A stretch of 64,000 nt of DNA from Lentzea sp. NEAU-D7 (GTDB lineage: Bacteria > Actinomycetota > Actinomycetes > Mycobacteriales > Pseudonocardiaceae), in the NCBI RefSeq assembly GCF_026242055.1, contig NZ_JAPJDL010000011.1:186001-250000 (forward strand). The letters run 5' to 3'. A program made the translations under genes and the position numbers. Shown one piece after another: positions 1-64,000 of the stretch; position 1 is the first letter of the stretch; each line of letters starts with the position of its first letter. The notes beneath the pieces were generated by a model. The model made no database searches. It saw nothing but the letters and a program-made list of their open reading frames with translations, and had not been told where the DNA came from.

Positions 1-444
1 CAGGACGAACCGGCCCGGCACCGCCTGCAACGCGTCGACGGCGGCGTCGGCGTGGTCGGTGGTCCGCAGGCCGTGCGACCAGTCGACGGTCGTGGTGACA
101 CCGGCGTCGAGCGCCTCGGCCGCGCCCAGGAGGTTGCCGGCGTGGACGTCCTCCGGCCGGAAGACCTTGCCCCACTCCAGGTAGTACCAGACGAAGTACT
201 GCGTGAGCGTCCAGTCGGCCCCGTAGCCGCGCATCGCCGTCTGCCACAGGTGCCGGTGCGTGTCGATCATGCCCGGCATGACGATGCCGTTTGTGGCGTC
301 GATCTCGACGGTCCCCTCCGGCACCTCCAGCCGCGGCCCGATCGCGGCGATCCGGTCGCCGGCGACGAGGACGTCGTGATCGACGAGCGGCTGGCGGCCG
401 TCCATGGTCAGGACAGTGCCGTTTCTCAGGACGACGGAACTCAT
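1..444 (-). CDS. Amidohydrolase family protein, N-terminal part (cut by window edge)
   Basis: The 148 visible residues are the start of a TIM-barrel amidohydrolase of the cytosine deaminase/TRZ type: a small beta domain (about residues 1-55) and then the metal-binding D61-T-H63-R-H65 motif (second and third metal-site His) in the first barrel strand. These enzymes hydrolyse amino or chloro groups on heterocycles; the substrate cannot be read from this fragment. The ATG at 444 follows a GGGAG-like ribosome site. The IclR gene lies just upstream on the same strand, and a 14-bp palindrome also present upstream of that IclR gene sits 24-37 bp before this start, so IclR is the likely regulator. 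The C-terminus, including the remaining metal ligands, lies outside the window. Confidence 0.85.
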   Translation of the reverse strand, partial: MSSVVLRNGTVLTMDGRQPLVDHDVLVAGDRIAAIGPRLEVPEGTVEIDATNGIVMPGMIDTHRHLWQTAMRGYGADWTLTQYFVWYYLEWGKVFRPEDVHAGNLLGAAEALDAGVTTTVDWSHGLRTTDHADAAVDALQAVPGRFVL

Positions 445-467
445 CGGGAACTCCCTTGACCGTCTGG

Positions 468-481
468 CGGACAGGTGTCCG
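468..481. promoter_or_regulatory. Predicted IclR operator, copy 1
   Basis: Arms CGGACA and TGTCCG around a 2-bp centre (CGGACAGGTGTCCG). The same 14-mer, read from the other strand, recurs at 1339-1352. It lies 24 bp before the amidohydrolase start. A weak promoter (-35 TTGACC 514-509, -10 GACGAT 491-486) would place it near the transcription start. IclR-family regulators bind such short palindromes. Confidence 0.7.
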
Positions 482-518
482 TTGAATCGTCAACCTTCGA
501 CGGCCGCGGGTCAACCCC

Positions 519-1325
519 TCAGGACGCGACGACCTCGTGCGGCACCGCGCCGAGCCGGGCGAAGTCGGCGCTGATCTCGCCCGCGACCTGCAGCAGGAGG
601 GGCAGGTGGTGCTCGACCATGTGCTCGACCGACGTCTCGGACGCGTGGCAGTTGACGTTGATCCCGGCCACGACCCTGCCGCTGCCGTCGCGCAACGGCG
701 CCGCGACCGACCGGATGCCCAGCGCGAGCTGCTCGTCGGTCAGCGCCCAGCCGCGCGCCCGGACGTCCCGCAGCTCGGCGTCCCGCTCGGCCGCGTCCGG
801 CTGCCAGCGCGACGTCAGTCCGGACCGGGTCGGCTGCGCGAGCACGGCCTCCAGCTCGTCCGGCGGCAGGGCGGCGAGCTGCACCTTCCCCAGCGACGTC
901 GGCAGTGCCGGGAACCGCGTGCCGATCTGCACGGACAGCGTGACGATCTTCGGCACGGCGACCCGCGCGACGTAGACGATGTCCGGCCCGTCGAGCTGTG
1001 CGATCGACACGGACTCGTTGGTGCGGGCGCACAGCCGTTCCATGTGCGGGCGGGCGACGTCCCACAGGCCCATCGACCGCACGTACGCGACGCCGAGGTC
1101 GAGCACCCGCGGCGTGAGCGCGAAGCCGGCCTCGCTCTGCCGCACGTAGCCGAGCTCGGCGAGCGTGAGCAGGATGCGGCGCGTGGTCGGCCGTGCGAGC
1201 CCGGTGGCCGAGGCGACCTCGCTGAGCGTCATCACCGGGCGCAGCGGCCGGAACGCGCGGATCACGTCCAGGCCGCGGGCGAGCGCCTCGATGAAGTCGG
1301 GGCCGGTGTCAGGGCGAGCAGGCAT
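519..1325 (-). CDS. IclR family transcriptional regulator
   Basis: 268 residues, the usual IclR length. An N-terminal winged helix-turn-helix (about residues 12-75, with TLSEVASATGLARPTTRRIL as the recognition region) precedes a GAF-like effector domain that keeps family features such as VARVAVPKI and the SLGKVQLAALPPDEL stretch. PcaR/PobR-like members respond to aromatic or amide metabolites. It probably controls the adjacent amidohydrolase and itself, since identical 14-bp palindromes lie before both genes. The ATG at 1325 is preceded by a GATATC -10-like box 8 nt upstream, so the mRNA may have almost no leader. Confidence 0.92.
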   Translation of the reverse strand: MPARPDTGPDFIEALARGLDVIRAFRPLRPVMTLSEVASATGLARPTTRRILLTLAELGYVRQSEAGFALTPRVLDLGVAYVRSMGLWDVARPHMERLCARTNESVSIAQLDGPDIVYVARVAVPKIVTLSVQIGTRFPALPTSLGKVQLAALPPDELEAVLAQPTRSGLTSRWQPDAAERDAELRDVRARGWALTDEQLALGIRSVAAPLRDGSGRVVAGINVNCHASETSVEHMVEHHLPLLLQVAGEISADFARLGAVPHEVVAS

Positions 1326-1338
1326 GTGCCCACGATAT

Positions 1339-1352
1339 CGGACACCTGTCCG
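1339..1352. promoter_or_regulatory. Predicted IclR operator, copy 2 (autoregulatory)
   Basis: CGGACACCTGTCCG is the exact reverse complement of the site at 468-481. It abuts the GATATC -10-like element of the iclR gene (1339-1334), so bound protein would cover the core promoter. This fits the autorepression common in the family. Confidence 0.7.
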
Positions 1353-1385
1353 TTCAGCGGGCGACCAGCTTCCTGCCCGTGGAAC

Positions 1386-2360
1386 TCACGGCTGGGGGAC
1401 CGCTTCCTCCTTTCGGCGGGACCGCAGGCTGGTCAGGGTGACGACGCCCAGCGTCGCGACGATGACGGCCAGCGAGACCGGGGTCGGGATCGTCGGCACG
1501 CCGGGCCACACGCCGTGCGCCCAGTGCAGCACCAGCTTCACCCCGATGAACGCCAGGATGATCGCGAGACCGTGGTTGAGGTGCACGAGCTTGGCGAGCA
1601 ACGACTGCAGCACGAAGTACAGCGCCCGCAGGCCGAGCAGCGCGAACGCGTTGGTGGTGAACACGAGGTACGGGTCCTCGGTGATGCCGTACACCGCCGG
1701 CACCGAGTCGATCGCGAACACGACGTCGGTCGCGAAGACCGCCACCACCACGATCGCGAGCGGGGTGAGAGCCCTCCGGCCGTTCTCGCGGACGGTCATC
1801 CTGGTGCCGCGGTAGTCGTCGGTGACCGGCATCAGCCTGCGCAGCAACCGCACCGACAGCATCTTTGAGGTGTCCTTCGCCTCCGGCTCACCGGCGAGGG
1901 CCGAGTGCAGGATCTTCAGCGCGGAGGCGAACAGGACGAGACCGAACACCAGGAACGCCCAGGTCCCGGCCGACAGCATCGCGGCACCGGCCGCGATGAA
2001 GATGCCGCGCAGCACCAGTGCGCCGATGATGCCGTAGAGCAGCACGCGCTGCTGGATCTCCGACGGCACGCTGAACGCGGCGAGCAGCAGCATGAAGACG
2101 AAGAGGTTGTCCACCGAGAGGGACTTCTCCACCACGAACCCGGTGACGAACTCCAGCGACTGACCGCTGCCGAACTCGAACCACAGCCAGAGCCCGAACA
2201 GCAGCGGCAGCGTCAGGTAGAAGACCGACCAGCCCGCCGCTTCTTTGACCGACACCTCGTGCGGGCGGCGGGTCACCAGGAAGTCGACCACCAGCAGGGC
2301 GACCAGCACGGCGATGCTCACGAACCACAGACCGGGCGACGCCACGGAGTGCACGGGCAC
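1386..2360 (-). CDS. TerC family integral membrane protein
   Basis: 324 residues from the preferred GTG. It has about 7-9 membrane helices with the TerC hallmarks: acidic residues in helices (VEKSLSVDNLFVF and TDVVFAIDSVPAV), both Asp-rich segments of the metal-transport fold. TerC/Alx/YkoY proteins export manganese, often to metallate exported enzymes. I place the start at GTG 2360 (or the in-frame GTG 2354) because a strong GAGGAGG site (2371-2365) precedes it and the upstream 66 nt belong to a structured RNA leader. A start at 2426 would fall in a riboswitch stem. The divergent neighbour is a MerR regulator. Confidence 0.92.
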   Translation of the reverse strand: MPVHSVASPGLWFVSIAVLVALLVVDFLVTRRPHEVSVKEAAGWSVFYLTLPLLFGLWLWFEFGSGQSLEFVTGFVVEKSLSVDNLFVFMLLLAAFSVPSEIQQRVLLYGIIGALVLRGIFIAAGAAMLSAGTWAFLVFGLVLFASALKILHSALAGEPEAKDTSKMLSVRLLRRLMPVTDDYRGTRMTVRENGRRALTPLAIVVVAVFATDVVFAIDSVPAVYGITEDPYLVFTTNAFALLGLRALYFVLQSLLAKLVHLNHGLAIILAFIGVKLVLHWAHGVWPGVPTIPTPVSLAVIVATLGVVTLTSLRSRRKEEAVPQP

Positions 2361-2364
2361 AAAG

Positions 2365-2476
2365 CCTCCTCGAACAGGATCGTTCGAGGTCTCCTTCACC
2401 CGGCGCGGGCGGTCTCCCGAGGACACCTCGGGGTGTCCGTACTGACCGGGCAGACGCTTGGGAAGTACTCCCCTCG
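2365..2476 (-). promoter_or_regulatory. yybP-ykoY type (Mn2+) riboswitch upstream of terC
   Basis: Read on the minus strand, the leader starts CGAGG-GGAGTA (2476-2466) and closes with GGAGA-CCTCG (2394-2385). CGAGG/CCTCG forms P1, and GGAGTA/GGAGA correspond to the conserved L1 and L3 bulges of the yybP-ykoY class. Inside are a 7-bp hairpin (2438-2432 with 2427-2421) and a CCCGG/CCGGG helix. The 3' P1 strand CCTCG also starts CCTCGAAC (2389-2382), which can pair perfectly with GTTCGAGG (2375-2368) and so bury the GAGGAGG ribosome site. P1 and this sequestering hairpin exclude each other, so metal binding should turn translation on. Family knowledge: this RNA senses Mn2+ and commonly precedes TerC genes. 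Confidence 0.85.
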
Positions 2477-2482
2477 TCGGTC

Positions 2483-2511
2483 AGCATAGGTAAAGAGATG
2501 GTAATGCTCAA
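2483..2511 (-). promoter_or_regulatory. Promoter of the terC riboswitch transcript
   Basis: -35 TTGAGC (2511-2506), a 17-bp spacer, -10 TATGCT (2488-2483). The expected start of transcription near 2476 coincides with the first base of P1 of the riboswitch, which supports both calls. Confidence 0.65.
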
Positions 2512-2529
2512 GTAAGTCGATCGTGTGGG

Positions 2530-2560
2530 TTGCATCTCAAGCCGCTTGAGGTCCGATAGT
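2530..2560 (+). promoter_or_regulatory. MerR-type autoregulated promoter with palindromic operator
   Basis: -35 TTGCAT (2530-2535) and -10 GATAGT (2555-2560) are separated by 19 bp, the overlong spacing typical of MerR-controlled promoters. The spacer carries the perfect palindrome CTCAAG-CCG-CTTGAG (2536-2550). The ATG of the MerR gene is 6 nt after the -10 box, so the transcript would be leaderless. Confidence 0.75.
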
Positions 2561-2566
2561 GGCCTC

Positions 2567-3604
2567 ATGAACGACACCAGGCTGTACGCGATCGGAGAGG
2601 TGGCTCGCCGCACCGGGCTGAGCGTCAGCGCCATCCGGTTCTACTCCGACGAGGGCATCGTCGCCCCCGCCGAGGTCACCGCGGCCGGGCACCGGCTCTA
2701 CGACGTCCACGCGATCGCCCGGCTGGAGTTCGTCAGCACGTTGCGCGAACTGGACGCGGGGCTCGACGACATCCGGCGGCTGCTGGACGGCCGCGTGACG
2801 CTCTCCGAGCTCGCCACCGCGCACCTGTCCCGGTTGGACGACCAGGCCCGCCGCATCCGGTCGAGGCGAGCGGTGCTGCGGACGATCGCCCGGCAGCACA
2901 CCGAAGCCGAGCAGGTGATCCTCATGCACAAGCTGGTGGGGATGTCCGACGAGGAGCGCGATCGGCTGTTCGACGACTTCTGGAACGAGATCAGCGAGGG
3001 CCTCGAGGTCAGCCCCGAGTTCCTCGGGCTCATGCGCAACGGCCGTCTGGTCCTGCCGGACGAGCCGGCCACCGAGCAGTTGGAGGCGTGGATCGAGCTG
3101 GCGAACCTCCTGCAGGACGCGGACTTCCGCCGTGAGGTGAAGAAGGCGTTGCGGGAGACCTTCACCGGGCCCGCCGCCGCGATGATGACGTCGGCGGAGA
3201 TGGTGGGCGCGTTCGAACGGGGAGGCGCGATCTTCGTGCGGGCGCAGGAGGCGCAGCAGGCCGGTGAACCGGCGGACTCGTCGCTGGGGCGTGAGATCGC
3301 CGGTCTCTACGCGTCTTATCTGGGGGAGATCACCGAGACCCCGGACAGTCCTGAGTACCGCGAGAAGCTCGCGGCCGGCGTGCTCGACATCGAACGGCTG
3401 CACCTGGAGTCGATCGAGGAGGCCACCACGTCCACCGATCCGTACACCCGGTACCAGTCGCTGGTGGCGATCATCGACGGGACCGCGAAGGAGGCCGCCG
3501 AGTTCATGCCGTTCGCCTGGCTGTCGGCGGCACTCAAGGCCTCTGTGTCCCCCTTGGGGGCTACACGCGAATGTCCACCGCACGGTGACGTCCCAGAGGC
3601 GTGA
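2567..3604 (+). CDS. MerR family transcriptional regulator with long C-terminal sensor
   Basis: 345 residues. The N-terminal MerR winged helix-turn-helix is clear (LYAIGEVARRTGLSVSAIRF, about residues 5-75), followed by a short coiled dimerisation segment (about 75-115) and about 220 mostly helical residues I do not recognise. This is far longer than metal-sensing MerR proteins, so a drug- or metabolite-binding sensor is likely, as in TipA-like regulators; no TipAS or GyrI-like motif is evident. The ATG at 2567 is chosen over upstream codons because it fits the leaderless promoter and starts right at the HTH. It probably regulates itself and perhaps the CPBP/kinase genes downstream. Confidence 0.88.
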   Translation: MNDTRLYAIGEVARRTGLSVSAIRFYSDEGIVAPAEVTAAGHRLYDVHAIARLEFVSTLRELDAGLDDIRRLLDGRVTLSELATAHLSRLDDQARRIRSRRAVLRTIARQHTEAEQVILMHKLVGMSDEERDRLFDDFWNEISEGLEVSPEFLGLMRNGRLVLPDEPATEQLEAWIELANLLQDADFRREVKKALRETFTGPAAAMMTSAEMVGAFERGGAIFVRAQEAQQAGEPADSSLGREIAGLYASYLGEITETPDSPEYREKLAAGVLDIERLHLESIEEATTSTDPYTRYQSLVAIIDGTAKEAAEFMPFAWLSAALKASVSPLGATRECPPHGDVPEA

Positions 3605-3623
3605 AATCCCTAACGTTCCGGCC

Positions 3624-4451
3624 ATGCGATTTCTGAAGCAGTTCCTCCTGGTCGCGGCCGTCTCGTTCGTGGGTGCCACCGGCGTGCAGGCGCTGGGGTG
3701 GAACGCGCCGCTCACGCTGGTCGCCGGTGTCGTCGCGGCGGCGCTGGCACTGGCCGCGTACGCCTGGGTGGTGCGCAGGACCGAACGCCGGGAGCCCACC
3801 GAGGTCTCGTTGAAGATCGCCGCGGGAGCTCTCGGTCGCGGTGTCCTCGCCGGACTCGCGATGTTCGGCGCGGTGATCCTGAACATCACCTTCCTCGGCG
3901 GGTACGAGGTGCGCGGCTGGGGCTCGGTGTCCGGCATGATCGCGATCTTCGGGTTCATGGTCGCCGTCGCGGTGACCGAGGAGCTGATGTACCGCGGCGT
4001 CGTGTTCCGCATCGTCGAGGAGCACCTCGGCACGTGGCTCTCGCTGGTCCTGAGTGGACTCGTGTTCGGCTTCGCGCACATCTTCAACCCGAACGCCACG
4101 GTGTGGAGCTCGCTCGCCATCGCGATCGAGGCAGGGCTCATGCTCGGCGCCGCGTACGTGGCCACGCGCAACCTGTGGGTGCCGATCGGGGTGCACTTCG
4201 CGTGGAACTTCGCCCAGGGTGGCATCTTCAGCACCAGCGTCTCCGGCCAGGACGCGCCGCAGGGGCTGCTGGACGGCGTCACGTCCGGTCCCGCGCTCGT
4301 CACCGGTGGGGCGTTCGGGCCGGAGGCGAGCGTGTACTCGGTGCTGGCCGGACTGGTCGTCACGGCGGCGTTCCTGTGGCTGGCGAAGCGCAGGGGCAAC
4401 GTCCTGCCGCGCCGCGGTCGTGCCGCGTCGGCCGCTACTCTCGCCGCGTGA
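3624..4451 (+). CDS. CPBP family intramembrane metalloprotease
   Basis: 275 residues, about seven or eight membrane helices. The three motifs of the CPBP (Abi/Rce1-like) family are intact: EE119-120xxxR124 (EELMYRG), FxxxH152 (FGFAHIFNP) and HxxxN (H191FAWN195), forming the glutamate-activated active site in the membrane. The family cleaves membrane or prenylated peptides and in bacteria is linked to peptide self-immunity and signalling. A TAACGT -10 box 7 nt before the ATG suggests a leaderless mRNA. The stop overlaps the next GTG (GTGA), so it is translationally coupled to the histidine kinase, suggesting a shared envelope-signalling role. Confidence 0.92.
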   Translation: MRFLKQFLLVAAVSFVGATGVQALGWNAPLTLVAGVVAAALALAAYAWVVRRTERREPTEVSLKIAAGALGRGVLAGLAMFGAVILNITFLGGYEVRGWGSVSGMIAIFGFMVAVAVTEELMYRGVVFRIVEEHLGTWLSLVLSGLVFGFAHIFNPNATVWSSLAIAIEAGLMLGAAYVATRNLWVPIGVHFAWNFAQGGIFSTSVSGQDAPQGLLDGVTSGPALVTGGAFGPEASVYSVLAGLVVTAAFLWLAKRRGNVLPRRGRAASAATLAA

Positions 4452-5572
4452 TCAGCCTTCAGCGGTGGCGCGCCTGGGACGTTCGCGTCCAGGACGCGCC
4501 ACTGGCGTTGTTCCTCGCGCTGGGGTCGCTGGTGCCCGCCCTGCACGACAAGGGCACCCAGCTCGGAGGACTGCCGAACCGGCCGTTCGACGCGCTGGCT
4601 CTCGCGGTGATCGCGTTCGAGTGCCTGCCGCTGGTCGTCCGCCGGAAGTGGCCGCTGGTCTGCCTCGCTGTGGTGTCGGTGGCGTTCGCCGTCGACCAGC
4701 TGCGCGGTTACCACACCGTCGCCGGCACGGCCCTGCCGATCGCGTTGATCAGCGCCGGGCTGCACCTGTCGCACCACCGGCGCGGCACCGTGATCGCGCT
4801 CTCCGCCGGATACGTGGGGTTGTCCGTCGCGCTGGACCTGAACGGCGCCACGGAAGGCGTGGCCGGGTTCGTCACGTTCTACCTGGCGGTGGCCGCCGCG
4901 TGGGGGATCGGCGCGTGGCTGCGGCTCGCGCGCAGCGCCGAGGAGGAACGCCGCCGGCACGTCGCCGCGGCGACCCGTGTCGCGGAACGGACGTTGATCG
5001 CCCGTGAGCTCCACGACGTCGTCACCCACCACGTGACGGCGATGGTGGTGCAGGCCGAGGCCGCGCGGTACCTGACCGCGGCCCCCGACCGGCTGGACCA
5101 GACGTTGCGGGCGATCACCGACACCGGCCGGCGGTCGCTGTCGGACCTGCGGCACCTGCTCGACCTGCTGAACCCCGACCACAGCACGGAGACGGTCGGG
5201 GACCTGCGCACCCTGGTCGAGCAGACCCGGCTGGCCGGGCAGCCCGTGCAGTTCGCGGAGGAGGGCGAGGCGGCGCGGGACGCGGGCAGCGCCGAGGCCG
5301 TCGCGTACCGGGTGGTGCAGGAGGCGTTGACGAACGCGTTGAAGTACGCGCACGGCAACCCGACGAACGTGCACGTGCGTTACGGGGAAAGGGAAATCAC
5401 CGTGGAGGTCGGTACCGAGGGCGCGAGGTCGGCCACGGCGGTCGGAGGCAGCGGCCGCGGCCTGGCAGGGCTGCGCGAGCGCGTCGACGTGCTGGGCGGC
5501 GAGTTCTCGGCGGGACAACGCGACGGCGGCTTCGTGGTCACGGCGCGCATCCCGGCGGGGAACCCGGCGTGA
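4448..5572 (+). CDS. Sensor histidine kinase (HisKA_3/NarL type)
   Basis: 374 residues. The N-terminal half is a membrane sensor of about five or six helices with very short loops. The HisKA_3 box ARELH189DVVTHHVTAM supplies the phosphoacceptor, and an HATPase_c domain follows (QEALTNALKYAHG N-box, GRGLAGLRERV G-box). The GTG start overlaps the CPBP stop and the stop overlaps the response regulator start, giving a tight three-gene operon. The lack of an extracytoplasmic domain suggests it senses membrane state or a signal produced by its CPBP neighbour (inference). Confidence 0.93.
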   Translation: MISLQRWRAWDVRVQDAPLALFLALGSLVPALHDKGTQLGGLPNRPFDALALAVIAFECLPLVVRRKWPLVCLAVVSVAFAVDQLRGYHTVAGTALPIALISAGLHLSHHRRGTVIALSAGYVGLSVALDLNGATEGVAGFVTFYLAVAAAWGIGAWLRLARSAEEERRRHVAAATRVAERTLIARELHDVVTHHVTAMVVQAEAARYLTAAPDRLDQTLRAITDTGRRSLSDLRHLLDLLNPDHSTETVGDLRTLVEQTRLAGQPVQFAEEGEAARDAGSAEAVAYRVVQEALTNALKYAHGNPTNVHVRYGEREITVEVGTEGARSATAVGGSGRGLAGLRERVDVLGGEFSAGQRDGGFVVTARIPAGNPA

Positions 5573-6225
5573 GCGCACCGGTTCGCGTGCTGGTGTGCGA
5601 CGACCAGGCGCTCATCCGCACAGGGTTCGCCACGATCATCGACGCCCAGCCGGACCTCGAGGTCGTGGGGGAGTGCGGGGACGGGCGCGCGGCGGTCGAC
5701 CTCGCCCGCAGGCTGACCCCGGACGTCGTCGTGATGGACGTGCGGATGCCGGTGCTCGACGGCATCGGGGCGACCCGGCTGCTGGCGGGCGCCGGCGTCC
5801 CCGACCCCGTGAAGGTTCTCGTGGTCACGACGTTCAACCTCGACGAGTACGTCTACGAGGCGCTGCGGGCCGGTGCGAGCGGGTTCCTGCTCAAGGACGC
5901 GCCACCGGCCCAGCTGCTGCACGGCATCCGGACCGTGGCGAGCGGTGCCGCGCTGCTCGCGCCGGAGGTGACCCGGCAGCTCGTCGGCAGGTTCGCGGCG
6001 CGCATCCGGCCCGCCGGGGAGGTCGCGGAGACCCAGCTGGCACCGCGTGAGCTCGAAGTCCTGCGGCTGATCGCCGAGGGCCTGTCGAACAGCGAGATCG
6101 CCGCGGCCCTGGTCATCAGCCAGGAGACGGTGAAGACGTACGTGTCGCGCATCCTCACCAAGCTCGACCTGCGCGACCGGGTGCAGGCCGTCGTCTACGC
6201 CTATCGCCGCGGCCTGGTCACCTAG
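5569..6225 (+). CDS. LuxR/NarL family response regulator
   Basis: 218 residues: receiver domain (about 1-120) with acidic pocket D11-D12 and phosphoacceptor D57 in VVVMDVRMP, then a LuxR helix-turn-helix (about 150-210, LAPRELEVLRLIAEGLSNSEIAAAL). It is the cognate partner of the kinase at 4448-5572, joined by a GTGA overlap. Target genes are not evident. A 14-bp tandem repeat covers its stop codon. Confidence 0.95.
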   Translation: MSAPVRVLVCDDQALIRTGFATIIDAQPDLEVVGECGDGRAAVDLARRLTPDVVVMDVRMPVLDGIGATRLLAGAGVPDPVKVLVVTTFNLDEYVYEALRAGASGFLLKDAPPAQLLHGIRTVASGAALLAPEVTRQLVGRFAARIRPAGEVAETQLAPRELEVLRLIAEGLSNSEIAAALVISQETVKTYVSRILTKLDLRDRVQAVVYAYRRGLVT

Positions 6226-6238
6226 GCCTGGTCACCTG
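6211..6238. repeat. 14-bp tandem duplication over a stop codon
   Basis: GGCCTGGTCACCTA followed directly by GGCCTGGTCACCTG. The first copy holds the last codons of the response regulator and its TAG stop; the second lies in the spacer. It looks like a replication-slippage duplication. Confidence 0.7.
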
Positions 6239-6316
6239 GGCCCGTCGGCAGGCGAGAGTGCCGTCATCACCACCGCCGAACACCTGCGACACAAGATCGA
6301 ATTCTGATAGACAGCA

Positions 6317-7093
6317 GTGGTGGACCGACGTGAACTCAGCGCTCTCGCGCACGCAGACCATCCGATTTCGGCTCCGTTGAGCGACAGCACGGTGGAGCAC
6401 CTCCTCCGCCGGGCCGTCCGCGGGCCGGACGATCATCTGCTCGATCTGGGCTGCGGCGACGGCACCTGGTTGCTACGCGCGCTGCAGGCGCACGACCGCG
6501 CAACGGCTGTCGGAGTCGACATCTCGGGTGCAGGCTTCGACCACGTCCTCGGCGAGGCCGCCCGGCTCGGTCTGGAAGAGCGGCTGGAACTGCGCCGCCA
6601 GGACGTCGCCGAGTACCGGTCGACCAGGAAAGCGGACCTGGTGCTCAGCGTGGGAGCCGCCTACGCGTTCGGCGGGCTGCTCCCCACGTTGAACGCCGCT
6701 CGAGAGCATCTCGCCGAAGACGGGATGCTCCTGCTCGGCGACTGCTTCTGGGAGCGCGAACCCGACGCCGCCGTCCGAGCGCAACAGGAGGGCGGTTCGC
6801 AGAAGTACGCGGATCTCCCGACCACCGTGGCCCAGGTCGTCGCCGACGGATGGACACCGGTCTACGGGTACATCAGCACCATCGCGGAGTGGGACGAGTA
6901 CGAGTGGTGCTGGACCGGCACCCTCGCCCGGTGGGCCCTCGACAATCCCGAACACCCCGACAGCGACCTCGCTCTGCAGATGTCGGAGGCCCACCGCACC
7001 AGCTGGCTGGGCGGCTACCGCGGATTTCTCGGGTTCGTCGTCCTCTTGCTGCGGCGCACACCTCCTCCCGCGGCATCGACCGAGGTGTCCTGA
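6317..7093 (+). CDS. SAM-dependent methyltransferase (class I)
   Basis: 258 residues. Motif I LLDLGCGDGTWLL (about 42-54) and the following acidic residue in VGVDISG define the S-adenosylmethionine site. LVLSVGAAYAFGG matches motif III-IV of small-molecule methyltransferases, and the W-rich C-terminal half (EWDEYEWCWTG) resembles class I enzymes acting on small acceptors. Substrate unknown. Two adjacent GTG codons (6317, 6320) could start it; a GATAGA -10-like box at 6306-6311 makes a leaderless start plausible. It stands alone between a two-component operon and a secreted esterase. Confidence 0.85.
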   Translation: MVDRRELSALAHADHPISAPLSDSTVEHLLRRAVRGPDDHLLDLGCGDGTWLLRALQAHDRATAVGVDISGAGFDHVLGEAARLGLEERLELRRQDVAEYRSTRKADLVLSVGAAYAFGGLLPTLNAAREHLAEDGMLLLGDCFWEREPDAAVRAQQEGGSQKYADLPTTVAQVVADGWTPVYGYISTIAEWDEYEWCWTGTLARWALDNPEHPDSDLALQMSEAHRTSWLGGYRGFLGFVVLLLRRTPPPAASTEVS

Positions 7094-7156
7094 GGGCCGT
7101 CTTACCAGGTGATCACAAGACGTGACCCGGTCGTCACGAAGCGATAGGAACCGGGT

Positions 7157-8371
7157 ATGAGAACTCGGAACCTCGCGATCGCCTCGACCGTCCTCGCCGT
7201 GGCCGCGCTGCTGACCCCGGCGGCGCTGGCGGACCGTCCCGTCTGGTTCACCTCGTGGGCGCAGTCGCAGCAGAACCTCGCTCCCGTCACGCTGCACGAC
7301 CAGTCGATGCGGATGATCACCCGTCTCAGCCAGGGCGGCAGCGCGGTCCGGATCCGGGTGCAGAACACGTTCGGCAGGCAGCCGTTGACGATCGACCGGA
7401 CCACCGTCGCGCTGAGCGCGGGCGGCGCGGCGGTGGAGGGCACGCGCGACGTGACGTTCGGGGGCCGCCGCGCGGTGACGATCCCCGCGGGCGGCGAGAT
7501 GTGGAGCGACCGCACGTCGCTGAACACCGTGCCGGACACCGATCTCGCGGTCAGCATGCACGTCGCGGGCGAGGTGGTGCCCGGCCGGCACGACGCCGCG
7601 TTCCGCGACAACTACCTGACCCCACCCGGCTCGGGCGACCACACCACCGGCCAGGGCGCCGCGTACACGCAGACGGTGCAGTCGACCTACCTGGTCAGCG
7701 CGGTCGACGTGTTCAACCCGCGGCTGAAGGGGACGGTCGTGCCGTTCGGCAGCTCGGTCGTCGACGGCGTGGGGAGCACGGACTGCGGGCCCGGCTGCAC
7801 CGAGCTCGGCACGAACAAGCGCTGGACCGACGTGCTGGCCCGCCGCATCGCCGCCTCGCCCGGCCCCCAGCTCGCCGTCGCCAACGCCGGCGTCAGCGGC
7901 ACCACCAGTGCCGTCTGCCCGCGCACTCCGGCGCCGTTCGTCGGCCTGGATGCCCTGTCACGGCTCGAAAGGGATGTCCTGGCCCTGCACGGCGTCAGCG
8001 ATGTCATCTATTACTACGGCACGAACGACCTCGCGAACGGTTGCACCGCAGCCGACATCGTCACCAGCTACCGCGCGGTGTTCCAGCGGCTGCGCGAGGC
8101 CGGGATCGCCGTGCACGTCACGCCGATCACGCCCCGGCCCGGCTACAGCGACCAGAACAACGTGGATCGCCACGCCGTCAACGACTTCGTGAAGCGCGGT
8201 GGCGACTGCTCGGACACCTGCGCCGCGGTGCAGGACTTCGACCAGGTGCTGGAGGACCCGATCAAGCCGAACAGCATCAACGCCCAGTACGACGTCGGTG
8301 ACGGCGTCCACGTGAACATCAGGGGACAGCGGGCGATCGCCGACTACATCGCGCTGGAGACCATCGCCTAG
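7157..8371 (+). CDS. Secreted SGNH/GDSL-type hydrolase
   Basis: 404 residues with a Sec signal peptide (about 1-26, cleavage after ALA). After a beta-sandwich-like N-terminal region (about 30-185), the SGNH fold begins with FGSSVVDG (S199/S200; Ser replaces the Asp of a classical GDS block I). It continues with the oxyanion block YYGTNDLAN and ends with the catalytic Asp-His pair in GDGVHVN. Such proteins are lipases, esterases or polysaccharide deacetylases; the extracellular location suggests action on polymers or lipids outside the cell. Convergent with the next gene, stops overlapping by 4 nt. Confidence 0.9.
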   Translation: MRTRNLAIASTVLAVAALLTPAALADRPVWFTSWAQSQQNLAPVTLHDQSMRMITRLSQGGSAVRIRVQNTFGRQPLTIDRTTVALSAGGAAVEGTRDVTFGGRRAVTIPAGGEMWSDRTSLNTVPDTDLAVSMHVAGEVVPGRHDAAFRDNYLTPPGSGDHTTGQGAAYTQTVQSTYLVSAVDVFNPRLKGTVVPFGSSVVDGVGSTDCGPGCTELGTNKRWTDVLARRIAASPGPQLAVANAGVSGTTSAVCPRTPAPFVGLDALSRLERDVLALHGVSDVIYYYGTNDLANGCTAADIVTSYRAVFQRLREAGIAVHVTPITPRPGYSDQNNVDRHAVNDFVKRGGDCSDTCAAVQDFDQVLEDPIKPNSINAQYDVGDGVHVNIRGQRAIADYIALETIA

Positions 8372-8931
8372 CGTCGTGCGCCGCGTGCGCTGTACGCGGC
8401 GATCCCGCCCGCGAACAGCACTCCCGCCGTCCACCGGGTCAGCGTGTCGTCCGGGGCGCCGACCGGCCACGTGACGACGCGGCCGAGCGCCGACCCGGCG
8501 GGCGGCATGATCGCCGCCACCGCCCACCACAGCACCGGCGCGGTGGCGGCGAGCCGGGCTCCGGCCACCGTCGCGGCCAGGCCTGCCAGACCGATCATGC
8601 CCGCGGTGTCGCGGACGGCGAAGGCGGCGTCGAACGGTGCGTCGCCGAGCTCCTGCACCAGCAGCACCGAGGTCGCGGCCACCGTCGCGGCGAGCAGGAG
8701 GTGCCCGAGGCGCCACCACGGCCACGGGACGGCGGTCGACCTGTCGAGCTCCGGGTCCTGGCCCGCGAGACCGGCCGTCGTCACCAGCACGGCGGCCAGC
8801 GTCGTCAGCGACGCGCTGAGCGGCGTCCACGGCGAGTGCAGCGCCGACCACGCGACCAGCACCACGACGGGCAGGACGACCAGCGCCGCCGGAACTCCAC
8901 GTGACTGCGCGTACAGCGCGAGCGGCCTCAT
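8368..8931 (-). CDS. Small membrane protein of the ECF/ABC operon
   Basis: 187 residues, nearly all hydrophobic, with about six membrane helices and no motif I recognise. The start ATG at 8931 overlaps the stop of the preceding gene (ATGA), so it is the last gene of the sigma factor/ABC operon and probably belongs to the membrane part of that transporter. An upstream start would run through the neighbour's coding sequence and is not supported. Confidence 0.8.
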   Translation of the reverse strand: MRPLALYAQSRGVPAALVVLPVVVLVAWSALHSPWTPLSASLTTLAAVLVTTAGLAGQDPELDRSTAVPWPWWRLGHLLLAATVAATSVLLVQELGDAPFDAAFAVRDTAGMIGLAGLAATVAGARLAATAPVLWWAVAAIMPPAGSALGRVVTWPVGAPDDTLTRWTAGVLFAGGIAAYSARGARR

Positions 8932-10280
8932 CAGCTCGCCTTCAGCACGTCGAGCACGCGTTCGGAGTCCTCGCACGCCAGCAACATCTGCCGCGCCCGC
9001 ACGACCCGGTCCAGCTGCTCCCGCGCGGACTGGCCGCGGAACGTCCGCCAGGCCTCGTCGATCTCGGCCCGCAGCCGGCTGTTGCTCCACGTCAAGGAGT
9101 CGGAGGCCAGCTCGGCCAGTTCCCCGTTGAAGTAGCCGGCGGTCAGGTAGCGGACGGCGCTCCCGCTGGTGTCGAAGGTGTTCGGGGTGGCGCATCCTGC
9201 CACGCCCGCACCGGCCAGCAGTTCCAGCCGCAGCTGGTCACCGGTCATGGTCAGGTGGCTGGGAAAGCGCTGCGACTCCACGTAGACGATGCGCCGATCG
9301 CGTTGGGGCGCCGCCAGATGAGCCATCGCCGACGTGTCCTCCCTGACCTCGGAAGGCGCGTCGGGCAGCACCGAGAGCGTGGTCAGGACGTCGCGGCCGA
9401 CCGCGGCGACGGTGGGGAGACTGGCGGCGTGCACCTGGCTCACGCACACGGTGCCCTCGCAGACCAGCTTTCCGGCGATTGAGTCGGTCACCAGCACGTC
9501 GGAGTACTTGACCGGCATGATCGACAGGGCGAGGACGACCGCCAGACCGGCCGGCACGAGTGCGGCCAGGCGGCCGAGGTGGGTCCGCGCGGCGAGCAGG
9601 AGGAACGCCGTCACGCCCAGGCCGGTGAACCACACCACCTGACCCAGGTCGACGGACGCCGAGGTCGTGACCAGGTCCGAGCCCGGCGGGTCGAGGACGG
9701 GCGTGAGCAGCGCCAGCCGGGAGATCTCGTCGTCGGGCGAGCCGGCTTCGAGCGCCCGCGCCGCGCTGGTCGAGACCATGAACGTGGCCACCAGCGCCAC
9801 CGGCACGGTCAGCGGGTGCGGCAGGAGCCGGCCCACCGCGAGTCCGAACAGGACGCTCGACGCGAGGGCGAGCACCACGGTCACCATGAGCGGGACGAAC
9901 CCGGCCGAGACGAACCCCCCGCCGAGTGCGACCTTGACGACCAGGGCCACGCACATCACCGCGCCCGCCACCGCGACGGCGCCCGCCACCGCGCAGGCCA
10001 GCGTGCCGAGCCTGACCCAGCCGGGACGGGAGGTGGAGGTGAACAGCTCGGTCACCCGTGCGCGGCTGTCCCGCATTCCCTGCAGGACGGCGAATCCGAC
10101 CACGAGCGCCCACACGTAGGCCAGGGGCAGGCGGAGCTCGAGCACCGCCGACGTCGAGTTCGCCGGCCACCTCTCGCTCCCGGACGTGATCAGCAGCAGC
10201 ATTCCGGTGCTGGACACCAGCACGAGCAGCCCTGCCCAGAGCGCGGTCGAGCGTCGCAGCTCGATGCGCAGCCCGGTCAC
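8931..10280 (-). CDS. ABC transporter membrane subunit with extracytoplasmic tail
   Basis: 449 residues. The first 270 hold about six hydrophobic helices laid out like an ABC-2 type permease (FAVLQGMRDSRARVTELF, MVTVVLALASSVLFGLAVG). The remaining roughly 170 residues are hydrophilic, with a Cys pair (CEGTVC) and later single cysteines, probably outside the membrane. The GTG start overlaps the ATPase stop (GTGA). With the ATPase at 10277-11038 it would form an exporter or bacteriocin/antibiotic-immunity type complex; the cargo is unknown. Confidence 0.75.
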   Translation of the reverse strand: MTGLRIELRRSTALWAGLLVLVSSTGMLLLITSGSERWPANSTSAVLELRLPLAYVWALVVGFAVLQGMRDSRARVTELFTSTSRPGWVRLGTLACAVAGAVAVAGAVMCVALVVKVALGGGFVSAGFVPLMVTVVLALASSVLFGLAVGRLLPHPLTVPVALVATFMVSTSAARALEAGSPDDEISRLALLTPVLDPPGSDLVTTSASVDLGQVVWFTGLGVTAFLLLAARTHLGRLAALVPAGLAVVLALSIMPVKYSDVLVTDSIAGKLVCEGTVCVSQVHAASLPTVAAVGRDVLTTLSVLPDAPSEVREDTSAMAHLAAPQRDRRIVYVESQRFPSHLTMTGDQLRLELLAGAGVAGCATPNTFDTSGSAVRYLTAGYFNGELAELASDSLTWSNSRLRAEIDEAWRTFRGQSAREQLDRVVRARQMLLACEDSERVLDVLKAS

Positions 10281-11038
10281 CAGGCACCCCCGGCGGTCTT
10301 CGCGCTGATCAGTGCCGAGTAGCCGCGCTCGATCGGGCTGTCGCCGACGTGCGCCTCCGTGCCGGCGGTGGCGAGATCGTCCGGAGTTCCCCGGAACACC
10401 AGGGATCCCTGGTCGACGAGCACCACGTCCGTGCACGCCGCCGCGACGTCCTCGACCAGGTGGGTCGAGATCAGCACGCAGGCCTCCCTGCCGAGTTCGA
10501 CGACGAGCTCGCGGAACCGCAGCCGTTGCGCGGGGTCCAGGCCGACCGTCGGTTCGTCCAGGAGCAGGAGCTCGGGTTCGTTGACGATCGCCTGCGCGAT
10601 GCCGACCCTGCGGACCATGCCGCCGGACAACGACTTCATGCGGTCCTCGGCGCGGTCGGTCAGCCCGACCCGTTCGAGTGCCTCCCGCACGGCGGCAGGA
10701 ATGCGTGCCGGTGGCATCTCCTTCAGCCACGCCAGGTACTCGACGAACTCGCGCACCTTGAAGCGCTTGTAGAACCCGAAGTGCTGCGGCAGGTAGCCCA
10801 GCCTGCGCCGGACGGGCCTCAGCTTGCCGTTCGCCGGTGTGCCGAGCAGTGACAACGTGCCCGAGGTGGGGGACTGCACCGTCGCCAGCGTGCGGATCAG
10901 CGTGGTCTTGCCCGCGCCGTTCGGGCCGAGCAGCCCGTGCACACCGCGGCCGAGCCCGAGGCTGAGTCCGTTCACCGCGTCGCGGCCCTTGCGCCCGCCC
11001 ACGCGCACCACCAGGTTGTCGGCTTCGATCGCCTGCAT
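10277..11038 (-). CDS. ABC transporter ATP-binding protein (B copy)
   Basis: 253 residues. Walker A GPNGAGKT near residue 40, signature LSGGMVRRVGIAQAI, Walker B LLLLDEPTVGLD and the switch His in STHLVEDV are all intact. It aligns end to end with the ATPase at 11122-11880, including the shared tail GDSP-ERGYSA, so the two are tandem paralogues. It has its own ribosome site and lies 83 bp after the first ATPase; that gap holds an ECF-type promoter. Likely drives the membrane protein encoded immediately downstream. Confidence 0.93.
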   Translation of the reverse strand: MQAIEADNLVVRVGGRKGRDAVNGLSLGLGRGVHGLLGPNGAGKTTLIRTLATVQSPTSGTLSLLGTPANGKLRPVRRRLGYLPQHFGFYKRFKVREFVEYLAWLKEMPPARIPAAVREALERVGLTDRAEDRMKSLSGGMVRRVGIAQAIVNEPELLLLDEPTVGLDPAQRLRFRELVVELGREACVLISTHLVEDVAAACTDVVLVDQGSLVFRGTPDDLATAGTEAHVGDSPIERGYSALISAKTAGGAW

Positions 11039-11074
11039 CCCGTTCTCCCTCAAGTGTTCTCGCTCTTGACGGGC

Positions 11075-11101
11075 TAGACGGCGACGGGGCTCGCGAGGTT
11101 C
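11075..11101 (-). promoter_or_regulatory. ECF-type promoter inside the operon
   Basis: Minus strand GAGAACC (core GAACC 11101-11097), 16-nt spacer, CGTCTA (11080-11075). This is the same element and spacing as the promoter of the sigma factor gene itself (13894-13868). Predicted transcription start near 11068, giving a leader of about 30 nt for the second ATPase. Confidence 0.75.
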
Positions 11102-11121
11102 TCGGAACGCTGTGACGGCGG

Positions 11122-11880
11122 TCACCAGCTGCCGGGCCGATCGGGGATGCCGAGCACGGCGCTGTAGCCGCGTTCGAGAGGACTGTCGCCCGCGTGCCGT
11201 TCCGTGCCGTGGGCCGCGAGCCGTTCGGTGGTGCCCTGGAAGACGAGTTTCCCCTGGGAGAGAAGCACGACGTCCGTGCAGGCGGCAGCGACGTCCTCCA
11301 CCAGGTGCGTCGAGACGACCACGCACGCGTCGGTGCCGAGTTCGGTGAGCAGCTCGCGGAACCTGAGGCGCTGGGCGGGATCGAGACCGGCCGTCGGTTC
11401 GTCGAGCAGCAGGATCTCGGGGTCGTTCACGATCGCCTGCGCGATGCCGGCGCGCCGGATCATGCCGCCGGACAACGTCTTCATCCTGTCGTCGGCCCGA
11501 TCGGCGAGCCCGACCCTCTCGACGGCGCGCTGCACGGCCGCCGGGATGTCCCGCATCTCCTTGAGCCACGCCACGTACGCCACGAACTCCCGCACGGTGA
11601 ACCGCCGGTAGTGCCCGAACTCCTGCGGCAGGTACCCGACCCGCCGGCGCAGATGACGCAGCTCCGCGCCACCGAGCATCGAGAGCTCGCCCGAGTGCGG
11701 TTCGAGCACGGTCGCGAGCGCGCGGACGAGCGTCGTCTTGCCGGCGCCGTTGGGCCCGAGCAACCCGTGCACACCACGCCCCATGGAGAGCGTGACGCCG
11801 TCGACGGCCATCCGCCGCCCGGCCTTGACCCGCAGGTCGCGAGCCTCGATCTCCCAGGCGTAGGTGGTGGGCGCGGTCAT
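11122..11880 (-). CDS. ABC transporter ATP-binding protein (A copy)
   Basis: 252 residues with complete Walker A (GPNGAGKT), signature (LSGGMIRRAGIAQAI), Walker B (ILLLDEPTAGLD) and H-loop motifs. The ATG at 11880 overlaps the stop of the zinc-finger membrane protein (ATGA), so the two are coupled, and the preceding protein may act as its membrane partner. Paralogous to the ATPase at 10277-11038. Confidence 0.93.
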   Translation of the reverse strand: MTAPTTYAWEIEARDLRVKAGRRMAVDGVTLSMGRGVHGLLGPNGAGKTTLVRALATVLEPHSGELSMLGGAELRHLRRRVGYLPQEFGHYRRFTVREFVAYVAWLKEMRDIPAAVQRAVERVGLADRADDRMKTLSGGMIRRAGIAQAIVNDPEILLLDEPTAGLDPAQRLRFRELLTELGTDACVVVSTHLVEDVAAACTDVVLLSQGKLVFQGTTERLAAHGTERHAGDSPLERGYSAVLGIPDRPGSW

Positions 11881-12668
11881 CGGTTCCCCTCCAGACGCGT
11901 GAACGCCATCCGCCGCAAGGCGAGCACCACCAGCCCGGCCCCCAGCAACGCGACCCAGACCGGCGCGGCGGCCGCACCGAGCACGACGGACGTGCGGCTG
12001 AACGCGATGGTCGGCGCCACGATCACCAGGGCCCACGCCGCGATCAGCACGACCGCGGCCCGCGTGACCCCGACCAGCGTCCCAAGAGCAAGCGTGCCGA
12101 CGGTGAACGCCAGACAGGGCAACAACCACCGCCCGAACCCGGCGCCCGTCAGCAGACTCGCCACCGCCAGCCCCGGCACCACCACGGCCAGCACCGCCGC
12201 CGTCCGCCGAAACACGAGCGGCAGCCCCGCCCGAGGCGTGGCGGCGGTCAGCTCCCAAGCCGGGTCGAGCGAACGCCCCCAGGACGCGGCGACACCGAGC
12301 ACCGGCAGCACCGGCGCGACCAGCAACACCAGCGACACCCGATCACCCACCGCGAACCCGGCCCGGTCGAGCACCACCGCGGCGGCGATGACCAGCAGGA
12401 TCATCGCGAGCCACGGCCCCGCCGCGGGCGAGACCCACCCGTGCACCCGCCGCCAGGCCCGCGCGCGCGGCATCTGCGGGGTGCGGTCGAGCAGCGGCGA
12501 GAGACTCGCCCAGACGGCCTCGGCGATCGGCTCGGGGGCGAGCCTCGCGCGGCACGGGGCGCAGGTTTCGAGGTGCGACTCGACGGCCCACAGTTCGTCC
12601 GCCGGGATGCCGGGGTCGCCTTGGGAGTAGCGGTGCAGGAGGTGGTCTGCGGGGTGGTCGGTGGTCAT
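11877..12668 (-). CDS. Membrane-anchored zinc-finger anti-sigma factor
   Basis: 263 residues. The N-terminal 50 carry the zf-HC2 signature H-x3-C-x2-C (ESHLETCAPC), which in anti-sigma proteins binds zinc and the cognate ECF factor. The rest is about six membrane helices, more than the single helix usual for such anti-sigmas, so it may double as an ABC transporter membrane subunit for the ATPase coupled downstream. It lies one small gene after the sigma factor. Both ends overlap neighbours by ATGA. Confidence 0.85.
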   Translation of the reverse strand: MTTDHPADHLLHRYSQGDPGIPADELWAVESHLETCAPCRARLAPEPIAEAVWASLSPLLDRTPQMPRARAWRRVHGWVSPAAGPWLAMILLVIAAAVVLDRAGFAVGDRVSLVLLVAPVLPVLGVAASWGRSLDPAWELTAATPRAGLPLVFRRTAAVLAVVVPGLAVASLLTGAGFGRWLLPCLAFTVGTLALGTLVGVTRAAVVLIAAWALVIVAPTIAFSRTSVVLGAAAAPVWVALLGAGLVVLALRRMAFTRLEGNR

Positions 12669-13309
12669 GGTCGCGCCTCCTGCGTCGCGGTGTGCGGGGG
12701 CTCGGGCGGGGTGGCGGGGGAGTGGTTGACCGCGGCGTTGGGCTGGCCGGGGACGGTGGCCGCCGTGCTGTCGGGTGGACCAGGCTGGAGAGTGGTGGCG
12801 CCGGGCCGGGGCGCCGCGGTGGTGCCATCGAGCGGGTTGAGCTCGTGAGAGAAGGCGGTGTTGTCGTGCGGGCCGCACCGCTGGTCGGTGGGCACGGGCC
12901 GGTAGCTGGTGGGGTCTGGTCGGCGGACCGCTGTGGCGGGGCCAGGTCGGACCGCGGCTGTGGCGCCGCGGGGTTGGCCGGGCGGCCGGATGGCGGTGCA
13001 GGCGGAATGCTTGGTCTGGTGGGCAGCGCGGATGCTGTCGGGCAGGCTCTCCCGGCGAGTGGCTGTGGCCGTGTGACCGGGCCGGTCAGCCTGGTGGGTG
13101 GTCGTGTGGCCGGGCAGGCTGACTTGGCAGGTGGCTGTGGCCACGCCGCCGAGCAGGTCGGCCTGGTGGATGACCGCAGTCGTGCGACAGAACTGGCTGA
13201 CTCGGCGGGCGGCCATGTCGGTGCGACCAGGCAGGCCGACCCGGCGCCCACGCGGAACCCATCGGCCGCCGGTGCCGCCAACGGCCGACGCGTCTCCGAG
13301 AGCGGTCAT
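12665..13309 (-). CDS. Low-complexity Thr/His/Pro-rich protein between sigma and anti-sigma genes
   Basis: 214 residues, no recognised domain, no signal peptide, no membrane helix. Composition is rich in T, A, P, R, H and Q, with imperfect repeats of 24-25 residues beginning HQAD. The case for a real gene is positional: its ATG overlaps the sigma factor stop (ATGA at 13309-13306) and its stop overlaps the anti-sigma start (ATGA at 12668-12665), so all three would be translationally coupled. Against it, codon use is looser at third positions than in its neighbours, and opposite-strand frames are also open. It could be a fast-evolving linker protein that modulates the sigma/anti-sigma contact, or a spacer that merely stays open. 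Confidence 0.5.
   Translation of the reverse strand: MTALGDASAVGGTGGRWVPRGRRVGLPGRTDMAARRVSQFCRTTAVIHQADLLGGVATATCQVSLPGHTTTHQADRPGHTATATRRESLPDSIRAAHQTKHSACTAIRPPGQPRGATAAVRPGPATAVRRPDPTSYRPVPTDQRCGPHDNTAFSHELNPLDGTTAAPRPGATTLQPGPPDSTAATVPGQPNAAVNHSPATPPEPPHTATQEARP
13022..13168 (-). repeat. Imperfect 72/75-bp tandem repeats in the low-complexity gene
   Basis: Two full units (13168-13097 and 13096-13022) each encode HQADxxGxxATATxxxSLP plus a variable tail, and a decayed third unit starting HQTKH follows from 13021. The units stay in frame and keep amino acid pattern better than base identity. Confidence 0.6.
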
Positions 13310-13860
13310 GCCAGGGCCTCCCTCATCGCGATCCGAGCCCGCCGGGCACGGGTCTTGACGGTGCCCTCCGGCACCCCGAGCAGCACCGACGTCTCCCGCA
13401 CCGTCAGTCCGTCGAGCACCATCGCCTGCAGCACCTGCCGCAGTTCCGGCGCCAGGCGGCGCAGCGCGTCGCCCACCTCGTCCCCGACCACTCCGTCGAG
13501 CACCTCCTCGTCGGCCGCGGCGGCGGGGGAGGGCGCGGCCGCGGCGGGCGGTGTGGCGTGGTGTGCGCGGCGGCGGAACGCGTCTATCAGCCTTCGTGCG
13601 GCGATGGTCCACAGCCAGCCGACGGCGGTGCCGCCCGCCGCCGCGCCGGCGAACGCGTCCGCTGCCCGCCACACGGCCAGGTAGGTCTCCTGCAGCACCT
13701 CGGCGACGATCTGCTCGTCCGAGCAACGTCTGCGCAGCCGCACGGTCAGCCACGGCGAGGTGCGGCGGTACAGCTCTTCGAACGCGCGGCGGTCGCCTCG
13801 TGCGACCCGGCGCACGAGCTGTTCCTCGTCGAGGCCCGCCTCACCCCGGATGGCTCTCAC
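13306..13860 (-). CDS. ECF-type RNA polymerase sigma factor
   Basis: 184 residues with the two-domain ECF layout: sigma-2 (about 15-80, AFEELYRRTSPWL through GWLWTIAARRLIDAFRRR) and sigma-4 (about 120-180, LAPELRQVLQAMVLDGLTVRETSVLLGVPEGTVKTR), joined by an Ala/Pro-rich linker. It starts at GTG 13860, 7 nt after a CGTCTA box, so it probably transcribes itself from a leaderless mRNA. The zinc-finger membrane protein downstream is the likely anti-sigma, and the ABC genes are the likely output. Confidence 0.93.
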   Translation of the reverse strand: MRAIRGEAGLDEEQLVRRVARGDRRAFEELYRRTSPWLTVRLRRRCSDEQIVAEVLQETYLAVWRAADAFAGAAAGGTAVGWLWTIAARRLIDAFRRRAHHATPPAAAAPSPAAAADEEVLDGVVGDEVGDALRRLAPELRQVLQAMVLDGLTVRETSVLLGVPEGTVKTRARRARIAMREALA

Positions 13861-13867
13861 ACTCCGC

Positions 13868-13894
13868 TAGACGTCGAGATCGAAGCTCAGGTTC
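13868..13894 (-). promoter_or_regulatory. Autoregulatory ECF promoter
   Basis: GAGAACCT with core GAACC (13894-13890), 16-nt spacer, CGTCTA (13873-13868). GGAACC/CGTC boxes with 16-17 nt spacing are the known pattern for ECF autoregulation. An identical arrangement lies at 11101-11075 in the same operon. Confidence 0.8.
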
Positions 13895-13937
13895 TCACCG
13901 CGACGTGACACGAGCCACAACAATTCACTCGATAACT

Positions 13938-15122
13938 TCAGTGTTGACCAAAACTCAGGCCCACGGCCAGCGTCAGCTCCAAAACCCGCTGCGGAGACCC
14001 GAGGTCAGGGAAGAGGTCCCGGAGCTGGCCCATCCGGTACCGGACGGTCTGCGGGTGCACGAACAGGGCAGCGGCCACCTCCTCGCGCCGGCCGTGGTGC
14101 AGCAGCCAGGCGCGCAACGTCTCCTCCAGCCGCCGGGCCGTGGTGGCCGGGAGTGCCAGCAGCGGGGCCAGGGCGCGGGCGCGCAGGTCGGCGTACGCGT
14201 CGGGATCGGCGCTCAGCACGAGAGAGGCGAGGTGCTCCTCGGTGTCACGGATGTCGGAGGAGAGGGAGCGTGCGCGTACGGTCCGTTCGTACGAGGCGGA
14301 GGCACGCATCCATGGACGTGCTGGCCCGACGACGGCATTGCGGTGGTTGAGCTGTCGTAGCAGGTGGGAGCGGTCGGCGTCGGGTACGAACAAGACGCCG
14401 GTCGAGTCCGGCAGGTCGTCGAGGACGAGGGTGCCGGGGTCGAGCGAGCGGTAGGCGGGGCGGGCCTGGAACGCGGGGAGCAGGACCACGGTCAGCGTGG
14501 ACGGCGGCTGCCAGCCGGCGCGTCCGGCGGAGGCCAGCAGGACCTCGGCGCTCGCGCCGGCGAGCAGGTCGCGGGCGAGTTGTTCGAGGTGGCGCTCGTG
14601 GGCCAGGCCTCGTGCGGCCAGTTCGTCGGCGTGGCCCGCGGCGCTGGCGGCGGACAGCTCGTCGATGTAGGCGAAGGTCAGTTCGGCGAACTTCGCCACC
14701 TCCGCGGCCGGCAGACCCGCTGGTACGGCGCCTGCGGCCAGGCCTCGCCAGGCCACGCGGGCGCCGACGCGGTATGCGCTGAGCAGCGCGTCCATCGAAC
14801 GGCCGTCGCGCACCTCGCCGCGGCCCAGTTCGTAGGCCGCGTCGCTCGCATCGCCGCCCCCGCCGGTGCCGCTCGCGAGGTCCAAGTAGTGTCCTAGCGC
14901 CGTGCGAACGGCACGGCGGATGGTGCCACCCATGCGTCCGGAAAGTGCATTGGCATAGCTCGGCACCTCGGTGATGATGGCGCGGACCACTTCGTCGGCG
15001 GTCGGCCTCAGGACCTCCCGCAACGCGGTCACGGTCTTCTCATCCAGGGCCAGTTCGGTGGCCCTCCTCATTGCGTGAGTCACGATTTGTTCCCTGCGAA
15101 CAATCCAGCCGGGGATATTCAC
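13938..15122 (-). CDS. PucR/CdaR-type helix-turn-helix regulator
   Basis: 394 residues. The C-terminal PucR HTH (HTH_30) is clear: LLHHGRREEVAAALFVHPQTVRYRMGQLRDLF (split here as LLHHGRREEVAAALF and VHPQTVRYRMGQL), followed by LTLAVGL. The upstream region is a GGDEF-like/CdaR sensor. The listed start is GTG 15122; a later ATG at 15071 (MRRATELALDEKTV) is possible. It is divergent from the ferredoxin reductase gene across 47 bp containing a 12-bp palindrome, so it probably regulates the reductase/desaturase pair. Confidence 0.87.
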   Translation of the reverse strand: MNIPGWIVRREQIVTHAMRRATELALDEKTVTALREVLRPTADEVVRAIITEVPSYANALSGRMGGTIRRAVRTALGHYLDLASGTGGGGDASDAAYELGRGEVRDGRSMDALLSAYRVGARVAWRGLAAGAVPAGLPAAEVAKFAELTFAYIDELSAASAAGHADELAARGLAHERHLEQLARDLLAGASAEVLLASAGRAGWQPPSTLTVVLLPAFQARPAYRSLDPGTLVLDDLPDSTGVLFVPDADRSHLLRQLNHRNAVVGPARPWMRASASYERTVRARSLSSDIRDTEEHLASLVLSADPDAYADLRARALAPLLALPATTARRLEETLRAWLLHHGRREEVAAALFVHPQTVRYRMGQLRDLFPDLGSPQRVLELTLAVGLSFGQH

Positions 15123-15142
15123 GTCCTGCGGACAGGACTTTA

Positions 15143-15154
15143 CGCCCTAGGGCG
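15143..15154. promoter_or_regulatory. 12-bp palindrome between divergent PucR and reductase genes
   Basis: CGCCCTAGGGCG is perfectly self-complementary and lies 16 bp before the reductase start and 21 bp before the regulator start. It is a candidate operator. Confidence 0.5.
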
Positions 15155-15169
15155 CATCAAGCTGGAGTC

Positions 15170-16237
15170 ATGACGAGTGCCGCCCTACGCAGCAGGGCGT
15201 GGAAACTGCTTGAGCTGGTCACGACGCCGCTGCTGCCGTCCGACTACCTCGACCTGGTGAGTCCCCTCCGCTCAGGTGCTGACCTGCGCGGCCGCATCGA
15301 GGCCGTGCACCGCGAGACAGACGATGCCGCGACGATCGTGATCAAGCCCGGCAAGGGCTGGCGCGGTCACGTCGCCGGTCAGTACGTCCGGGTCGGCATC
15401 GACGTCGACGGCGTGCGCCTCTGGCGCGCGTACTCGGTCACGTCGCCGACGAACCGCGCGGACGGCCGCATCACGATCACCGTGAAGGCCATCCCCGACG
15501 GCAAGGTCAGCAACCACCTGGTCCGCAAGGCGAAGCCCGGCACGGTGATCCAGCTCGACCAGGCCACCGGCGAGTTCGTCCTGCCCGCCGCCAAGCCCGC
15601 CAAGGTGCTCTACCTGACGGCCGGCAGCGGCATCACGCCCGCGATGGGCATGCTGCGCGACTCGCGGCTCGCCGACGTCGTGATGGTGCACTCCGCGCCG
15701 CGCAAGGAAGACGTGATCTTCCGCAACGACCTGCACGACCTGGTCGCGGACGAGGCGCTGAAGCTGGTCGAGCTGCACACCGACACCGACGGCATGCTCG
15801 ACGTCGCCGAGCTGGAGAAGCTCGTGCCCGACTGGGCCGAGCGCGAGACCTGGGCCTGCGGGCCGGCGGGCCTGCTCGACGCCGCCGAGGCGCACTGGGC
15901 GGAGCACGGCATCGCTGAGCGCCTGCACACCGAGCGGTTCCGGCCGACCGTGGTCGTGGCCGGCGAGGGTGGCGAGGTCACGTTCGGCAAGACCGGCAAG
16001 ACCGTCGAGGCCGACGGTGCCACGCCGCTGCTGAACGTCGGCGAGGAGGCGGGCGTGCTGATGCCGTCCGGCTGCCGCATGGGCATCTGCTTCGGCTGCG
16101 TCACGCCGCTGAAGTCCGGCGCGGTGCGGGACCTGCGCACCGGCGAGATCACCCAGGCCGAGGACAGCCCCACCGCGCACGTGCTCGTCCAGACCTGCGT
16201 GTCCGCCGCGGCGGGCCCCTGCGAACTCGAACGCTAG
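15170..16237 (+). CDS. Ferredoxin reductase with C-terminal [2Fe-2S] domain
   Basis: 355 residues. FAD domain with RAYSVTSP, NAD(P)-binding domain with LTAGSGITPAMGML and CGPAG, then a plant-type ferredoxin domain with C302-x4-C307-x2-C310 and C343. It passes electrons from NAD(P)H through FAD to its own iron-sulfur cluster and on to an oxygenase. The desaturase 80 bp downstream is the obvious acceptor; mycobacteria pair a similar reductase (Rv3230c) with DesA3. The ATG at 15170 is preferred over the longer reading frame that would overlap the divergent regulator. Confidence 0.93.
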   Translation: MTSAALRSRAWKLLELVTTPLLPSDYLDLVSPLRSGADLRGRIEAVHRETDDAATIVIKPGKGWRGHVAGQYVRVGIDVDGVRLWRAYSVTSPTNRADGRITITVKAIPDGKVSNHLVRKAKPGTVIQLDQATGEFVLPAAKPAKVLYLTAGSGITPAMGMLRDSRLADVVMVHSAPRKEDVIFRNDLHDLVADEALKLVELHTDTDGMLDVAELEKLVPDWAERETWACGPAGLLDAAEAHWAEHGIAERLHTERFRPTVVVAGEGGEVTFGKTGKTVEADGATPLLNVGEEAGVLMPSGCRMGICFGCVTPLKSGAVRDLRTGEITQAEDSPTAHVLVQTCVSAAAGPCELER

Positions 16238-16317
16238 CCAGCGCGCCCACCACTGACATTCCCTTCCCCCCGCGAAGTGGCCCTCCCCCAGCCACTGCTT
16301 CCCGGAAAGCGAGATTC

Positions 16318-17436
16318 ATGACCGCCATCGATCCCACCGCCCACCTGACCGACGAGCAGATCGAGGAGCTCGGCCGCGAGCTCGACGCGATTCGCGACGA
16401 GGTGATCGCCAGTCGTGGTGAGAAGGACGCGGCCTACATCCGCAAGGTCATCTCGGTGCAGCGCAAGCTGGAGCTGACCAGCCGCGGCATCCTGCTGTTC
16501 TCGCTCTTCCCGCCGGCCTGGATCATCGGCACCGCCGGTCTGTCGGTCGCGAAGATCATGGACAACATGGAGATCGGGCACAACATCCTGCACGGCCAGT
16601 GGGACTGGATGCGCGACCCGAAGATCCACTCCACGACCTGGGAGTGGGACCACGTCTCGCCGGCCGAGCAGTGGAAGCACTCGCACAACGAGCTGCACCA
16701 CACGTACACCAACGTGATCGGCAAGGACAACGACCTCGGCTACGGCATCATGCGCGTGGACGAGGACCAGAAGTGGCACCCGATGCACCTGGGTCAGCCG
16801 CTGTGGAACTTCATCAACGCCTGCTTCTTCGAGTACGGCATCGCCGCGTACGACCTGGAGCTCGGCAAGAACCTGCACAAGCGCCGCCGCAACAACCCGG
16901 AGTTCCGGGCGCGCGCCAGGGCCGTGGGCCGCAAGATCCGCAAGCAGGTGCTCAAGGACTACGTGATCCACCCGCTGCTGTCGGGCCCGTCGTTCCTGAC
17001 CACGCTCGCGGCGACGTTCACCGCGAACCTGGTCCGCAACCTCTGGTCGCACTCGGTGATCATGTGTGGTCACTTCCCCGAGGGCGTGCAGACCTTCGAG
17101 CGCCGGTCGATCAAGGGCGAGACGCGCGGCCAGTGGTACCTGCGCCAGATGATGGGTTCGGCGAACATCAGCGGCAGCAAGGCCATGCACTTCATGACCG
17201 GCAACCTGTCGCACCAGATCGAGCACCACCTGTTCCCGGACCTGCCGAGCAACCGGTACGCCGAGGTCGCGGTCAAGGTGAAGGCGCTGTTCGAGAAGTA
17301 CGAACTGGACTACGTGACCGGCCCGCTGCCCAAGCAGGTCTTCTCCGCGTGGCACAAGGTCTTCCGCCTGTCGCTGCCGAACCGCAAGCCCAAGGTCAAG
17401 GCGCCGGCCAAGGACAAGGAACTGGTCGCCGCCTGA
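16318..17436 (+). CDS. Membrane fatty acid desaturase (DesA3-like)
   Basis: 372 residues. All three histidine boxes of the acyl desaturase family are present: GHNILHGQ, HSHNELHHT and HQIEHHLFPDLP, binding the di-iron centre on the cytoplasmic side between membrane helices. It inserts a double bond in acyl-CoA or acyl lipids using O2 and electrons from the adjacent reductase. Length fits the mycobacterial stearoyl-CoA delta-9 desaturase type. Together with the upstream gene and the PucR regulator this makes a small membrane-fluidity unit. Confidence 0.93.
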   Translation: MTAIDPTAHLTDEQIEELGRELDAIRDEVIASRGEKDAAYIRKVISVQRKLELTSRGILLFSLFPPAWIIGTAGLSVAKIMDNMEIGHNILHGQWDWMRDPKIHSTTWEWDHVSPAEQWKHSHNELHHTYTNVIGKDNDLGYGIMRVDEDQKWHPMHLGQPLWNFINACFFEYGIAAYDLELGKNLHKRRRNNPEFRARARAVGRKIRKQVLKDYVIHPLLSGPSFLTTLAATFTANLVRNLWSHSVIMCGHFPEGVQTFERRSIKGETRGQWYLRQMMGSANISGSKAMHFMTGNLSHQIEHHLFPDLPSNRYAEVAVKVKALFEKYELDYVTGPLPKQVFSAWHKVFRLSLPNRKPKVKAPAKDKELVAA

Positions 17437-17556
17437 GACGGGCAATGGTTCAGATCTTTCGGCCGTACCGGCGACACCGCCGGATCCGGTGAGATTCCTT
17501 CGTAGGGCCCGAGTTCCACCCCTGCTGCTTCATCGGGCCCTCCGACGGAGGAACTC

Positions 17557-19338
17557 ATGCGAAGGGTCTACCTCGTCGCGGCCACCCTGCTCATGGCCGC
17601 GACGATCTACACGCCTGCCTCGAACGCGGCTCCTGCCGCCGCGGCGATCACCGAGACCGTCTACGTCGAGTCCACGATCGACAGTGACGCGGACGGCAAG
17701 CTCGACCGGATCGCCGCCGACGTCATGCGGCCCGACACGGCCGGCCGAGTGCCGATCGTGATGGAGGCCAGCCCCTACTACGGGCTGGGCGCGACGGCCG
17801 CGTCGGCGACGAACGTGCCGCGCGGCTTCGGCCGCTGGTACGACGAGTACTTCGTGCCGCGCGGGTACGCCGTCGTCGAGATGGAGATGCAAGGCACCTC
17901 CCGCTCGACCGGCTGCCCGACCACGGGTGGTCCCGAGGACACCGCGAGCGTCCGCGCGGTCGTGGACTGGCTCAACGGCCGCGCCAAGGCGTTCTACGCG
18001 GACGGCCGGGCGGCGGTGGCGAGCTGGAGCACCGGCAACGTCGGCATGCTCGGCGTCTCCTACAACGGCACGCTGCCCAACGCGGCCGCCGCGGCGAACA
18101 TCCCCGGCGTGAAGACGATCGTGCCGATCGCCGCGATCTCCAGCTGGTACGAGTACGCCCGTGACCAGGGCATCGGGTACAAGGGCTGGGAGTCCAACTA
18201 CCCGACCTTCCTCGCCAACTACGTCGTGAGCGCGGCGCAGAAGGCGAAGTGCAAGCCGGTGTTCGACCAGCTGTCCCGCGAGGACGGCGACGAGTCCTTC
18301 GACTACACGTCGTTCTGGAAGGCCCGCGACTACCGGGTGGGCGCGCAGAACGTGTCCGCGTCGGTGTTCGCCGTGCACGGCCAGGCGGACTGGAACGTCA
18401 AGCCGTCCCAGTTCGGCCGCTGGTGGAAGGAACTGGCGGACCGCGGCGTGCCGCGCAAGATCTGGCTGCACCGGGGCGGGCACCTCGACCCGATCTCGTT
18501 CCGCCAGGCCGAGTGGCAGCGCGTCATGGGGCTGTGGATGGACCACTGGCTCAAGGGCGCGGACAACGGGATCATGAACGAGCCCATGGCCGACGTGCAG
18601 AAGCCGGACGGCAGCTGGGAACAGGCCGCCACGTGGCCGCGGCCGGACACCAAGGACACCACGCTGTACTTCGGTCCGGCGGCCGGTGGCATGTCCGGTT
18701 CGCTGACCACCACACCGGTGGCCGGTGGCACGCAGAGCCTGCGCGCGAACGCGAACATCAGCGAGGCGGCCATGATGGCCAACCCGGAGACCGCGAACAC
18801 CAGCCGGCTGGCCTACCTGACGGCACCGCTGACGAAGGACGCGCGGTTGTCCGGTGAGGTCAGCCTGACCGTCCGCGTCGGGTCGAACCGGGCGTCGACG
18901 CCGCTCACCGCGTTGCTGGTGGACTACGGCCCGAGCACGCAGGCGGTGCTGTCCGAACGCAGCCCGCTGCAGCTGTCCACGGAGGTGTGCGGCAGGAACG
19001 ACCTGCGGGACAAGACCGGCTGCGCGCGTCCGCCGGACGTGTCGATCCAGGCGGTGTCGGCGACGATGCTGACCAAGGGTGCCGTCGACGCCAAGAACCG
19101 CCTGTCGCTCGAGACCGCGACCCCGTTGCCCACCAACGGGTCCACCGCGGACGTGACCTGGAAGCTGCACGCCAGGGACGCGTTGGTCCCGGCAGGGCAC
19201 CGGATCGGGATCGTGCTCGTCACGAACCACAACGCCTACATCGCCGCGGACGCGGCGGCGAGCGGTGTCTCGCTGTCCGTGTCGCTCGGCGTCAGCAAGG
19301 TGGTGCTGCCGATCGTCGGTGGCGCGCTGAACAGGTGA
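17557..19338 (+). CDS. Secreted CocE/NonD family hydrolase (Xaa-Pro peptidase S15 type)
   Basis: 593 residues with a signal peptide (about 1-27, ending SNAAPA). The alpha/beta-hydrolase domain holds the nucleophile S168 in GVSYNG, a catalytic Asp in GQADWNV and the His in HRGGHLDP. The C-terminal half is the beta jelly-roll typical of X-Pro dipeptidyl-peptidases and cocaine-esterase-like enzymes. It could be an extracellular Xaa-Pro dipeptidyl peptidase or an esterase; the sequence alone does not decide. The start follows a GGAGGAA ribosome site. Confidence 0.9.
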   Translation: MRRVYLVAATLLMAATIYTPASNAAPAAAAITETVYVESTIDSDADGKLDRIAADVMRPDTAGRVPIVMEASPYYGLGATAASATNVPRGFGRWYDEYFVPRGYAVVEMEMQGTSRSTGCPTTGGPEDTASVRAVVDWLNGRAKAFYADGRAAVASWSTGNVGMLGVSYNGTLPNAAAAANIPGVKTIVPIAAISSWYEYARDQGIGYKGWESNYPTFLANYVVSAAQKAKCKPVFDQLSREDGDESFDYTSFWKARDYRVGAQNVSASVFAVHGQADWNVKPSQFGRWWKELADRGVPRKIWLHRGGHLDPISFRQAEWQRVMGLWMDHWLKGADNGIMNEPMADVQKPDGSWEQAATWPRPDTKDTTLYFGPAAGGMSGSLTTTPVAGGTQSLRANANISEAAMMANPETANTSRLAYLTAPLTKDARLSGEVSLTVRVGSNRASTPLTALLVDYGPSTQAVLSERSPLQLSTEVCGRNDLRDKTGCARPPDVSIQAVSATMLTKGAVDAKNRLSLETATPLPTNGSTADVTWKLHARDALVPAGHRIGIVLVTNHNAYIAADAAASGVSLSVSLGVSKVVLPIVGGALNR

Positions 19339-19344
19339 TGACGA

Positions 19345-19382
19345 GCCGGGGCCCGCGGACTTCACAGTGCGCAGGCCCCGGC
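19345..19382 (+). terminator. Hairpin between the S15 hydrolase and lgt
   Basis: GCCGGGGCC (19345-19353) pairs with GGCCCCGGC (19374-19382), a perfect 9-bp GC stem with a 20-nt loop, 7 bp after the stop codon. No T-run follows, as is common in high-GC actinobacteria. Confidence 0.5.
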
Positions 19383-19399
19383 CTCGCTAGCCTGGCGCG

Positions 19400-20308
19400 A
19401 TGCTCCTGGCAGCCATACCGAGTCCCACCCAGGGCGTGTGGCACCTCGGCCCGGTGCCGATCCGCGCCTACGCGTTCTGCATCATCGCCGGCGTCCTCGT
19501 CGCCGCCTGGCTGACCGAACGCCGGTACGTCGAGCGCGGCGGCAGGCCCGGTGTCATCAACCAGATCGCCACGTGGGGCGTTCCGTTCGGCGTCGTCGGT
19601 GCCCGGCTCTACCACGTGGCCACGTCCTGGCAGCCGTACTTCGGCCCGGACGGCGATCCCGTGCGCGCCCTCTACATCTGGGAAGGCGGGATGGGCGTCT
19701 GGGGCGCGATCGCGTTCGGCGCGCTCGGAGCCTGGATCGGTGCCAGGCGCGCCGGCGTCGCGCTGCCTCCGCTGGCCGACGCGGCGGCCCCCGGAATCCT
19801 CCTGGCACAGGGGATCGGCCGTCTCGGCAACTGGTTCAACAACGAGGTGTACGGCGGCCCGACCGACCTGCCCTGGGGGCTCACGATCCACGAGTGGGAC
19901 CAGGACGCGGGCCGTGCGGTGATCGGTCCGGACGGAGCGCCCGTGGTGCTGGGGACGTTCCACCCGGCGTTCCTGTACGAACTGCTGTGGACTTTCGCCG
20001 CGGCGGCCGTGGTGATCTGGGCGGACCGCCGGTTCCGGCTGGGGCACGGCCGCGCGTTCGGCCTGTACGTGGTGCTCTACACGCTGGGCAGGCTGTGGAT
20101 CGAGGCGCTGCGCATCGACCAGGCGAACACGGTCCTGGGCCTGCGCCTGAACATCTGGACCTCGCTGGTCCTGGGTGTCGGTGCCGCCGCGCTGACGCTG
20201 TGGTCGGCACGGCGGCACCCCGGCAGGGAGGACCTCGGGCCGGCTTCGGCGCCGAGTCGTACGCCTCCGCCAGCGGACGCGGTGTCCGGACGGACCGCCG
20301 AGGGCTGA
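19400..20308 (+). CDS. lgt: Prolipoprotein diacylglyceryl transferase
   Basis: 302 residues with the Lgt signature GRLGNWFNNEVYG (conserved Arg and Asn-rich motif), a His in the first periplasmic region (GARLYHV) and about seven membrane helices. It adds diacylglycerol from phosphatidylglycerol to the lipobox Cys of lipoproteins. A TAGCCT -10 box 6 nt before the ATG suggests a leaderless mRNA. Actinobacteria often carry more than one copy, and its neighbours are unrelated, so this may not be the only lgt. Confidence 0.95.
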   Translation: MLLAAIPSPTQGVWHLGPVPIRAYAFCIIAGVLVAAWLTERRYVERGGRPGVINQIATWGVPFGVVGARLYHVATSWQPYFGPDGDPVRALYIWEGGMGVWGAIAFGALGAWIGARRAGVALPPLADAAAPGILLAQGIGRLGNWFNNEVYGGPTDLPWGLTIHEWDQDAGRAVIGPDGAPVVLGTFHPAFLYELLWTFAAAAVVIWADRRFRLGHGRAFGLYVVLYTLGRLWIEALRIDQANTVLGLRLNIWTSLVLGVGAAALTLWSARRHPGREDLGPASAPSRTPPPADAVSGRTAEG

Positions 20309-20324
20309 TCGCGACCGTCCGGAC
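20284..20324. terminator. Bidirectional hairpin between convergent lgt and yceI genes
   Basis: GTCCGGACGG (20284-20293) pairs perfectly with CCGTCCGGAC (20315-20324). It overlaps the last codons of lgt and ends just before the stop of the YceI gene, well placed to end both transcripts. Confidence 0.55.
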
Positions 20325-20327
20325 CTG

Positions 20328-20837
20328 TCAGGCGGACTGGGAGATCACCGCGGTGACGGTGACGTCGACGTACCGGCCGATCATGAAACCCGGCGCGCGG
20401 ATGCCGAGCGCCCTGCGGTCCAGCCGCGCCGTCGCGGTCAGCACCGCCTCGCGTCCGTCCAGTGAGGACACCTCGACCGTCCCGCCGAGCTCGGCCTCCC
20501 TGCCCCGCGCGGCCAGCGTGCCGGTGACGTGCCAGCCGGTGCCCGCGGCCCGCGCGGACGTCGCGGTGAACGTCATCACGGGGTGCCGGTCGAGGTCGAG
20601 CAGGCCGGGTTTGCGCAGGTGCTGGTCGCGCTTGGCGATCCCGGTGTCGATGGCGCCGAGGTCCAGGGTGCCGTGCACGGCCAGCAACGCGCCGACCGGT
20701 CCGATCTCGACGGTGCCCGCGGTGACGGGCACCGTGCCGTTCGCCTTGCGGCCGAGGTTGCCGACCTGGAACGACGCGCTGCTGCGGCTCAGGTCCGCCC
20801 GCCACACACCGGCGGCGAGTGCTCGCGTGGTGGTCAT
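20328..20837 (-). CDS. YceI family protein
   Basis: 169 residues spanning a whole YceI lipocalin-like barrel: start WRADLSRSSASFQVGNLG, middle GTLDLGAIDTGIAKRDQHLR, end APGFMIGRYVDVTVTAVI. The family binds isoprenoid or amphiphilic lipids. This copy has no signal peptide, so it is probably cytoplasmic, unlike E. coli YceI. The ATG overlaps the stop of the upstream gene (ATGA). Confidence 0.88.
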   Translation of the reverse strand: MTTTRALAAGVWRADLSRSSASFQVGNLGRKANGTVPVTAGTVEIGPVGALLAVHGTLDLGAIDTGIAKRDQHLRKPGLLDLDRHPVMTFTATSARAAGTGWHVTGTLAARGREAELGGTVEVSSLDGREAVLTATARLDRRALGIRAPGFMIGRYVDVTVTAVISQSA

Positions 20838-21154
20838 GACCGGGCTCCGTCGTGCTCGAAGACCTCGAGGACCGGGTAGATCTCGACGCGGTCCGCGCCC
20901 GGCAGCAGCGCCGGGTCCTCGCCGGGCAGCAGCTGCGTGCTCATGATCGCCTTCTGGGTGTCGATCAGCGCCTGCTCGGACTCGGCGATCGACAGCACGA
21001 CCTCCGACCCGTCCGCGCGGCGGAGCACGTAGGTCCTGATGTTGCCCGGCACCGCCATGGCCGCCGGTGCGATCCGCTGCTTCGCCGCGAAGTCGGCCGC
21101 GGCCAGCTGTTCGGGGCCGCGGGGTCCGTCGAAGTAGGTGAGCTGCGCGTACAT
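20834..21154 (-). CDS. Small dimeric alpha/beta-barrel protein (ABM-like)
   Basis: 106 residues, beginning MYAQLTYFDGP and ending in an acidic beta strand (VEIYPVLEVFEHD), the pattern of antibiotic-biosynthesis-monooxygenase or stress-responsive ferredoxin-like barrels. No catalytic residue can be named. It is translationally coupled to the YceI gene and divergent from the LAL regulator, which may control both. Confidence 0.7.
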   Translation of the reverse strand: MYAQLTYFDGPRGPEQLAAADFAAKQRIAPAAMAVPGNIRTYVLRRADGSEVVLSIAESEQALIDTQKAIMSTQLLPGEDPALLPGADRVEIYPVLEVFEHDGARS

Positions 21155-21263
21155 GGTCGCCTCCTTGGGTGGTGCACCGAGTCTCGGCCCGTCCGCGGCG
21201 ACACGGATCCGTGCCAGTACGGAGACCGGTACCGAACCGCCACCGGTCGGCGATACTCCCGGC

Positions 21264-23978
21264 GTGGAGGAAGCCCCGATCTTCGGCCGCGACCGCGAGC
21301 TCGCCTCGCTGCGGGCGGGCCTCGTCGCCGCGGCGGGCGGCGCGGGCCGTCTCGTGCTCGTCGTCGGTGAGGCGGGCATCGGCAAGACCAGGCTGGCCAC
21401 GGCGGTGTCCGCGATGGCCGGTTCGTACGGCGTCCCGGTCGCACGGGGCCACGCCGTCGACGATCCCGGCATGCCTCCGTTGTGGCCGTGGCGCCGCCTC
21501 GCCCGCTCCGTGCCCGCGCTGCACCGCGTGCTCTCCGAAGGACACTCCGGCCAGGACGACTCGGCCCGCTTCGCCCTGCTCGCCGACGCGGCGGACGCCC
21601 TGGTGGCGGAGGCCGCGCCCGGCGGGCTGCTGCTCGTGCTGGAGGACCTGCACTGGGCCGACCGCACGTCGTTGCGCCTGCTGGCCCACCTCGCCACCGA
21701 ACTGCCCGCCTCCCGGATCCTCGTCGTCGCGACCTGTCGCGAGGCCGGCGGGGACCTGTCCGGCGTGATGCGCGCTCCCGCCGCCCGCACCCTGCACCTG
21801 GGCGGGCTGACGCGCGGCGACGTGGCCGGATGGGTGCGCTCCGCCACGGCCGTGCCGGACCCGGAGTCGCTGGCGGCACGGCTGGTGGACGGCACCGGCG
21901 GCAACCCGCTGTACGTGCGCATGCTGATCGACAGCGGGGAGGCCGCGGGGCACCGGGAACTGCACCGGATGGTGTTGTCCACACTGGACCGGCTGAGCCC
22001 GCACGCCCGCGACGTGCTCGGCGTGGCCAGCGTCCTGGGGGAGCGGATCGACCCCGCGCTGCTCGCGGCCGTCACCGGCGAGGACCCCGCCACGCCGCTC
22101 GACGACGCCGTCGCCGCCAGGGTCCTGCAGGCCGACGACGGGTCGCTGGCGTTCACACACGCGCTCGTGCGGGACGCCGTGTACGAGAGCTTGGCGCCGT
22201 CCGTGCGCGCGGAACTGCATCGGCGTTGCGCGCTGGCCCTTGCCGCCGCTGGTGGCGCGCCGGGACGCATCGCGACGCAGTGGCACCGGGCGAGCGGGGC
22301 GGACGCCGCCGCGGAGTGCTCGCGGTGGGCGGCGGAGGCGGCGCGAGCGGCCACCGCGGAACTCGCCTACGACGAGGCGGCCGGGTTCGCGGCGCTCGCC
22401 CTGGCAACGGCCGAGGAGAAGACGGCGGAGCTCACCCTCGGCCTCGCCCGCGCCGAGTTCCTCGCGGGAGAGACCCAGGCCAGCCTCGGCCACTGCCGCA
22501 CCGCCGCCCGCCTGGCGCAGCAGGCCGGCGCTCCCGACCTGATGGCGGAGGCCGCCCTCGTCATCACCGGGCTGGGCGACCGCTCGCTGCTGGCCGCCGT
22601 CGACCAGCTCTGCACGGCCGCGCTGCGGCACCTCCCGGAGGAGGCCACCGCGACCAGGGCCCGGCTGCTGGCGCGCCGGGCGATGGCGGCCACCACGACC
22701 GGTGCGGCGGAACGGGCGCGGGAGCTGTCCGCCGCGGCACTGGAGCTCGCCGTGCGCAGCGGTGATCCGGACGCGGAGCTGGACGGCATCCACGCGCGGC
22801 ACCTCACCCTGTGCGCGCCGCAGTTCAGGGACGAGCGGGTCGAGCTCGCGAACCGGGCCGTCGTGCTGGCCGAGACCGCACGGCAGCCGCACGCCGAGCT
22901 GTGGGGTCACGTCTGGCTGGTCGACGCGGCGCTCCAGGTGGGGGACCTGGTCGAGGTGGACCGGCAGCTGGACCTGATCGAGCAGTTCGCGGCGACGCGG
23001 CAGCACGGGGTCGCGTGGTGGCACCTGCACCGGCTGAGGGCCACGCGGGCGGCGCTGGTCGGGCAGTTGCAGAAGGCCGAGGAGTGCAACGAGACGGCTC
23101 GCGCCATCGCCGAGCGGATGGGGGTCGCGGCGGCCAAGGGCATGTACTACGCGTTCCGCAACGAGATGGCGCAGCTGGTCGGCGGCATCGACGAGGCGGC
23201 GGCGCGGGAGGTGTTCGAGGTGATCGAGCTGGTCGGAGACATCCCGCTGGCCCGCGTCTACGTGCCGTTCCTGCACGCGATGCTCGGGCAGACCGCCCAG
23301 GCCGCAGCGACGTTCGAGGAGTTCCGGGCCATGCCGGCGGTGCTCGAGGCCGGGCCGACGTGGGCTCCGCTGGTCGCGCAGATCGGGGTGGTCGCCTGCA
23401 TGCTCGGCGACACCGAGGCGGCCGAGGGCGTCTACGCCGTGCTGTCCACATTGGACCCGTTCTTCGCCGCGGACGGGTCCGGCGCGGTGTTCTCCACCGC
23501 CGCGGTGCCGCGGTTGCTCGGCGACCTCGCGATGACCTGCGGACGGACGGAGGCCGCCGCCGGCCACTACCGGCTGGCCCTGGAGATGAACGCCCGCATC
23601 GGCGCCCGGCCGTTCGCCGCGCTGAGCCGGCTCGGACTCGCCCGCGCCCTCGTCGAACAGGGCGACCTGTCCCAGGCCCGCACGCTCGCGGCCGAGGCGG
23701 CGGCCGAGTTCCGCGCGCTGGACATGCCGGTCCGGCTGGCCGAGGCCGACCGGGAGCTGAAGCGGATCGGCGCGGTGGAACAGGCGCAGGACCCGTTGTC
23801 ACCGCGCGAGTCCGAGGTCGTGGACCTGGTGGCGCAGGCCCTGACCAACCGCCAGATCGCGACCCGCCTGCACCTGAGCGAACGCACCGTCGAGACCCAC
23901 GTGCGCAGCGTCCTGGCCAAGCTGGGGCTGCGCACCAGGACCGAGATCACCGCGTGGGAGCTCACCCGGCGGGCCTGA
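21264..23978 (+). CDS. LAL-type LuxR regulator with AAA/TPR domains
   Basis: 904 residues. AAA_16 ATPase at the N-terminus (FGRDRELASLRAG; Walker A GEAGIGKTR; Walker B LLLVLEDLHWAD), a long helical repeat middle, and a LuxR HTH at the end (LSPRESEVVDLVAQALTNRQIATRLHLSERTVETH, split as LSPRESEVVDLVAQ and LTNRQIATRLHLSERTV). Large LuxR (LAL/MalT-like) proteins sense ligands via the helical region. I choose GTG 21264 because GATACT lies 6 nt before it and the protein begins right at the ATPase domain; an ATG at 21138 would overlap the divergent gene. Confidence 0.9.
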   Translation: MEEAPIFGRDRELASLRAGLVAAAGGAGRLVLVVGEAGIGKTRLATAVSAMAGSYGVPVARGHAVDDPGMPPLWPWRRLARSVPALHRVLSEGHSGQDDSARFALLADAADALVAEAAPGGLLLVLEDLHWADRTSLRLLAHLATELPASRILVVATCREAGGDLSGVMRAPAARTLHLGGLTRGDVAGWVRSATAVPDPESLAARLVDGTGGNPLYVRMLIDSGEAAGHRELHRMVLSTLDRLSPHARDVLGVASVLGERIDPALLAAVTGEDPATPLDDAVAARVLQADDGSLAFTHALVRDAVYESLAPSVRAELHRRCALALAAAGGAPGRIATQWHRASGADAAAECSRWAAEAARAATAELAYDEAAGFAALALATAEEKTAELTLGLARAEFLAGETQASLGHCRTAARLAQQAGAPDLMAEAALVITGLGDRSLLAAVDQLCTAALRHLPEEATATRARLLARRAMAATTTGAAERARELSAAALELAVRSGDPDAELDGIHARHLTLCAPQFRDERVELANRAVVLAETARQPHAELWGHVWLVDAALQVGDLVEVDRQLDLIEQFAATRQHGVAWWHLHRLRATRAALVGQLQKAEECNETARAIAERMGVAAAKGMYYAFRNEMAQLVGGIDEAAAREVFEVIELVGDIPLARVYVPFLHAMLGQTAQAAATFEEFRAMPAVLEAGPTWAPLVAQIGVVACMLGDTEAAEGVYAVLSTLDPFFAADGSGAVFSTAAVPRLLGDLAMTCGRTEAAAGHYRLALEMNARIGARPFAALSRLGLARALVEQGDLSQARTLAAEAAAEFRALDMPVRLAEADRELKRIGAVEQAQDPLSPRESEVVDLVAQALTNRQIATRLHLSERTVETHVRSVLAKLGLRTRTEITAWELTRRA

Positions 23979-23990
23979 CCAGGCCCGCCG
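23967..23990. terminator. Hairpin at the end of the LAL regulator gene
   Basis: CGGCGGGCCT (23967-23976) pairs perfectly with AGGCCCGCCG (23981-23990) around the tetraloop GACC, spanning the TGA stop. It lies between convergent genes. Confidence 0.65.
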
Positions 23991-24010
23991 CCCCGGGATG
24001 AGATCCGGTC

Positions 24011-24796
24011 TCAGCGTTCGCCGTCTCCGCTGAACCGCCCGTGCCTCCCCGCGCCGCCCGCGAACCGGGCGGCTCCGGCCACCCCTTCCCGGGCCACGAT
24101 CGGCACCCCCGCCGCCCCTTCCGCCCGCAGCGCCTCCGCCAACGGCAGGTCCAGCCCGCCGTAGACCGACGCCCGGTCGGCCAGCACGCACTCGAACGGG
24201 AACCCGGCGATCTGCCCGGCCAGCTCCAGCGCCGCCGCCACCGCCTGCCCCGGCTCGACCACCCGGTTCGCCAGGCCGATCGCCAGCGCCTCCTCGGCGT
24301 GCACCGGACGTCCGGTCAGGATCAGGTCCAACGCGCGCCCCAGCCCGACGACCCGGGGCAGCCGCACGGTGCCGCCGTCGATCAACGGCACGCCCCACCT
24401 CCGGCAGAACACCCCGAACACCGCGTCGCTCTCGACGACCCGCAGGTCCGCCAGCAGCGCCAGCTCCAGCCCGCCTGCCACCGCGTAGCCGCTGACGGCC
24501 GCGATCAGCGGCTTGCTCAGCCGCAACCGCGTCGGTCCCATCGGCCCGGCACCGCCGCCGGAGGGATCGAGCTCGTTGCGCCGCGCCGGGTCGCCGACGG
24601 AGGTCAGGTCCGCCCCGGCGCAGAACGTCCCGCCCTCACCGGCGAGCACCGCCACTCGTTGCGACGGGTCCGCCTCGAACGCCAGGAAGGCCTCCCGCAG
24701 CTCGGCGGCCATCGGCCCGTCGACCGCATTGCGCCGGTCCGGGCGATTCATCCTGATCAACGTCGTCGTTCCGGTGATCTCCACCATGACGTCCAT
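24011..24796 (-). CDS. Enoyl-CoA hydratase/isomerase family protein
   Basis: 261 residues. The crotonase fold shows the oxyanion-hole segments FCAGADL and VSGYAVAGGLELAL and the region GVPLIDGGTVRLPRVVG. The usual catalytic Glu of hydratases is replaced around GGTVRLPRV, so isomerase, hydrolase or another CoA-linked reaction is possible. The ATG at 24796 follows GGAGGTCAC. It is divergent from the molybdo-oxidoreductase operon; no other beta-oxidation genes are adjacent. Confidence 0.88.
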   Translation of the reverse strand: MDVMVEITGTTTLIRMNRPDRRNAVDGPMAAELREAFLAFEADPSQRVAVLAGEGGTFCAGADLTSVGDPARRNELDPSGGGAGPMGPTRLRLSKPLIAAVSGYAVAGGLELALLADLRVVESDAVFGVFCRRWGVPLIDGGTVRLPRVVGLGRALDLILTGRPVHAEEALAIGLANRVVEPGQAVAAALELAGQIAGFPFECVLADRASVYGGLDLPLAEALRAEGAAGVPIVAREGVAGAARFAGGAGRHGRFSGDGER

Positions 24797-24851
24797 GTGA
24801 CCTCCGTGATCAGCAGTGGCGTTCGGCCCGCCGCTGGCGTCTACTGACACG

Positions 24852-25451
24852 ATGCCAATCGTCTCTCCCGGTTTCACCGGGCGACGCCAGTCACCGGACG
24901 TGCAGCTGCCGCCCGGTCAGTACCTGGCGGAGGACTTCCCCGTCCTCACGGCGGGACCGACGCCGCGCGTGCCGACCGACCGGTGGCAGTTCACGATCAA
25001 CACCGAGGCCGGTCAGCGGTACGACTGGTCGTGGCAGCAGCTGGTGGAGCTGCCCGCGGAGAAGATCACGACGGACATCCACTGCGTCACCAAGTGGTCC
25101 AAGCTGGGCACCCGCTGGAAGGGCGTCTCGCTGGACGTGCTGCTGGAGGACGTCGAGACGGCCGCCGACTTCGCGCTCGTCCAGTCCTACGGCGGCTACA
25201 CCACGAACCTGCCGCTGGAGGACCTGGTCGACGGCCAGGCGTGGATCGCGTACCGGTACGACGGCGACGAGCTCACGCCCGAACACGGCGGGCCGGCGCG
25301 GTTGCTGGTGCCGCACCTGTACTTCTGGAAGTCGGCGAAGTGGGTCCGCGGGATCCAGCTGCTGCTCGAGGACGAACCCGGCTTCTGGGAAAGCGCGGGC
25401 TACCACGACTACGGAGACCCATGGCGCGAGCAGCGGTATCAGGGCGACTGA
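24852..25451 (+). CDS. Sulfite oxidase-like molybdopterin oxidoreductase
   Basis: 199 residues covering just the molybdopterin-binding domain of the sulfite oxidase/YedY superfamily: IHCVTKWSKLGTRWKGVSL contains the Cys that ligates molybdenum, and SYGGYTTNLPLEDL and ARLLVPHLYFWKSAKWV are typical of the COG2041 short form. No Tat signal, so cytoplasmic. The adjacent reductase (31-nt gene overlap) would feed it electrons. A TCTACT box 6 nt upstream of the ATG suggests a leaderless start. Substrate unknown; S- or N-oxide reduction is plausible. Confidence 0.9.
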   Translation: MPIVSPGFTGRRQSPDVQLPPGQYLAEDFPVLTAGPTPRVPTDRWQFTINTEAGQRYDWSWQQLVELPAEKITTDIHCVTKWSKLGTRWKGVSLDVLLEDVETAADFALVQSYGGYTTNLPLEDLVDGQAWIAYRYDGDELTPEHGGPARLLVPHLYFWKSAKWVRGIQLLLEDEPGFWESAGYHDYGDPWREQRYQGD

Positions 25452-26161
25452 CCTGGCGGGTGGCCGAACTGGCCGAGGCCACCGACATCACGAAGAGCGC
25501 GCGCAGCCTGGTGTTCGACGTGCCCGGCTGGCCGGGACACCTGCCGGGCCAGCACGTCGACGTGCGCCTGACCGCCGAGGACGGCTACTCGGTGCAGCGC
25601 AGCTACTCGATCTCCTCCGCACCGGACGGGGAGCGGTTCGAGCTGAGCGTGCAGCGAGTTGAGGACGGCGAGGTGTCGCCGTACCTGTGCGACGCGCTCT
25701 CACCCGGCGACCGGATCGAGCTGCGCGGCCCGGTCGGCGGCTGGTTCGTCTGGCGTGCGACCGACCAGGCGCCGGTCACGCTCGTGGCGGGCGGATCGGG
25801 CATCGCACCGCTGATGGCGATGATCCGCACGCGGGCCGCGGAGGGCAGCAGGGTGCCGTTCCGGCTGATCTACTCGGTGCGCACGCCCGAGGACGTCTAC
25901 TACGCCGACGAGCTGCGCCGGCGTGCGCGCGAGGACGGCGGCCTCGACGTCCACCTCGTGCACACCCGCCAGGCCCCGGAAGGCTCGCCGCACCCACCCG
26001 GGCGCCTCGGCCTGGCCACGCTCAACACCCACGCCTGGCCCGCCGACTTCAGCCCGAACGTCTTCGTGTGCGGGCCGACCGGGTTCGTCGAGACGGTGTC
26101 CGACATCTTCGTGGCGCTGGGCCACGACCCCCGCCGCGTCCGCACCGAACGCTTCGGCTGA
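25421..26161 (+). CDS. Flavin/NAD(P)H oxidoreductase (ferredoxin reductase family)
   Basis: 246 residues: FAD domain with RSYSISSAP, NAD(P) domain with AGGSGIAPLMAMI and CGPTGFVE, and no C-terminal iron-sulfur domain. The ATG lies inside the last 31 bp of the molybdo-oxidoreductase gene, so the two are tightly coupled, and it is the likely electron donor for that enzyme. Confidence 0.92.
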   Translation: MARAAVSGRLTWRVAELAEATDITKSARSLVFDVPGWPGHLPGQHVDVRLTAEDGYSVQRSYSISSAPDGERFELSVQRVEDGEVSPYLCDALSPGDRIELRGPVGGWFVWRATDQAPVTLVAGGSGIAPLMAMIRTRAAEGSRVPFRLIYSVRTPEDVYYADELRRRAREDGGLDVHLVHTRQAPEGSPHPPGRLGLATLNTHAWPADFSPNVFVCGPTGFVETVSDIFVALGHDPRRVRTERFG

Positions 26162-26174
26162 CAGGAGAGCACCG

Positions 26175-26432
26175 ATGAGCCACGTGGACGGGAACGCGCT
26201 GGCGGGAGACCTCCGCGAGATCTTCGCGGTGGACCTGACCGCCGCGACCGGGCAGTGCTCGGGCTGCGGGTACAAGGGCCCGGTGGCGAGCCTGCGCGTC
26301 TACCAGAGCGCTCCGGGCACCGTCGCGCGCTGCCCGCACTGCGAGGAGGTCGTGCTGCGGCTGGTGCGCGGACGCGACCGCGCGTGGCTGGACCTGCGCG
26401 GCACGGTGAGCCTGGAGATCCCGCTGCCGTGA
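26175..26432 (+). CDS. DUF6510 small zinc-ribbon-like protein
   Basis: 85 residues with two Cys pairs, CSGC (about 34-37) and CPHC (about 58-61), the layout of a small zinc ribbon. It begins MSHVDGNALAGDLREIF, matching the DUF6510 family often found beside sulfite-oxidase-like operons in actinobacteria (family recollection). A GGAGAG site precedes the ATG. Probably an accessory factor; role unknown. Confidence 0.82.
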   Translation: MSHVDGNALAGDLREIFAVDLTAATGQCSGCGYKGPVASLRVYQSAPGTVARCPHCEEVVLRLVRGRDRAWLDLRGTVSLEIPLP

Positions 26433-27082
26433 GGGGAACGACGAACCTGGCCTGCCGGGCGGTGCTGTTCGACATGGACGGTGTGCTGACCGACTCGACG
26501 GTCGCCGCCGAACGCGCGTGGACGCAGTGGGCGCACGAGTTCGGTGTGGACCCGGACGAGGTGCTGCGCGGCCTGCACGGCCGTCGTGCGGCGGACACCG
26601 TCCGCATGCACGTACCCGCCTCCGAGCAGGCCGGCGCGTTGCGGCGGATCAACGAGATCGAGGTCGCCGACGCCGGCTCGACCGCCCCGATCCCCGGAGC
26701 CCGCGAACTGGTGGACTCCCTGCCGGGGAACTGGGCCCTGGTCACGTCCGCTCCGCCCGAGCTGCTCGCGGTCCGGCTGGCCGCGGTGGGGATCCCGTTG
26801 CCTCCGGTGGTCATCAACGGCGACGACGTCACGCACGGCAAGCCCGACCCCGAGGGCTACCTGAAGGCCGCGGGCAAGCTCGGGCTGCCGATCGGGGAGT
26901 GCCTCGTCTTCGAGGACAGCGGCAACGGGGTCGCCGCGGGTCTCGCCGCCGAGGCCGCCACCGTGGTCGGCGTCGGCACCGGCGCCCTGCACACGCCCGC
27001 GCCCGTCGTCGTGCCTGACCTGCGGGCCGTCCGGTGGACCGGGCACGGCATCGAGGTGACCGAGGACCTTCGCGCCTCTTGA
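26429..27082 (+). CDS. HAD family sugar-phosphatase-like hydrolase
   Basis: 217 residues. HAD motif I FDMDGVLTDS, motif II near LVTSA, motif III Lys in HGKPDPEGYLKAA and motif IV FEDSGNGVAAG, with a small alpha-helical cap after motif I (GRRAADTV). This is the beta-phosphoglucomutase/sugar-phosphatase subgroup. The GTG start overlaps the stop of the DUF6510 gene (GTGA). Confidence 0.9.
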   Translation: MRGTTNLACRAVLFDMDGVLTDSTVAAERAWTQWAHEFGVDPDEVLRGLHGRRAADTVRMHVPASEQAGALRRINEIEVADAGSTAPIPGARELVDSLPGNWALVTSAPPELLAVRLAAVGIPLPPVVINGDDVTHGKPDPEGYLKAAGKLGLPIGECLVFEDSGNGVAAGLAAEAATVVGVGTGALHTPAPVVVPDLRAVRWTGHGIEVTEDLRAS

Positions 27083-27165
27083 CGTCCCGGAAACTTGTCC
27101 GGTTTGACATGCCCGATACCTCCGTTCGGCCGTAGCCCGGCTTCCGAGCCGTGTGCGTGGATGTA

Positions 27166-27179
27166 TGGGAGCGCTCTTA
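27166..27179. promoter_or_regulatory. LacI-type operator before the GH2 gene
   Basis: TGGGAGCGCTCTTA, with GAGCGCTC as the palindromic core (27169-27176). It is one of five related sites in the 27-35 kb locus and lies 33 bp before the GH2 start. Confidence 0.7.
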
Positions 27180-27190
27180 CAACGTTGTAA
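27177..27190. promoter_or_regulatory. Second operator, perfect 14-bp palindrome
   Basis: TTACAACGTTGTAA is exactly self-complementary with the central CG typical of LacI-family operators, and it shares its first three bases with the GGGAGCGCTC site. Unlike the other sites it occurs once in the window, suggesting input from a second regulator encoded elsewhere. Confidence 0.6.
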
Positions 27191-27211
27191 AAACGAAGGG
27201 GATCTTCGCTG

Positions 27212-30200
27212 ATGAAGAAAGCCGCCCCCGTACTCGTCGCTCTGCTGCTGGCGCTGGGGATAGCGCCCGGACTGCCGTCCGCGAGTGCCGCCGAGCCGGT
27301 GCACGGCCTGAAGGGCGAGTACTTCAGCATGTCGGCACCGGGCGCGCGGGACTTCGCGACCCTGGGTGGCACCGTGCTGGACGCCGACATCAACCAGGGT
27401 GACCTGACCGGCGTCTTCGGGTTCCTCAACGGTCGCACCGAACACACGACGGCGCGCTGGACCGGGCAGATCGCGGTGCCGCAGACCGGCGACTACACCT
27501 TCCACGCCGTCGGGGACAACGGGTTCCGGCTGCTGATCGACGACAAACCCGTGATCGACCACTGGGTCGGCGACTGGGACCGCGAGCAGACCAGCGCGCC
27601 GGTGACGCTCACCGCCGGGCGCCAGTACGCCTTCAAGCTGGAGATGTTCCAGGACGTCGGCGGCGCCAACATGTTCCTGCGCTGGTCGAGCGCGACCACG
27701 CCCAAGCAGATCGTGCCGGAGTCCGCGTTCACGCCGCCCGCCGACTTCCAGGTCGTGCCGCGCACGGCCGGCGTCTCGAAGGACGGTCGCACCCTCACCG
27801 CGGACTTCGGTGGCCGCGTCACAGGGGCGAACGACCTCAAGGACCACCTGCGGGTGGACGTCGACGCCACCCCGATGCCGATCTCGGTGATCACCACCAG
27901 CCGCGACCGCGTCACCATCAGGCTGGCCGAGCGGGTGCTGAAGGGCCAAAGGGTCCGGATCTACTACGACGGCGCCGGCGCCCTCGCGGTCGACGGCAAG
28001 AAGGTCGAGAAGACCGCGCGCACGGTCGGCAACGTCTCCACGGAACGGCTCAGGACGCCGTGGGGCGAGAAGGTCGACACCCGCAACCCGTTGCCGGAGT
28101 ACCCGAGGCCGCAGCTGGAACGCGACAAGTGGCTCAACCTCAACGGCCCGTGGGAGTTCGCGGCCGCCAAGGCGGGTGAGCAGCCGGTGTTCGGCAAGAA
28201 GCTGCGCGAGAAGGTCGTCGTGCCCTACCCGATCGAGTCGCAGCTCTCCGGGCTCGAACGGCACGAGGACCACATGTTCTACCGCCGCACGGTCAGCGTG
28301 CCGCACGACTGGCGGATCGGGTCCGGGCAACGGCTGAAGCTCAACTTCGGCGCGGTCGACTACCACGCGAAGGTCTGGGTGAACGGCAAGCTGGTCGCCG
28401 AGCACACCGGCGGCTACACGGCGTTCAGCGCGGACATCACCGACGTGCTCAAGCGCGGTGAGCAGGAGATCGTCGTCGCGGTCACCGACACCACCGGCCC
28501 GCACCAGCCCAAGGGCAAGCAGTCGCCCAACCCCAGCGGCATCTTCTACACGCCGTCGTCGGGCATCTGGCAGACCGTGTGGATGGAACCGGTGGCCGAC
28601 AAGGGGATCGACGAGATCAGGACGACCCCGGACCTCGCCACCAGCTCGCTGGCCGTCGAGGTCAAGTCCGCCGGCAACGCCACCGTCACCGCGGTCGCGA
28701 AGGATGCCAAGGGCAAGCAGGTCGGCACCGTCACCGGACCGGCCAACACCAAGCTGACGCTGCCGGTGCCCGACCCGCACCTGTGGACTCCGGACGACCC
28801 GTACCTGTACAAGCTCGACGTCACGCTCGGCAGGGACAAGGTCAAGAGCTACTTCGGCATGCGGTCCACCGGGATCGCGAACGTCGGCGGCACGCCGAAG
28901 CTGACGCTCAACGGCCAGCCGATCTTCTCGCTGATGCAGCTCGACCAGGGCTTCTACCCGGACGGCCTGAACACCGCGCCGAGCGACGAGGCCCTCGTGT
29001 TCGACCTCAAGGCGCAGAAGGACCTCGGCTTCAACTCCGTCCGCAAGCACATCAAGGCCGAACCCGCCCGCTGGTACTACCACGCGGACCGGCTCGGACT
29101 GCTGGTGTGGCAGGACTTCGTGTCCGTCGAGGACGGCAGCAACCCCGTGGCGCAGCAGGCTTTCCTCAAGGAGAGCCGCGAGCTGATGCAGCAGATGCAC
29201 AACCACCCGTCGATCTACGCGTGGATCGTGTTCAACGAGGGCTGGGGCGAGTGGGACCGCACCGTCACCGGCCAGATCACCGACGACGTCAAGGCGGCCG
29301 ACCCGAGCCGGGTCGTCAGCGCGCACAGCGGCGTGAACTGCTGCGCCTCCAAGGGCGACAGCGGCAAGGGCGACGTCATCGACCACCACGACTACAACAA
29401 CACCGACCCGGCCCGCCCGGACGGCAAGCGCGTCGTGATGGACGGCGAGCACGGCGGCTTCACGCTGCGCACGCCCGGACACCAGTGGCCCGGTGCGCCG
29501 ATCGCCATCTACAGCGGCGTGCCGGACAAGGCGGCGCTGACGGCGAAGTACGTCGACAACACCCGCACGTTCTACCTGGGGCAGGCGCGCCAGGAGATGT
29601 CCGCGTCGGTCTACACGCAGGTCACCGACCTGGAGGGCGAGCTCAACGGCCTCTGGACCTACGACCGCAAGCGCATCAAGGTCGACCCCGGTCCCGTCCG
29701 GGAGATCAACCGGCGGGTGATCGAGGCCGGGGCCAACGCCGGCAAGCCGTACCCGTACGCGGGCAGCGGTGAGTGGAAGCTGAACGAGACCGGCGGAACG
29801 ACGGCGAAGGACTCCAAGGGCGCCAACCCGCTCACGCTCAGCCCGACCGGCGCCACCTGGAAGGACGGCGCGCTGGAGCTGCGCAACGGCTCGGCGGAGA
29901 CCTACGGCCCGGTCGTCGACACGACCAAGGACTACACGGTGTCCGCGAAGGTGCGCCTGGACGAGCTGCCCGGCAACTACGCCTCCGCGGTGAGCCAGGA
30001 CGGCCGTCAGTCGGAGAACCCCTTCTACCTGCAGTACGGCCAGGGCGCGTTCGCCTTCAGCACGCCCGGTGGCAACCGGGCGCGCTACGAGATCACGCCG
30101 GAGATCGGCCGCTGGTACGAGCTGAAGGGCGAGCGGAAGGGCGGCGAGATCCGGCTCTACCTCGACGGTGCGCTGGTCGCCACGGCGGCGGCGGGACCCG

Positions 30201-30304
30201 CCATCGAGAGCACCGGCGCGTTCGCGGTGGGACGAGCCAAGTACAACGGCCAGAACGTGGACTTCTGGCGAGGCGCGATCAAGGACGTGGTCGTCACCTC
30301 TTGA
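27212..30304 (+). CDS. Secreted glycoside hydrolase family 2 protein with PA14 and LamG domains
   Basis: 1030 residues. Signal peptide (about 1-26, ending SASA), PA14 domain (about 30-165, GEYFSMS to RWSSATTPKQIVP), GH2 sugar-binding and Ig-like domains (about 285-560), TIM barrel with the acid/base Glu in VFNEGWGEWD and a probable nucleophile Glu in VMDGEHGGF, then a C-terminal concanavalin/LamG domain (about 850-1030, YTVSAKVRLDE, VGRAKYNGQNVDFWRGAIKDV). It resembles exported beta-galactosidase/beta-glucuronidase-type enzymes acting on plant or fungal polysaccharide; linkage specificity is not readable. Controlled by the LacI protein encoded downstream. Confidence 0.92.
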   Translation: MKKAAPVLVALLLALGIAPGLPSASAAEPVHGLKGEYFSMSAPGARDFATLGGTVLDADINQGDLTGVFGFLNGRTEHTTARWTGQIAVPQTGDYTFHAVGDNGFRLLIDDKPVIDHWVGDWDREQTSAPVTLTAGRQYAFKLEMFQDVGGANMFLRWSSATTPKQIVPESAFTPPADFQVVPRTAGVSKDGRTLTADFGGRVTGANDLKDHLRVDVDATPMPISVITTSRDRVTIRLAERVLKGQRVRIYYDGAGALAVDGKKVEKTARTVGNVSTERLRTPWGEKVDTRNPLPEYPRPQLERDKWLNLNGPWEFAAAKAGEQPVFGKKLREKVVVPYPIESQLSGLERHEDHMFYRRTVSVPHDWRIGSGQRLKLNFGAVDYHAKVWVNGKLVAEHTGGYTAFSADITDVLKRGEQEIVVAVTDTTGPHQPKGKQSPNPSGIFYTPSSGIWQTVWMEPVADKGIDEIRTTPDLATSSLAVEVKSAGNATVTAVAKDAKGKQVGTVTGPANTKLTLPVPDPHLWTPDDPYLYKLDVTLGRDKVKSYFGMRSTGIANVGGTPKLTLNGQPIFSLMQLDQGFYPDGLNTAPSDEALVFDLKAQKDLGFNSVRKHIKAEPARWYYHADRLGLLVWQDFVSVEDGSNPVAQQAFLKESRELMQQMHNHPSIYAWIVFNEGWGEWDRTVTGQITDDVKAADPSRVVSAHSGVNCCASKGDSGKGDVIDHHDYNNTDPARPDGKRVVMDGEHGGFTLRTPGHQWPGAPIAIYSGVPDKAALTAKYVDNTRTFYLGQARQEMSASVYTQVTDLEGELNGLWTYDRKRIKVDPGPVREINRRVIEAGANAGKPYPYAGSGEWKLNETGGTTAKDSKGANPLTLSPTGATWKDGALELRNGSAETYGPVVDTTKDYTVSAKVRLDELPGNYASAVSQDGRQSENPFYLQYGQGAFAFSTPGGNRARYEITPEIGRWYELKGERKGGEIRLYLDGALVATAAAGPAIESTGAFAVGRAKYNGQNVDFWRGAIKDVVVTS

Positions 30305-30309
30305 TGTTG

Positions 30310-30323
30310 GGAGAACGCTCTCC
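30310..30323. promoter_or_regulatory. LacI-type operator before the lacI gene (autoregulation)
   Basis: GGAGAACGCTCTCC, one base away from the perfect palindrome GGAGAGCGCTCTCC. It lies just upstream of the TACAAC -10 box (30332-30337) of the regulator gene, inside the core promoter. Confidence 0.8.
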
Positions 30324-30343
30324 TCACGTGGTACAACCGGTGC

Positions 30344-31357
30344 ATGAGCAGGGTCGCACCCACGTTGGAGGACGTCGCCCGAGTCGCGGGCGTGTCCCGC
30401 GCGACGGTGTCCCGGGTCGTCAACGGGACGCGCAACGTCGATCCTGAGCTCCAGGAGACGGTGCGCAACGCGATCGAGCAGACCGGGTACACGCCCAACC
30501 GCGTGGCCCGGTCTCTCGTCACGCGCCGCACCGGCACGGTCGCGCTGGTGATCTCCGGCGCGGGCGGGGGATCGGACGTGTTCACCGACCCGTTCTTCGG
30601 CCGGGTGACGGCGGGCGTGGTCGACTTCCTGCGCGGCCACAGCGTGCACCCGGTGCTCATGCTCGCCGACTCCGACCACGCGCGGACCGAGGTCGTCGAG
30701 TTCCTCAGACAGGGCAGCGCCGACGGCGCGCTGCTGGTGTCCACCCACCCGGCCGACCCGCTGCCCGCGCGGTTGCTGGAGGCCGGCGTCCCCTCCGTGC
30801 TCTACGCGCGGCCCGGCAGGCCGATGCCGATCGGCTACGTCGACATGGACCACCGCGCGGGCGGGCGGCTCGCCGCCGACCACCTGGTCGCGGCGGGGCG
30901 GTACAACATCGCCACCATCTCCGGCCCGATGGACGTGCTGGCGAGCCAGGACCGGCACGCCGGCTTCCGCGACGCCATGGCCCGCCACGGCTTCCCGTAC
31001 GTCCCGACCGCCGAGGGCGGCTTCACCGCCGAGAGCGGCGCGGCCGCGATGCACCGGCTGCTCACCGAGTGCCCCGACCTCGACGCCGTGTTCGCCGCGA
31101 ACGACCTGATGGCGCAGGCGGCAGTGGACGTGCTGCTGGAGCACGGCCTGCGCGTGCCGGAGGACGTCGCCGTGGTCGGGTTCGACGACAGCGCGCCGGC
31201 GCTGGCCTGCCGCCCGCAGCTCACCACGATCCGGCAGCCGGTGGAGCGCATGGCCGCTCAGATGGCCGACCTGTTGCTCGCGGAGCTGGAAAAACCGGGA
31301 CAACGGCCGAGATCCGTCATCTTCGAACCGGAACTCGTCGTACGGGCCTCTGCCTGA
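30344..31357 (+). CDS. LacI family transcriptional regulator
   Basis: 337 residues. Canonical LacI headpiece (TLEDVARVAGVSRATVSRVVNG), hinge helix (NRVARSLVTRRT) and periplasmic-binding-protein-like sensor with VFAANDLMAQ and VAVVGFDDS. It sits between its likely targets and a GAGAGCGCTCTC-type site precedes its own gene, so it is the natural local regulator of the four secreted proteins. CebR of Streptomyces, which senses cello-oligosaccharides, binds the related TGGGAGCGCTCCCA. The ATG lies 6 nt after TACAAC, suggesting a leaderless mRNA. Confidence 0.95.
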   Translation: MSRVAPTLEDVARVAGVSRATVSRVVNGTRNVDPELQETVRNAIEQTGYTPNRVARSLVTRRTGTVALVISGAGGGSDVFTDPFFGRVTAGVVDFLRGHSVHPVLMLADSDHARTEVVEFLRQGSADGALLVSTHPADPLPARLLEAGVPSVLYARPGRPMPIGYVDMDHRAGGRLAADHLVAAGRYNIATISGPMDVLASQDRHAGFRDAMARHGFPYVPTAEGGFTAESGAAAMHRLLTECPDLDAVFAANDLMAQAAVDVLLEHGLRVPEDVAVVGFDDSAPALACRPQLTTIRQPVERMAAQMADLLLAELEKPGQRPRSVIFEPELVVRASA

Positions 31358-31386
31358 TTGACCTGTTCGACACCCGGCGTTAACGT
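31358..31386 (+). promoter_or_regulatory. Promoter of the F5/8-beta-helix gene
   Basis: -35 TTGACC (31358-31363), 17-bp spacer, -10 TAACGT (31381-31386). The predicted start of transcription falls inside the operator at 31391-31406. The same -10 and 17-bp spacing recur in the promoter at 35068-35096. Confidence 0.75.
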
Positions 31387-31390
31387 CCCT

Positions 31391-31406
31391 TGGGAGAGCG
31401 CTCTCA
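31391..31406. promoter_or_regulatory. LacI-type operator before the F5/8-beta-helix gene
   Basis: TGGGAGAGCGCTCTCA, core GAGAGCGCTCTC (31394-31405). It overlaps the predicted transcription start, a classical repression position. Confidence 0.85.
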
Positions 31407-31452
31407 CGCCCCTGTCCAAGGCTTTCAGCCCTTCCCCCCGTCAGGCAGGACC

Positions 31453-33651
31453 ATGGGCTCAACCCTGTCCAGGGCCGCCGCGTTCGCCGCTGCCGCTCTG
31501 TGTCTCGTGACCACGATCAGCGCCACCTCGCAAGCGGGAGCCGCCGCGTGCGGCACCTCCAACGCCGCCCTCAACCGCCCCGCCACCGCGTCCTCGACGG
31601 AGAACGGCGGCACGCCCGCGTCGGCGGCCGTCGACGGCAACGCGGGCACGCGCTGGTCGTCGCAGTTCTCCGACCCGCAGTGGCTGCAGGTCGACCTCGG
31701 CTCCACGCAGGAGGTCTGCCGCGTCTCCCTGAGCTGGGAAGGCGCGTACGGCAAGGCCTTCCAGGTCCAGGTGACCGACAACGCCGCCGACTCCGCGTCG
31801 TGGCGCAACGTCTACTCGACCACGACCGGCACCGGCGGCACGCAGTCCGTCGACGTCACCGGGTCCGGCCGCTACCTGCGCGTCCTCGGCACGCAGCGCG
31901 GTACCGGCTACGGCTATTCCCTGTGGGAGCTCGGAGTCTTCACCACCACGCCCGACACCCCCGGCGTCACGCCGACGGACCCGCGCAACCCGGACTTCGG
32001 CCCGAACGTGCACGTCTACGGTCCGGGCTCCTCGCAGTCGGAGATGCAGTCGCGACTCGACTCCATCGCGACGCAGATGAGGACCAACCAGTTCGGTCCG
32101 CAGCGGCACGCCGTGCTGTTCAAGCCGGGCAGCTACAACGCTGATGTGAACCTCCGGTTCTACACGCAGATCGTCGGTCTCGGCCTGATGCCGGACGACG
32201 TGAACATCAACGGGCACATCCGCGTCGAGGCCGACTGGCTGCAGCAGGGCAACGACCCGAACAACCTCGGCAACGCGACGCAGAACTTCTGGCGCGGCAC
32301 CGAGAACCTCTCGGTCACGCTGCCTCCGAACCAGATCGAGCGCTGGGCCGTCTCGCAGGCCACCGCGTACCGGCGGATGCACCTGCGCGGCCAGGCGCAC
32401 CTGTGGAACGGCTACGACGGCTGGGCCAGCGGCGGTCTGATCGTGGACAGCAAGATCGACGGCGTGACCGTCTCCGGTTCGCAGCAGCAGTTCCTGACCC
32501 GCAACAGCAACCTCGCCGGCGGCTGGTCGGGGTCGGTGTGGAACATGGTGTTCGCCGGCACGCAGGGCGCCCCGCCCAACCACTTCCCGAACCCGTCGCA
32601 CACGACCGTCGACACCTCGCCGGTGACGCGGGAGAAGCCGTACCTGTACTTCGACAACTCCGGTGAGTACCGGGTCTTCCTGCCCGCGTTGCGCCAGAAC
32701 TCGCGCGGCACGAGCTGGGAGAACGGCAACCCCGGCACGTCGGTGTCGCTCGCGGACTTCTTCGTCGTCAAGCCCGGCACCCCCGCCGCGACGATCAACG
32801 CCGCGCTGGCGCAGGGCAAGCACCTGCTGCTCACGCCGGGCATCCACCAGCTCGACGACACGATCCGGGTCACCCGCCCGAACACCGTCGTGCTGGGCCT
32901 CGGCCTCGCGACGCTGACGCCGACCACCGGCAGGGCCGCGCTGACGACGTCCGATGTGGACGGTGTCAGGCTGGCCGGGTTCCTGGTCGACGCAGGCGTG
33001 CAGAACTCGCCGGTGCTGCTGGAGGTCGGCGACTCCAGCGCGAACTCGCACGCTGCCAACCCGACCTCGCTGCACGACGTGTACCTGCGCGTCGGCGGGT
33101 CGCAGGCCGGCAAGGCGACGGTCAGCATGCGCGTCAACAGCCGCAACACGATCATCGACCACACCTGGGTGTGGCGTGCCGACCACGGCGCGGGCGTCAG
33201 CTGGACCGCGAACCCCGGCCAGAACGGCGTGGTCGTCAACGGCGACAACGTGATCGCGTACGGGTTGTTCGTGGAGCACTACCAGCAGCACAACCTGGTC
33301 TGGAACGGCAACGGCGGCCGCGTCTACCTGTACCAGAACGAGCTGCCGTACGACCCGCCCAACCAGGCCGCGTGGATGAACGGGTCCAAGCGGGGCTGGG
33401 CCGGCTACAAGGTCGCCGACTCGGTGACCACGCACGAGGCGTTCGGTGTCGGCGTGTACGCCTTCAACCAGGCCGATCCGAGCATCGTGACGGACAACGG
33501 CTTCGAGGCGCCGAACCGGCCGGGAGTCCGGTTCACGCACCTCGTGACGGTGTCGCTGGGCGGCGTGGGCACGATCGCCAACGTCATCAACGGCACGGGC
33601 GGTCAGGCGGACCTGGCGAACCAGGTCCGGTACGTCGTGAACTACCCCTGA
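31453..33651 (+). CDS. Secreted F5/8 type C (CBM32) plus right-handed beta-helix protein
   Basis: 732 residues. Signal peptide (about 1-33), a CBM32/discoidin domain (about 38-165: NRPATASSTENGGTPASAAVDG to YSLWELGVF), then about 550 residues of pectate-lyase-like beta-helix (HAVLFKPGSYNADVNLRFYTQI, GKHLLLTPGIHQLDDTIRV, DHTWVWRADHGAGVSW). Homologues are often auto-annotated adenylyl cyclase, which the sequence does not support. The fold suits a polysaccharide lyase or a GH55-like glucanase. Start at ATG 31453 after GGCAGGACC; an upstream start would overlap the operator. Confidence 0.85.
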   Translation: MGSTLSRAAAFAAAALCLVTTISATSQAGAAACGTSNAALNRPATASSTENGGTPASAAVDGNAGTRWSSQFSDPQWLQVDLGSTQEVCRVSLSWEGAYGKAFQVQVTDNAADSASWRNVYSTTTGTGGTQSVDVTGSGRYLRVLGTQRGTGYGYSLWELGVFTTTPDTPGVTPTDPRNPDFGPNVHVYGPGSSQSEMQSRLDSIATQMRTNQFGPQRHAVLFKPGSYNADVNLRFYTQIVGLGLMPDDVNINGHIRVEADWLQQGNDPNNLGNATQNFWRGTENLSVTLPPNQIERWAVSQATAYRRMHLRGQAHLWNGYDGWASGGLIVDSKIDGVTVSGSQQQFLTRNSNLAGGWSGSVWNMVFAGTQGAPPNHFPNPSHTTVDTSPVTREKPYLYFDNSGEYRVFLPALRQNSRGTSWENGNPGTSVSLADFFVVKPGTPAATINAALAQGKHLLLTPGIHQLDDTIRVTRPNTVVLGLGLATLTPTTGRAALTTSDVDGVRLAGFLVDAGVQNSPVLLEVGDSSANSHAANPTSLHDVYLRVGGSQAGKATVSMRVNSRNTIIDHTWVWRADHGAGVSWTANPGQNGVVVNGDNVIAYGLFVEHYQQHNLVWNGNGGRVYLYQNELPYDPPNQAAWMNGSKRGWAGYKVADSVTTHEAFGVGVYAFNQADPSIVTDNGFEAPNRPGVRFTHLVTVSLGGVGTIANVINGTGGQADLANQVRYVVNYP

Positions 33652-33689
33652 CCGGGCCAGGTGAGCTGATCCCTGCGAGATGACTCGAC

Positions 33690-33720
33690 GGACGCCGCGA
33701 TCTCCTCGGTCGCGGCGTCC
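33690..33720 (+). terminator. Terminator after the beta-helix gene
   Basis: GGACGCCGCGA (33690-33700) pairs perfectly with TCGCGGCGTCC (33710-33720) over a 9-nt loop, followed by a moderately T-rich stretch. Confidence 0.7.
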
Positions 33721-34021
33721 GTTCCGTTTCGCTGTTCACCGCGAGCGAGCTCGGTGGCCTGGTCCCGGTGCTGGTGGCCGGCGTGCACGCCGGTGGTCGG
33801 CAGCCCGGCCCGCTCGCGCGACTGCCGCAGGTGCACCGGCTCGGCCGAGTTCGAGGTCCTGAGCGCTGCTGCGAGCCCGGCGAGCGCGGGTGGCGCGCCG
33901 TCGAGTGCGGGCAGAACCGCTTGTTCGCCGGGATCATCCGCTGGACCCGTGCCGTGTCCGCGGCGTTGAACGCGGGAGAGCGGGCGTGGTGCACCCCCGG
34001 CCAACAGCGGCAACGCGGAAA
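33721..34021. other. Spacer without a convincing gene
   Basis: About 300 bp between the terminators of the beta-helix and DUF1996 genes. Short open frames exist on both strands, but none has a ribosome site, a domain or a natural start; the minus frame that stays open longest runs in from the DUF1996 coding region. It may hold gene remnants, but I cannot name any. Confidence 0.5.
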
Positions 34022-34050
34022 CACCCCAGGGCACGCGCCGCCCCGGGGTG
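34022..34050 (-). terminator. Hairpin after the DUF1996 gene
   Basis: CACCCC (34022-34027) pairs with GGGGTG (34045-34050), extended inward by GGG/CCC after one mismatch. It lies 17 bp past the stop codon on the minus strand. Confidence 0.45.
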
Positions 34051-34066
34051 CATGAGGCGAGGAACC

Positions 34067-34975
34067 TCACCGCGGCAACCGGTAGTCCGGTCCCAGTGCG
34101 GCGCCCCGGTTCGGCTTGTACAGGTCGAACCCGCGCGGATCGCACTGCAGCCCGCCGTTGATGCAGTGGCGGACCAGCGCGGCCTGCGTGGGCGCGTCCC
34201 AGGCGTTCATGAAGTCGTAGTGCCAGCTGTACCCGCGACCGCTGGAGAGCCGCACGCGGGACATGTCACCGGACACCGGGAACGCCATCTTGAACTCGAT
34301 CATCGGCACCGCGACCGGGTGGCTCGGCGGGCAGACCAGCGTCGCGCGGTCCGGGTAGGCCATGTGCGACCTGTGGTCCGCCGAGTCGAGGTCGCGGCCG
34401 TTCCAGCAACTCGGTGCCTGGTAACGGATGTTGAGCTGCGTGCCGGGCGGGCAGTACGCCGGGATGTCCCAGTTGTGGAAGCTGTCGCCGCACTCCCAGC
34501 CCTCGACCGCGCCCGGCGCGGTGCGGAACTGCTCCTGCGTCGTCGCGGGGCTGCCGACCACGAACCGGATGCCCGGCGGGAACGGCACGACGTCCTGGTA
34601 CCGCAGGATGCCGGACTTGTAGTAGATGACCTGGGGGAAGTCCGGCGGGACGATCTGGTCGCCGTTGATGACCGACGGGAACCAGTACGCGGACTTGTCG
34701 TCGGGCGTCCTGCAGTTGGTCTGACCTGCCTTGAGCGAGTCGTTGGTGCTGCTGGCTTTCGTGGACTGGTTGCCGAGGAACGTGTGCATGTGCGACGCGC
34801 CCGGAAGCCCCGGGAAGACGATCGGGTCGTCCGGGAGGTGGGTCGTGACCGAGCAGTTGGCCTGGAACTCGTGGTGCGTGACCAGGTCGTCGGCCCGGGC
34901 CGACTGGGTCACGACCACGACCACGGCCGCCACCAGGGCGGCCGTCATCGACAACGCGCTGATTTTTCGGGACAC
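34067..34975 (-). CDS. Secreted DUF1996 domain protein
   Basis: 302 residues. A signal/anchor segment (about 1-30, ISALSMTAALVAAVVVVV) is followed by a DUF1996 domain: FQANCSVTTHLPDDPIVFPGLPG, then SHMHTFLGN, SAYWFPSV, CPPGT, and DHRSHMAYPD. The domain is best known from fungal secreted proteins and wood-decay secretomes; its His-rich motifs suggest metal or ligand binding, but its activity is unknown. The GTG at 34975 has an AGGAGG site; longer readings would run through the operator. It is divergent from the CBM32 glycosidase under shared LacI sites. Confidence 0.88.
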   Translation of the reverse strand: MSRKISALSMTAALVAAVVVVVTQSARADDLVTHHEFQANCSVTTHLPDDPIVFPGLPGASHMHTFLGNQSTKASSTNDSLKAGQTNCRTPDDKSAYWFPSVINGDQIVPPDFPQVIYYKSGILRYQDVVPFPPGIRFVVGSPATTQEQFRTAPGAVEGWECGDSFHNWDIPAYCPPGTQLNIRYQAPSCWNGRDLDSADHRSHMAYPDRATLVCPPSHPVAVPMIEFKMAFPVSGDMSRVRLSSGRGYSWHYDFMNAWDAPTQAALVRHCINGGLQCDPRGFDLYKPNRGAALGPDYRLPR

Positions 34976-35005
34976 CTGTGTCCTCCTGCCGAGTGGGGAA
35001 CCGGC

Positions 35006-35023
35006 TGGGAGAGCGCTCTCCCA
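35006..35023. promoter_or_regulatory. LacI-type operator, best match (perfect 18-bp palindrome)
   Basis: TGGGAGAGCGCTCTCCCA, self-complementary over all 18 bases. It lies 31 bp before the DUF1996 start. A TTGACA (35056-35051) 27 bp upstream would place the transcription start within it. Confidence 0.9.
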
Positions 35024-35067
35024 AACAGGTTCCCGCCCTGCCGTGCGAGGTGTCAAGACCGGTTCTT

Positions 35068-35096
35068 TTGACACCGCCGACGTCTGGTCGTAACGT
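35068..35096 (+). promoter_or_regulatory. Promoter of the CBM32 glycosidase gene
   Basis: -35 TTGACA (35068-35073), 17-bp spacer, -10 TAACGT (35091-35096). The architecture matches the promoter at 31358-31386, with the operator about 10 bp downstream of the start of transcription. Confidence 0.75.
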
Positions 35097-35112
35097 TCGG
35101 CGGCAGGGTTGT

Positions 35113-35124
35113 GAGAGCGCTCTC
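35113..35124. promoter_or_regulatory. LacI-type operator before the CBM32 glycosidase
   Basis: GAGAGCGCTCTC, the shared core of the local sites, 33 bp before the start codon. Confidence 0.85.
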
Positions 35125-35157
35125 CTCATGCATCCCTACTTCGTGGCAGGAGGCGCG

Positions 35158-37266
35158 ATGGCTCGCGTCCGCTCCATCTGCACGGTGGTCGCCGTGCTCC
35201 TCGGCATCGCGGTGGTCCCGGCACAGGCCGCGCCGGCCCTGCTCTCCCAGGGCAGACCCGCTCTCGCCTCGTCGACCGAGAACGCCGGCACCCCCGCGTC
35301 GGCCGCGGTCGACGGCAACGGTGACACCCGCTGGTCCAGCGAGTGGAGCGCCCCGCAGTGGTTGCGCGTCGACCTCGGTGCCTCCTCGACGCTCAGCAGG
35401 GTCGAGCTCGACTGGGAGGGTGCCTACGCGACGGCGTTCGAGATCCAGGTCTCGGCTGACGGCGTCGCCTGGCAGCCGGTCCGGTCGGTGACCGGGTCCA
35501 CCGGCGGCAGGCAGGGCTACGACGTCACCGGCACCGGCCGGTACGTCCGGGTGAACGCCACCCAGCGCGCCAACGGGTACGGCGTCTCGCTGTGGGAGTT
35601 CCGGGTCTACGGCACGCAGGGCGGCGTCGTACCGGGAAGTGGTGTGCACGTCACCGGGTCGCAGGGCAACTGGCAGCTCACGGTCGACGGCCGGCCATGG
35701 GTCGTGAAAGGCCTCACCTGGGGTCCGCCCGCCGCGGACGCCGCGCGGTACATGCCCGAGCTGAAGTCCATGGGCGTCAACACCTTGCGCACGTGGGGCA
35801 CGGACGCCTCGACCCGCCCGCTGCTCGACGCGGCCGCGTCCCACGGACTGCGCGTGATCAACGGCTTCTGGTTGCAGCCCGGTGGCGGTCCCGGTTCCGG
35901 CGGCTGCGTGAACTACGTGACGGACGCCCAGTACAAGGCGGACGTGCTCGGTCAGATCCGCCAGTGGGTCACCACCTACAAGGACCACCCCGGCGTCCTG
36001 ATGTGGAACGTCGGCAACGAGTCCATCCTCGGGCTGCAGAACTGCTACTCCGGCGCCGAACTCGAGAACCAGCGCGTCGCGTACGCCCGCTACCTGAACG
36101 AGGCGGCGCGGGCGATCCACGCCATCGACACCGGCCACCCGGTGACGAACACCGACGCGTGGACCGGTGCGTGGGTGTACCTCAAGGCGCACACGCCCGA
36201 CCTCGACCTGTACTCCGTCAACTCCTACGGCAACGTCTGCCAGGTGCGGCAGGACTGGATCTCCGGTGGCCACACCAAGCCGTACATCCTCACCGAGGCC
36301 GGTCCGGCGGGGGAGTGGGAGGTGCCGAACGACGCCAACGGCGTGCCGGCCGAGCCGACCGACGTGCAGAAGCGCGACGGCTACATCCAGGCCTGGAACT
36401 GCATCACCGGCCACACCGGGGTGTCCTTCGGCGGCACGCTCTTCCACTACGGCACGGAGTACGACTTCGGCGCGGTCTGGTTCAACCTCACGCCCGCGGG
36501 CAAGAAGCGGCTCTCGTTCTACGCGGTCCAGCGCGCGTTCGGCGGCGCCACCCCCGCCAACACGCCGCCGGTGATCTCCGCGATGACCGTGCCGCAGACC
36601 GTGGCGGCGGGTGCGCCGCTGACCATCGACGTCGCCGCGGCCGATCCGGACGGTGACGCCGTCGCTTGGTCGACGGCGTTCAACAGCAAGTACATCGACA
36701 ACAGCGGTGGTCTGGCCGCGACACCCGTCCAGGTCGCCGGAAACCGCCTCACCGTCACCGCCCCGGACCGCCTCGGCGTGTGGAAGGTCTACGTCATGGC
36801 CGAGGACGGGCGCGGCAACATCGGCATCGAGACCCGCTCCGTGCGCGTCGTGGCGCCGCAGCCGTCCGGCGTGAACGTGGCCCAGGGCAAGGCGGTCACC
36901 GCCTCGTCGTACCAGCAGGTCGGTGACGGCGCGCCGTTCCCGCCGTCGAACGCGGTGGACGGCGACGGAACCTCGCGCTGGGCCACCGACTGGGCCGATC
37001 CCCAGTGGATCCGGGTCGACCTCGGCGCGGTGACGACGTTCCAGCACGTGCAACTGGTGTGGGAGGGCGCTTTCGGGCGTGCGTACGAGATCCAGGTGTC
37101 CGACGACGGCAACGCCTGGCGCTCCGTGTACGGCACGACGGCCGGAGACGGCGGCGTGGACGCGATCGACGTGACGGCGACCGGCCGGTACGTCCGTCTG
37201 CACGCCACGCAACGGGGAACCGGCTGGGGCTACTCGCTCTACGAGTTCGGCGTCTACCGGCGTTGA
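35158..37266 (+). CDS. Secreted glycoside hydrolase flanked by two CBM32 domains
   Basis: 702 residues. Signal peptide (about 1-24), CBM32 domain (about 28-150), a GH-A clan TIM barrel (about 165-465) with probable acid/base Glu in MWNVGNES and nucleophile Glu in ILTEAGPAGEW, an Ig-like linker domain (about 470-560), and a second CBM32 (about 575-702). The barrel resembles the GH2-C/GH72-like glucan enzymes; exact family uncertain. The ATG at 35158 follows GGCAGGAGG. The first CBM32 is strikingly close to that of the beta-helix protein at 31453, so the two probably bind the same polymer. Confidence 0.88.
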   Translation: MARVRSICTVVAVLLGIAVVPAQAAPALLSQGRPALASSTENAGTPASAAVDGNGDTRWSSEWSAPQWLRVDLGASSTLSRVELDWEGAYATAFEIQVSADGVAWQPVRSVTGSTGGRQGYDVTGTGRYVRVNATQRANGYGVSLWEFRVYGTQGGVVPGSGVHVTGSQGNWQLTVDGRPWVVKGLTWGPPAADAARYMPELKSMGVNTLRTWGTDASTRPLLDAAASHGLRVINGFWLQPGGGPGSGGCVNYVTDAQYKADVLGQIRQWVTTYKDHPGVLMWNVGNESILGLQNCYSGAELENQRVAYARYLNEAARAIHAIDTGHPVTNTDAWTGAWVYLKAHTPDLDLYSVNSYGNVCQVRQDWISGGHTKPYILTEAGPAGEWEVPNDANGVPAEPTDVQKRDGYIQAWNCITGHTGVSFGGTLFHYGTEYDFGAVWFNLTPAGKKRLSFYAVQRAFGGATPANTPPVISAMTVPQTVAAGAPLTIDVAAADPDGDAVAWSTAFNSKYIDNSGGLAATPVQVAGNRLTVTAPDRLGVWKVYVMAEDGRGNIGIETRSVRVVAPQPSGVNVAQGKAVTASSYQQVGDGAPFPPSNAVDGDGTSRWATDWADPQWIRVDLGAVTTFQHVQLVWEGAFGRAYEIQVSDDGNAWRSVYGTTAGDGGVDAIDVTATGRYVRLHATQRGTGWGYSLYEFGVYRR

Positions 37267-37267
37267 G

Positions 37268-37579
37268 CTACACCGGTTCCACGAGCACGACCACGCCGTC
37301 CGACGGCGCGACGGCTCTGGTGCTGACCAGGTCGCCGTGACGAACCCGCCCGTCGCCGCTCACGTCCACGTGAGCGGCGACGGTCAGCACCGGCCCATCA
37401 GCCAGGCCGAGGTCGAACGGCAGGCGCTGCTCGGCGGTGTCGTCACGGCGGAACTCGCTGACGTGCTCGGCCTTCGTGACGGCGGGTGCGTCTGCGAGGG
37501 AGACGTCGAGCAGCCGCACCCGCAGCACCGCCCGGCCGAACGCGGGCGTGCCCGCCGGTACCACCACGGTGCCGTTCAC
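37268..37579 (-). CDS. YbaY/YscW-like family protein
   Basis: 103 residues. The pattern VNGTVVVPAGTPAFGRAVLRVRLLDVSLADAPAV, then PFDLGLAD and RVRHGDLVST, matches the YbaY/type III secretion chaperone (YscW) beta-sandwich family, shown here split by dashes of context. Unlike E. coli YbaY there is no lipobox or signal peptide. GTG start 4 nt after the stop of the preceding gene, so it closes the protease cassette. Confidence 0.75.
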   Translation of the reverse strand: MNGTVVVPAGTPAFGRAVLRVRLLDVSLADAPAVTKAEHVSEFRRDDTAEQRLPFDLGLADGPVLTVAAHVDVSGDGRVRHGDLVSTRAVAPSDGVVVLVEPV

Positions 37580-37583
37580 CGGA

Positions 37584-37841
37584 TCAGTTCAGCACGGCGA
37601 AGCGGGCCTCGATGTCGACGGGGCCGCCGGTGAGGTTGCGGATCTCGATGAAGTACTTGATCAGCCCGGCGGCCTGCCGGTCGACCTGCACCTTCCACTC
37701 GATCTGCGCGCCACCGTCGACCATCGGCCACGTCGGCACCACCATCCACACGACCCGCCAGCCCTCGGGCCAGCTGTGGGTGAACCAGCGCCGCGACGAC
37801 CCGCCGGGCACCTGTCCCCGGAACTGCACACCAAGTCGCAT
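37584..37841 (-). CDS. Stand-alone copy of the astacin C-terminal domain
   Basis: 85 residues. Aligned by eye over 81 positions it matches about 53 residues of the C-terminal domain of the protease encoded at 38055-39101 (shared blocks RWFTHSWP, VVPT, QxEW, LxKYF, NLTGG, EAR). It looks like a small beta sandwich. It has its own GGGAG ribosome site. As a free domain it could bind the protease's partner or target, act as an inhibitor, or be a subunit of an assembly. Function unknown. Confidence 0.85.
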   Translation of the reverse strand: MRLGVQFRGQVPGGSSRRWFTHSWPEGWRVVWMVVPTWPMVDGGAQIEWKVQVDRQAAGLIKYFIEIRNLTGGPVDIEARFAVLN

Positions 37842-37854
37842 CGGGACTCTCCCT

Positions 37855-38043
37855 TCACTCTTCCGGTTCGGGCGCGGGACCGGCGTCCTCGGCCGCGTGC
37901 GAGGCCTCTTCGGCCACGGCGTCCCCGGTGTCCTGCACGGCATCCGGTGCCGCACCGCCGTCGCCCGCGAGGTCGAGCGGCTCGGCGAGGACCAGGTCGT
38001 CGAGCGACGCGGGGGCGGCCCCGCCGTCGAGATCGGCGCTCAT
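37855..38043 (-). CDS. Small acidic protein of the protease cassette
   Basis: 62 residues, about a third Asp or Glu, almost no basic residues, rich in Ala. Begins MSADLDGGAAPASLDDLVL; no domain recognised. AGAGGAG precedes the ATG, and the gene sits 11 bp after the protease and 13 bp before the stand-alone domain. It could be an antagonist, propeptide-like factor or disordered linker protein. Confidence 0.65.
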   Translation of the reverse strand: MSADLDGGAAPASLDDLVLAEPLDLAGDGGAAPDAVQDTGDAVAEEASHAAEDAGPAPEPEE

Positions 38044-38054
38044 GGCGGCTCCTC

Positions 38055-39101
38055 TCACAGTGCGCCCGGCGACCAGCCGAGCACGTCGTAACGGGCCTCG
38101 ACGTCGACCTGGCCGCCGGTCAGGTTCGTGATGGCGAGGAAGTACTTGAGCAGCCCACCGGACTGCCGGGTGACCTGGGTGGTCCACTCGACCTGCGCCG
38201 CACCGTCGACAGCGGGCGCCGTCGGCACGACCGTCCACAGGACGTACCAGTGGGCGGGCCAGCTGTGGGTGAACCACCGCTTGGTCGTGCCGGCCGGGAC
38301 GGACCCGGTGAACTGCACGCCGCGGAACACCGCCGCCGGTTCGAGGCCGCTGTACATCGACCGCACCGCCGCGCAGTCGCCGGGACTGAGCCCGTCGCGC
38401 TGGCCGATCTCGACGTTCTGGATCGGCGTCATCGTGTCGCAGCCGGTGTCGATCGCGAACGCCCGCCGCGGGTAGTGCATGATCGAGTGGTAGTCGTACG
38501 GGCCGACGTCGTCGCCGTCGGTGATGTGCTGGTTGAAGTTGTGGGCGCTCTGCTGCTGGATGTTCGTGAAATCGATCGTCACGAAGTTGTTGCGGTCCTC
38601 GCGGCTCTGTTCGTGCCACAGACCTACGCTGTGCCCGATTTCGTGAATGGTCGCGCCCGTTCCGCAGCCGGGTGCGAGCGTGATGTTCTGCTGGTTTCCG
38701 CGCATGCCCACGGGAGAACTGCAGCCACCGCCGGGCTGGAAACGAATGAAATTCGTGTCCGTCGCGTTCCTCGGCACCAGGCGAATGCGGGTGTTGCGTT
38801 CCCAGTGCGCGATCGCGTTGTGCACGCGGGCCTGGTCCGGCAGGTTCGGGTCGATCTCGAACGGCACCCGGCCACCGGGCCAGCGGAACTGCTGACCTGG
38901 GATGACGACGCCCCTCTCGTGGAGCTCGCCCTCCCGCACGAGGGTGAGCACGATGTCGCCCTCGACCATCGGCTCGCCGTCGACCTCGGTGTACAGAACC
39001 GCTTTCACGCCCTGGCTCCGGGTCTCGATCACACCGGTTCTGAGTTCGGGTCCGACGCGGAACTGGCCGCTGCCGGTCACCGTGCCACTCGGCTTGGTCA
39101 T
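38055..39101 (-). CDS. Astacin-like (M12A) zinc metalloprotease with C-terminal beta domain
   Basis: 348 residues. N-terminal region (1-75), catalytic domain with zinc motif H153-E154-IGH157-SVGLWH163-EQSRED and Met-turn SIM208HY, Cys residues as in astacins, and a C-terminal domain (261-344) repeated in the neighbouring 85-residue protein. Astacins are normally secreted zymogens, but this one has no signal peptide and begins MTKPSGTVTGSGQF. Either export is unconventional or it acts inside the cell. The N-terminal 75 residues may be a propeptide. First gene of a four-gene cassette. Confidence 0.92.
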   Translation of the reverse strand: MTKPSGTVTGSGQFRVGPELRTGVIETRSQGVKAVLYTEVDGEPMVEGDIVLTLVREGELHERGVVIPGQQFRWPGGRVPFEIDPNLPDQARVHNAIAHWERNTRIRLVPRNATDTNFIRFQPGGGCSSPVGMRGNQQNITLAPGCGTGATIHEIGHSVGLWHEQSREDRNNFVTIDFTNIQQQSAHNFNQHITDGDDVGPYDYHSIMHYPRRAFAIDTGCDTMTPIQNVEIGQRDGLSPGDCAAVRSMYSGLEPAAVFRGVQFTGSVPAGTTKRWFTHSWPAHWYVLWTVVPTAPAVDGAAQVEWTTQVTRQSGGLLKYFLAITNLTGGQVDVEARYDVLGWSPGAL

Positions 39102-39270
39102 CGTGCCCTCCCGTCATGGCAGAAGACGAACAAGCGTGATCCTCGAACTGCCACAACGCCTAGGGTCGAAGGCCTCCCTCGCATTCGAGGAATTGATGGA
39201 GAGTCCAAAGTGGTGGTGTAACGCAAAAGCGCCGGAAGGCGAATTCCTGGATCAGACTAGGGTCGGGGAC

Positions 39271-39858
39271 ATGCCTTCCGCTGTCATCGTCGAGTACGAC
39301 TCCGCCTGGCCTGATCGCGCACGGCACCTCCTCGGCGGGGTGCGGTCGGCGTTCGCGGCGCTGCCCGGCGCGGACGGGTTCGACTACGAGCACATCGGGT
39401 CGACCGCGGTGCCCGGACTCGGTGCGAAGCCGATCGTGGACCTGCAGGTGCGCATGCCCGGCCTGCCGCCACTGGCCCGGCTGACCGAGGTCCTGGCGGC
39501 GACGCCGTTCGTACCGGCGCACGGGGCCAGGCCGGACTCACCCGGTGTGCGCAGGGACGCCAGGAGGCCGGGGGACCGGGCCGACGACGCGGCGTACGAG
39601 AAGCGCCTGTTCCACTCCCCGGCCGAGGCCGCGATCCTGCACGTCCGCCGCGCGGACTCGCCGTTCGCGCGGTGGGTCGTCGACCTCCGCGACTGGCTGC
39701 GGTGCCACCCCGCGCAGGCCCGGCGCTACGAGCAGATCAAGCGCGCGCTCGCCGAGCAGCACGCGGGCGAGCCGGACTACGACGACTACACCCGCGCCAA
39801 GACCGCGTTCTTCGACGAGATCCAGCCACAGGTCAGGGACTGGGCAGCCGGATCGTGA
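39271..39858 (+). CDS. GrpB family protein (UPF0157)
   Basis: 195 residues with the signature EHIGSTAVPGLGAKPIVDLQV, placing it in the GrpB/nucleotidyltransferase-fold family; some members are fused to CoaE. RYEQIKRALAEQHAGEPDYDDY is the typical C-terminal block. Start at ATG 39271, 7 nt after a TAGGGT -10 box (leaderless). Biological role unknown. Its end overlaps the convergent kinase gene by 26 nt. Confidence 0.9.
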   Translation: MPSAVIVEYDSAWPDRARHLLGGVRSAFAALPGADGFDYEHIGSTAVPGLGAKPIVDLQVRMPGLPPLARLTEVLAATPFVPAHGARPDSPGVRRDARRPGDRADDAAYEKRLFHSPAEAAILHVRRADSPFARWVVDLRDWLRCHPAQARRYEQIKRALAEQHAGEPDYDDYTRAKTAFFDEIQPQVRDWAAGS

Positions 39859-40909
39859 CGCGCAGGCCGCCTTCCGGGCGCGGGGCGATGTCGAGGGCGC
39901 CGTCGTGCGCGCGCACGACGCTGTGCACGATGGCGAGTCCCAGGCCGACACCCGCGTGGTCGTCGTCGCGGACGCGCTCGCCGCCGCGCTGGAACGGCTC
40001 GGTGAGCGTCGGCACCAGGTCCGCTGTGAGCAGGCGGCCCGTGTTCTCGATCTGGACCACGCACGCCTGGTGCTGCGGTTCGGTGTGGACGGTGACCGTG
40101 CCACCGGCCGGGAGGTTGTGCACGACGGCGTTCTGGACGAGGTTCGTCACCATCCGCAGGAGCAGCTCCGCGGAACCGGTGGTGGTCGCGGCCTCCCCGG
40201 TGACCACGAGCTCGACCCGGCGTCGTTCCGCCAGGGGCAGAAGGGTTTCCGCGGCTTCCTCGGCGACCAGGGAGAGGTCGACGCGCTCCCGGGTGAACAC
40301 CCCTCGCTCGCCGCGGCTGAGCAGCAGCAGGGCCTCGGTGAGGTCGATCGCGCGGCGGCTCGCGGTGTGCAGTCGGTCGAGGAGTTCGGCGTCGACCTGG
40401 GACGGGTCCTGGCGCGCCGCGTCGAGCAGCGACTGCGAGATCGCCAGCGGGGTGCGCAGCTCGTGGGAGGCGTTGGCGGCGAACCTGCGCTGCTCGCCCA
40501 CGTGCGACTCGAGTTTCTCGAGCATGGTGTCGAAGACGTCGGAGAGCTCGCGGAACTCGTCCGCCCTGCCGGGAAGCCGGATCCGGTGCGACAACGACCC
40601 CTTCGCGGCCAGCCGGGCGGCGTCCGCGATCTTGTCGAGGGGCGAGAGCATGCGGCCGGCCAGCAGCCATCCGCCGAGGAGGCCGAACGCCACCAGGAAC
40701 AGCATGGCGACGGCGGCGGCGCGGCCGAAGATGCGGGAGAGCAGGTAGCGGTTGGGGCTGGTGAAGAGCAGGCCCTGGTCGTTGTCGGGGACGAAGCGCA
40801 GCAGGTACCACCAGGCCACCGCGATCAGGACGGCACCGGCCACGACGACGATGCCCGCGTAGCTCAGGGTGAACTTCAGGCGGGCGCTGAGACCCGGCGG
40901 CCTAGCCAT
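39833..40909 (-). CDS. Sensor histidine kinase (HisKA/OmpR-linked)
   Basis: 358 residues. Two membrane helices flank a short external loop, then HAMP (LAGRMLSPLDKIADAARLAAKG), HisKA box ASHELRTPLAI and HATPase_c (LVQNAVVHN, GVGLGLAIVHSVV). ATG 40909 overlaps the response regulator end by 8 nt. Part of a VanZ-regulator-kinase operon. Confidence 0.93.
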   Translation of the reverse strand: MARPPGLSARLKFTLSYAGIVVVAGAVLIAVAWWYLLRFVPDNDQGLLFTSPNRYLLSRIFGRAAAVAMLFLVAFGLLGGWLLAGRMLSPLDKIADAARLAAKGSLSHRIRLPGRADEFRELSDVFDTMLEKLESHVGEQRRFAANASHELRTPLAISQSLLDAARQDPSQVDAELLDRLHTASRRAIDLTEALLLLSRGERGVFTRERVDLSLVAEEAAETLLPLAERRRVELVVTGEAATTTGSAELLLRMVTNLVQNAVVHNLPAGGTVTVHTEPQHQACVVQIENTGRLLTADLVPTLTEPFQRGGERVRDDDHAGVGLGLAIVHSVVRAHDGALDIAPRPEGGLRVTIRLPSP

Positions 40910-41567
40910 CCGCGTCGATGCGGTAGCCGACGCCCGGCACGGTCGCGATGAGCCACGGTTCGCCGAGTCGCTTGCGCAGCGCCGAGACCGTGATGCGGAC
41001 GGCGTTCGTGAACGGGTCGGCGTTCTCGTCCCAGGCCCGCTCCAGCAGCTCCTCGGCGCTGACGACCCCGCCCTGGGCACCGACCAGCACCTCGAGCACC
41101 GCGAACTGCTTGCGGGTCAGCGCGACGTACTGCCCGTCGCGGAAGACCTCGCGCCGGAACGGGTCGAGCCGCAGGCCACCGATCTCGCTGACCGGCGGTC
41201 GCGCGTAGGCACGTCTGCGGGCGAGCGCCCGGAGCCGCAGCACCAGCTCCCGCAGCTCGAACGGCTTGGTCAGGTAGTCGTCGGCGCCGAGCCCGAACCC
41301 CGACGCCTTGTCGTCGATCCGGTCGGCGGCGGTGAGCATCAGGATCGGCATGCCGCTGCCGGACGCGACGATCCACCGCGCGATCTCGTCCCCGGACGGT
41401 CCGGGGACGTCGCGGTCGAGCACCGCGAGGTCGTAGGAGTTGACGCTCAGCATCTCCAGCGCCGTGTCGCCGTCCCCGGCGATGTCCGCGGCGATCGCCT
41501 CCAGCCGCAGCCCGTCCCGGACGGCCTCGGCCAGGTACGGCTCGTCCTCCACGATCAGCACGCGCAT
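40902..41567 (-). CDS. OmpR family response regulator
   Basis: 221 residues: receiver domain with EDEPYLAE acidic pocket, phosphoacceptor Asp in LAVLDRDVPG and Lys in YLTKPF, then a winged helix (LTRKQFAVLEVLVG, ISALRKRLGEPWLIATVPGVGYRI region). Follows the VanZ gene by 38 bp and overlaps the kinase gene. Confidence 0.95.
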   Translation of the reverse strand: MRVLIVEDEPYLAEAVRDGLRLEAIAADIAGDGDTALEMLSVNSYDLAVLDRDVPGPSGDEIARWIVASGSGMPILMLTAADRIDDKASGFGLGADDYLTKPFELRELVLRLRALARRRAYARPPVSEIGGLRLDPFRREVFRDGQYVALTRKQFAVLEVLVGAQGGVVSAEELLERAWDENADPFTNAVRITVSALRKRLGEPWLIATVPGVGYRIDADG

Positions 41568-41605
41568 GCGGCCAGCCTAGGGAGCGGGGCATATCGCCCG
41601 CATAT

Positions 41606-42172
41606 TCACACCGCGGCCAGGTGCCGTTCTTCCACCGGCGCGTGCTGGGGACGCCACCACCACCAGGACACCAGCGAGGCCAGCGCCGCCCCCGCGGCGT
41701 TGAGCAGCACGTCGTCCACAGAGGACACGCGGTCCAGTCGCAGCACGAACTGCGCGATCTCCAGGAACGCGGAGCAGGCCGCCGCGAACGCCAGCACCCG
41801 CCACACCGACCGCAGGCCCGCGAACCTCAGCGGGCCGAAGAACCCCAGCGCCGCGAACACCAGCATGTTGCCGACGATCTGACCCGTGTCGCCGTGGGCG
41901 AGGAGGTCGAGGACGTCCGCGAACGGCACCAGGCTCAGCTCGCCCGTGACGCCCGGGGTCTCGCCCGGCAGCATGATGATCCAGACCCACGGCAGCGTCC
42001 CGTAGAAGAGGCCGACCTCGGCGAACGAGTTCCGCCACGGCCTCGCGGTGCCCTGGGACCTCCGGTAGAGCGCCAGAAGCAGCATGACCAGCACGGCCAC
42101 CGGTATCCCCAGCACCGCGCCGACCACGACCCCGGTCTCCGTACCGACCCACTCCTGCCAGGTGTTGAGCAC
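41606..42172 (-). CDS. VanZ family membrane protein
   Basis: 188 residues, about five membrane helices, with VanZ landmarks: LVPFADVLDLL, GNMLVFAALGFFGPLRF, EIAQFVLRLDRVSSVDDVLLNAAGAALG-like end (here DDVLLNAAGAALAS). VanZ proteins confer low-level teicoplanin resistance by an unknown mechanism. Placement directly before a two-component system echoes glycopeptide resistance loci, though no vanHAX-like ligases are present. Confidence 0.9.
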   Translation of the reverse strand: MLNTWQEWVGTETGVVVGAVLGIPVAVLVMLLLALYRRSQGTARPWRNSFAEVGLFYGTLPWVWIIMLPGETPGVTGELSLVPFADVLDLLAHGDTGQIVGNMLVFAALGFFGPLRFAGLRSVWRVLAFAAACSAFLEIAQFVLRLDRVSSVDDVLLNAAGAALASLVSWWWWRPQHAPVEERHLAAV

Positions 42173-42306
42173 GCTCCCAGTGAAGGCGCACGGCCGTTGC
42201 GAGGGTGTACGCGTTTTTCGATACGCGGACGATATGCGGACCGGTTCGGCCGGGAGGCGGATCAGCGGGCGGGCCGGATGGGCGGTCCGGGAGGGCCTCG
42301 CGGAGA

Positions 42307-43335
42307 ATGCCTGACGTGCTGGAGGCGAGGCTGCTTGCGACGGTGTCCCGTCTCGCGGGTCCCATCCGCGGCGCCGGTGTCGTCCTGATCAGCCTCTTCG
42401 GCGCCTTCTCGCTCAACTCGCCGCTGGGCTGGTCGCTGTTCGCGGCGGTCGCGGTGAGCACGGTCGCCGACTTCCGGTTGCCCCGCGTGGCGTTGCCGGT
42501 GGCGTTCCTCCGCGTCGTGGTGCTGTCGGTGGTGCTGGGGGCCGACGCCGACCAGTGGGTGATGACGGTGCTCACCACGACGCTGATCACCTGGCAGTGG
42601 CAGTGGCCGCCGAAGGTCACCGTTCCCGCGACGGCCGCGTTGCTCGCGGTGCAGGTCATGACCACCGGGCCGGGGGTGCTCGTGCGGGCGGTGCTGGAGT
42701 CGGTGCTCGCCCGGCTGTCCTACGAGCTGCTGCGCAGGTCGAGCCGGAGGGTCGACGCGCTGAGGGAGCGCGCCGCGGAGCGGAGCCGGGCCGCGGCCGT
42801 CGCTCTCGACCAGGGCAGGCGGGAGCGGGAGTACCTCGCCCTGCTGCACGACACGGCTGCCGCCACGTTCCTGATGGCCGCGCACGGTGGTGATCCGGAG
42901 GAGGTCGCCGCTCAGGCTCGCCGGGACCTGGTCGTGCTGGCCGAGCGGGGCAACGCGCAGGGGACCGTGGACCTCGGGGCCGCACTCACCGCCGTGGCGC
43001 GGGACAGCCCCGTGCACGTGCGGGTGGAGGCCGAGGTCGTGCCGGTGCCGGCCGGGGTGGCCCTGCAGTTCGTGCGGGCCGCGCGTGAGCTGCTCACGAA
43101 CGTCGAACGTCACGCGGGCACTGCCGAAGCCGAGCTGACGGTGACGCGGGGACGGGGCGCGGTGGTCGTCGTCCAGGACGGCGGCCGGGGCTTCGTGCCC
43201 GCCGAGGTGCCCGAACACCGGCGTGGCCTGCGCGGATCCGTGGTCGGGCGCCTCGAGGCCACCGGCGGCACCGCGGTGGTCGAGTCGAGCCCGGCGGGCA
43301 CCACCGCGCGGCTGGAGTGGACCGCCGATGACTGA
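42307..43335 (+). CDS. Membrane sensor histidine kinase
   Basis: 342 residues. Four or five membrane helices with no large sensor domain, a coiled linker, a phosphoacceptor H181 in LLHDTAAATFL, and an HATPase_c domain (ELLTNVERHAG N-box, DGGRGF, RGLRGSVVGRLEATGG). It overlaps the next gene by 8 nt. Paired with the kinase-like protein and the LuxR regulator downstream. Confidence 0.88.
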   Translation: MPDVLEARLLATVSRLAGPIRGAGVVLISLFGAFSLNSPLGWSLFAAVAVSTVADFRLPRVALPVAFLRVVVLSVVLGADADQWVMTVLTTTLITWQWQWPPKVTVPATAALLAVQVMTTGPGVLVRAVLESVLARLSYELLRRSSRRVDALRERAAERSRAAAVALDQGRREREYLALLHDTAAATFLMAAHGGDPEEVAAQARRDLVVLAERGNAQGTVDLGAALTAVARDSPVHVRVEAEVVPVPAGVALQFVRAARELLTNVERHAGTAEAELTVTRGRGAVVVVQDGGRGFVPAEVPEHRRGLRGSVVGRLEATGGTAVVESSPAGTTARLEWTADD

Positions 43336-44380
43336 CCACACCGTCGCCACGACCACCAGGCAGGTCCTGCTGGTCGTCGTCTTCGCCGTCCAGCTCGTCC
43401 TGATGCTGCCCTCGCTCGTCGCCCATCCGCACGGCACGGCGGCGTGGATCGCGTACGGGCTGCTCACGGCCGTGCTGGCGGTCGTGGCCGGGTGCACCGC
43501 GGCCGCGGTGCCGACACCGGCCTTCCTCGCCGTCGCACCCCTCGTCGCGTCGGTGCTGGCGACGACGGCGCTGCCCGCCGGAGCGTCGTTCAGCCCGGCG
43601 GACTGGGGGTTCGGGCTCGTCGGCTGGTACCTGCTGCTGGTGCTGGTCGAAAGGCCGATGGCGCTGGTGGCGGCACTGAGCGCGCACATCTGCTTCAGCA
43701 TCGCCTGGTTCGCGCGCGAGGGAGGCGGTGACGCCGGCACGGCCGGGGTCGTGATCCTCAGCGGCACGAGTTTCCAGCTCGGAGTCCTGGTGGTCACGCG
43801 CGTCCTGCACCGCGACGCCGGGCTGGCCGCCGAGGCCGCCGCCGAGCACGACGCCGCCCGCACCCGCGAAGAGCTCGCCCGCCAGCGGGAACAGGACCTG
43901 CGGGCCGGGTTCGAGGGCCAGCTGGGCGCCCTGCTGCCGCTGCTCGCCGACCTCGCCGACGAACGCGTGAGCGCGGCCGACCAGACGACCAGGCTGCGCT
44001 GCTCGGTCGCGGCCGTGCAGCTGCGCAGGTTGTTCGCGGAGAACGACGACGTGCCCGACCCGTTGCTGCACGAACTGACCGCGTGTGTGGACGTCGCCGA
44101 ACGGCGCGGTGTCGTCGTCTCGCTCGCTGTCAGCGGCACGGCCACGCCAGTGCCGACGGAGGTGCGCCGCGAGCTGGTCGCGCCGATGGCCCAGGCGCTC
44201 GCCGTCGCGGACGGACGTGCGAAGGTGAGCCTGCTGCGCACCGCGACGGAGGTGCGCGTGGCGGTCGTGGCGGACGCGCCGGAAGCACTGCCGGCACCGG
44301 GCAGGACGGGAGCGGTCGTCGTCGAGACGAGCGTCCACAGCGGACTGGTGAGGAGCGAGGCGAGATGGCGGACGACGTGA
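43328..44380 (+). CDS. Degenerate histidine kinase-like membrane protein
   Basis: 350 residues. It copies the layout of the preceding kinase (membrane region, coiled linker, ATPase-like end), but no His is found where the phosphoacceptor should be (ELARQREQDLRAGFEGQLGALLP region), and the ATPase N-box Asn and Gly-rich loops are missing. It is probably a pseudokinase partner that forms a heterodimer with the kinase at 42307-43335, or a decayed copy. Overlaps both neighbours (8 and 16 nt). Confidence 0.75.
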   Translation: MTDHTVATTTRQVLLVVVFAVQLVLMLPSLVAHPHGTAAWIAYGLLTAVLAVVAGCTAAAVPTPAFLAVAPLVASVLATTALPAGASFSPADWGFGLVGWYLLLVLVERPMALVAALSAHICFSIAWFAREGGGDAGTAGVVILSGTSFQLGVLVVTRVLHRDAGLAAEAAAEHDAARTREELARQREQDLRAGFEGQLGALLPLLADLADERVSAADQTTRLRCSVAAVQLRRLFAENDDVPDPLLHELTACVDVAERRGVVVSLAVSGTATPVPTEVRRELVAPMAQALAVADGRAKVSLLRTATEVRVAVVADAPEALPAPGRTGAVVVETSVHSGLVRSEARWRTT

Positions 44381-45009
44381 CGGCGGTCGTGGTCGACGAC
44401 CATCCCGTCGTGCGCGCGGGAGTCGCGCACTGGCTGTCCACGGCGGACATCGAGCTCGTGGCGAGCGGCGAGGACCCCGAGGTGGCCTGGACCGGTCCCG
44501 GCGCGAGCGCGGCGGTCGTCGTGCTCGACCTGCACCTCGGCGGCGTCGCGCCCGCCACGTCCGCGCTGCGCAAGCTCGTCGAGGACGGCCGCAGGGTCGT
44601 CGTCTACTCGATGCGCGCCGACGACGAGATCGTCCTGCAGTGCCTGGAGATCGGCGCGCTCAGCTACCTGACCAAGGCCGAGGGCGCCGACCACCTCGTG
44701 CAGGCCGTCAAGGCGGCCGCCGAAGGGCAGTCGTACACGCCGCCGGCTCTCGCGGGCGCGCTGGCGGGCGACAGGTCGGACACGAGGCCCGCCCTCTCGC
44801 CGCGCGAGACCGAGGTCCTGGTCGAGTGGTTCCAGTCCGAGTCGAAGGAGTTCGTGGCGCAACGCCTGAACATCACGCTCAGCACGGTGAACTCCCACCT
44901 GGAGCGGATCAGGGTCAAGTACGCGGCGATCGGCAGGCAGGCGCCGACCAAGGCGGCGCTCGTCGCGCGGGCGATCCAGGACGGGCTGATCGGCCTCGAC
45001 GACCTCTGA
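44365..45009 (+). CDS. LuxR/NarL family response regulator
   Basis: 214 residues: receiver (VVVDDHPVVRAG, VVLDLHLGG phosphoacceptor, YSMRADDE, YLTKAEG) and LuxR-type HTH (LSPRETEVLVEWFQSESKEFVAQRLNITLSTVNSHL, broken here as LSPRETEVLVEWF and LNITLSTVNSHL). The HTH is the variant with an extra acidic stretch seen in regulators working with split kinases. Output partner of the two upstream proteins. Confidence 0.93.
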   Translation: MADDVTAVVVDDHPVVRAGVAHWLSTADIELVASGEDPEVAWTGPGASAAVVVLDLHLGGVAPATSALRKLVEDGRRVVVYSMRADDEIVLQCLEIGALSYLTKAEGADHLVQAVKAAAEGQSYTPPALAGALAGDRSDTRPALSPRETEVLVEWFQSESKEFVAQRLNITLSTVNSHLERIRVKYAAIGRQAPTKAALVARAIQDGLIGLDDL

Positions 45010-45103
45010 GTCCGGCGTGTGGTGCGAACGACCGATACCGCCGCTCCGGCATCCGGCCTAGCGTCCAGGGCAACCCAGGTTCCGCAGTCCGAGGAGTTCC
45101 GCA

Positions 45104-45733
45104 GTGACGCACGCCCGTGGCCCCCTGTTCATCGCCTCCGTCGCGGCGGCGGGCCTGCTGCTGTCGGCCTGCGGCTCCGAGACCGGCGGCACCGCGACAC
45201 CCGCCACGGACACGACGACGTCCACCGCGACGAGCACCGAGGAGACCTCCACCTCGAAGGAGGCGCCGCCGGTCCCGGCCGGTGGGGACGTCACGGCTCC
45301 CGGCTCGAAGCTCAAGGTCGGCGCCCGCGCGGTGATCCCCGTCGCCACCGGGGACAAGACCGGCACCATCGCCATCACCGTCACGGCCATCGAGGCGGGC
45401 GCGAAGGAGGACCTGGCGAAGTTCGGCGACAAGGCCAAGAACATCACGCCGTTCTACCTGCGGGCCAAGGTCGAGAACCTCAGCGGCACCGACCTGAGCT
45501 TCACCTCGATCGGCCTGCGCGGCCTCGGTGAGGACGGCAAGGGCACCGGCGTGATCATCAGCGGTGACACCCCGAAGTGCGACTCCACCAGCGCGCCCAA
45601 GACGTTCAAGGCGGCCGGTGAGACGTACGAGACGTGCGTGCTGAGCGCGGCGCAGGACGGCCTCAAGGTCGCGGCGGCCGAGTACAACCGCGGCGACGAC
45701 TACGTCAAGTCGCCGATCGTCTGGCAGAGCTGA
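45104..45733 (+). CDS. Secreted lipoprotein
   Basis: 209 residues. Lipobox LLSAC near residue 23, a Thr/Ser-rich linker (about 25-60) and a beta-rich domain resembling DUF4352/telomeric-repeat-like extracellular lipoproteins (YLRAKVENLSGTDLSFTS, a single Cys pair). Starts at GTG with GAGGAG upstream. Probably a surface lipoprotein controlled by the two-component system before it (position only). Confidence 0.85.
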   Translation: MTHARGPLFIASVAAAGLLLSACGSETGGTATPATDTTTSTATSTEETSTSKEAPPVPAGGDVTAPGSKLKVGARAVIPVATGDKTGTIAITVTAIEAGAKEDLAKFGDKAKNITPFYLRAKVENLSGTDLSFTSIGLRGLGEDGKGTGVIISGDTPKCDSTSAPKTFKAAGETYETCVLSAAQDGLKVAAAEYNRGDDYVKSPIVWQS

Positions 45734-45774
45734 GCCGCTGGCCCGCGGGGTCGACGAGGGGTCCCCGCGGCTCA
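45731..45774. terminator. Bidirectional terminator between convergent genes
   Basis: TGAGCCGC (45731-45738) pairs with GCGGCTCA (45767-45774), and inside it CCGCGGGG (45743-45750) can pair with CCCCGCGG (45763-45770). The outer arms contain the stop codons of the lipoprotein and of the response regulator. Confidence 0.7.
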
Positions 45775-46431
45775 GCGACCGCTCTGCACCAGCCCGTTGA
45801 TGTGCGCGTACGCCACGGCGTGCACCCGGTCGCGCAACCCGAGCTTCGCCAGCACCCGTGAGACGTGCGTCTTCACGGTCTCGTCCCCGACGTGCAGCCG
45901 CGCGGCGATCTCGGCGTTGCTGCAGGCCGCCGCGACGAGCTGCAGCACCTCCCGTTCGCGCGCGGTGAGCAGCTCGAGCTCCGGCGGCGTCGGGGGAGGG
46001 GCGAGGCTGACGGCGAACCGCGCGATCAGCCGTTGCGTCACCGACGGGTCGATCAACGCGTCCCCGCGCGCCGCCACCCGCACCGCCGAGATCAGCTCCT
46101 CGGGCGGCAGCGACTTCAGCAGGAACCCGCTGGCCCCCGCCTTGAGCGCGCGGTAGACGTACTCGTCGGTGTCGTAGGTCGTCAGCAGCAGCACCTTCGT
46201 GCGGTTCGCCGGGTCGGCCAGGATCATCTCCGTCGCGCCGAGCCCGTCCAGCTTGGGCATCCGGATGTCGAGCACGGCCACGTCCGGGCGCAGCCGCGCG
46301 ACCTCCGCCACCGCGGCCCTGCCGTCCGCGACCTCCGCGACGCACCGGAGGTCGTCCTGCGTGTCGAAGATCGCGCGCATCCCGGAGCGCAGCATCGCGT
46401 GGTCGTCGGCCAGCAGCACCGTCAACGTCAT
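45772..46431 (-). CDS. LuxR/NarL family response regulator
   Basis: 219 residues. Receiver with LLADDHAMLRSG, phosphoacceptor Asp in VAVLDIRMPKLDG, and LuxR HTH LLTAREREVLQLVAAACSNAEIAARL (read as LTAREREVLQLVA plus CSNAEIAARL). Coupled to the kinase by an ATGA overlap. Probably regulates the divergent membrane/copper-like cluster at 47.7 kb. Confidence 0.95.
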   Translation of the reverse strand: MTLTVLLADDHAMLRSGMRAIFDTQDDLRCVAEVADGRAAVAEVARLRPDVAVLDIRMPKLDGLGATEMILADPANRTKVLLLTTYDTDEYVYRALKAGASGFLLKSLPPEELISAVRVAARGDALIDPSVTQRLIARFAVSLAPPPTPPELELLTAREREVLQLVAAACSNAEIAARLHVGDETVKTHVSRVLAKLGLRDRVHAVAYAHINGLVQSGR

Positions 46432-47561
46432 GACGCCTCCAGGGGGAACGTGACAGTCGTGCGCCAGGTGCGGCCGTCCTCGTCGAGCCCGGACCTGGTC
46501 CTGCCGTCGAACATGCCCGCGCGGTTGCGGATGCCGACGAGGCCGCGGCGCACCGAGCCGGAGTCGTCACCGGAACCCGCCTTGTTCCGCGACGCGATGG
46601 TGAGCGAGTCCGTCGCGTACTCCAGCGTCACCGTCACGCCGGACGCGTCGCCGTGCCGCAGGGCGTTGGTGAGCATCTCCTGGATGATCCGGTAGACCGT
46701 GATGTCCAACGACTCCGGCACGTCCCTCCGCTGCCCGCGCACCTCCAGCCGGGCCGGCAGGCCCGCCGCGCGCACGCCGTCGAGCAGCTCGTCGAGGTTG
46801 TCGAGCCCGGGCTGCCGCGCGCCCTCGGACTTGTCGCCGTGCAACAGGTCGAGTAGGTGCCGGAGGTCGACCATGGCCGCGCGGCTGGACGTCTCGACCG
46901 CGCGCAACGAGTTCGTGAGCTTCGGATTGCCCTCCGGCAGACCGAGGCGGGCGGCGCCGGCGTGCAGGTTGATCGCGCTCACGTGGTGGATGATCACGTC
47001 GTGCAGGTCGCGGGCGATCGCACCGCGTTCCTCGGTGATCGCCTTGGTGACCGCCGCCTTCGCGTCCTTCTCCGCCATCGCCGACCGCTTCTCCAGCTCG
47101 GCCAGGTACGCGCGGCGCGCCGTCGTGTAGCGGCCGACGAGCCACGGCAGCAGCGCGCCCTTGGCCGCCACCAGCACCGCGTACAGCGGGCCGTAGCCGT
47201 TGACGACCATGCACGCCATCAGGCTGGCCGACAGCAGCCCGAGCGAGGTGTACGCCGGTGTGCCGCGCAGCCACGCCCCCGCCCGGTACCCGGCGATCAG
47301 CAGACCCGCGTCGTTGGCGTCGATCCCGTTGCGCATCCCGACGAGGACGATCACCGGCACGGCCGCCTGCGCCGCCGCCACCCACAGAGACAGCCGGGCC
47401 GGACCGGCCAGCATCGCGTCGACGGCCAGCGTCATCAGCAGCACGACCGCGGTCTGCGGCAACGGTTCGCGGTCGAGCAGCACGAACCCGCCGTCCACGA
47501 CCATGCACACGGTCGCGACCAGCCACGACTGGTGCTTGAGGGGCAGCTTGATCAGATCCAT
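46428..47561 (-). CDS. Sensor histidine kinase (HisKA_3 type)
   Basis: 377 residues. About five membrane helices with no large external domain, coiled linker, HisKA_3 box ARDLHDVIIHHVSAINLHAG and HATPase_c (IQEMLTNALRHGD, RRGLVGIRNRAGMF). The start is set at ATG 47561, where the hydrophobic domain begins; upstream sequence in the same frame belongs to the divergent gene's opposite strand. Confidence 0.93.
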   Translation of the reverse strand: MDLIKLPLKHQSWLVATVCMVVDGGFVLLDREPLPQTAVVLLMTLAVDAMLAGPARLSLWVAAAQAAVPVIVLVGMRNGIDANDAGLLIAGYRAGAWLRGTPAYTSLGLLSASLMACMVVNGYGPLYAVLVAAKGALLPWLVGRYTTARRAYLAELEKRSAMAEKDAKAAVTKAITEERGAIARDLHDVIIHHVSAINLHAGAARLGLPEGNPKLTNSLRAVETSSRAAMVDLRHLLDLLHGDKSEGARQPGLDNLDELLDGVRAAGLPARLEVRGQRRDVPESLDITVYRIIQEMLTNALRHGDASGVTVTLEYATDSLTIASRNKAGSGDDSGSVRRGLVGIRNRAGMFDGRTRSGLDEDGRTWRTTVTFPLEAS

Positions 47562-47619
47562 CGAGCGCAATCCTGCCCGATGGCGCCCCTGAGAACCTCC
47601 CGCTTCGCAGGGGTCGGAG

Positions 47620-47637
47620 ATCCCCCGCGCGGGGGAT
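47620..47637. promoter_or_regulatory. Perfect 18-bp palindrome between the kinase and the copper-like cluster
   Basis: ATCCCCCGCGCGGGGGAT. It lies 59 bp from the kinase start and 60 bp from the start of the divergent cluster, so it is centred in the shared regulatory gap. A candidate operator for the adjacent response regulator or a metal sensor. Confidence 0.55.
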
Positions 47638-47696
47638 GCGATTTCCGACTTGGCAGTGACGCGGCGGCGAGGCCGTGATCGATACGTTCGGTCGCG

Positions 47697-49028
47697 ATGA
47701 AACGACTTGTCGTGACCTTCCTGCTCGCGCTGGCGGCGCTCCTGGGGATCGCCGCCCCCGCCCTCGCCGACGGCGCACAGTCCGGCGCCGACATCCACGT
47801 CGCGCAGAGCCTCGGCGACCGCGACCTCACGGTGATCATCCGCCGGGTCGCGGAGGTGCCGGGGCCGGTGCACGTCGACGTGGTGACGCACGCCGGCACG
47901 CCGCCGGGCGAGCTGACGCTGACGTTGCGCGCGGCCGGCGCGCCCAGCAGCACCGCCAAGGTCGTCCTCGGTGCCACGCCCGGATTCCACTCCGGGCTGC
48001 TGCACGTGGACCGGCCCGGTCCGTGGGAGCTCGCGGTCGACGAGGCCACCATCCCGTTCGTCGTGCCGGCGCTCGTGCCGTCGCCGTGGGAGAACGCGAC
48101 CTACGGAGGTTTCATCGCGGCCGGGGTGCTGTTGCTGGCGGCACTCCTGCTGGCGGTGTTCGGCAGGATCGGCCTCGCTGTGGTGCCCACCGCGGGCGTG
48201 GTCGCCGCGGTGGCGGTCGGCGTGACGGCGGCGTTGCTGGCGCCGAGCATCCCGCCGGTCGCGGCGCCCGGTACGCACCTCGATCCGACGTACGACAACG
48301 TCATGAACCCGTACGAGCGCACGTCCATTGTGGACTTCTCGCGTCCGCCGGTGAACATGGTGCCCCGCATGGACGACGAGGACCTCGTGCTGAACCTGAC
48401 CGACGGCTCGTCGGGACGGCCGGTGGACGACCTGCTGGTGCACGACAGCGCGTTCATCCACCTCGTCGTGGTGTCGCCGTCCGGGCACCTGCGCCACCTG
48501 CATCCGGTCCGCACGGCGCCGGGCGAGTTCCGCGCGAGGCTGACCGACCCCGAACAGGGCGAGCACGCGGTCGCCGCCGAGATCGCCCGGCGCGGCGGGG
48601 GAGTGCAGCTCCTGCGGTCGAGCGTCGAGGTCTCCGGCACGGCCGCTCCCCGCCACGACGCGCAGGCCGAGACGGCGATGGAGATCCGCGAGGCGGGCAG
48701 GCCGAGCACGATCACCGCCAAGTTCGGCGAGCGCGACCTGCAGCCGTGGCTGGGCATGCTCGGGCACATGATCGTCGTCGGCCCGGTCACCGGCACCGCC
48801 GCGGACGCCCCGATCTGGGCGCACGTGCACTCCATGCTCCCGCAGACCCCCGGCCTGCCCGACAGGCCCGACGAGAGCGTGGCCGCCTACGGGCCGGACG
48901 TGCCGTTCACCTACTCGTTCCCGTTGCCGGGCAGGTATCTCGTGTGGATCCAGGTCGAACGGGACTACTCGGTCGTCACCGTGCCGAAGGTCGTCGACGT
49001 CCCGGCGGGGAAGGTGGCCTCGAAGTGA
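47697..49028 (+). CDS. Exported two-domain protein with His-rich motifs (first gene of copper-like cluster)
   Basis: 443 residues: signal peptide (about 1-24, ALADG), beta-rich external domain (about 25-135), two membrane helices (about 140-190), and a second external beta domain (about 210-435). The second domain is rich in potential metal ligands: LLVHDSAFIHL, SGHLRHLHP, GMLGHMIVVG and WAHVHSM. PmoB of copper membrane monooxygenases has the same cupredoxin-2TM-cupredoxin layout, but the mature N-terminus here is not His, so the PmoB copper brace is absent. A copper-handling role is an inference. Confidence 0.75.
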   Translation: MKRLVVTFLLALAALLGIAAPALADGAQSGADIHVAQSLGDRDLTVIIRRVAEVPGPVHVDVVTHAGTPPGELTLTLRAAGAPSSTAKVVLGATPGFHSGLLHVDRPGPWELAVDEATIPFVVPALVPSPWENATYGGFIAAGVLLLAALLLAVFGRIGLAVVPTAGVVAAVAVGVTAALLAPSIPPVAAPGTHLDPTYDNVMNPYERTSIVDFSRPPVNMVPRMDDEDLVLNLTDGSSGRPVDDLLVHDSAFIHLVVVSPSGHLRHLHPVRTAPGEFRARLTDPEQGEHAVAAEIARRGGGVQLLRSSVEVSGTAAPRHDAQAETAMEIREAGRPSTITAKFGERDLQPWLGMLGHMIVVGPVTGTAADAPIWAHVHSMLPQTPGLPDRPDESVAAYGPDVPFTYSFPLPGRYLVWIQVERDYSVVTVPKVVDVPAGKVASK

Positions 49029-49411
49029 AGCGTTCGACGACAGCCGTCGTGGCCGGGGTGATCGCGGTGGTGGCCGCCTTGCTGGTGCTGTGGCCGCGCG
49101 GGGTCGAGGCCCGGCCGCACCTCGCGGAGAGCGCACAGCTCCGGTTCGAGCTCACGCCCGCCAGCACGCGGTCCGGCAGCAACTCGTTCGACCTGCGGAT
49201 CACCGACCGGTCCGGCAACGCCGCCGACGGCGACGTGACGGTCGAACCGGCGATGCCGCAGATGGGCCACGCGCTCGCGCCGATCACGGCGGCACCCCGG
49301 GCCCCTGGCCGGTACGAGGTCGCGGGCGTCGACCTGTTCATGGCGGGCCAATGGGAAATCACGTTGTCACTGCGCGGCGAGCGGGTCGTCATCCCGCTCC
49401 TGCTCACCTAG
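49025..49411 (+). CDS. YtkA/FixH-like exported protein
   Basis: 128 residues: one N-terminal membrane helix (about 6-24) and a compact beta domain with the YtkA-like signature MPQMGHA, then GRYEVAGVDLFMAGQWEITL. Met and His residues in that signature resemble Cu(I) ligands. GTG start overlapping the previous stop (GTGA), so it is coupled. Confidence 0.82.
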   Translation: MKRSTTAVVAGVIAVVAALLVLWPRGVEARPHLAESAQLRFELTPASTRSGSNSFDLRITDRSGNAADGDVTVEPAMPQMGHALAPITAAPRAPGRYEVAGVDLFMAGQWEITLSLRGERVVIPLLLT

Positions 49412-49422
49412 AAGGGGGAGGA

Positions 49423-50523
49423 ATGACTGTGCACATCACGGCGACGGCAGCGTCGTCGGCGAGGACGGTCCCGAGGGGGCTGGTCCCGGCGAGCGCCGTC
49501 GTCGGCGGCACCCTGATCTCGTTGATCGGCCTGACCTGGGACATCCAGTGGCACTCCGACGTCGGCCCGGACACGTTCTTCACCCTGCCGCACCTGTTCC
49601 TGTACGCGGGCAGCGCGATCTCGGGCCTGGCGAGCCTCGCCGTCGTGCTGCTGACGACGGCGGACTCCAAGCGCGGCAAGGTCGTCGACCCGATGGTCGG
49701 CGGGCGCGCGGTCGGCGTGTTCGGCCGCACGTTCGCCGCCCCGGTCGGGTACCTGATCTCCGGCATCGGCGCGGCGCTGTTCCTGGTCTACGGACTGTGG
49801 GACCAGTGGTGGCACGGCCTGTACGGCTTCGACGCCGTGATCGACTCGCCGCCGCACATCGGGCTGCTGCTGTCGATCTCGATCACGATGGTCGGCGCGG
49901 TCATGATCTTCGCGGTCGCACGCGACCAGCGCTGGGGAACGTACGGCGTCGCCGCCGCGGCGGGCACCCTGCTCGCGTTCAGCATGGTGACCGTGCTCGG
50001 CCTGCGCGCGTTGCCCGGCGGTGCCGTCAACACGGTCAACGCGGGTAGTGCGTTCTTCTCGGTGATGATCCTGTTCATGGGCGCGTACGTCCTGAAGCGA
50101 CGCGGTGGCGCGCTGGCCGTCGGGATCGTCGTGGCGCTGCTGCAGGCCGTGTTCTGGTGGTTCTCGCCGTGGGCCACCGACGTCTACGCGGACGCCACCG
50201 GCCTGCCGTTGCGCGACTACGCGGACGGGATCCCCGGACTGCCCAACATGATCCCGATGAGCCTGATCCTCGTCGCGGTCGCGGTGGAGCTGCTGCACAA
50301 GGTGCCCGCCTGGCTCACCGGCGCGATCGGCGGCGTGATCATCACCGCCTGCGCGCCGCTGCAGCGGATGCTCGTGCAGGGCAGCAACTTCCCCGCTCTC
50401 GAACGGTACGTGGCCACCGTCGTGGCGGGCGCGGTGCTCGGCGCCCTCGCCGGCGTGCTCGGCCGGCGGTTCGGCCACATGCTCCGCCACCTCGCACCCG
50501 CAAAGGAGGACAGCCATGCGTAA
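49423..50523 (+). CDS. 10-TM membrane protein with paired Asp-His metal-site motifs
   Basis: 366 residues and about ten membrane helices. The first four form two copies of a two-helix unit: W39-D40-IQW-H44 at the end of helix 1 with LP-H57 at the start of helix 2, and W126-D127-QWW-H131 with PP-H145 at helices 3 and 4. D40-x3-H44-x12-H57 has the spacing of the PmoC copper ligands D156, H160 and H173 of methane monooxygenase, and the intervening DTxFT is also PmoC-like. No named family is recognised. Strong GGGGGAGGA site before the ATG; overlaps the next gene by 8 nt. Confidence 0.75.
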   Translation: MTVHITATAASSARTVPRGLVPASAVVGGTLISLIGLTWDIQWHSDVGPDTFFTLPHLFLYAGSAISGLASLAVVLLTTADSKRGKVVDPMVGGRAVGVFGRTFAAPVGYLISGIGAALFLVYGLWDQWWHGLYGFDAVIDSPPHIGLLLSISITMVGAVMIFAVARDQRWGTYGVAAAAGTLLAFSMVTVLGLRALPGGAVNTVNAGSAFFSVMILFMGAYVLKRRGGALAVGIVVALLQAVFWWFSPWATDVYADATGLPLRDYADGIPGLPNMIPMSLILVAVAVELLHKVPAWLTGAIGGVIITACAPLQRMLVQGSNFPALERYVATVVAGAVLGALAGVLGRRFGHMLRHLAPAKEDSHA

Positions 50524-51034
50524 GACGTTGCTGGGACTCGCGGGCACGGTCGCGCTGCTGTTCGGACTGGCCGCCCCCGCGCTGGCCTTCGAACCGGTGA
50601 ACGTCGTGCACACCGAGAAGGTGCAGGCGGGACCGTACGACCTGACCATCGGCTTCAGCACGTGGCCGGTGAAAGCCATGCAGTCGCTGGACTTCACCTT
50701 CGCGCCCGAGAACGGGATCGAGGGCAAGAAGGGCACGCTGACGCTGTTCCGCGAGGGCGTGGAGGACGACGGCGGCCCGCTCGCCCGGCACCCCCGCAAG
50801 CGCGAGGTGTGGGGCCTGGACATCTTCGCCCTGCCCGAACCCGGGACGTGGACCATGCGCTTCGAGGTCGACGGTCCGGCGGGCGCGGGCACGGGTGAGC
50901 TGAAGAACCTCCAGGTGATGGAGCAGCCGGGGCCGCCCATGGGGCTGTCCTGGGCGATCAGCACGATCCCGCTGTTCGGGCTGATCGCGTTGATCGTGGT
51001 CGCCTGGCGCAGGACGCGCGCCGCGGTCGACTAG
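50516..51034 (+). CDS. Exported single-TM-anchored beta-domain protein
   Basis: 172 residues: signal peptide (about 1-24, ALAFEP), external beta domain (about 25-140) and one C-terminal membrane helix (about 147-165) followed by RRTR. This topology matches PmoD-type and CopC-like periplasmic copper proteins. Met and His are modest in number (HTEKV, MEQPGPPMG). Last gene of the cluster. Confidence 0.75.
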   Translation: MRKTLLGLAGTVALLFGLAAPALAFEPVNVVHTEKVQAGPYDLTIGFSTWPVKAMQSLDFTFAPENGIEGKKGTLTLFREGVEDDGGPLARHPRKREVWGLDIFALPEPGTWTMRFEVDGPAGAGTGELKNLQVMEQPGPPMGLSWAISTIPLFGLIALIVVAWRRTRAAVD

Positions 51035-51126
51035 TCCGTGTCCCGGAAGTCCCGTCGGGCGGCGGTGTCGTCTCCGGGTCTCTCGCCCGCGCCTGCCACC
51101 GGACGAACTTCCGGGACACGGCCTAG
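51031..51126. repeat. Long inverted repeat after the copper-like cluster
   Basis: Arms of 20 bases, 51031-51050 and 51107-51126, complementary at 19 of 20 positions (core CCGTGTCCCGGAAGT with ACTTCCGGGACACGG), loop 56 bp. The left arm begins at the stop codon of the preceding gene. It could terminate transcription or be a small mobile-repeat remnant. Confidence 0.75.
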
Positions 51127-51136
51127 CACACGAGGT

Positions 51137-51174
51137 CCGAACTCCACCCGGCCACCTGACCGGGTGAAGTTCGG
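51137..51174. repeat. Second stem-loop in the same spacer
   Basis: CCGAACTCCACCCGG (51137-51151) and CCGGGTGAAGTTCGG (51160-51174) are complementary at 14 of 15 positions around an 8-base loop. It follows the larger inverted repeat by 10 bp. Confidence 0.7.
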
Positions 51175-51230
51175 TCCGAAAGGCTGCACCAGCTGGATTT
51201 TCGGCAACGCGGTCGGATACCCAGTTCGCC

Positions 51231-52196
51231 GTGCGCTTGCCTCACGCGGTTTGGATCGGCGGGCTCCTGGTGCCCGCGCTGCTCGCCACCACCGGCGTGT
51301 TCGTCCACGGCGGTGGCGTCGAACGGACGCTGCACTCCGACGTGCGCACAGCGCTGGGAAAGGCCGGCTACCACGGCGTGGTCGCGGTGGACGGCCGATC
51401 GGTCGTGGTCAGCGAGGTCTCGCCGCGCTCGGTCGACGCGGTGCGCGCCGTGGTGTCCGACGTGGACGGTGTCGGCGGCACCGAGGTGCGCGCGGCCGAG
51501 CCCGAGCAGCTGCTCGTGGCGGTGCGCGGCGGTGAGATCCTGGTGTCCGGCGCCGTCGCCGACGACGCGGAACGCCGCGCGCTGATGGAAGCCGTGCGGT
51601 CCGAGGACCACCGCGTCACCGCCGCGCTCCGGCTCGGCGGCCTGCTGCCGATCCCTCCCGCCGTGATCGGGCGGGTGCTCTCCGCCGCGCTGTCCGCGAA
51701 GGTGTCGGACGTGACCACGACCATCCACAACGGACAGGTCGTGGTCGCCGCCAGGGTGCCCGACGAGGCCAGGGCGACCGCGGTCCGCGACGCCGTCCGG
51801 GAGGCGGCGAACGGCCTGCAGGTCACCGACCGCATCGAGGTCGGCTCGTCCGCGACGGCCGGCGACCTGAACGTCGCGGCCCTGCACGACTCGATCTCCC
51901 GCCTGGTCAACGGCAACGGCGCGATCCGGTTCGTGCAGGGCACCACCGCCTACGAAGGCCACGGCCCCGTGCTCGTCGAACGCGTCGGCCGCATGCTGCT
52001 GGTCGCCCCGCGCGCCTCGATCACGCTGGTGGCGCACGGCACGGACCAGGCGATGGCGGCGAAACGCGGCGAGCTGGTCCGCGACGTCCTCGTCGGCCAG
52101 GGCGTGGCGCCCGCGTTGATCGCCATCGAGACCCGTCCCGCCCCCGGCGGCGAGTACGACCCGGCCACACGCCAGGTCGACGTCGTAGTCCGTTAG
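51231..52196 (+). CDS. ArfA-like BON/OmpA domain envelope protein
   Basis: 321 residues. N-terminal signal anchor (about 1-28, AVWIGGLLVPALLATTGVF), two BON-like repeats (about 35-200) and an OmpA-like peptidoglycan-binding domain at the end (IRFVQGTTAYEG to LVAHGTDQAMAAKRGELVRDVLVGQGV region). The same order is found in mycobacterial ArfA (OmpATb), linked to ammonia release and acid adaptation. GTG start. The small gene that follows fits an arf-like pair. Confidence 0.8.
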   Translation: MRLPHAVWIGGLLVPALLATTGVFVHGGGVERTLHSDVRTALGKAGYHGVVAVDGRSVVVSEVSPRSVDAVRAVVSDVDGVGGTEVRAAEPEQLLVAVRGGEILVSGAVADDAERRALMEAVRSEDHRVTAALRLGGLLPIPPAVIGRVLSAALSAKVSDVTTTIHNGQVVVAARVPDEARATAVRDAVREAANGLQVTDRIEVGSSATAGDLNVAALHDSISRLVNGNGAIRFVQGTTAYEGHGPVLVERVGRMLLVAPRASITLVAHGTDQAMAAKRGELVRDVLVGQGVAPALIAIETRPAPGGEYDPATRQVDVVVR

Positions 52197-52205
52197 GAGT
52201 TCGCT

Positions 52206-52574
52206 GTGCTCTGGTTGTTCTCGCAGATGTTCCTGCTGTGCCTGGTGTCTTTCGCCGTCGGCTCGCTGGTGACGTGGCTGTCGGTCCGCGGTCGCCTGCA
52301 GCCCGAACGCCCGAAGACGCGCCTCGCGCTGCCCGCACCCCGCCCGGCGGCCGAGCAGGTGGTGATCGCCGAACAGGCCCTGGCACCGGCCGGCCCGAAG
52401 CCGGCCAGGCAGGAACCGCTGCCGGTCAAGGGCAACTCGAAGACGATGGTCTACCACACGCCCGACTCGCCGTACTACCGGCGGATGAAGGGCGACATGG
52501 CGTTCGCGTCGGAAGCCGACGCCGTGTCGGCCGGTTACCGGATGTGGACCACCAAGGGCCGCGTCAGGGCCTGA
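52206..52574 (+). CDS. Membrane-anchored sunset-domain protein
   Basis: 122 residues: N-terminal membrane helix (about 4-24), Pro/Ala-rich linker (about 30-70) and a C-terminal small domain VKGNSKTMVYHTPDSPYYRRM... AFASEADAVSAGYR, typical of actinobacterial sunset-domain proteins. GTG start with TAGGAG upstream, 9 bp after the ArfA-like gene, so probably co-transcribed with it. Confidence 0.8.
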   Translation: MLWLFSQMFLLCLVSFAVGSLVTWLSVRGRLQPERPKTRLALPAPRPAAEQVVIAEQALAPAGPKPARQEPLPVKGNSKTMVYHTPDSPYYRRMKGDMAFASEADAVSAGYRMWTTKGRVRA

Positions 52575-52599
52575 GGCCGGCTCGCGGCACCGGGCGGGA

Positions 52600-53463
52600 T
52601 CACCGCTTCAGCAGGTCGCGGATCGCCCCCGCGACGACGTCCGGTGCCTCCTCGGCCATGAAGTGTCCACAGGAGACCGTGCGGTGGTCGAGGTCGGGTG
52701 CCCACGCCTGCCACAGCGCCTTGGCGTCGAAGCCGAGCGCCGCGCCCCAGTCCTGCTGCAGCACGGTGACCGGCATCTCCAGCTGGTTCCCCGCGTTCCT
52801 GTCCGCGGTGTCGTGCTCGACGTCGATGGTCGCCGAGGCCCGGTAGTCCGCGACGATCGACGTGACGGCCTCGCGGCTCGTGCGCAGGTACTCGGCCCGG
52901 ACGTCCGCGGGGAACGGCTGCCCGCTCCAGATGTCGAGGAAGTGGCCGAAGAACGCGTCCGGGGTCGCGCTGATCATCTGCTCGGCGAGGCCGGGCGGCT
53001 GGGCCATCAGGAACAGGTGGAACCCGACGGCGGCGGACGTGCCGCGCATGACGTCCCACATGTCCAGCGTCGGCAGCACGTCGAGCGACGCGAGGTGCGT
53101 GACGTGCCTCGGGTGGTCGAGGCCGGTCCGGAACGCGACGAGCGCGCCCCGGTCGTGCCCGGCCAGGGCGAACGTGTCGTGCCCGAACGCACGGGCGACC
53201 TCCACGACGTCGGCGGCCATCGTGCGCTTGGCGTAGGTGAGACCGGTGTCGGCGGGCTTGTCGCTGGCGCCGTAGCCGCGCAGGTCCGGCATGATCACGG
53301 TGTGGTCGGCGGCCAGGTCGGCGGCGACGTGCCGCCACATGAGGTGGGTCTGCGGGAAGCCGTGCAGCAGCACGACCGGGCTGCCCTGGCCGGTGGTGGC
53401 CACGTTCAGCTCGATGCCCTCGGAGACCTGAACGCGCTGGTAGTTGAATGCGGTGTGGTTCAC
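52600..53463 (-). CDS. Alpha/beta hydrolase with Asp nucleophile (epoxide hydrolase/dehalogenase type)
   Basis: 287 residues. Oxyanion motif LLHGFPQTHLMW, nucleophile elbow AGHDRGALVA with Asp in the place of Ser, cap domain (about 135-215, MAQPPGL, FFGHFLDIW), and catalytic His in CGHFMAEEAP. Asp nucleophiles mark soluble epoxide hydrolases and haloalkane/haloacetate dehalogenases; the HDRGA type is closest to fluoroacetate dehalogenase-like enzymes. The start is GTG 53463. Divergent from a SARP regulator. Confidence 0.9.
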   Translation of the reverse strand: MNHTAFNYQRVQVSEGIELNVATTGQGSPVVLLHGFPQTHLMWRHVAADLAADHTVIMPDLRGYGASDKPADTGLTYAKRTMAADVVEVARAFGHDTFALAGHDRGALVAFRTGLDHPRHVTHLASLDVLPTLDMWDVMRGTSAAVGFHLFLMAQPPGLAEQMISATPDAFFGHFLDIWSGQPFPADVRAEYLRTSREAVTSIVADYRASATIDVEHDTADRNAGNQLEMPVTVLQQDWGAALGFDAKALWQAWAPDLDHRTVSCGHFMAEEAPDVVAGAIRDLLKR

Positions 53464-53516
53464 GGGACCACTGTGCGGGTGCCCGATCAGCAACCGATCA
53501 GCGTTAGGGTCAGCGG

Positions 53517-56336
53517 GTGGTGACGTTCGGGGTGCTGGGCCCGCTGACCGCGGGATCCGCCCGCCTCGGCGGCCCGAAGCAGCGGGCGGTGCTGGCACGC
53601 CTGCTGGTGGCCCGGCGCCGGGTCGTCCCGGTGCGCACGCTCGTCGACGACCTGTGGGAGGACCCGCCCGAGGGTGCCGTCGGCACGGTGCAGACGTTCG
53701 TCGGCGCGCTGCGCAAGGCGCTGGAACCCGATCGTCCACCCCGGACCCCCTCGACGCTGCTGGTGACCGAGGGCACGGGGTACGCGCTGCTCGCGTCGGA
53801 CGTGGACGCGTGGCGGTTCGAGGAGATGCTCGGCGGCGACCTGTCCGTGCTCGACGATGCGCTGGCACTGTGGCGCGGACCCGCCTACGCCGAGTTCTCC
53901 GACGAGCACTGGGCGCGCGCCGAGATCGACCGGCTCGAGGAGCTGCGGCTGGTGGCCGTGGAACGCCGGGCCGAGGCCGCGCTGGCTCTCGGCCGTGCCG
54001 CGGGTGTCGTCGCCGACCTGCGCGCGCACCTGGCGGAGCACCCGTGGCGGGAGAAGGCGTGGAGCCTGCTCGCGCTGGCGCTGTACCGCGAAGGCCGTCA
54101 GGGCGAGGCGCTCGAAGCGGTGCGCGAGGCACGGCACGCGCTCGTCGAGGACCTGGGCGTGGATCCGGGGCCGGAGCTCCGCGCGCTGGAGTCGGACATC
54201 CTCGCCCAGTCACCCCGCCTCACGCCTGCGGCCGCGCCGACGCTGGTGGGAAGGTCCGCGGAGCTGGCGGCCCTCGAGTCCGCCGTGCCCGCGGCGGGAC
54301 TGGGGCTCGCCCTCGTGACCGGCGAGGCCGGTGCCGGCAAGACCGCGCTGGCCGAGGCGTTCAGCGCCGTGCTGCGCACGAGGGGGTGGACGGCGGTGTG
54401 GGCGCGCTGCCCGGAGGACGCACCGGTGGCGTGGCCGTGGCAGCAGGTGGTGGAGGCGCTGGGGGAGTCGTTGCCCGCCACCGACCGGTTCCACCTGCGC
54501 CGCGCGATCGTGTCCACCGTGGAGTCCGCCGCTCCGGTGCTGGTCGTGCTGGACGACCTGCACCAGGCCGACGAGGAGACCCTCGCGGTGCTGGCCGCGT
54601 TCACGGCGGCCCGGCTCTCCGGCCGGGTGCTGGTCGTCGCGACCTCCCGCACCGCCGTGCCGCTCGAAGCCCTGGCCCGCGCCGACCCCGTCCGCGTCGA
54701 GCTCGGCGGCCTGGACGAGGAGGCGGTCGCCGCCATCGTGGGACCACTGCACGCGCGTGCCGTCCACGAGCGCAGCGGCGGCAACCCGTTCTACGTCAAG
54801 GAACTCGCGCGGCTGGTCGCCTCGGGCGGTGACCTCGGTTCGGTTCCGGCAGGGGTGCGGGACGTGCTGCGGCACCGGCTCGCCGGGGTGCCGGCCGAGG
54901 TGCGGACCGTGCTGCGCCAGGCCTCCGTGCTGGGACGGGACGTCGAGGTGGACCTGCTGGCCGCCCTGGCGGGCCACGACGTCCTCGACGCGCTGGACCT
55001 CGCGATCGAGGCGGGGTTCGTCGTGGAGGTCGCGCCGGGCCGCGCCCGGTTCACGCACGCGCTGGTGCGCGACAACCTGTACGAGGAGGTGTCGCTGACC
55101 AGGCGTGCTCGCTGGCACGAGGCGGTCGCCGAGGCGGTGAGCCCCGCTGACGTCCAGACGCGGGCACACCACTACGCCCTCGCGGGGACGAGAAGCGCCG
55201 CGGCGGTGCGGGCACTGGCCGAGGCGGCGGAGCAGACTCGTTCGCCCGGTGAGGCGGTGCGTTTGTGGAAGGCCGCGATCGCGGCCGGCTCGGAGCGGCC
55301 CGACCTGCTGACCGGCCTGGTCAGGGCGCTGGCGGTGAGCGGGGACCTGGAAGGGGCACGAGAACGGAGGTCGGCGGCCCTGCGCCTGGCCGCCGGTCCC
55401 GAGGAGGTGGCCGAGCTGATCGGGTCGTTCGACGTCCCCGGGATCTGGACCACGAACGACGACCCGGCCCACTCCGCCGAACTCGCCGCCGCCGCGGAAC
55501 GCGTCCTCCCGTCGTTCCCCGGCCCCACCTCCACCCGCGCCCGCCTGCTCGCCACGATCGCGATGGAGGAACGAGGCACCGGCGCCCGCCTGGCGGAGGC
55601 GCGGGAAGCCGAGGCCATCGCGCGTGACCTCGGCGATCCCGGGCTGCTCGCGTTCGCGCTGAACGCCCGCTTCATGCACACCTTCCACCGCACCGGCCTG
55701 GCGGGGGAGCGGGCCGCGATCGGCCGCGAACTCGTCGAGGTTGCGGCAGGACGCCTGGTCACGCACGAGGTCCTCGGCCACCTGATCCTCGTCCAGGCCT
55801 GCTCCGCGCTCGCCGACTTCGGCACGGCCGACCGCCACGCGGCCGCAGCCGACGCCCTGGCCCAGCGCCACGACCTGCCGCTGGTGGGCGTCTTCACCGA
55901 CTGGTACGCGGCGCTGAAGCTCGCGGCGTCGGGCCGGACGTCCGAGGCCGACCGCGCCTACCGGGCGGCCGCCGGCCGCGTCCGGGGAACCGGCATGTGG
56001 GGCATGGAACGCGGACTGCTGCCGCTGGCCCTGCTCAGCCTGCACGGTCCGTCCTCAGTGGACCTGACCGACGACTGGGGCCCGCACCTGGACTGGGTTC
56101 GCCCGCTGGTGCTGCCCCACGACGAGGCGCTGGAGGCCGCACGCGCGTTGCCGGACGGACCGGCGGACCTGCTCATCGAGGTGAGAGCCTGCCTGCTGGC
56201 CATGGCGGCGGCGAGGCTGCGAGACGAGGAACTGCGCGAGCGCGCACGCGCGTTGTTGTTGCCCGCCAAGGACGAGCTGGTGGCGGGCACCGGGCTGTTC
56301 ACCTTCGGCCCGGTGGCGAATTACCTAGGCCGCTAG
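53517..56336 (+). CDS. SARP/AfsR-type regulator with BTAD and AAA domains
   Basis: 939 residues. N-terminal OmpR-like winged helix (about 1-85), bacterial transcriptional activation domain (about 90-230, VDAWRFEEML to EDLGVDPGPELRALE), AAA ATPase (about 240-500, GEAGAGKTALAEAF, VLDDLHQAD) and a helical C-terminus (about 600-939). The family controls secondary metabolism or morphological genes. A TAGGGT box 6 nt before the GTG suggests a leaderless mRNA. Divergent hydrolase gene may be a target. Confidence 0.9.
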   Translation: MVTFGVLGPLTAGSARLGGPKQRAVLARLLVARRRVVPVRTLVDDLWEDPPEGAVGTVQTFVGALRKALEPDRPPRTPSTLLVTEGTGYALLASDVDAWRFEEMLGGDLSVLDDALALWRGPAYAEFSDEHWARAEIDRLEELRLVAVERRAEAALALGRAAGVVADLRAHLAEHPWREKAWSLLALALYREGRQGEALEAVREARHALVEDLGVDPGPELRALESDILAQSPRLTPAAAPTLVGRSAELAALESAVPAAGLGLALVTGEAGAGKTALAEAFSAVLRTRGWTAVWARCPEDAPVAWPWQQVVEALGESLPATDRFHLRRAIVSTVESAAPVLVVLDDLHQADEETLAVLAAFTAARLSGRVLVVATSRTAVPLEALARADPVRVELGGLDEEAVAAIVGPLHARAVHERSGGNPFYVKELARLVASGGDLGSVPAGVRDVLRHRLAGVPAEVRTVLRQASVLGRDVEVDLLAALAGHDVLDALDLAIEAGFVVEVAPGRARFTHALVRDNLYEEVSLTRRARWHEAVAEAVSPADVQTRAHHYALAGTRSAAAVRALAEAAEQTRSPGEAVRLWKAAIAAGSERPDLLTGLVRALAVSGDLEGARERRSAALRLAAGPEEVAELIGSFDVPGIWTTNDDPAHSAELAAAAERVLPSFPGPTSTRARLLATIAMEERGTGARLAEAREAEAIARDLGDPGLLAFALNARFMHTFHRTGLAGERAAIGRELVEVAAGRLVTHEVLGHLILVQACSALADFGTADRHAAAADALAQRHDLPLVGVFTDWYAALKLAASGRTSEADRAYRAAAGRVRGTGMWGMERGLLPLALLSLHGPSSVDLTDDWGPHLDWVRPLVLPHDEALEAARALPDGPADLLIEVRACLLAMAAARLRDEELRERARALLLPAKDELVAGTGLFTFGPVANYLGR

Positions 56337-57095
56337 GGCGGGCCCGAGCAGCAGGCCGCCGTCCAGCACGAACTCCGAGCCGGTCGCGAACGCCGCCTCT
56401 CGCGACGCCAGGTAGAGCACCAGCGCGGTGAACTCGGCGGGCTCGCCCAGTCGTGGCACGGCGAACGGAGCGGGGGAGTAGAGCTCGCCGATCGCGGGCT
56501 GCCCGGCCACGACCGGTTCGGTGATCAGCGGGGTCGACACCACGCCGGGGTGGACCGAGTTCACGCGGATGCCGTCGCGGCCCAGCTCCAGCGCCGCGGT
56601 CCTGGTCAGCCCGCGCAGCGCCCACTTGCTCGCGACATAGGGCGCGTAGAACGGTGAGCCCACGTTGGCCATGGTCGAGGCGATGTTCACGATCGACCCG
56701 CCGCCGGCCCTCCGCAGCGACGGCGCACCGTGTTTGATGCCGAGGAACTGCCCGGTCAGGTTCACCGCGAGCGTGCGGTCCCAGACCTCGCGCGAGGTGT
56801 CCTCGATCAGGGCGGCCGGGTGCTGCGCGCCGGCGTTGTTCACCAGCACCGACACCGGCCCGAACCGTTCCTCCGCGGTGCGGACGGCCTCGGACCACGC
56901 GTCCTCGTCCGTCACGTCGAGCCGCACGGCGAGGGCCCGCTCGCCGAGTTCCTCCGCCGCTTTCGCCCCCGCGTCGAGGTCCCGTGCGGCGATCACGACC
57001 CGCGCGCCTTCGGCGTGGAAGCCCCGCACGTGGCTCGCGCCCATTCCGCTCGTCGCGCCGGTGATGAACACCGTCTGCCCGTCGAAGCGTCCCAT
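56325..57095 (-). CDS. SDR family oxidoreductase
   Basis: 256 residues. Rossmann cofactor motif TGATSGMGASH, NNAG, catalytic Ser in IVNIASTM, Y-x3-K in YAPYVASK. The D/R pattern (AARDLD) suggests NADP(H) or NAD(H) use cannot be settled. Divergent from a TetR regulator across a gap with two copies of a 20-bp operator, so TetR probably represses it. Convergent with the SARP gene, ends overlapping by 12 nt. Confidence 0.93.
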   Translation of the reverse strand: MGRFDGQTVFITGATSGMGASHVRGFHAEGARVVIAARDLDAGAKAAEELGERALAVRLDVTDEDAWSEAVRTAEERFGPVSVLVNNAGAQHPAALIEDTSREVWDRTLAVNLTGQFLGIKHGAPSLRRAGGGSIVNIASTMANVGSPFYAPYVASKWALRGLTRTAALELGRDGIRVNSVHPGVVSTPLITEPVVAGQPAIGELYSPAPFAVPRLGEPAEFTALVLYLASREAAFATGSEFVLDGGLLLGPALAA

Positions 57096-57109
57096 CGGTC
57101 TCCTCCAGT

Positions 57110-57129
57110 GGTGAGATGAGTGACTCACC
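57110..57129. promoter_or_regulatory. TetR operator 1
   Basis: GGTGAGATG-AG-TGACTCACC. The right half equals that of operator 2; the left half has three changes (GATG region). It lies 15 bp before the SDR start, over its ribosome site or transcription start. Confidence 0.75.
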
Positions 57130-57153
57130 TCGGAACCGTAGGCATCGGTCGGT

Positions 57154-57173
57154 GGTGAGTCAAGTGACTCACC
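57154..57173. promoter_or_regulatory. TetR operator 2 (perfect inverted repeat)
   Basis: GGTGAGTCA-AG-TGACTCACC, arms perfectly complementary. Its centre is 44 bp from the centre of operator 1, about four helical turns, so both sites face the same side. It overlaps the -35 region of the tetR promoter (CATACT -10 box at 57180-57185). Confidence 0.85.
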
Positions 57174-57191
57174 TCGTGGCATACTGGCGGG

Positions 57192-57824
57192 GTGCCGACC
57201 TACCACGAGCGCATGGCGGAGCAGAAGCGGACGGCGATCGTCGACGCCGCCACCCGGCTGTTCCTGGAGTCCGGCTACGACAAGACCTCGCTCGCGCGCA
57301 TCGCCGACGCGGCCGGGGTGTCGAAGGCGACGCTGTTCAAGCAGTTCCCGACGAAGGCCGAGCTGTTCGACGCGATCGTCACGGACTACTGGCGCACCGA
57401 GGAGGGCGCGCTCACCCCGCAGCCGGGTGATCCGCGCAGGGGCCTGACGGCGCTCGGCAACCGGTACGTGGCACTGCTGACGCGGCCGGGCATGGTCGCG
57501 CTGTTCCGCATCGTCATCGCGGAGGCGCCGCGCTTCCCCGAGCTCGGGCAGACGCAGTTCAAGCTGGGCAAACAGCCGTTCTTCGACACCGTGCGCGACT
57601 ACCTCGCCGCCGAGCACGAGGCCGGCACGCTGACCGTCGAGGACCCGGTCCTGGCGGCCACGCAGTTCCTCGGCATGATCTCGAACTTCGCGTTCTGGCC
57701 CCGCATGCTGCTGGTGAACTGGTCGCCCACCGAGAAGGCCATGGCCCACTCGGTGGACGAGGCGGTCCAGACGGTCCTGGCCCGCCACGCGGTCACAGCG
57801 GCAACCGGCGCAGCGCGGGCTTGA
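57192..57824 (+). CDS. TetR family transcriptional regulator
   Basis: 210 residues. N-terminal HTH (IVDAATRLFLESGYDKTSLARIADAAGVSKATLFKQFPTK, broken here as ATRLFLESGYDKTSLARIA and GVSKATLFKQFP) and a TetR_C effector domain. Starts at GTG 57192, 6 nt after CATACT (leaderless). The two 20-bp operators upstream indicate autoregulation and control of the divergent SDR. Converges on the acyl-CoA synthetase gene with a 32-nt overlap. Confidence 0.95.
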   Translation: MPTYHERMAEQKRTAIVDAATRLFLESGYDKTSLARIADAAGVSKATLFKQFPTKAELFDAIVTDYWRTEEGALTPQPGDPRRGLTALGNRYVALLTRPGMVALFRIVIAEAPRFPELGQTQFKLGKQPFFDTVRDYLAAEHEAGTLTVEDPVLAATQFLGMISNFAFWPRMLLVNWSPTEKAMAHSVDEAVQTVLARHAVTAATGAARA

Positions 57825-59229
57825 GGACCTTCCCGGACCCCGTGCGCGGCAGTTCGGCGACCACCTCGACGTGGACCGGGATCTTGTACTTCGCCAGGCG
57901 CGGCAACAGGAACTCCCGCAACCCGGCGGCGTCCACCACCGCGCCGTCGCGAGGCCGGACGAACGCCCGTCCGACCTCGCCCCAGCGCTGGTCCGGCACC
58001 CCGACGACGGCGACCTCCGCGACGTCCGGGTGCGAGGTGATCGCGTTCTCCACCTCGGCCGGGTAGACGTTCTCGCCGCCGGAGATGTACATGTCCTTGA
58101 GCCGGTCGAGGACGTACAGGTGCCCGTCGTCGAGCCGTCCCAGGTCGCCGGTGCGGAACCAGCCGTCGGAGGTGAACGCGGCCGCGGTGGCGACCGGGTC
58201 GTTCCAGTAGCCCGGCGTGACGTTCGGGCCTTCCACCTCGATCTCGCCCGTGCCGGCGAGCCGCAGATCACCGAAGAACACCGGGGGACCGGCCGAACCC
58301 GCCTTCCGCACGCTGTCGGCGGCCTCCAGGAACGTGGCGCCGGGCGCGGTCTCGGTGAGGCCGTAGCCCTGGCAGAACACCAGGCCCCGGTCCTGGTAGG
58401 CGCGGATCACCGCGTCCGGCACCGCCGCCCCGCCGCACAGCAGCACCCGCAACGACGACAGGTCCGCGTCGTGCCACGACGAGGAGGCGGCCAGGTCGGC
58501 GTACATCGTGGACACCCCGAACATCCACGTCACGCGCTGGGTCTCGATCAGCGAGACGCACTCGGCGACGTCCCAGCGCGAGGTGATCACGCTGCGCCCG
58601 CCCTTGGCGAACGTGGGCAGCAACGTCTGGGCGAGCGCGGCGACGTGGAACAGCGGCGCGCTGACCAGGGCGACGTCGTCCGAGGCGATGTCGACGCCGA
58701 TCATCAGGTTGAAGGTGTTCCACAGCAGGTTGGCGTGGCTGAGCATCGCGCCCTTGGGCCTGCCGGTGGTGCCGGAGGTGTAGAGGATCAGGGCGATGTC
58801 GTCGGCGCCGACCGGCTCGTCCAGTGGCTCGCCGGAGCCCTGGAGCAGCCAGTCCTCGTACGCGGCCAGCGACACCGCCCGCGGGTGCTCCACCTGGTGC
58901 GACGGCGCGTGCACCAGCACGTGCGCACCGCAGTCGGCGAGCTGGTAGTTGATCTCGGCAGGGGTCAGGCGGAAGTTCAGCGGTACGAAGATCGCGCCCA
59001 GCTGGTGCGCGGCGAACATCGTCTCGGCGAACGACGGGTGGTTCGGGCCGAGGTACGCGACCCGGTCACCGTGCCGGACCCCGAGCTCCCGCAACCGCCA
59101 CGCCAGCCGGGTCGTGCGGACGGCGACCTCCTCGTACGTGGAGGAAACGCCGTCGCAGGTGAACGCCTCACGCTTCGGCGCCATGCGTGCTCGGCGGTGT
59201 GGCCAGCTGCCCAGTCCCGCGTTGCGCAT
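57793..59229 (-). CDS. Acyl-CoA synthetase (coumaroyl/cinnamoyl-CoA ligase-like, CouL position)
   Basis: 478 residues. ANL superfamily: P-loop LYTSGTTGRPKGAML, A5 motif GYGLTETAPG, A7 TGDLGRLDDG, A8 DRLKDMYISGGENVYPAE and the C-terminal catalytic Lys in GSGKVLK. It activates a carboxylic acid as CoA thioester via an adenylate. Gene neighbours (MaoC, SDR, amidohydrolase, MFS) match the cou p-hydroxycinnamate pathway, where CouL makes coumaroyl-CoA. Its start (ATG 59229, AGGAGACAGGA site) overlaps the MFS gene by 62 nt. Confidence 0.9.
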   Translation of the reverse strand: MRNAGLGSWPHRRARMAPKREAFTCDGVSSTYEEVAVRTTRLAWRLRELGVRHGDRVAYLGPNHPSFAETMFAAHQLGAIFVPLNFRLTPAEINYQLADCGAHVLVHAPSHQVEHPRAVSLAAYEDWLLQGSGEPLDEPVGADDIALILYTSGTTGRPKGAMLSHANLLWNTFNLMIGVDIASDDVALVSAPLFHVAALAQTLLPTFAKGGRSVITSRWDVAECVSLIETQRVTWMFGVSTMYADLAASSSWHDADLSSLRVLLCGGAAVPDAVIRAYQDRGLVFCQGYGLTETAPGATFLEAADSVRKAGSAGPPVFFGDLRLAGTGEIEVEGPNVTPGYWNDPVATAAAFTSDGWFRTGDLGRLDDGHLYVLDRLKDMYISGGENVYPAEVENAITSHPDVAEVAVVGVPDQRWGEVGRAFVRPRDGAVVDAAGLREFLLPRLAKYKIPVHVEVVAELPRTGSGKVLKPALRRLPL

Positions 59230-60484
59230 TCCTGTCTCCTGTCAGGCTGGTCCGGCTGGTCTCGTGCAGCGTCACCGTGCAGATGACGGTGAGCAGGCAG
59301 AACGCCGCGAGGATGAACGGGATCGCGCCCGTGCCGGAGGACTTCTGCACCTGCGCGAAGAGCAACGGCGCGAGCCCCGCGCCCAGACCCGCCAGCTGGT
59401 AGCCGAGCGAGGCGCCGGTGTACCGGCTGCCGGTGTTGAACAGCTCGCTGTAGAGCGCGGCCAGCGGCCCGTACATCATCGGGTGGATCACGGCCTGGCC
59501 GAGCACGAGCGCGATGACGATGAACCCGTTGTCCACCATGGGGAACAGCACGAACCCGAACGCCGCCATCAGCACGGCGCCGACGAGCACGACGGGCCGG
59601 CGCCCGACCCTGTCGGACATCGCCGACCAGCCGATGATGCCGATCACCGCGAGCGCCGAGGACAGAGTCAGCGCGTTGAGGATCATCTGCCTGCTGTTGC
59701 CCGCCTGCACGCCGTACGCCAGGACGAACGTCGTCAGGGTCGACTGCGCGACGAACGCCGAGAGGCCGACGCCCACGCCCAGCGCCAGCGTGCGCGGGTG
59801 GTTGCGCAGCACGTCGAGCAACGGCATGGAGCCCGGCTTGCGCTCGGCCTGGAAGACCGGCGTCTCCTCGACCTTCATCCGCACGAACAGGCCGATGCCC
59901 AGCAGCACCACGCTCAGCAGGAACGGCACCCGCCAGCCCCAGTCGAGGAACGCCTGCTCGCCGACCAGCGCGGCGGTGCCGGTCAGCGCGGCCGTCGACA
60001 GCACCATGCCGCACGGCGCGCCGGCGTTGGTGAAGCTCGCCCACAGCCCGCGCCGGGAGGTGGCGTGCTCGGCCGACATGAGCACGGCGCCGCCCCACTC
60101 GCCGCCGACGGAGATGCCCTGCACGACCCGCAGCAGGACCAGTCCGGCCGGCGCGAGCCAGCCGACCTGGGCGTAGGTGGGCAGCAGGCCGATCAGGAAG
60201 CTCGCCACGCCCATCAGGCTCATGGTCAGCACGAGCATCTTCTTGCGCCCCAGCAGGTCCCCGTAGTGTCCGAAGAGGATTCCGCCGAGCGGCCGGGCGA
60301 GGTAGCCGGTGGCGAACGTGCCGAAGCTCGCGATCGTGCCGACCAGCGGGTCCAGCGAGGAGAAGAAGACCTTGTTGAACACGACCGCGGAGGCCGTGGC
60401 GTAGAGCAGGAAGTCGTAGTACTCGATCACACTGCCGAGAAAGCTCGACCCGACTGCACGGCGTAACTGCGTTGTTGGCGCCAT
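59168..60484 (-). CDS. MFS metabolite:H+ symporter (MHS family)
   Basis: 438 residues, 12 predicted membrane helices, with MHS signatures GSVIEYYDFLLYA, RPLGGILFGHYGDLLGRKK and GEWGGAVLMSAEH. Close relatives take up shikimate, proline/betaine or aromatic acids. In this operon it most likely imports the aromatic acid substrate (CouT position). Confidence 0.93.
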   Translation of the reverse strand: MAPTTQLRRAVGSSFLGSVIEYYDFLLYATASAVVFNKVFFSSLDPLVGTIASFGTFATGYLARPLGGILFGHYGDLLGRKKMLVLTMSLMGVASFLIGLLPTYAQVGWLAPAGLVLLRVVQGISVGGEWGGAVLMSAEHATSRRGLWASFTNAGAPCGMVLSTAALTGTAALVGEQAFLDWGWRVPFLLSVVLLGIGLFVRMKVEETPVFQAERKPGSMPLLDVLRNHPRTLALGVGVGLSAFVAQSTLTTFVLAYGVQAGNSRQMILNALTLSSALAVIGIIGWSAMSDRVGRRPVVLVGAVLMAAFGFVLFPMVDNGFIVIALVLGQAVIHPMMYGPLAALYSELFNTGSRYTGASLGYQLAGLGAGLAPLLFAQVQKSSGTGAIPFILAAFCLLTVICTVTLHETSRTSLTGDRNAQRGTGQLATPPSTHGAEA

Positions 60485-60493
60485 GGCTTCACC

Positions 60494-60952
60494 TCATGTG
60501 TAGTGGCGGTAGACGGCACGTGCGACGCAAGCGGGCTTCGCGGAGCCCTCGATCTCGACGGTGAAGTCGACGGTGAGCTGCACGCCGTCGCCCGGCACGT
60601 CCTCGACGGACGCGACCTGGCCGAGCAGCCGGATCTTGGCGCCGACCGGCACGGGCGCGGGGAACCGCACCTTGTCCAGCCCGTAGTTCAGGCTCATCCG
60701 CACGCCCGAGACGTCGAGCAGCTCGCTCATCAGCGGGATGAGCAGCGCCAGCGTCAGGTAGCCGTGTGCGATCGTGCCGCCGAACGGGCCGGAGGCGGCG
60801 CGTTCCGGGTCGACGTGGATCCACTGGTGGTCGTCGGTGGCGGTGGCGAACGTGTCGACGCGGCTCTGGTCGATCTGCAGCCAGTCGGTGTGGCCGAGGC
60901 TCTGCCCCGCCAGGGCCCTGAGTTCTGCGATTCCTTGGACGGAGATGGTCAC
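60494..60952 (-). CDS. MaoC family (R)-hydratase (CouM position)
   Basis: 152 residues. Hot-dog fold with the hydratase-2 signature ATDDHQWIHVDPERAASGPFGGTIAHGYLTL (given here as DDHQWIHVDPERA and FGGTIAHGYLTL), whose Asp and His act on the enoyl-CoA. In the cou pathway the MaoC enzyme hydrates p-coumaroyl-CoA. The GTG start overlaps the amidohydrolase stop (GTGA). Confidence 0.92.
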   Translation of the reverse strand: MTISVQGIAELRALAGQSLGHTDWLQIDQSRVDTFATATDDHQWIHVDPERAASGPFGGTIAHGYLTLALLIPLMSELLDVSGVRMSLNYGLDKVRFPAPVPVGAKIRLLGQVASVEDVPGDGVQLTVDFTVEIEGSAKPACVARAVYRHYT

Positions 60953-61839
60953 GCGTCCTCCTTCACGAGTCCGAGCAGACGGGCGGCGTTGTGCTTGAGG
61001 ATCTTGGGACGGACCTCGTCGGAGATGTCCAGCTTCGCGAAGTCGGCCAGCCAGCGGTCGGGGGTGATGACGGGGTGGTCCGACCCGAACAGGACCTTGT
61101 CCTGCAGCAGGGTGTTGGCGTAGCGGACGAGCTGCGGCGGGAAGTACTTCGGCGACCAGCCGGACAGGTCGATGTGCACGAACGGCTTGTGCGTGGCCAC
61201 CGCGAGCGCCTCGTCCTGCCACGGGAACGACGGGTGCGCGAGCACGATCCGCAGGTGCGGGAAGTCCACGGCGACGTCGTCCACGAGCATCGGGTTGGAG
61301 TGCTTGAGCCTGATGCCACCGCCGCCGGGCACGCCGGCGCCGATACCGGTCTGTCCGCTGTGGAACAGCGCGGGCACGCCGAGCTCCTCGATCACCTCGT
61401 ACAGCGGGTACGCCATCCGGTCGTCCGGCGAGAAGTCCTGGAGGCTCGGGTGGAACTTGAAGCCCCGCACGCCGTGCTCCTCGACGAGCCTGCGCGCCTC
61501 GCGGACGGCCGTGCGGCCCTTCCAGGGGTCGACGCTCGCGAACGGGATCAGCACGTCGGCGTGTTCGGCGCAGGACGCGGCGATCTCCTCGTTGGAGATG
61601 CGCGGGTGGCCGGTGGCGTGCTCCGCGTCGACGGTGAAGATGACCGCGGCCATCTTCCGCTCGCGGTAGATCTCGGCCGTCTCGGCGATGGTCGGCTGGC
61701 GGTGGGCGGCCTTGAAGTACTTCGCGGACGCCTCGACCAGCGCGGGACTGAGGGAGCTGTGGCCGTCGGCGGAGATCTCCGCGTGGGTGTGGACGTCGAT
61801 GGCGACGAGGCTGTCCACATCCATTCTGGGAACGTTCAT
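60949..61839 (-). CDS. Amidohydrolase family 2 hydrolase (CouO position)
   Basis: 296 residues, amidohydrolase-2 barrel. Metal motif VDVHTHAEI-like (IDVHTHAEI), VRGFKFHPSLQDFSPDD, LFHSGQTGIG, ILAHPSFPW-like segment and FGSDHPVITPDRW. Members cleave C-C bonds; in the cou pathway the homologue hydrolyses 4-hydroxyphenyl-beta-ketoacyl-CoA. ATG 61839 overlaps the SDR stop (ATGA). Confidence 0.9.
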   Translation of the reverse strand: MNVPRMDVDSLVAIDVHTHAEISADGHSSLSPALVEASAKYFKAAHRQPTIAETAEIYRERKMAAVIFTVDAEHATGHPRISNEEIAASCAEHADVLIPFASVDPWKGRTAVREARRLVEEHGVRGFKFHPSLQDFSPDDRMAYPLYEVIEELGVPALFHSGQTGIGAGVPGGGGIRLKHSNPMLVDDVAVDFPHLRIVLAHPSFPWQDEALAVATHKPFVHIDLSGWSPKYFPPQLVRYANTLLQDKVLFGSDHPVITPDRWLADFAKLDISDEVRPKILKHNAARLLGLVKEDA

Positions 61840-62714
61840 CGGGCCACCGGCTGCGGGATCCCGTAGGTCTCGGCCTCGAACTCGCCGAACCGCTCGGCGA
61901 TCGCGTCCGCCTGCCAGCCGCCGTCCGCGAACAGGACCTGCTTCTCGGCGGGGTGCGACCAGAGCGCGAGCCGGTCGCCGCCGATGCCGATCGCCTGTCC
62001 CGTCACGCCCTTCGCCGCGTCCGAGGCGAGGTAGACGATCAGTCCCGCGACGTCCTCGACGGTGCCGAGCCCCTCGTCGCGCCGCACCCACTCCGGCAGT
62101 GGCGCGCCGGTGCGTTCCGACTCCTCGATCAGCGGCGCGAACGCCGGGATCGTGCGGGTCATCTCGGTTGCGGCGACGGGGACGACCGCGTTGACGGCGA
62201 TGTCGGACCGCGCGAGCTCCAGCGCCCAGGTCCGCGCCATGGCGGCGATCCCGGCCTTGGCGGCGGCGTAGTTGGTCTGCCCGAAGTTGCCGCGCTGGCC
62301 GGCGGGCGACGAGACCAGCACGAGGCTGCCGCCCGTGCCCTGCTCCCGCATCCGCACGGCCGCGGCCCGGGCGCAGGTGAAGGTGCCGCGCAGGTGCACG
62401 TTGATCACGGCGTCGAAGTCGTCGTCGCTCATCTTCCACAGCACGCGGTCGCGCAGGATGCCCGCGTTGGTGACCAGCACGTCGAGCCGGCCGAACTCCT
62501 CGACGGCGGCGTCCACGAGCGACTGGGCGGTCTCGGCCGTCCCGACCGGAGCGACCACCGCGCGTCCGCCGATGCCCGCCGCGACCTCGTGGACGACCTC
62601 GTCCACGTCGTTGGCGACGACCCGGGCCCCGTTGCGCGCCAACGCTTCCGCGTACGCCCGGCCCAGCCCGCGACCGGCACCGGTGACGATCGCGACCTTT
62701 CCCGACAGCTCCAT
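61836..62714 (-). CDS. SDR family 3-hydroxyacyl-CoA dehydrogenase-like enzyme (CouN position)
   Basis: 292 residues. TGAGRGLGRAYAE cofactor motif, NAG, catalytic Ser in VSSPAG and YAAAK. The length and C-terminal extension (after VYLASDAAKGVTGQAIG) are as in MFE-2-like hydroxyacyl-CoA dehydrogenases. It would oxidise the beta-hydroxy-CoA made by the MaoC enzyme. First gene of the operon; divergent from the PaaX-type regulator. Confidence 0.92.
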   Translation of the reverse strand: MELSGKVAIVTGAGRGLGRAYAEALARNGARVVANDVDEVVHEVAAGIGGRAVVAPVGTAETAQSLVDAAVEEFGRLDVLVTNAGILRDRVLWKMSDDDFDAVINVHLRGTFTCARAAAVRMREQGTGGSLVLVSSPAGQRGNFGQTNYAAAKAGIAAMARTWALELARSDIAVNAVVPVAATEMTRTIPAFAPLIEESERTGAPLPEWVRRDEGLGTVEDVAGLIVYLASDAAKGVTGQAIGIGGDRLALWSHPAEKQVLFADGGWQADAIAERFGEFEAETYGIPQPVAR

Positions 62715-62805
62715 CAGGCGAGTCCTCTCCGTGGGGATCGCGACCCAAAGTAGGGCATATTCATGACGCTCGTCTAGATGCTGCCCAACATGTATCGTGA
62801 GCGGT

Positions 62806-63597
62806 GTGACGCCCCAGTCCCTGATGCTGAACTTCCTCGGCCTGTACGTGCTGGGCCGCGACATCGCGGTCTACTCGGGCAGCGTGATCGACGTCTTCGG
62901 GCGCGTGGACGTCTCGGAGGAGGCGGTGCGCTCCACGCTGACGCGCATGACGTCGCGCGGTCTGCTCGCCAAGCACCGCAACGGCCGCAAGGTCTACTTC
63001 GGACTCACCGCCCGCGCGACGGCGGTGCTGCAGGACGGCGAGCGCCGCATCTGGCAGCGCGGCGCGGTCAACCGGGACTGGGACGGCACCTGGACCCTGG
63101 TCGGCTTCTCGCTGCCGGAGGGTCGCCGGGGCGAACGACACGACCTGCGCTCACAGCTGCAGTGGGCGGGCTTCGGCCCGGTGCAGAACGGCCTGTGGAT
63201 CGCGCCCGGCGCCCGCGACGTGACCGAGCTGGTCGAGGGGCTGGCGGAGAACGTCACGGTCTTCACCGCCCAGCACGCCAAGCCGACCGAGGCGGCGGAC
63301 CTCGCGCGCCGCGCGTTCGACACGGCCGCCATCGCCGCCCGCTACCAGGACTTCCTGGCGAAGTGGCGCGAGCCGGACGCCTCGCTGCCGGACGACCTGG
63401 CCCGCCAGCTGGTGCTGCACGGCGACTGGCTCGACCTCGTGCGCCAGGACCCGCACCTGCCGGCCGAGCTGCTGGCGGGCGACTGGCCCGCGATCGAGGC
63501 GGAGCGGTTGTTCCAGTCGCTGGCCACCCGTTACACCGGGACGGCGACCCCGCTGGCGGCCGCCGCCATCGAGTCGATCGCGGTGCCGGCTGTCTAG
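62806..63597 (+). CDS. PaaX family transcriptional regulator
   Basis: 263 residues. PaaX-like N-terminal winged helix (MLNFLGLYVLGRDIAVYSGS to TLTRMTSRGLLAKHRNGRKVYFGLT, given in part), central PaaX domain (DGTWTLVGFSLPEGRRGERHDLR, WAGFGPVQNGLWIAP) and C-terminal domain. PaaX represses phenylacetate genes in response to phenylacetyl-CoA. Here it faces the cou-like operon and probably senses an aryl-CoA intermediate. I choose GTG 62806, 7 nt after TATCGT (62793-62798); GTG 62797 is also in frame. Confidence 0.9.
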   Translation: MTPQSLMLNFLGLYVLGRDIAVYSGSVIDVFGRVDVSEEAVRSTLTRMTSRGLLAKHRNGRKVYFGLTARATAVLQDGERRIWQRGAVNRDWDGTWTLVGFSLPEGRRGERHDLRSQLQWAGFGPVQNGLWIAPGARDVTELVEGLAENVTVFTAQHAKPTEAADLARRAFDTAAIAARYQDFLAKWREPDASLPDDLARQLVLHGDWLDLVRQDPHLPAELLAGDWPAIEAERLFQSLATRYTGTATPLAAAAIESIAVPAV

Positions 63598-63682
63598 GTC
63601 ACAGCGCTGACTGGACTGGGGCGCTGTCGAGTCATCATGAAGTGGGCACCCTCGGGAGAGGCTCACGCACGTCACCTGCGGA

Positions 63683-63713
63683 GCAGCACTCCACCAAATC
63701 GATGGAGTGCTGC
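63683..63713. terminator. Hairpin between convergent paaX-like and HPF genes
   Basis: GCAGCACTCCA (63683-63693) pairs perfectly with TGGAGTGCTGC (63703-63713) around a 9-nt AT-rich loop. It sits in the 199-bp gap between the two converging genes; the rest of the gap shows nothing else. Confidence 0.7.
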
Positions 63714-63796
63714 AAACGCTCTCTGCGCGGTGCGCCGAGCCGGTCCAGGGCGAGCCCGCGGAGGACGGTGTCCTCGAACTCGCCCTGTCGCCCGGA

Positions 63797-64000
63797 TCAG
63801 CTCCGAGGCTCGTCCTCGAGCGCGCCGACCAGTTCCGGGTCTTCCGGAGCGGGCATGTGCCGGATGCTGTCACTGCCCTTGTGGTCGTGGGCGCGGCTGT
63901 ACCGGGAATCCAGCACCCGTCCCAACTTGTGCGCCGCCCCGGCGTACGCGTCGTCCACGGTGGTCGCGTGGTGGGTGACCGCGACCGGCTGCTTGCCTCC
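63797..64000 (-). CDS. Ribosome hibernation factor HPF/RaiA family, C-terminal part (cut by window edge)
   Basis: The last 68 residues read GGKQPVAVTHHATTVDDAY, AGAAHKLGRVLDSRYSR and AHDHKGSDSIRHMPAPEDP up to EDEPRS-stop. The pattern of a short beta strand followed by DAYAGAAHKLGRVLDSRYSRAHDHKG resembles the C-terminal helix of actinobacterial HPF/RaiA-type proteins that hold ribosomes idle. The start lies beyond the window, so the domain composition upstream is unknown. Confidence 0.65.
   Translation of the reverse strand, partial: GGKQPVAVTHHATTVDDAYAGAAHKLGRVLDSRYSRAHDHKGSDSIRHMPAPEDPELVGALEDEPRS

Follow-up and report, generated by a model that had tools for sequence, protein, structure and literature searches.

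Both copper-site motifs of PmoC in a membrane protein of a four-gene cluster from Lentzea sp. NEAU-D7

Within a 64,000-nucleotide stretch of Lentzea sp. NEAU-D7 DNA (the window, in what follows), four adjoining genes, A to D, raise the question of what a membrane protein resembling the PmoC subunit of particulate methane monooxygenase might be doing in an operon with other partners. Translations place all four genes where the original prediction had located them (Table 1). The reading that we favour, with a probability of roughly 0.5, is that C, distantly homologous to PmoC/AmoC, acts with A, B, and D in a copper complex of the cell envelope, most likely in copper handling. The gene order A-B-C-D is kept in relatives as distant as ∼37–39% identity (for A and C), and this recurrence, along with the invariant residue triads described below, suggests that the cluster is more than a chance arrangement. 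The neighbours examined in the window are regulators and Arf-like genes. Of 34 fetched stretches, 24 contain a match to the NarL-type regulator close to the operon, with at least 72% identity in 21.

Table 1. Positions of the cluster genes, the motifs of C, and the adjacent regulators in the window.
Feature	Position	Strand	Length	Description
Gene A	47697..49028	+	443 aa	Ig-like beta domain after a signal peptide, then two TM helices and a tandem pair of Ig-like domains bearing His
Gene B	49025..49411	+	128 aa	GTG start; signal anchor and YtkA-like domain with MPQMGH
Gene C	49423..50523	+	366 aa	PmoC-like, with 10 helices predicted and both D/H/H triads at the ends of helices
Motif 1 of C, D40...H57	49540..49593	+		Register of PmoC CuC (D156/H160/H173), including DT-x-FT
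Motif 2 of C, D127...H145	49801..49857	+		Register of PmoC CuD (N227/H231/H245); Asp replaces Asn
Gene D	50516..51034	+	172 aa	Beta domain between a signal peptide and a C-terminal TM helix
Sensor histidine kinase	46428..47561	-		Divergent from the operon; MadS/UhpB/NarX-like, under the cut-offs of those models
NarL-type response regulator	45772..46431	-		Neighbour of the operon

In PmoC, the copper ligands are described as forming two sites, CuC (D156/H160/H173) and CuD (N227/H231/H245) (PMC12576850). The two triads of C correspond to these sites in order and spacing. The first, D40-x3-H44-x12-H57, encloses D50-T-F-F-T, and both can be read directly from the translation, as had been claimed. 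The second, D127-x3-H131-x13-H145, is present in the translation as well; it had been taken for an internal copy of the CuC motif, a view that does not hold, and fits the second PmoC site, CuD. Many relatives of C furthermore share RDT and TP around motif 1 with PmoC/AmoC. The AF2 model of C (pLDDT 92.2, pTM 0.91) contains the 10 helices that had been predicted, one of them only 10 residues long.

Conservation of the triads was assessed in an alignment of 104 relatives of C (98 clusters at 90% identity, with three pairs representing the same gene twice), in which all six residues are invariant. At the CuC ligands, D, H, and H occur in 104/104 rows, in register with PmoC by profile alignments, and the spacing is x3/x12 in 83 rows (including the window member), with x13 in 18 and x14 in three. 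Motif 2 retains its position, its x3/x13 spacing, and both histidines in 104/104. The CuD asparagine is Asp in every row, so that the metal or the chemistry may differ from that of PmoC. This invariance is biased by the way in which the alignment was seeded, since 70 of the 104 rows came from a scan with two motif patterns that kept only ORFs with both triads. The triad filter retained 78 of 80 ORFs, and the two left out (L158 and L207) were seemingly trimmed by the chosen start codon; at an earlier step covering 23 loci, no pair was found at L034 and L043, and the wrong ORF was picked at L041. A less biased set comes from 42 Gemmatimonadota genomes found by profile search, where both triads are present in 20/20 loci, four of them genes already in the alignment and 16 new (at most 86% identity to any row).

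Profile comparisons point towards common descent of C and PmoC. When the profile of the 104 relatives was compared with all PDB sequences (177,635), 13 of the 14 matches at E ≤ 10 were AmoC or PmoC; five lay at E 0.0022–0.07 and eight at 2–8, the best value, 0.0022, being short of E 0.001. A narrower profile, A2, likewise gave AmoC/PmoC in six of seven matches (best E 0.0059), and the narrow A1 profile gave one match, which was irrelevant. Scans of single members against Pfam (24,736 models) were led by AmoC, PF04896, with 13/104 members at E ≤ 1 and a best E of 0.0016, and the runner-up among the families listed was QcrA_N (4/104). Against NCBIfam (18,950 models), AmoC_BACT led with 12/104 (best E 0.00089), followed by TIGR03078, also a subunit C model, with 7/104. 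Some unrelated Pfam models match single members with E-values as low or lower, such as QcrA_N (0.00048) and DUF1427 (0.0011). No clear match to an unrelated family emerged, with non-AmoC models reaching at most four of 104 members among the best 25 Pfam and NCBIfam families listed. CopD/CtaG-type proteins gave no Pfam match to the window's C at E ≤ 10, and are not among the best 25 of 39 Pfam families for the 104 members. The window's own A, C, and D gave nothing useful in single-protein Pfam and NCBIfam scans.

Direct alignment of the C family with PmoC by hhalign gave 87% probability (P 4e-6) with both triads in register, and a profile–profile score of 48.6, where none of 200 column permutations exceeded 26.3. 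Masking the six ligand columns still left a score of 33.0 (P 0.00095). It is motif 1 that carries the homology signal: masking it reduced the score to 13.3, compared with 48.8 when motif 2 was masked. The PDB matches, the alignment score, and the register of the triads bear out the suggestion of a distant relative, and on these sequence grounds we conclude that C is probably a distant homologue of PmoC. Convergence would offer another explanation, in which helix hairpins of an unrelated membrane family came to carry a metal site like that of PmoC, with no descent in common. The single E-values are modest, the signal spans no more than ∼100 columns, with motif 1 as its main source, and fold comparison is consistent with such an origin: when the C model was compared with the PDB by Foldseek, no match reached E ≤ 0.001 and PmoC was absent from the best 50 of 483, as it was from the best 50 of 228 in BFVD. 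We consider convergence improbable, because it would have to produce two motifs in the same order and with the same spacings, plus the surrounding R, D, T, and P positions, because PmoC/AmoC stands out among all the PDB sequences and the Pfam and NCBIfam models searched, and because of the permutation control.

The operon is not classed as a CuMMO, as C lies below the AmoC cut-off, the CuD asparagine is replaced, and no PmoA or PmoB was found in the genomes and records searched, in keeping with the original view that it is not a standard one. With PF04896 (cut-off 26.7 bits), the window genome, including C, gave no match, and 7/7 PmoC/AmoC records exceeded the cut-off in the same search. The PmoA/AmoA model (PF02461) had no match at E ≤ 1 in the window genome, and neither it nor the PmoB/AmoB model (PF04744) exceeded its cut-off in any of six genomes or eight records, a set that contains no known positive. 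Protein C also differs from PmoC/AmoC in being larger and in having other partners.

A second question is whether C could be an O2-activating copper enzyme of a PmoC superfamily, in which the CuD-like site would oxidize a small substrate, with copper loading or electron transfer left to A, B, and D. We regard this as possible, though doubtful. No ligand position of either PmoC site varies among the relatives, and one of the two sites, CuD, is described as the hydroxylation site (PMC11194816); at the second-shell position R165 of PmoC, 83/104 relatives have Arg; and an acid is found at the E237 position (our numbering, from the alignment), Asp in 104/104. These features are set against the Asp that stands for Asn227 throughout, and against the CuD pocket of phenylalanines, whose three positions (177, 240, and 248, mapped by offset) are Phe in 0/104 rows at each. 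Furthermore, the R165 position is Pro in 21/104 relatives, among them the window type, the searches for PmoA and PmoB that found neither included no known-positive genome, and the plasmid context of the family is in part one of metal resistance.

The partner proteins provide further indications of copper. Protein A had been described as PmoB-like, and its topology agrees (signal peptide, beta domain, two TM helices, and beta domain(s), with HxH pairs), but homology to PmoB is not borne out, as profile and fold searches lead to Ig- and YtkA-like domains. In a PDB profile search, its first domain matched 9ll2, a copper resistance protein (E 0.0015), and no PmoB came up; PmoB was also missing from its Pfam matches. 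Foldseek with the AF2 model (pLDDT 83, pTM 0.77) resolved three Ig-like domains, the best 50 of 1619 matches being generic Ig/FnIII chains with no PmoB among them. YtkA was matched at E ≤ 1 by 15 of 53 members. The claim that A has no N-terminal His is correct for the window member, whose predicted mature end, in our reading, is ADG..., and does not extend to relatives that have a predicted N-terminal His, a likeness to PmoB. The CuB site of PmoB, an N-terminal His with H-x-H in the first domain, was thus not recognized in the window's A, which is predicted to begin with ADG and has no invariant first-domain His. Invariant in 53 rows are H255, H267-x-H269, M354-x2-H357, and H376-x-H378. An A-like gene adjoins C in 20/20 Gemmatimonadota loci, of which 16 are new, and in 33/80 genome contig loci, as counted with a profile built partly from those same loci.

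Protein B is YtkA-like, as had been proposed, with a match to PF13115 (E 2.6e-9; 38.1 bits, over the gathering cut-off of 25.9) and to the solved copper resistance protein 9ll2 (E 9.4e-8); M77, H82, and M106 are invariant in 21 rows. It differs from known YtkA-like copper proteins in sharing an operon with a PmoC-like protein. PmoD consists of a signal peptide, a beta domain, and a C-terminal TM helix. The comparison of D with it stands for this topology only; homology is not supported, the PDB search giving Ig-type chains. H32 and H92 of D are invariant in 24 rows. Longer relatives of C carry a beta domain and a TM helix after the C part, and the idea that D corresponds to this fused part was rejected, the hhalign probability between D and 23 such regions being 0.3%.

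Relatives of C occur in 42/150 Gemmatimonadota genomes searched and in many other bacterial groups, and genes of the family in 44/150 genomes of the window's own family. Viral contigs contained no C relatives, and a plasmid search with the window's C sequence found nothing. Six plasmid records carry a C relative, and five were examined. In Streptomyces mirabilis the plasmid also encodes a P-type ATPase, a heavy-metal domain, and a cupredoxin, in Streptomyces sp. F2 a multicopper oxidase and a cupredoxin, and in Mycolicibacterium vanbaalenii CopC; M. aubagnense is a weaker case, with a YHS protein and a CopY-family regulator, and the Rubrobacter marinus plasmid has no copper or metal genes of this kind. 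In Aquihabitans, a CopA-like ATPase, by our reading of its sequence, lies ∼5 kb from the C relative. A search of 65 neighbour ORFs (taken from 109 prepared, the Aquihabitans ATPase being one of the 65) at 15 actinobacterial and chloroflexal loci gave no copper family among the best 25 of 99. A general copper context of the family was accordingly rejected for the families listed, and kept for some plasmids only.

D/H/H sites are not specific to copper, and the triads might bind Zn, Fe, or Mn in a general metal transporter or sensor. This appears unlikely in view of B, which has a Met/His motif and matches a copper resistance protein, of the copper genes near some plasmid relatives, and of the register of C with PmoC. 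The proposal of copper as the likely ligand is supported in this respect.

For the envelope copper complex that we favour, a working scheme can be suggested. C would carry the CuC and CuD ligand positions on a pair of outward-facing helix hairpins, and would be joined by A (whose two sites of the H + HxH type comprise six conserved His and one Met), by B with its Met/His YtkA-type site, and by D. The periplasmic domains may bind copper and deliver it to the two D/H/H sites of C, or receive it from them. The complex would serve to take up, store, or transfer copper, or to interconvert Cu(I) and Cu(II), as opposed to oxidizing methane or ammonia, and the adjacent two-component system perhaps controls the operon.

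No report of the C family was found in the open-licence literature, and it appears to be a membrane protein family undescribed there that shares both PmoC copper-site motifs. More speculatively, and with some scepticism on our part, C may belong to an ancient, unnamed PmoC superfamily spread across many aerobic phyla, inside or beside which CuMMOs arose by recruitment of PmoA and PmoB and a change of Asp to Asn at CuD, and members of which may be copper oxygenases. The oxidation of methane and ammonia is thought to take place at a site in PmoC. A large family of relatives with both triads, and with the CuD Asn replaced by Asp, would provide an outgroup for the evolution of CuMMOs and a natural test of which features of PmoC make an oxygenase. 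It would also suggest a role for genes so far without a function in the Gemmatimonadota and in the window's own family.

Four genes in the window form an operon (Table), and a NarL-type response regulator and a histidine kinase lie upstream of it in divergent orientation. Both D/H/H motifs of the original prediction are present in the membrane protein C, as D40-x3-H44-x12-H57 (motif 1) and D127-x3-H131-x13-H145 (motif 2). In Pfam and NCBIfam scans of the operon proteins, only B received an assignment over curated cut-offs, as YtkA-like; A, C, and D had no match over them.

Table. The operon and its downstream genes, in window positions.
Feature	Position	Length	Remarks
Operon A-B-C-D	47697-51034		four co-directional genes
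A		443 aa	first gene
B	GTG start 49025	128 aa	
C		366 aa	both D/H/H motifs
D		172 aa	last gene
ArfA/OmpATb-like and sunset-domain (ArfC-like) genes	51231-52574		directly downstream

A search of 150 genomes from the window's family found relatives of C in 44, and a 21-row profile (built from 21 of 31 loci) found them in 22 of 396 from the phylum. Of 34 stretches hand-picked among these matches, all contain C by tblastn, 29 contain A, 28 B, and 30 D; the four genes occur together in 28 (27 of 33 without L256, the window's identical second copy), and a response regulator match lies in 24. Among these 34 stretches, both Arf-like genes were found only in L236, L237, L238, L242, and the copy L256. 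Part of another contig of the assembly, C34, is 100% identical to the window over four compared stretches (3 to 19 kb), and identity also holds for a sampled 3-kb stretch ~52-55 kb upstream; the window's contig, C3, is apparently a redundant copy within the assembly. A species-genome scan with a 24-row alignment gave 425 confirmed relatives, mostly in metagenome-assembled genomes, of which 80 were kept; record titles name Actinomycetota, Chloroflexota, Rokubacteria, Deinococcota, Gemmatimonadota, Acidobacteriota, Verrucomicrobiota, Marinimicrobia, Bacteroidota, Proteobacteria, and others. Some Rokubacteria (L214; G628, the genome of L172) have several C paralogues, with four matches in one genome. 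A profile search found the family in 42 of 150 Gemmatimonadota genomes.

Homologues conserve both triads. The C alignment has 104 rows (P0002, the window's C; 19 window-type sequences; 14 from the phylum search; and 70 of the usable scan loci, which number 78) and forms 98 clusters at 90% identity. Invariance is confined to columns D40, H44, H57, D127, W130, H131, G135, D137, P143, and H145, and is overstated because the scan was seeded with motif patterns and rows were filtered for both triads. The triads are also kept in 20/20 loci picked from the 42 profile-found Gemmatimonadota genomes, 16 of them new to the alignment. W43 is Leu in L041 and three plasmid members.

The AF2 model of C is confident. 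D40/H44 sit near the end of helix 1 and H57 near the start of helix 2, and D127/H131 and H145 are arranged in the same way at helices 3 and 4. Since the helix 1-2 and 3-4 loops hold no Lys or Arg and the helix 2-3 loop holds four, both triads should, by the positive-inside rule, face the same outer side.

The PmoC copper sites are D156/H160/H173 (CuC) and N227/H231/H245 (CuD) (PMC12576850). The two motifs of C follow each other in the same order with matching spacings: motif 1 is x3/x12 in 83 of 104 rows, motif 2 is x3/x13 in all 104, and the intervening gap of 45-69 residues brackets the 53 calculated from PmoC residue numbers. PmoC/AmoC is singled out by hmmsearch, Pfam, NCBIfam, and hhalign alike, with a permutation control; agreement among methods suggests the relationship, each value being modest alone. 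Against it, motif 1 carries the profile score, PF04896 fails to detect the window's C in a search that finds 7/7 control records, and PmoC is absent among the matches listed in both Foldseek searches with the C model. A paper on archaeal CuMMOs (PMC9038741) states that conservation of the D-sites is limited to bacterial lineages. Many contigs classed as viral (L076-L155, L270-L349) hold pmoC/amoC-like genes; among 12 non-redundant examples, complete genes keep the CuC and CuD motifs.

The main rival reading is that C belongs to an O2-activating enzyme. PMC11194816 regards CuD as the PmoC hydroxylation site, and C carries Asp where CuD has Asn and lacks the Phe pocket. Neither PmoA nor PmoB was found in the genomes and records searched, a set with no known-positive genome.

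The partners are conserved too. Invariant columns of A (P0001, the window's A, with 52 of 59 prepared relatives) include H255, H267, H269, M354, H357, H376, and H378; rows from other phyla were preselected on two motifs, HxHP and one of N-terminal His type. The predicted mature N-terminus is Asp in window-type A, His in three divergent same-family copies and, by inspection, His in 27 of 30 listed other-phylum genes. An A-like gene adjoins C in 20/20 Gemmatimonadota stretches and 33/80 scan loci. The A relative at L255:7069-8754 has a longer C-terminus, with no separate B found beside it, and is possibly an A-B fusion. The Met/His motif of B (alignment A8, with 21 of 28 prepared sequences) and H32 and H92 of D (A7, with 24 of 30) are conserved.

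Of five plasmid relatives of C whose records were opened, four have copper or metal genes nearby, one of them a weaker case. Five of six plasmid relatives are annotated 'hypothetical protein' and one has no annotation; in L350, L351, and L353 the region after the C helices, beginning AHDPGQG, resembles a beta domain that ends in a TM helix. Copper binding and handling is the favoured function of the operon, given the YtkA-type partner, the plasmid copper/metal genes, the Asp in CuD, and the missing Phe pocket. The C family is not classed as a copper membrane monooxygenase (CuMMO). It is real, conserved, and related to PmoC, with its own partners, and, as far as our search of open-licence papers shows, undescribed.
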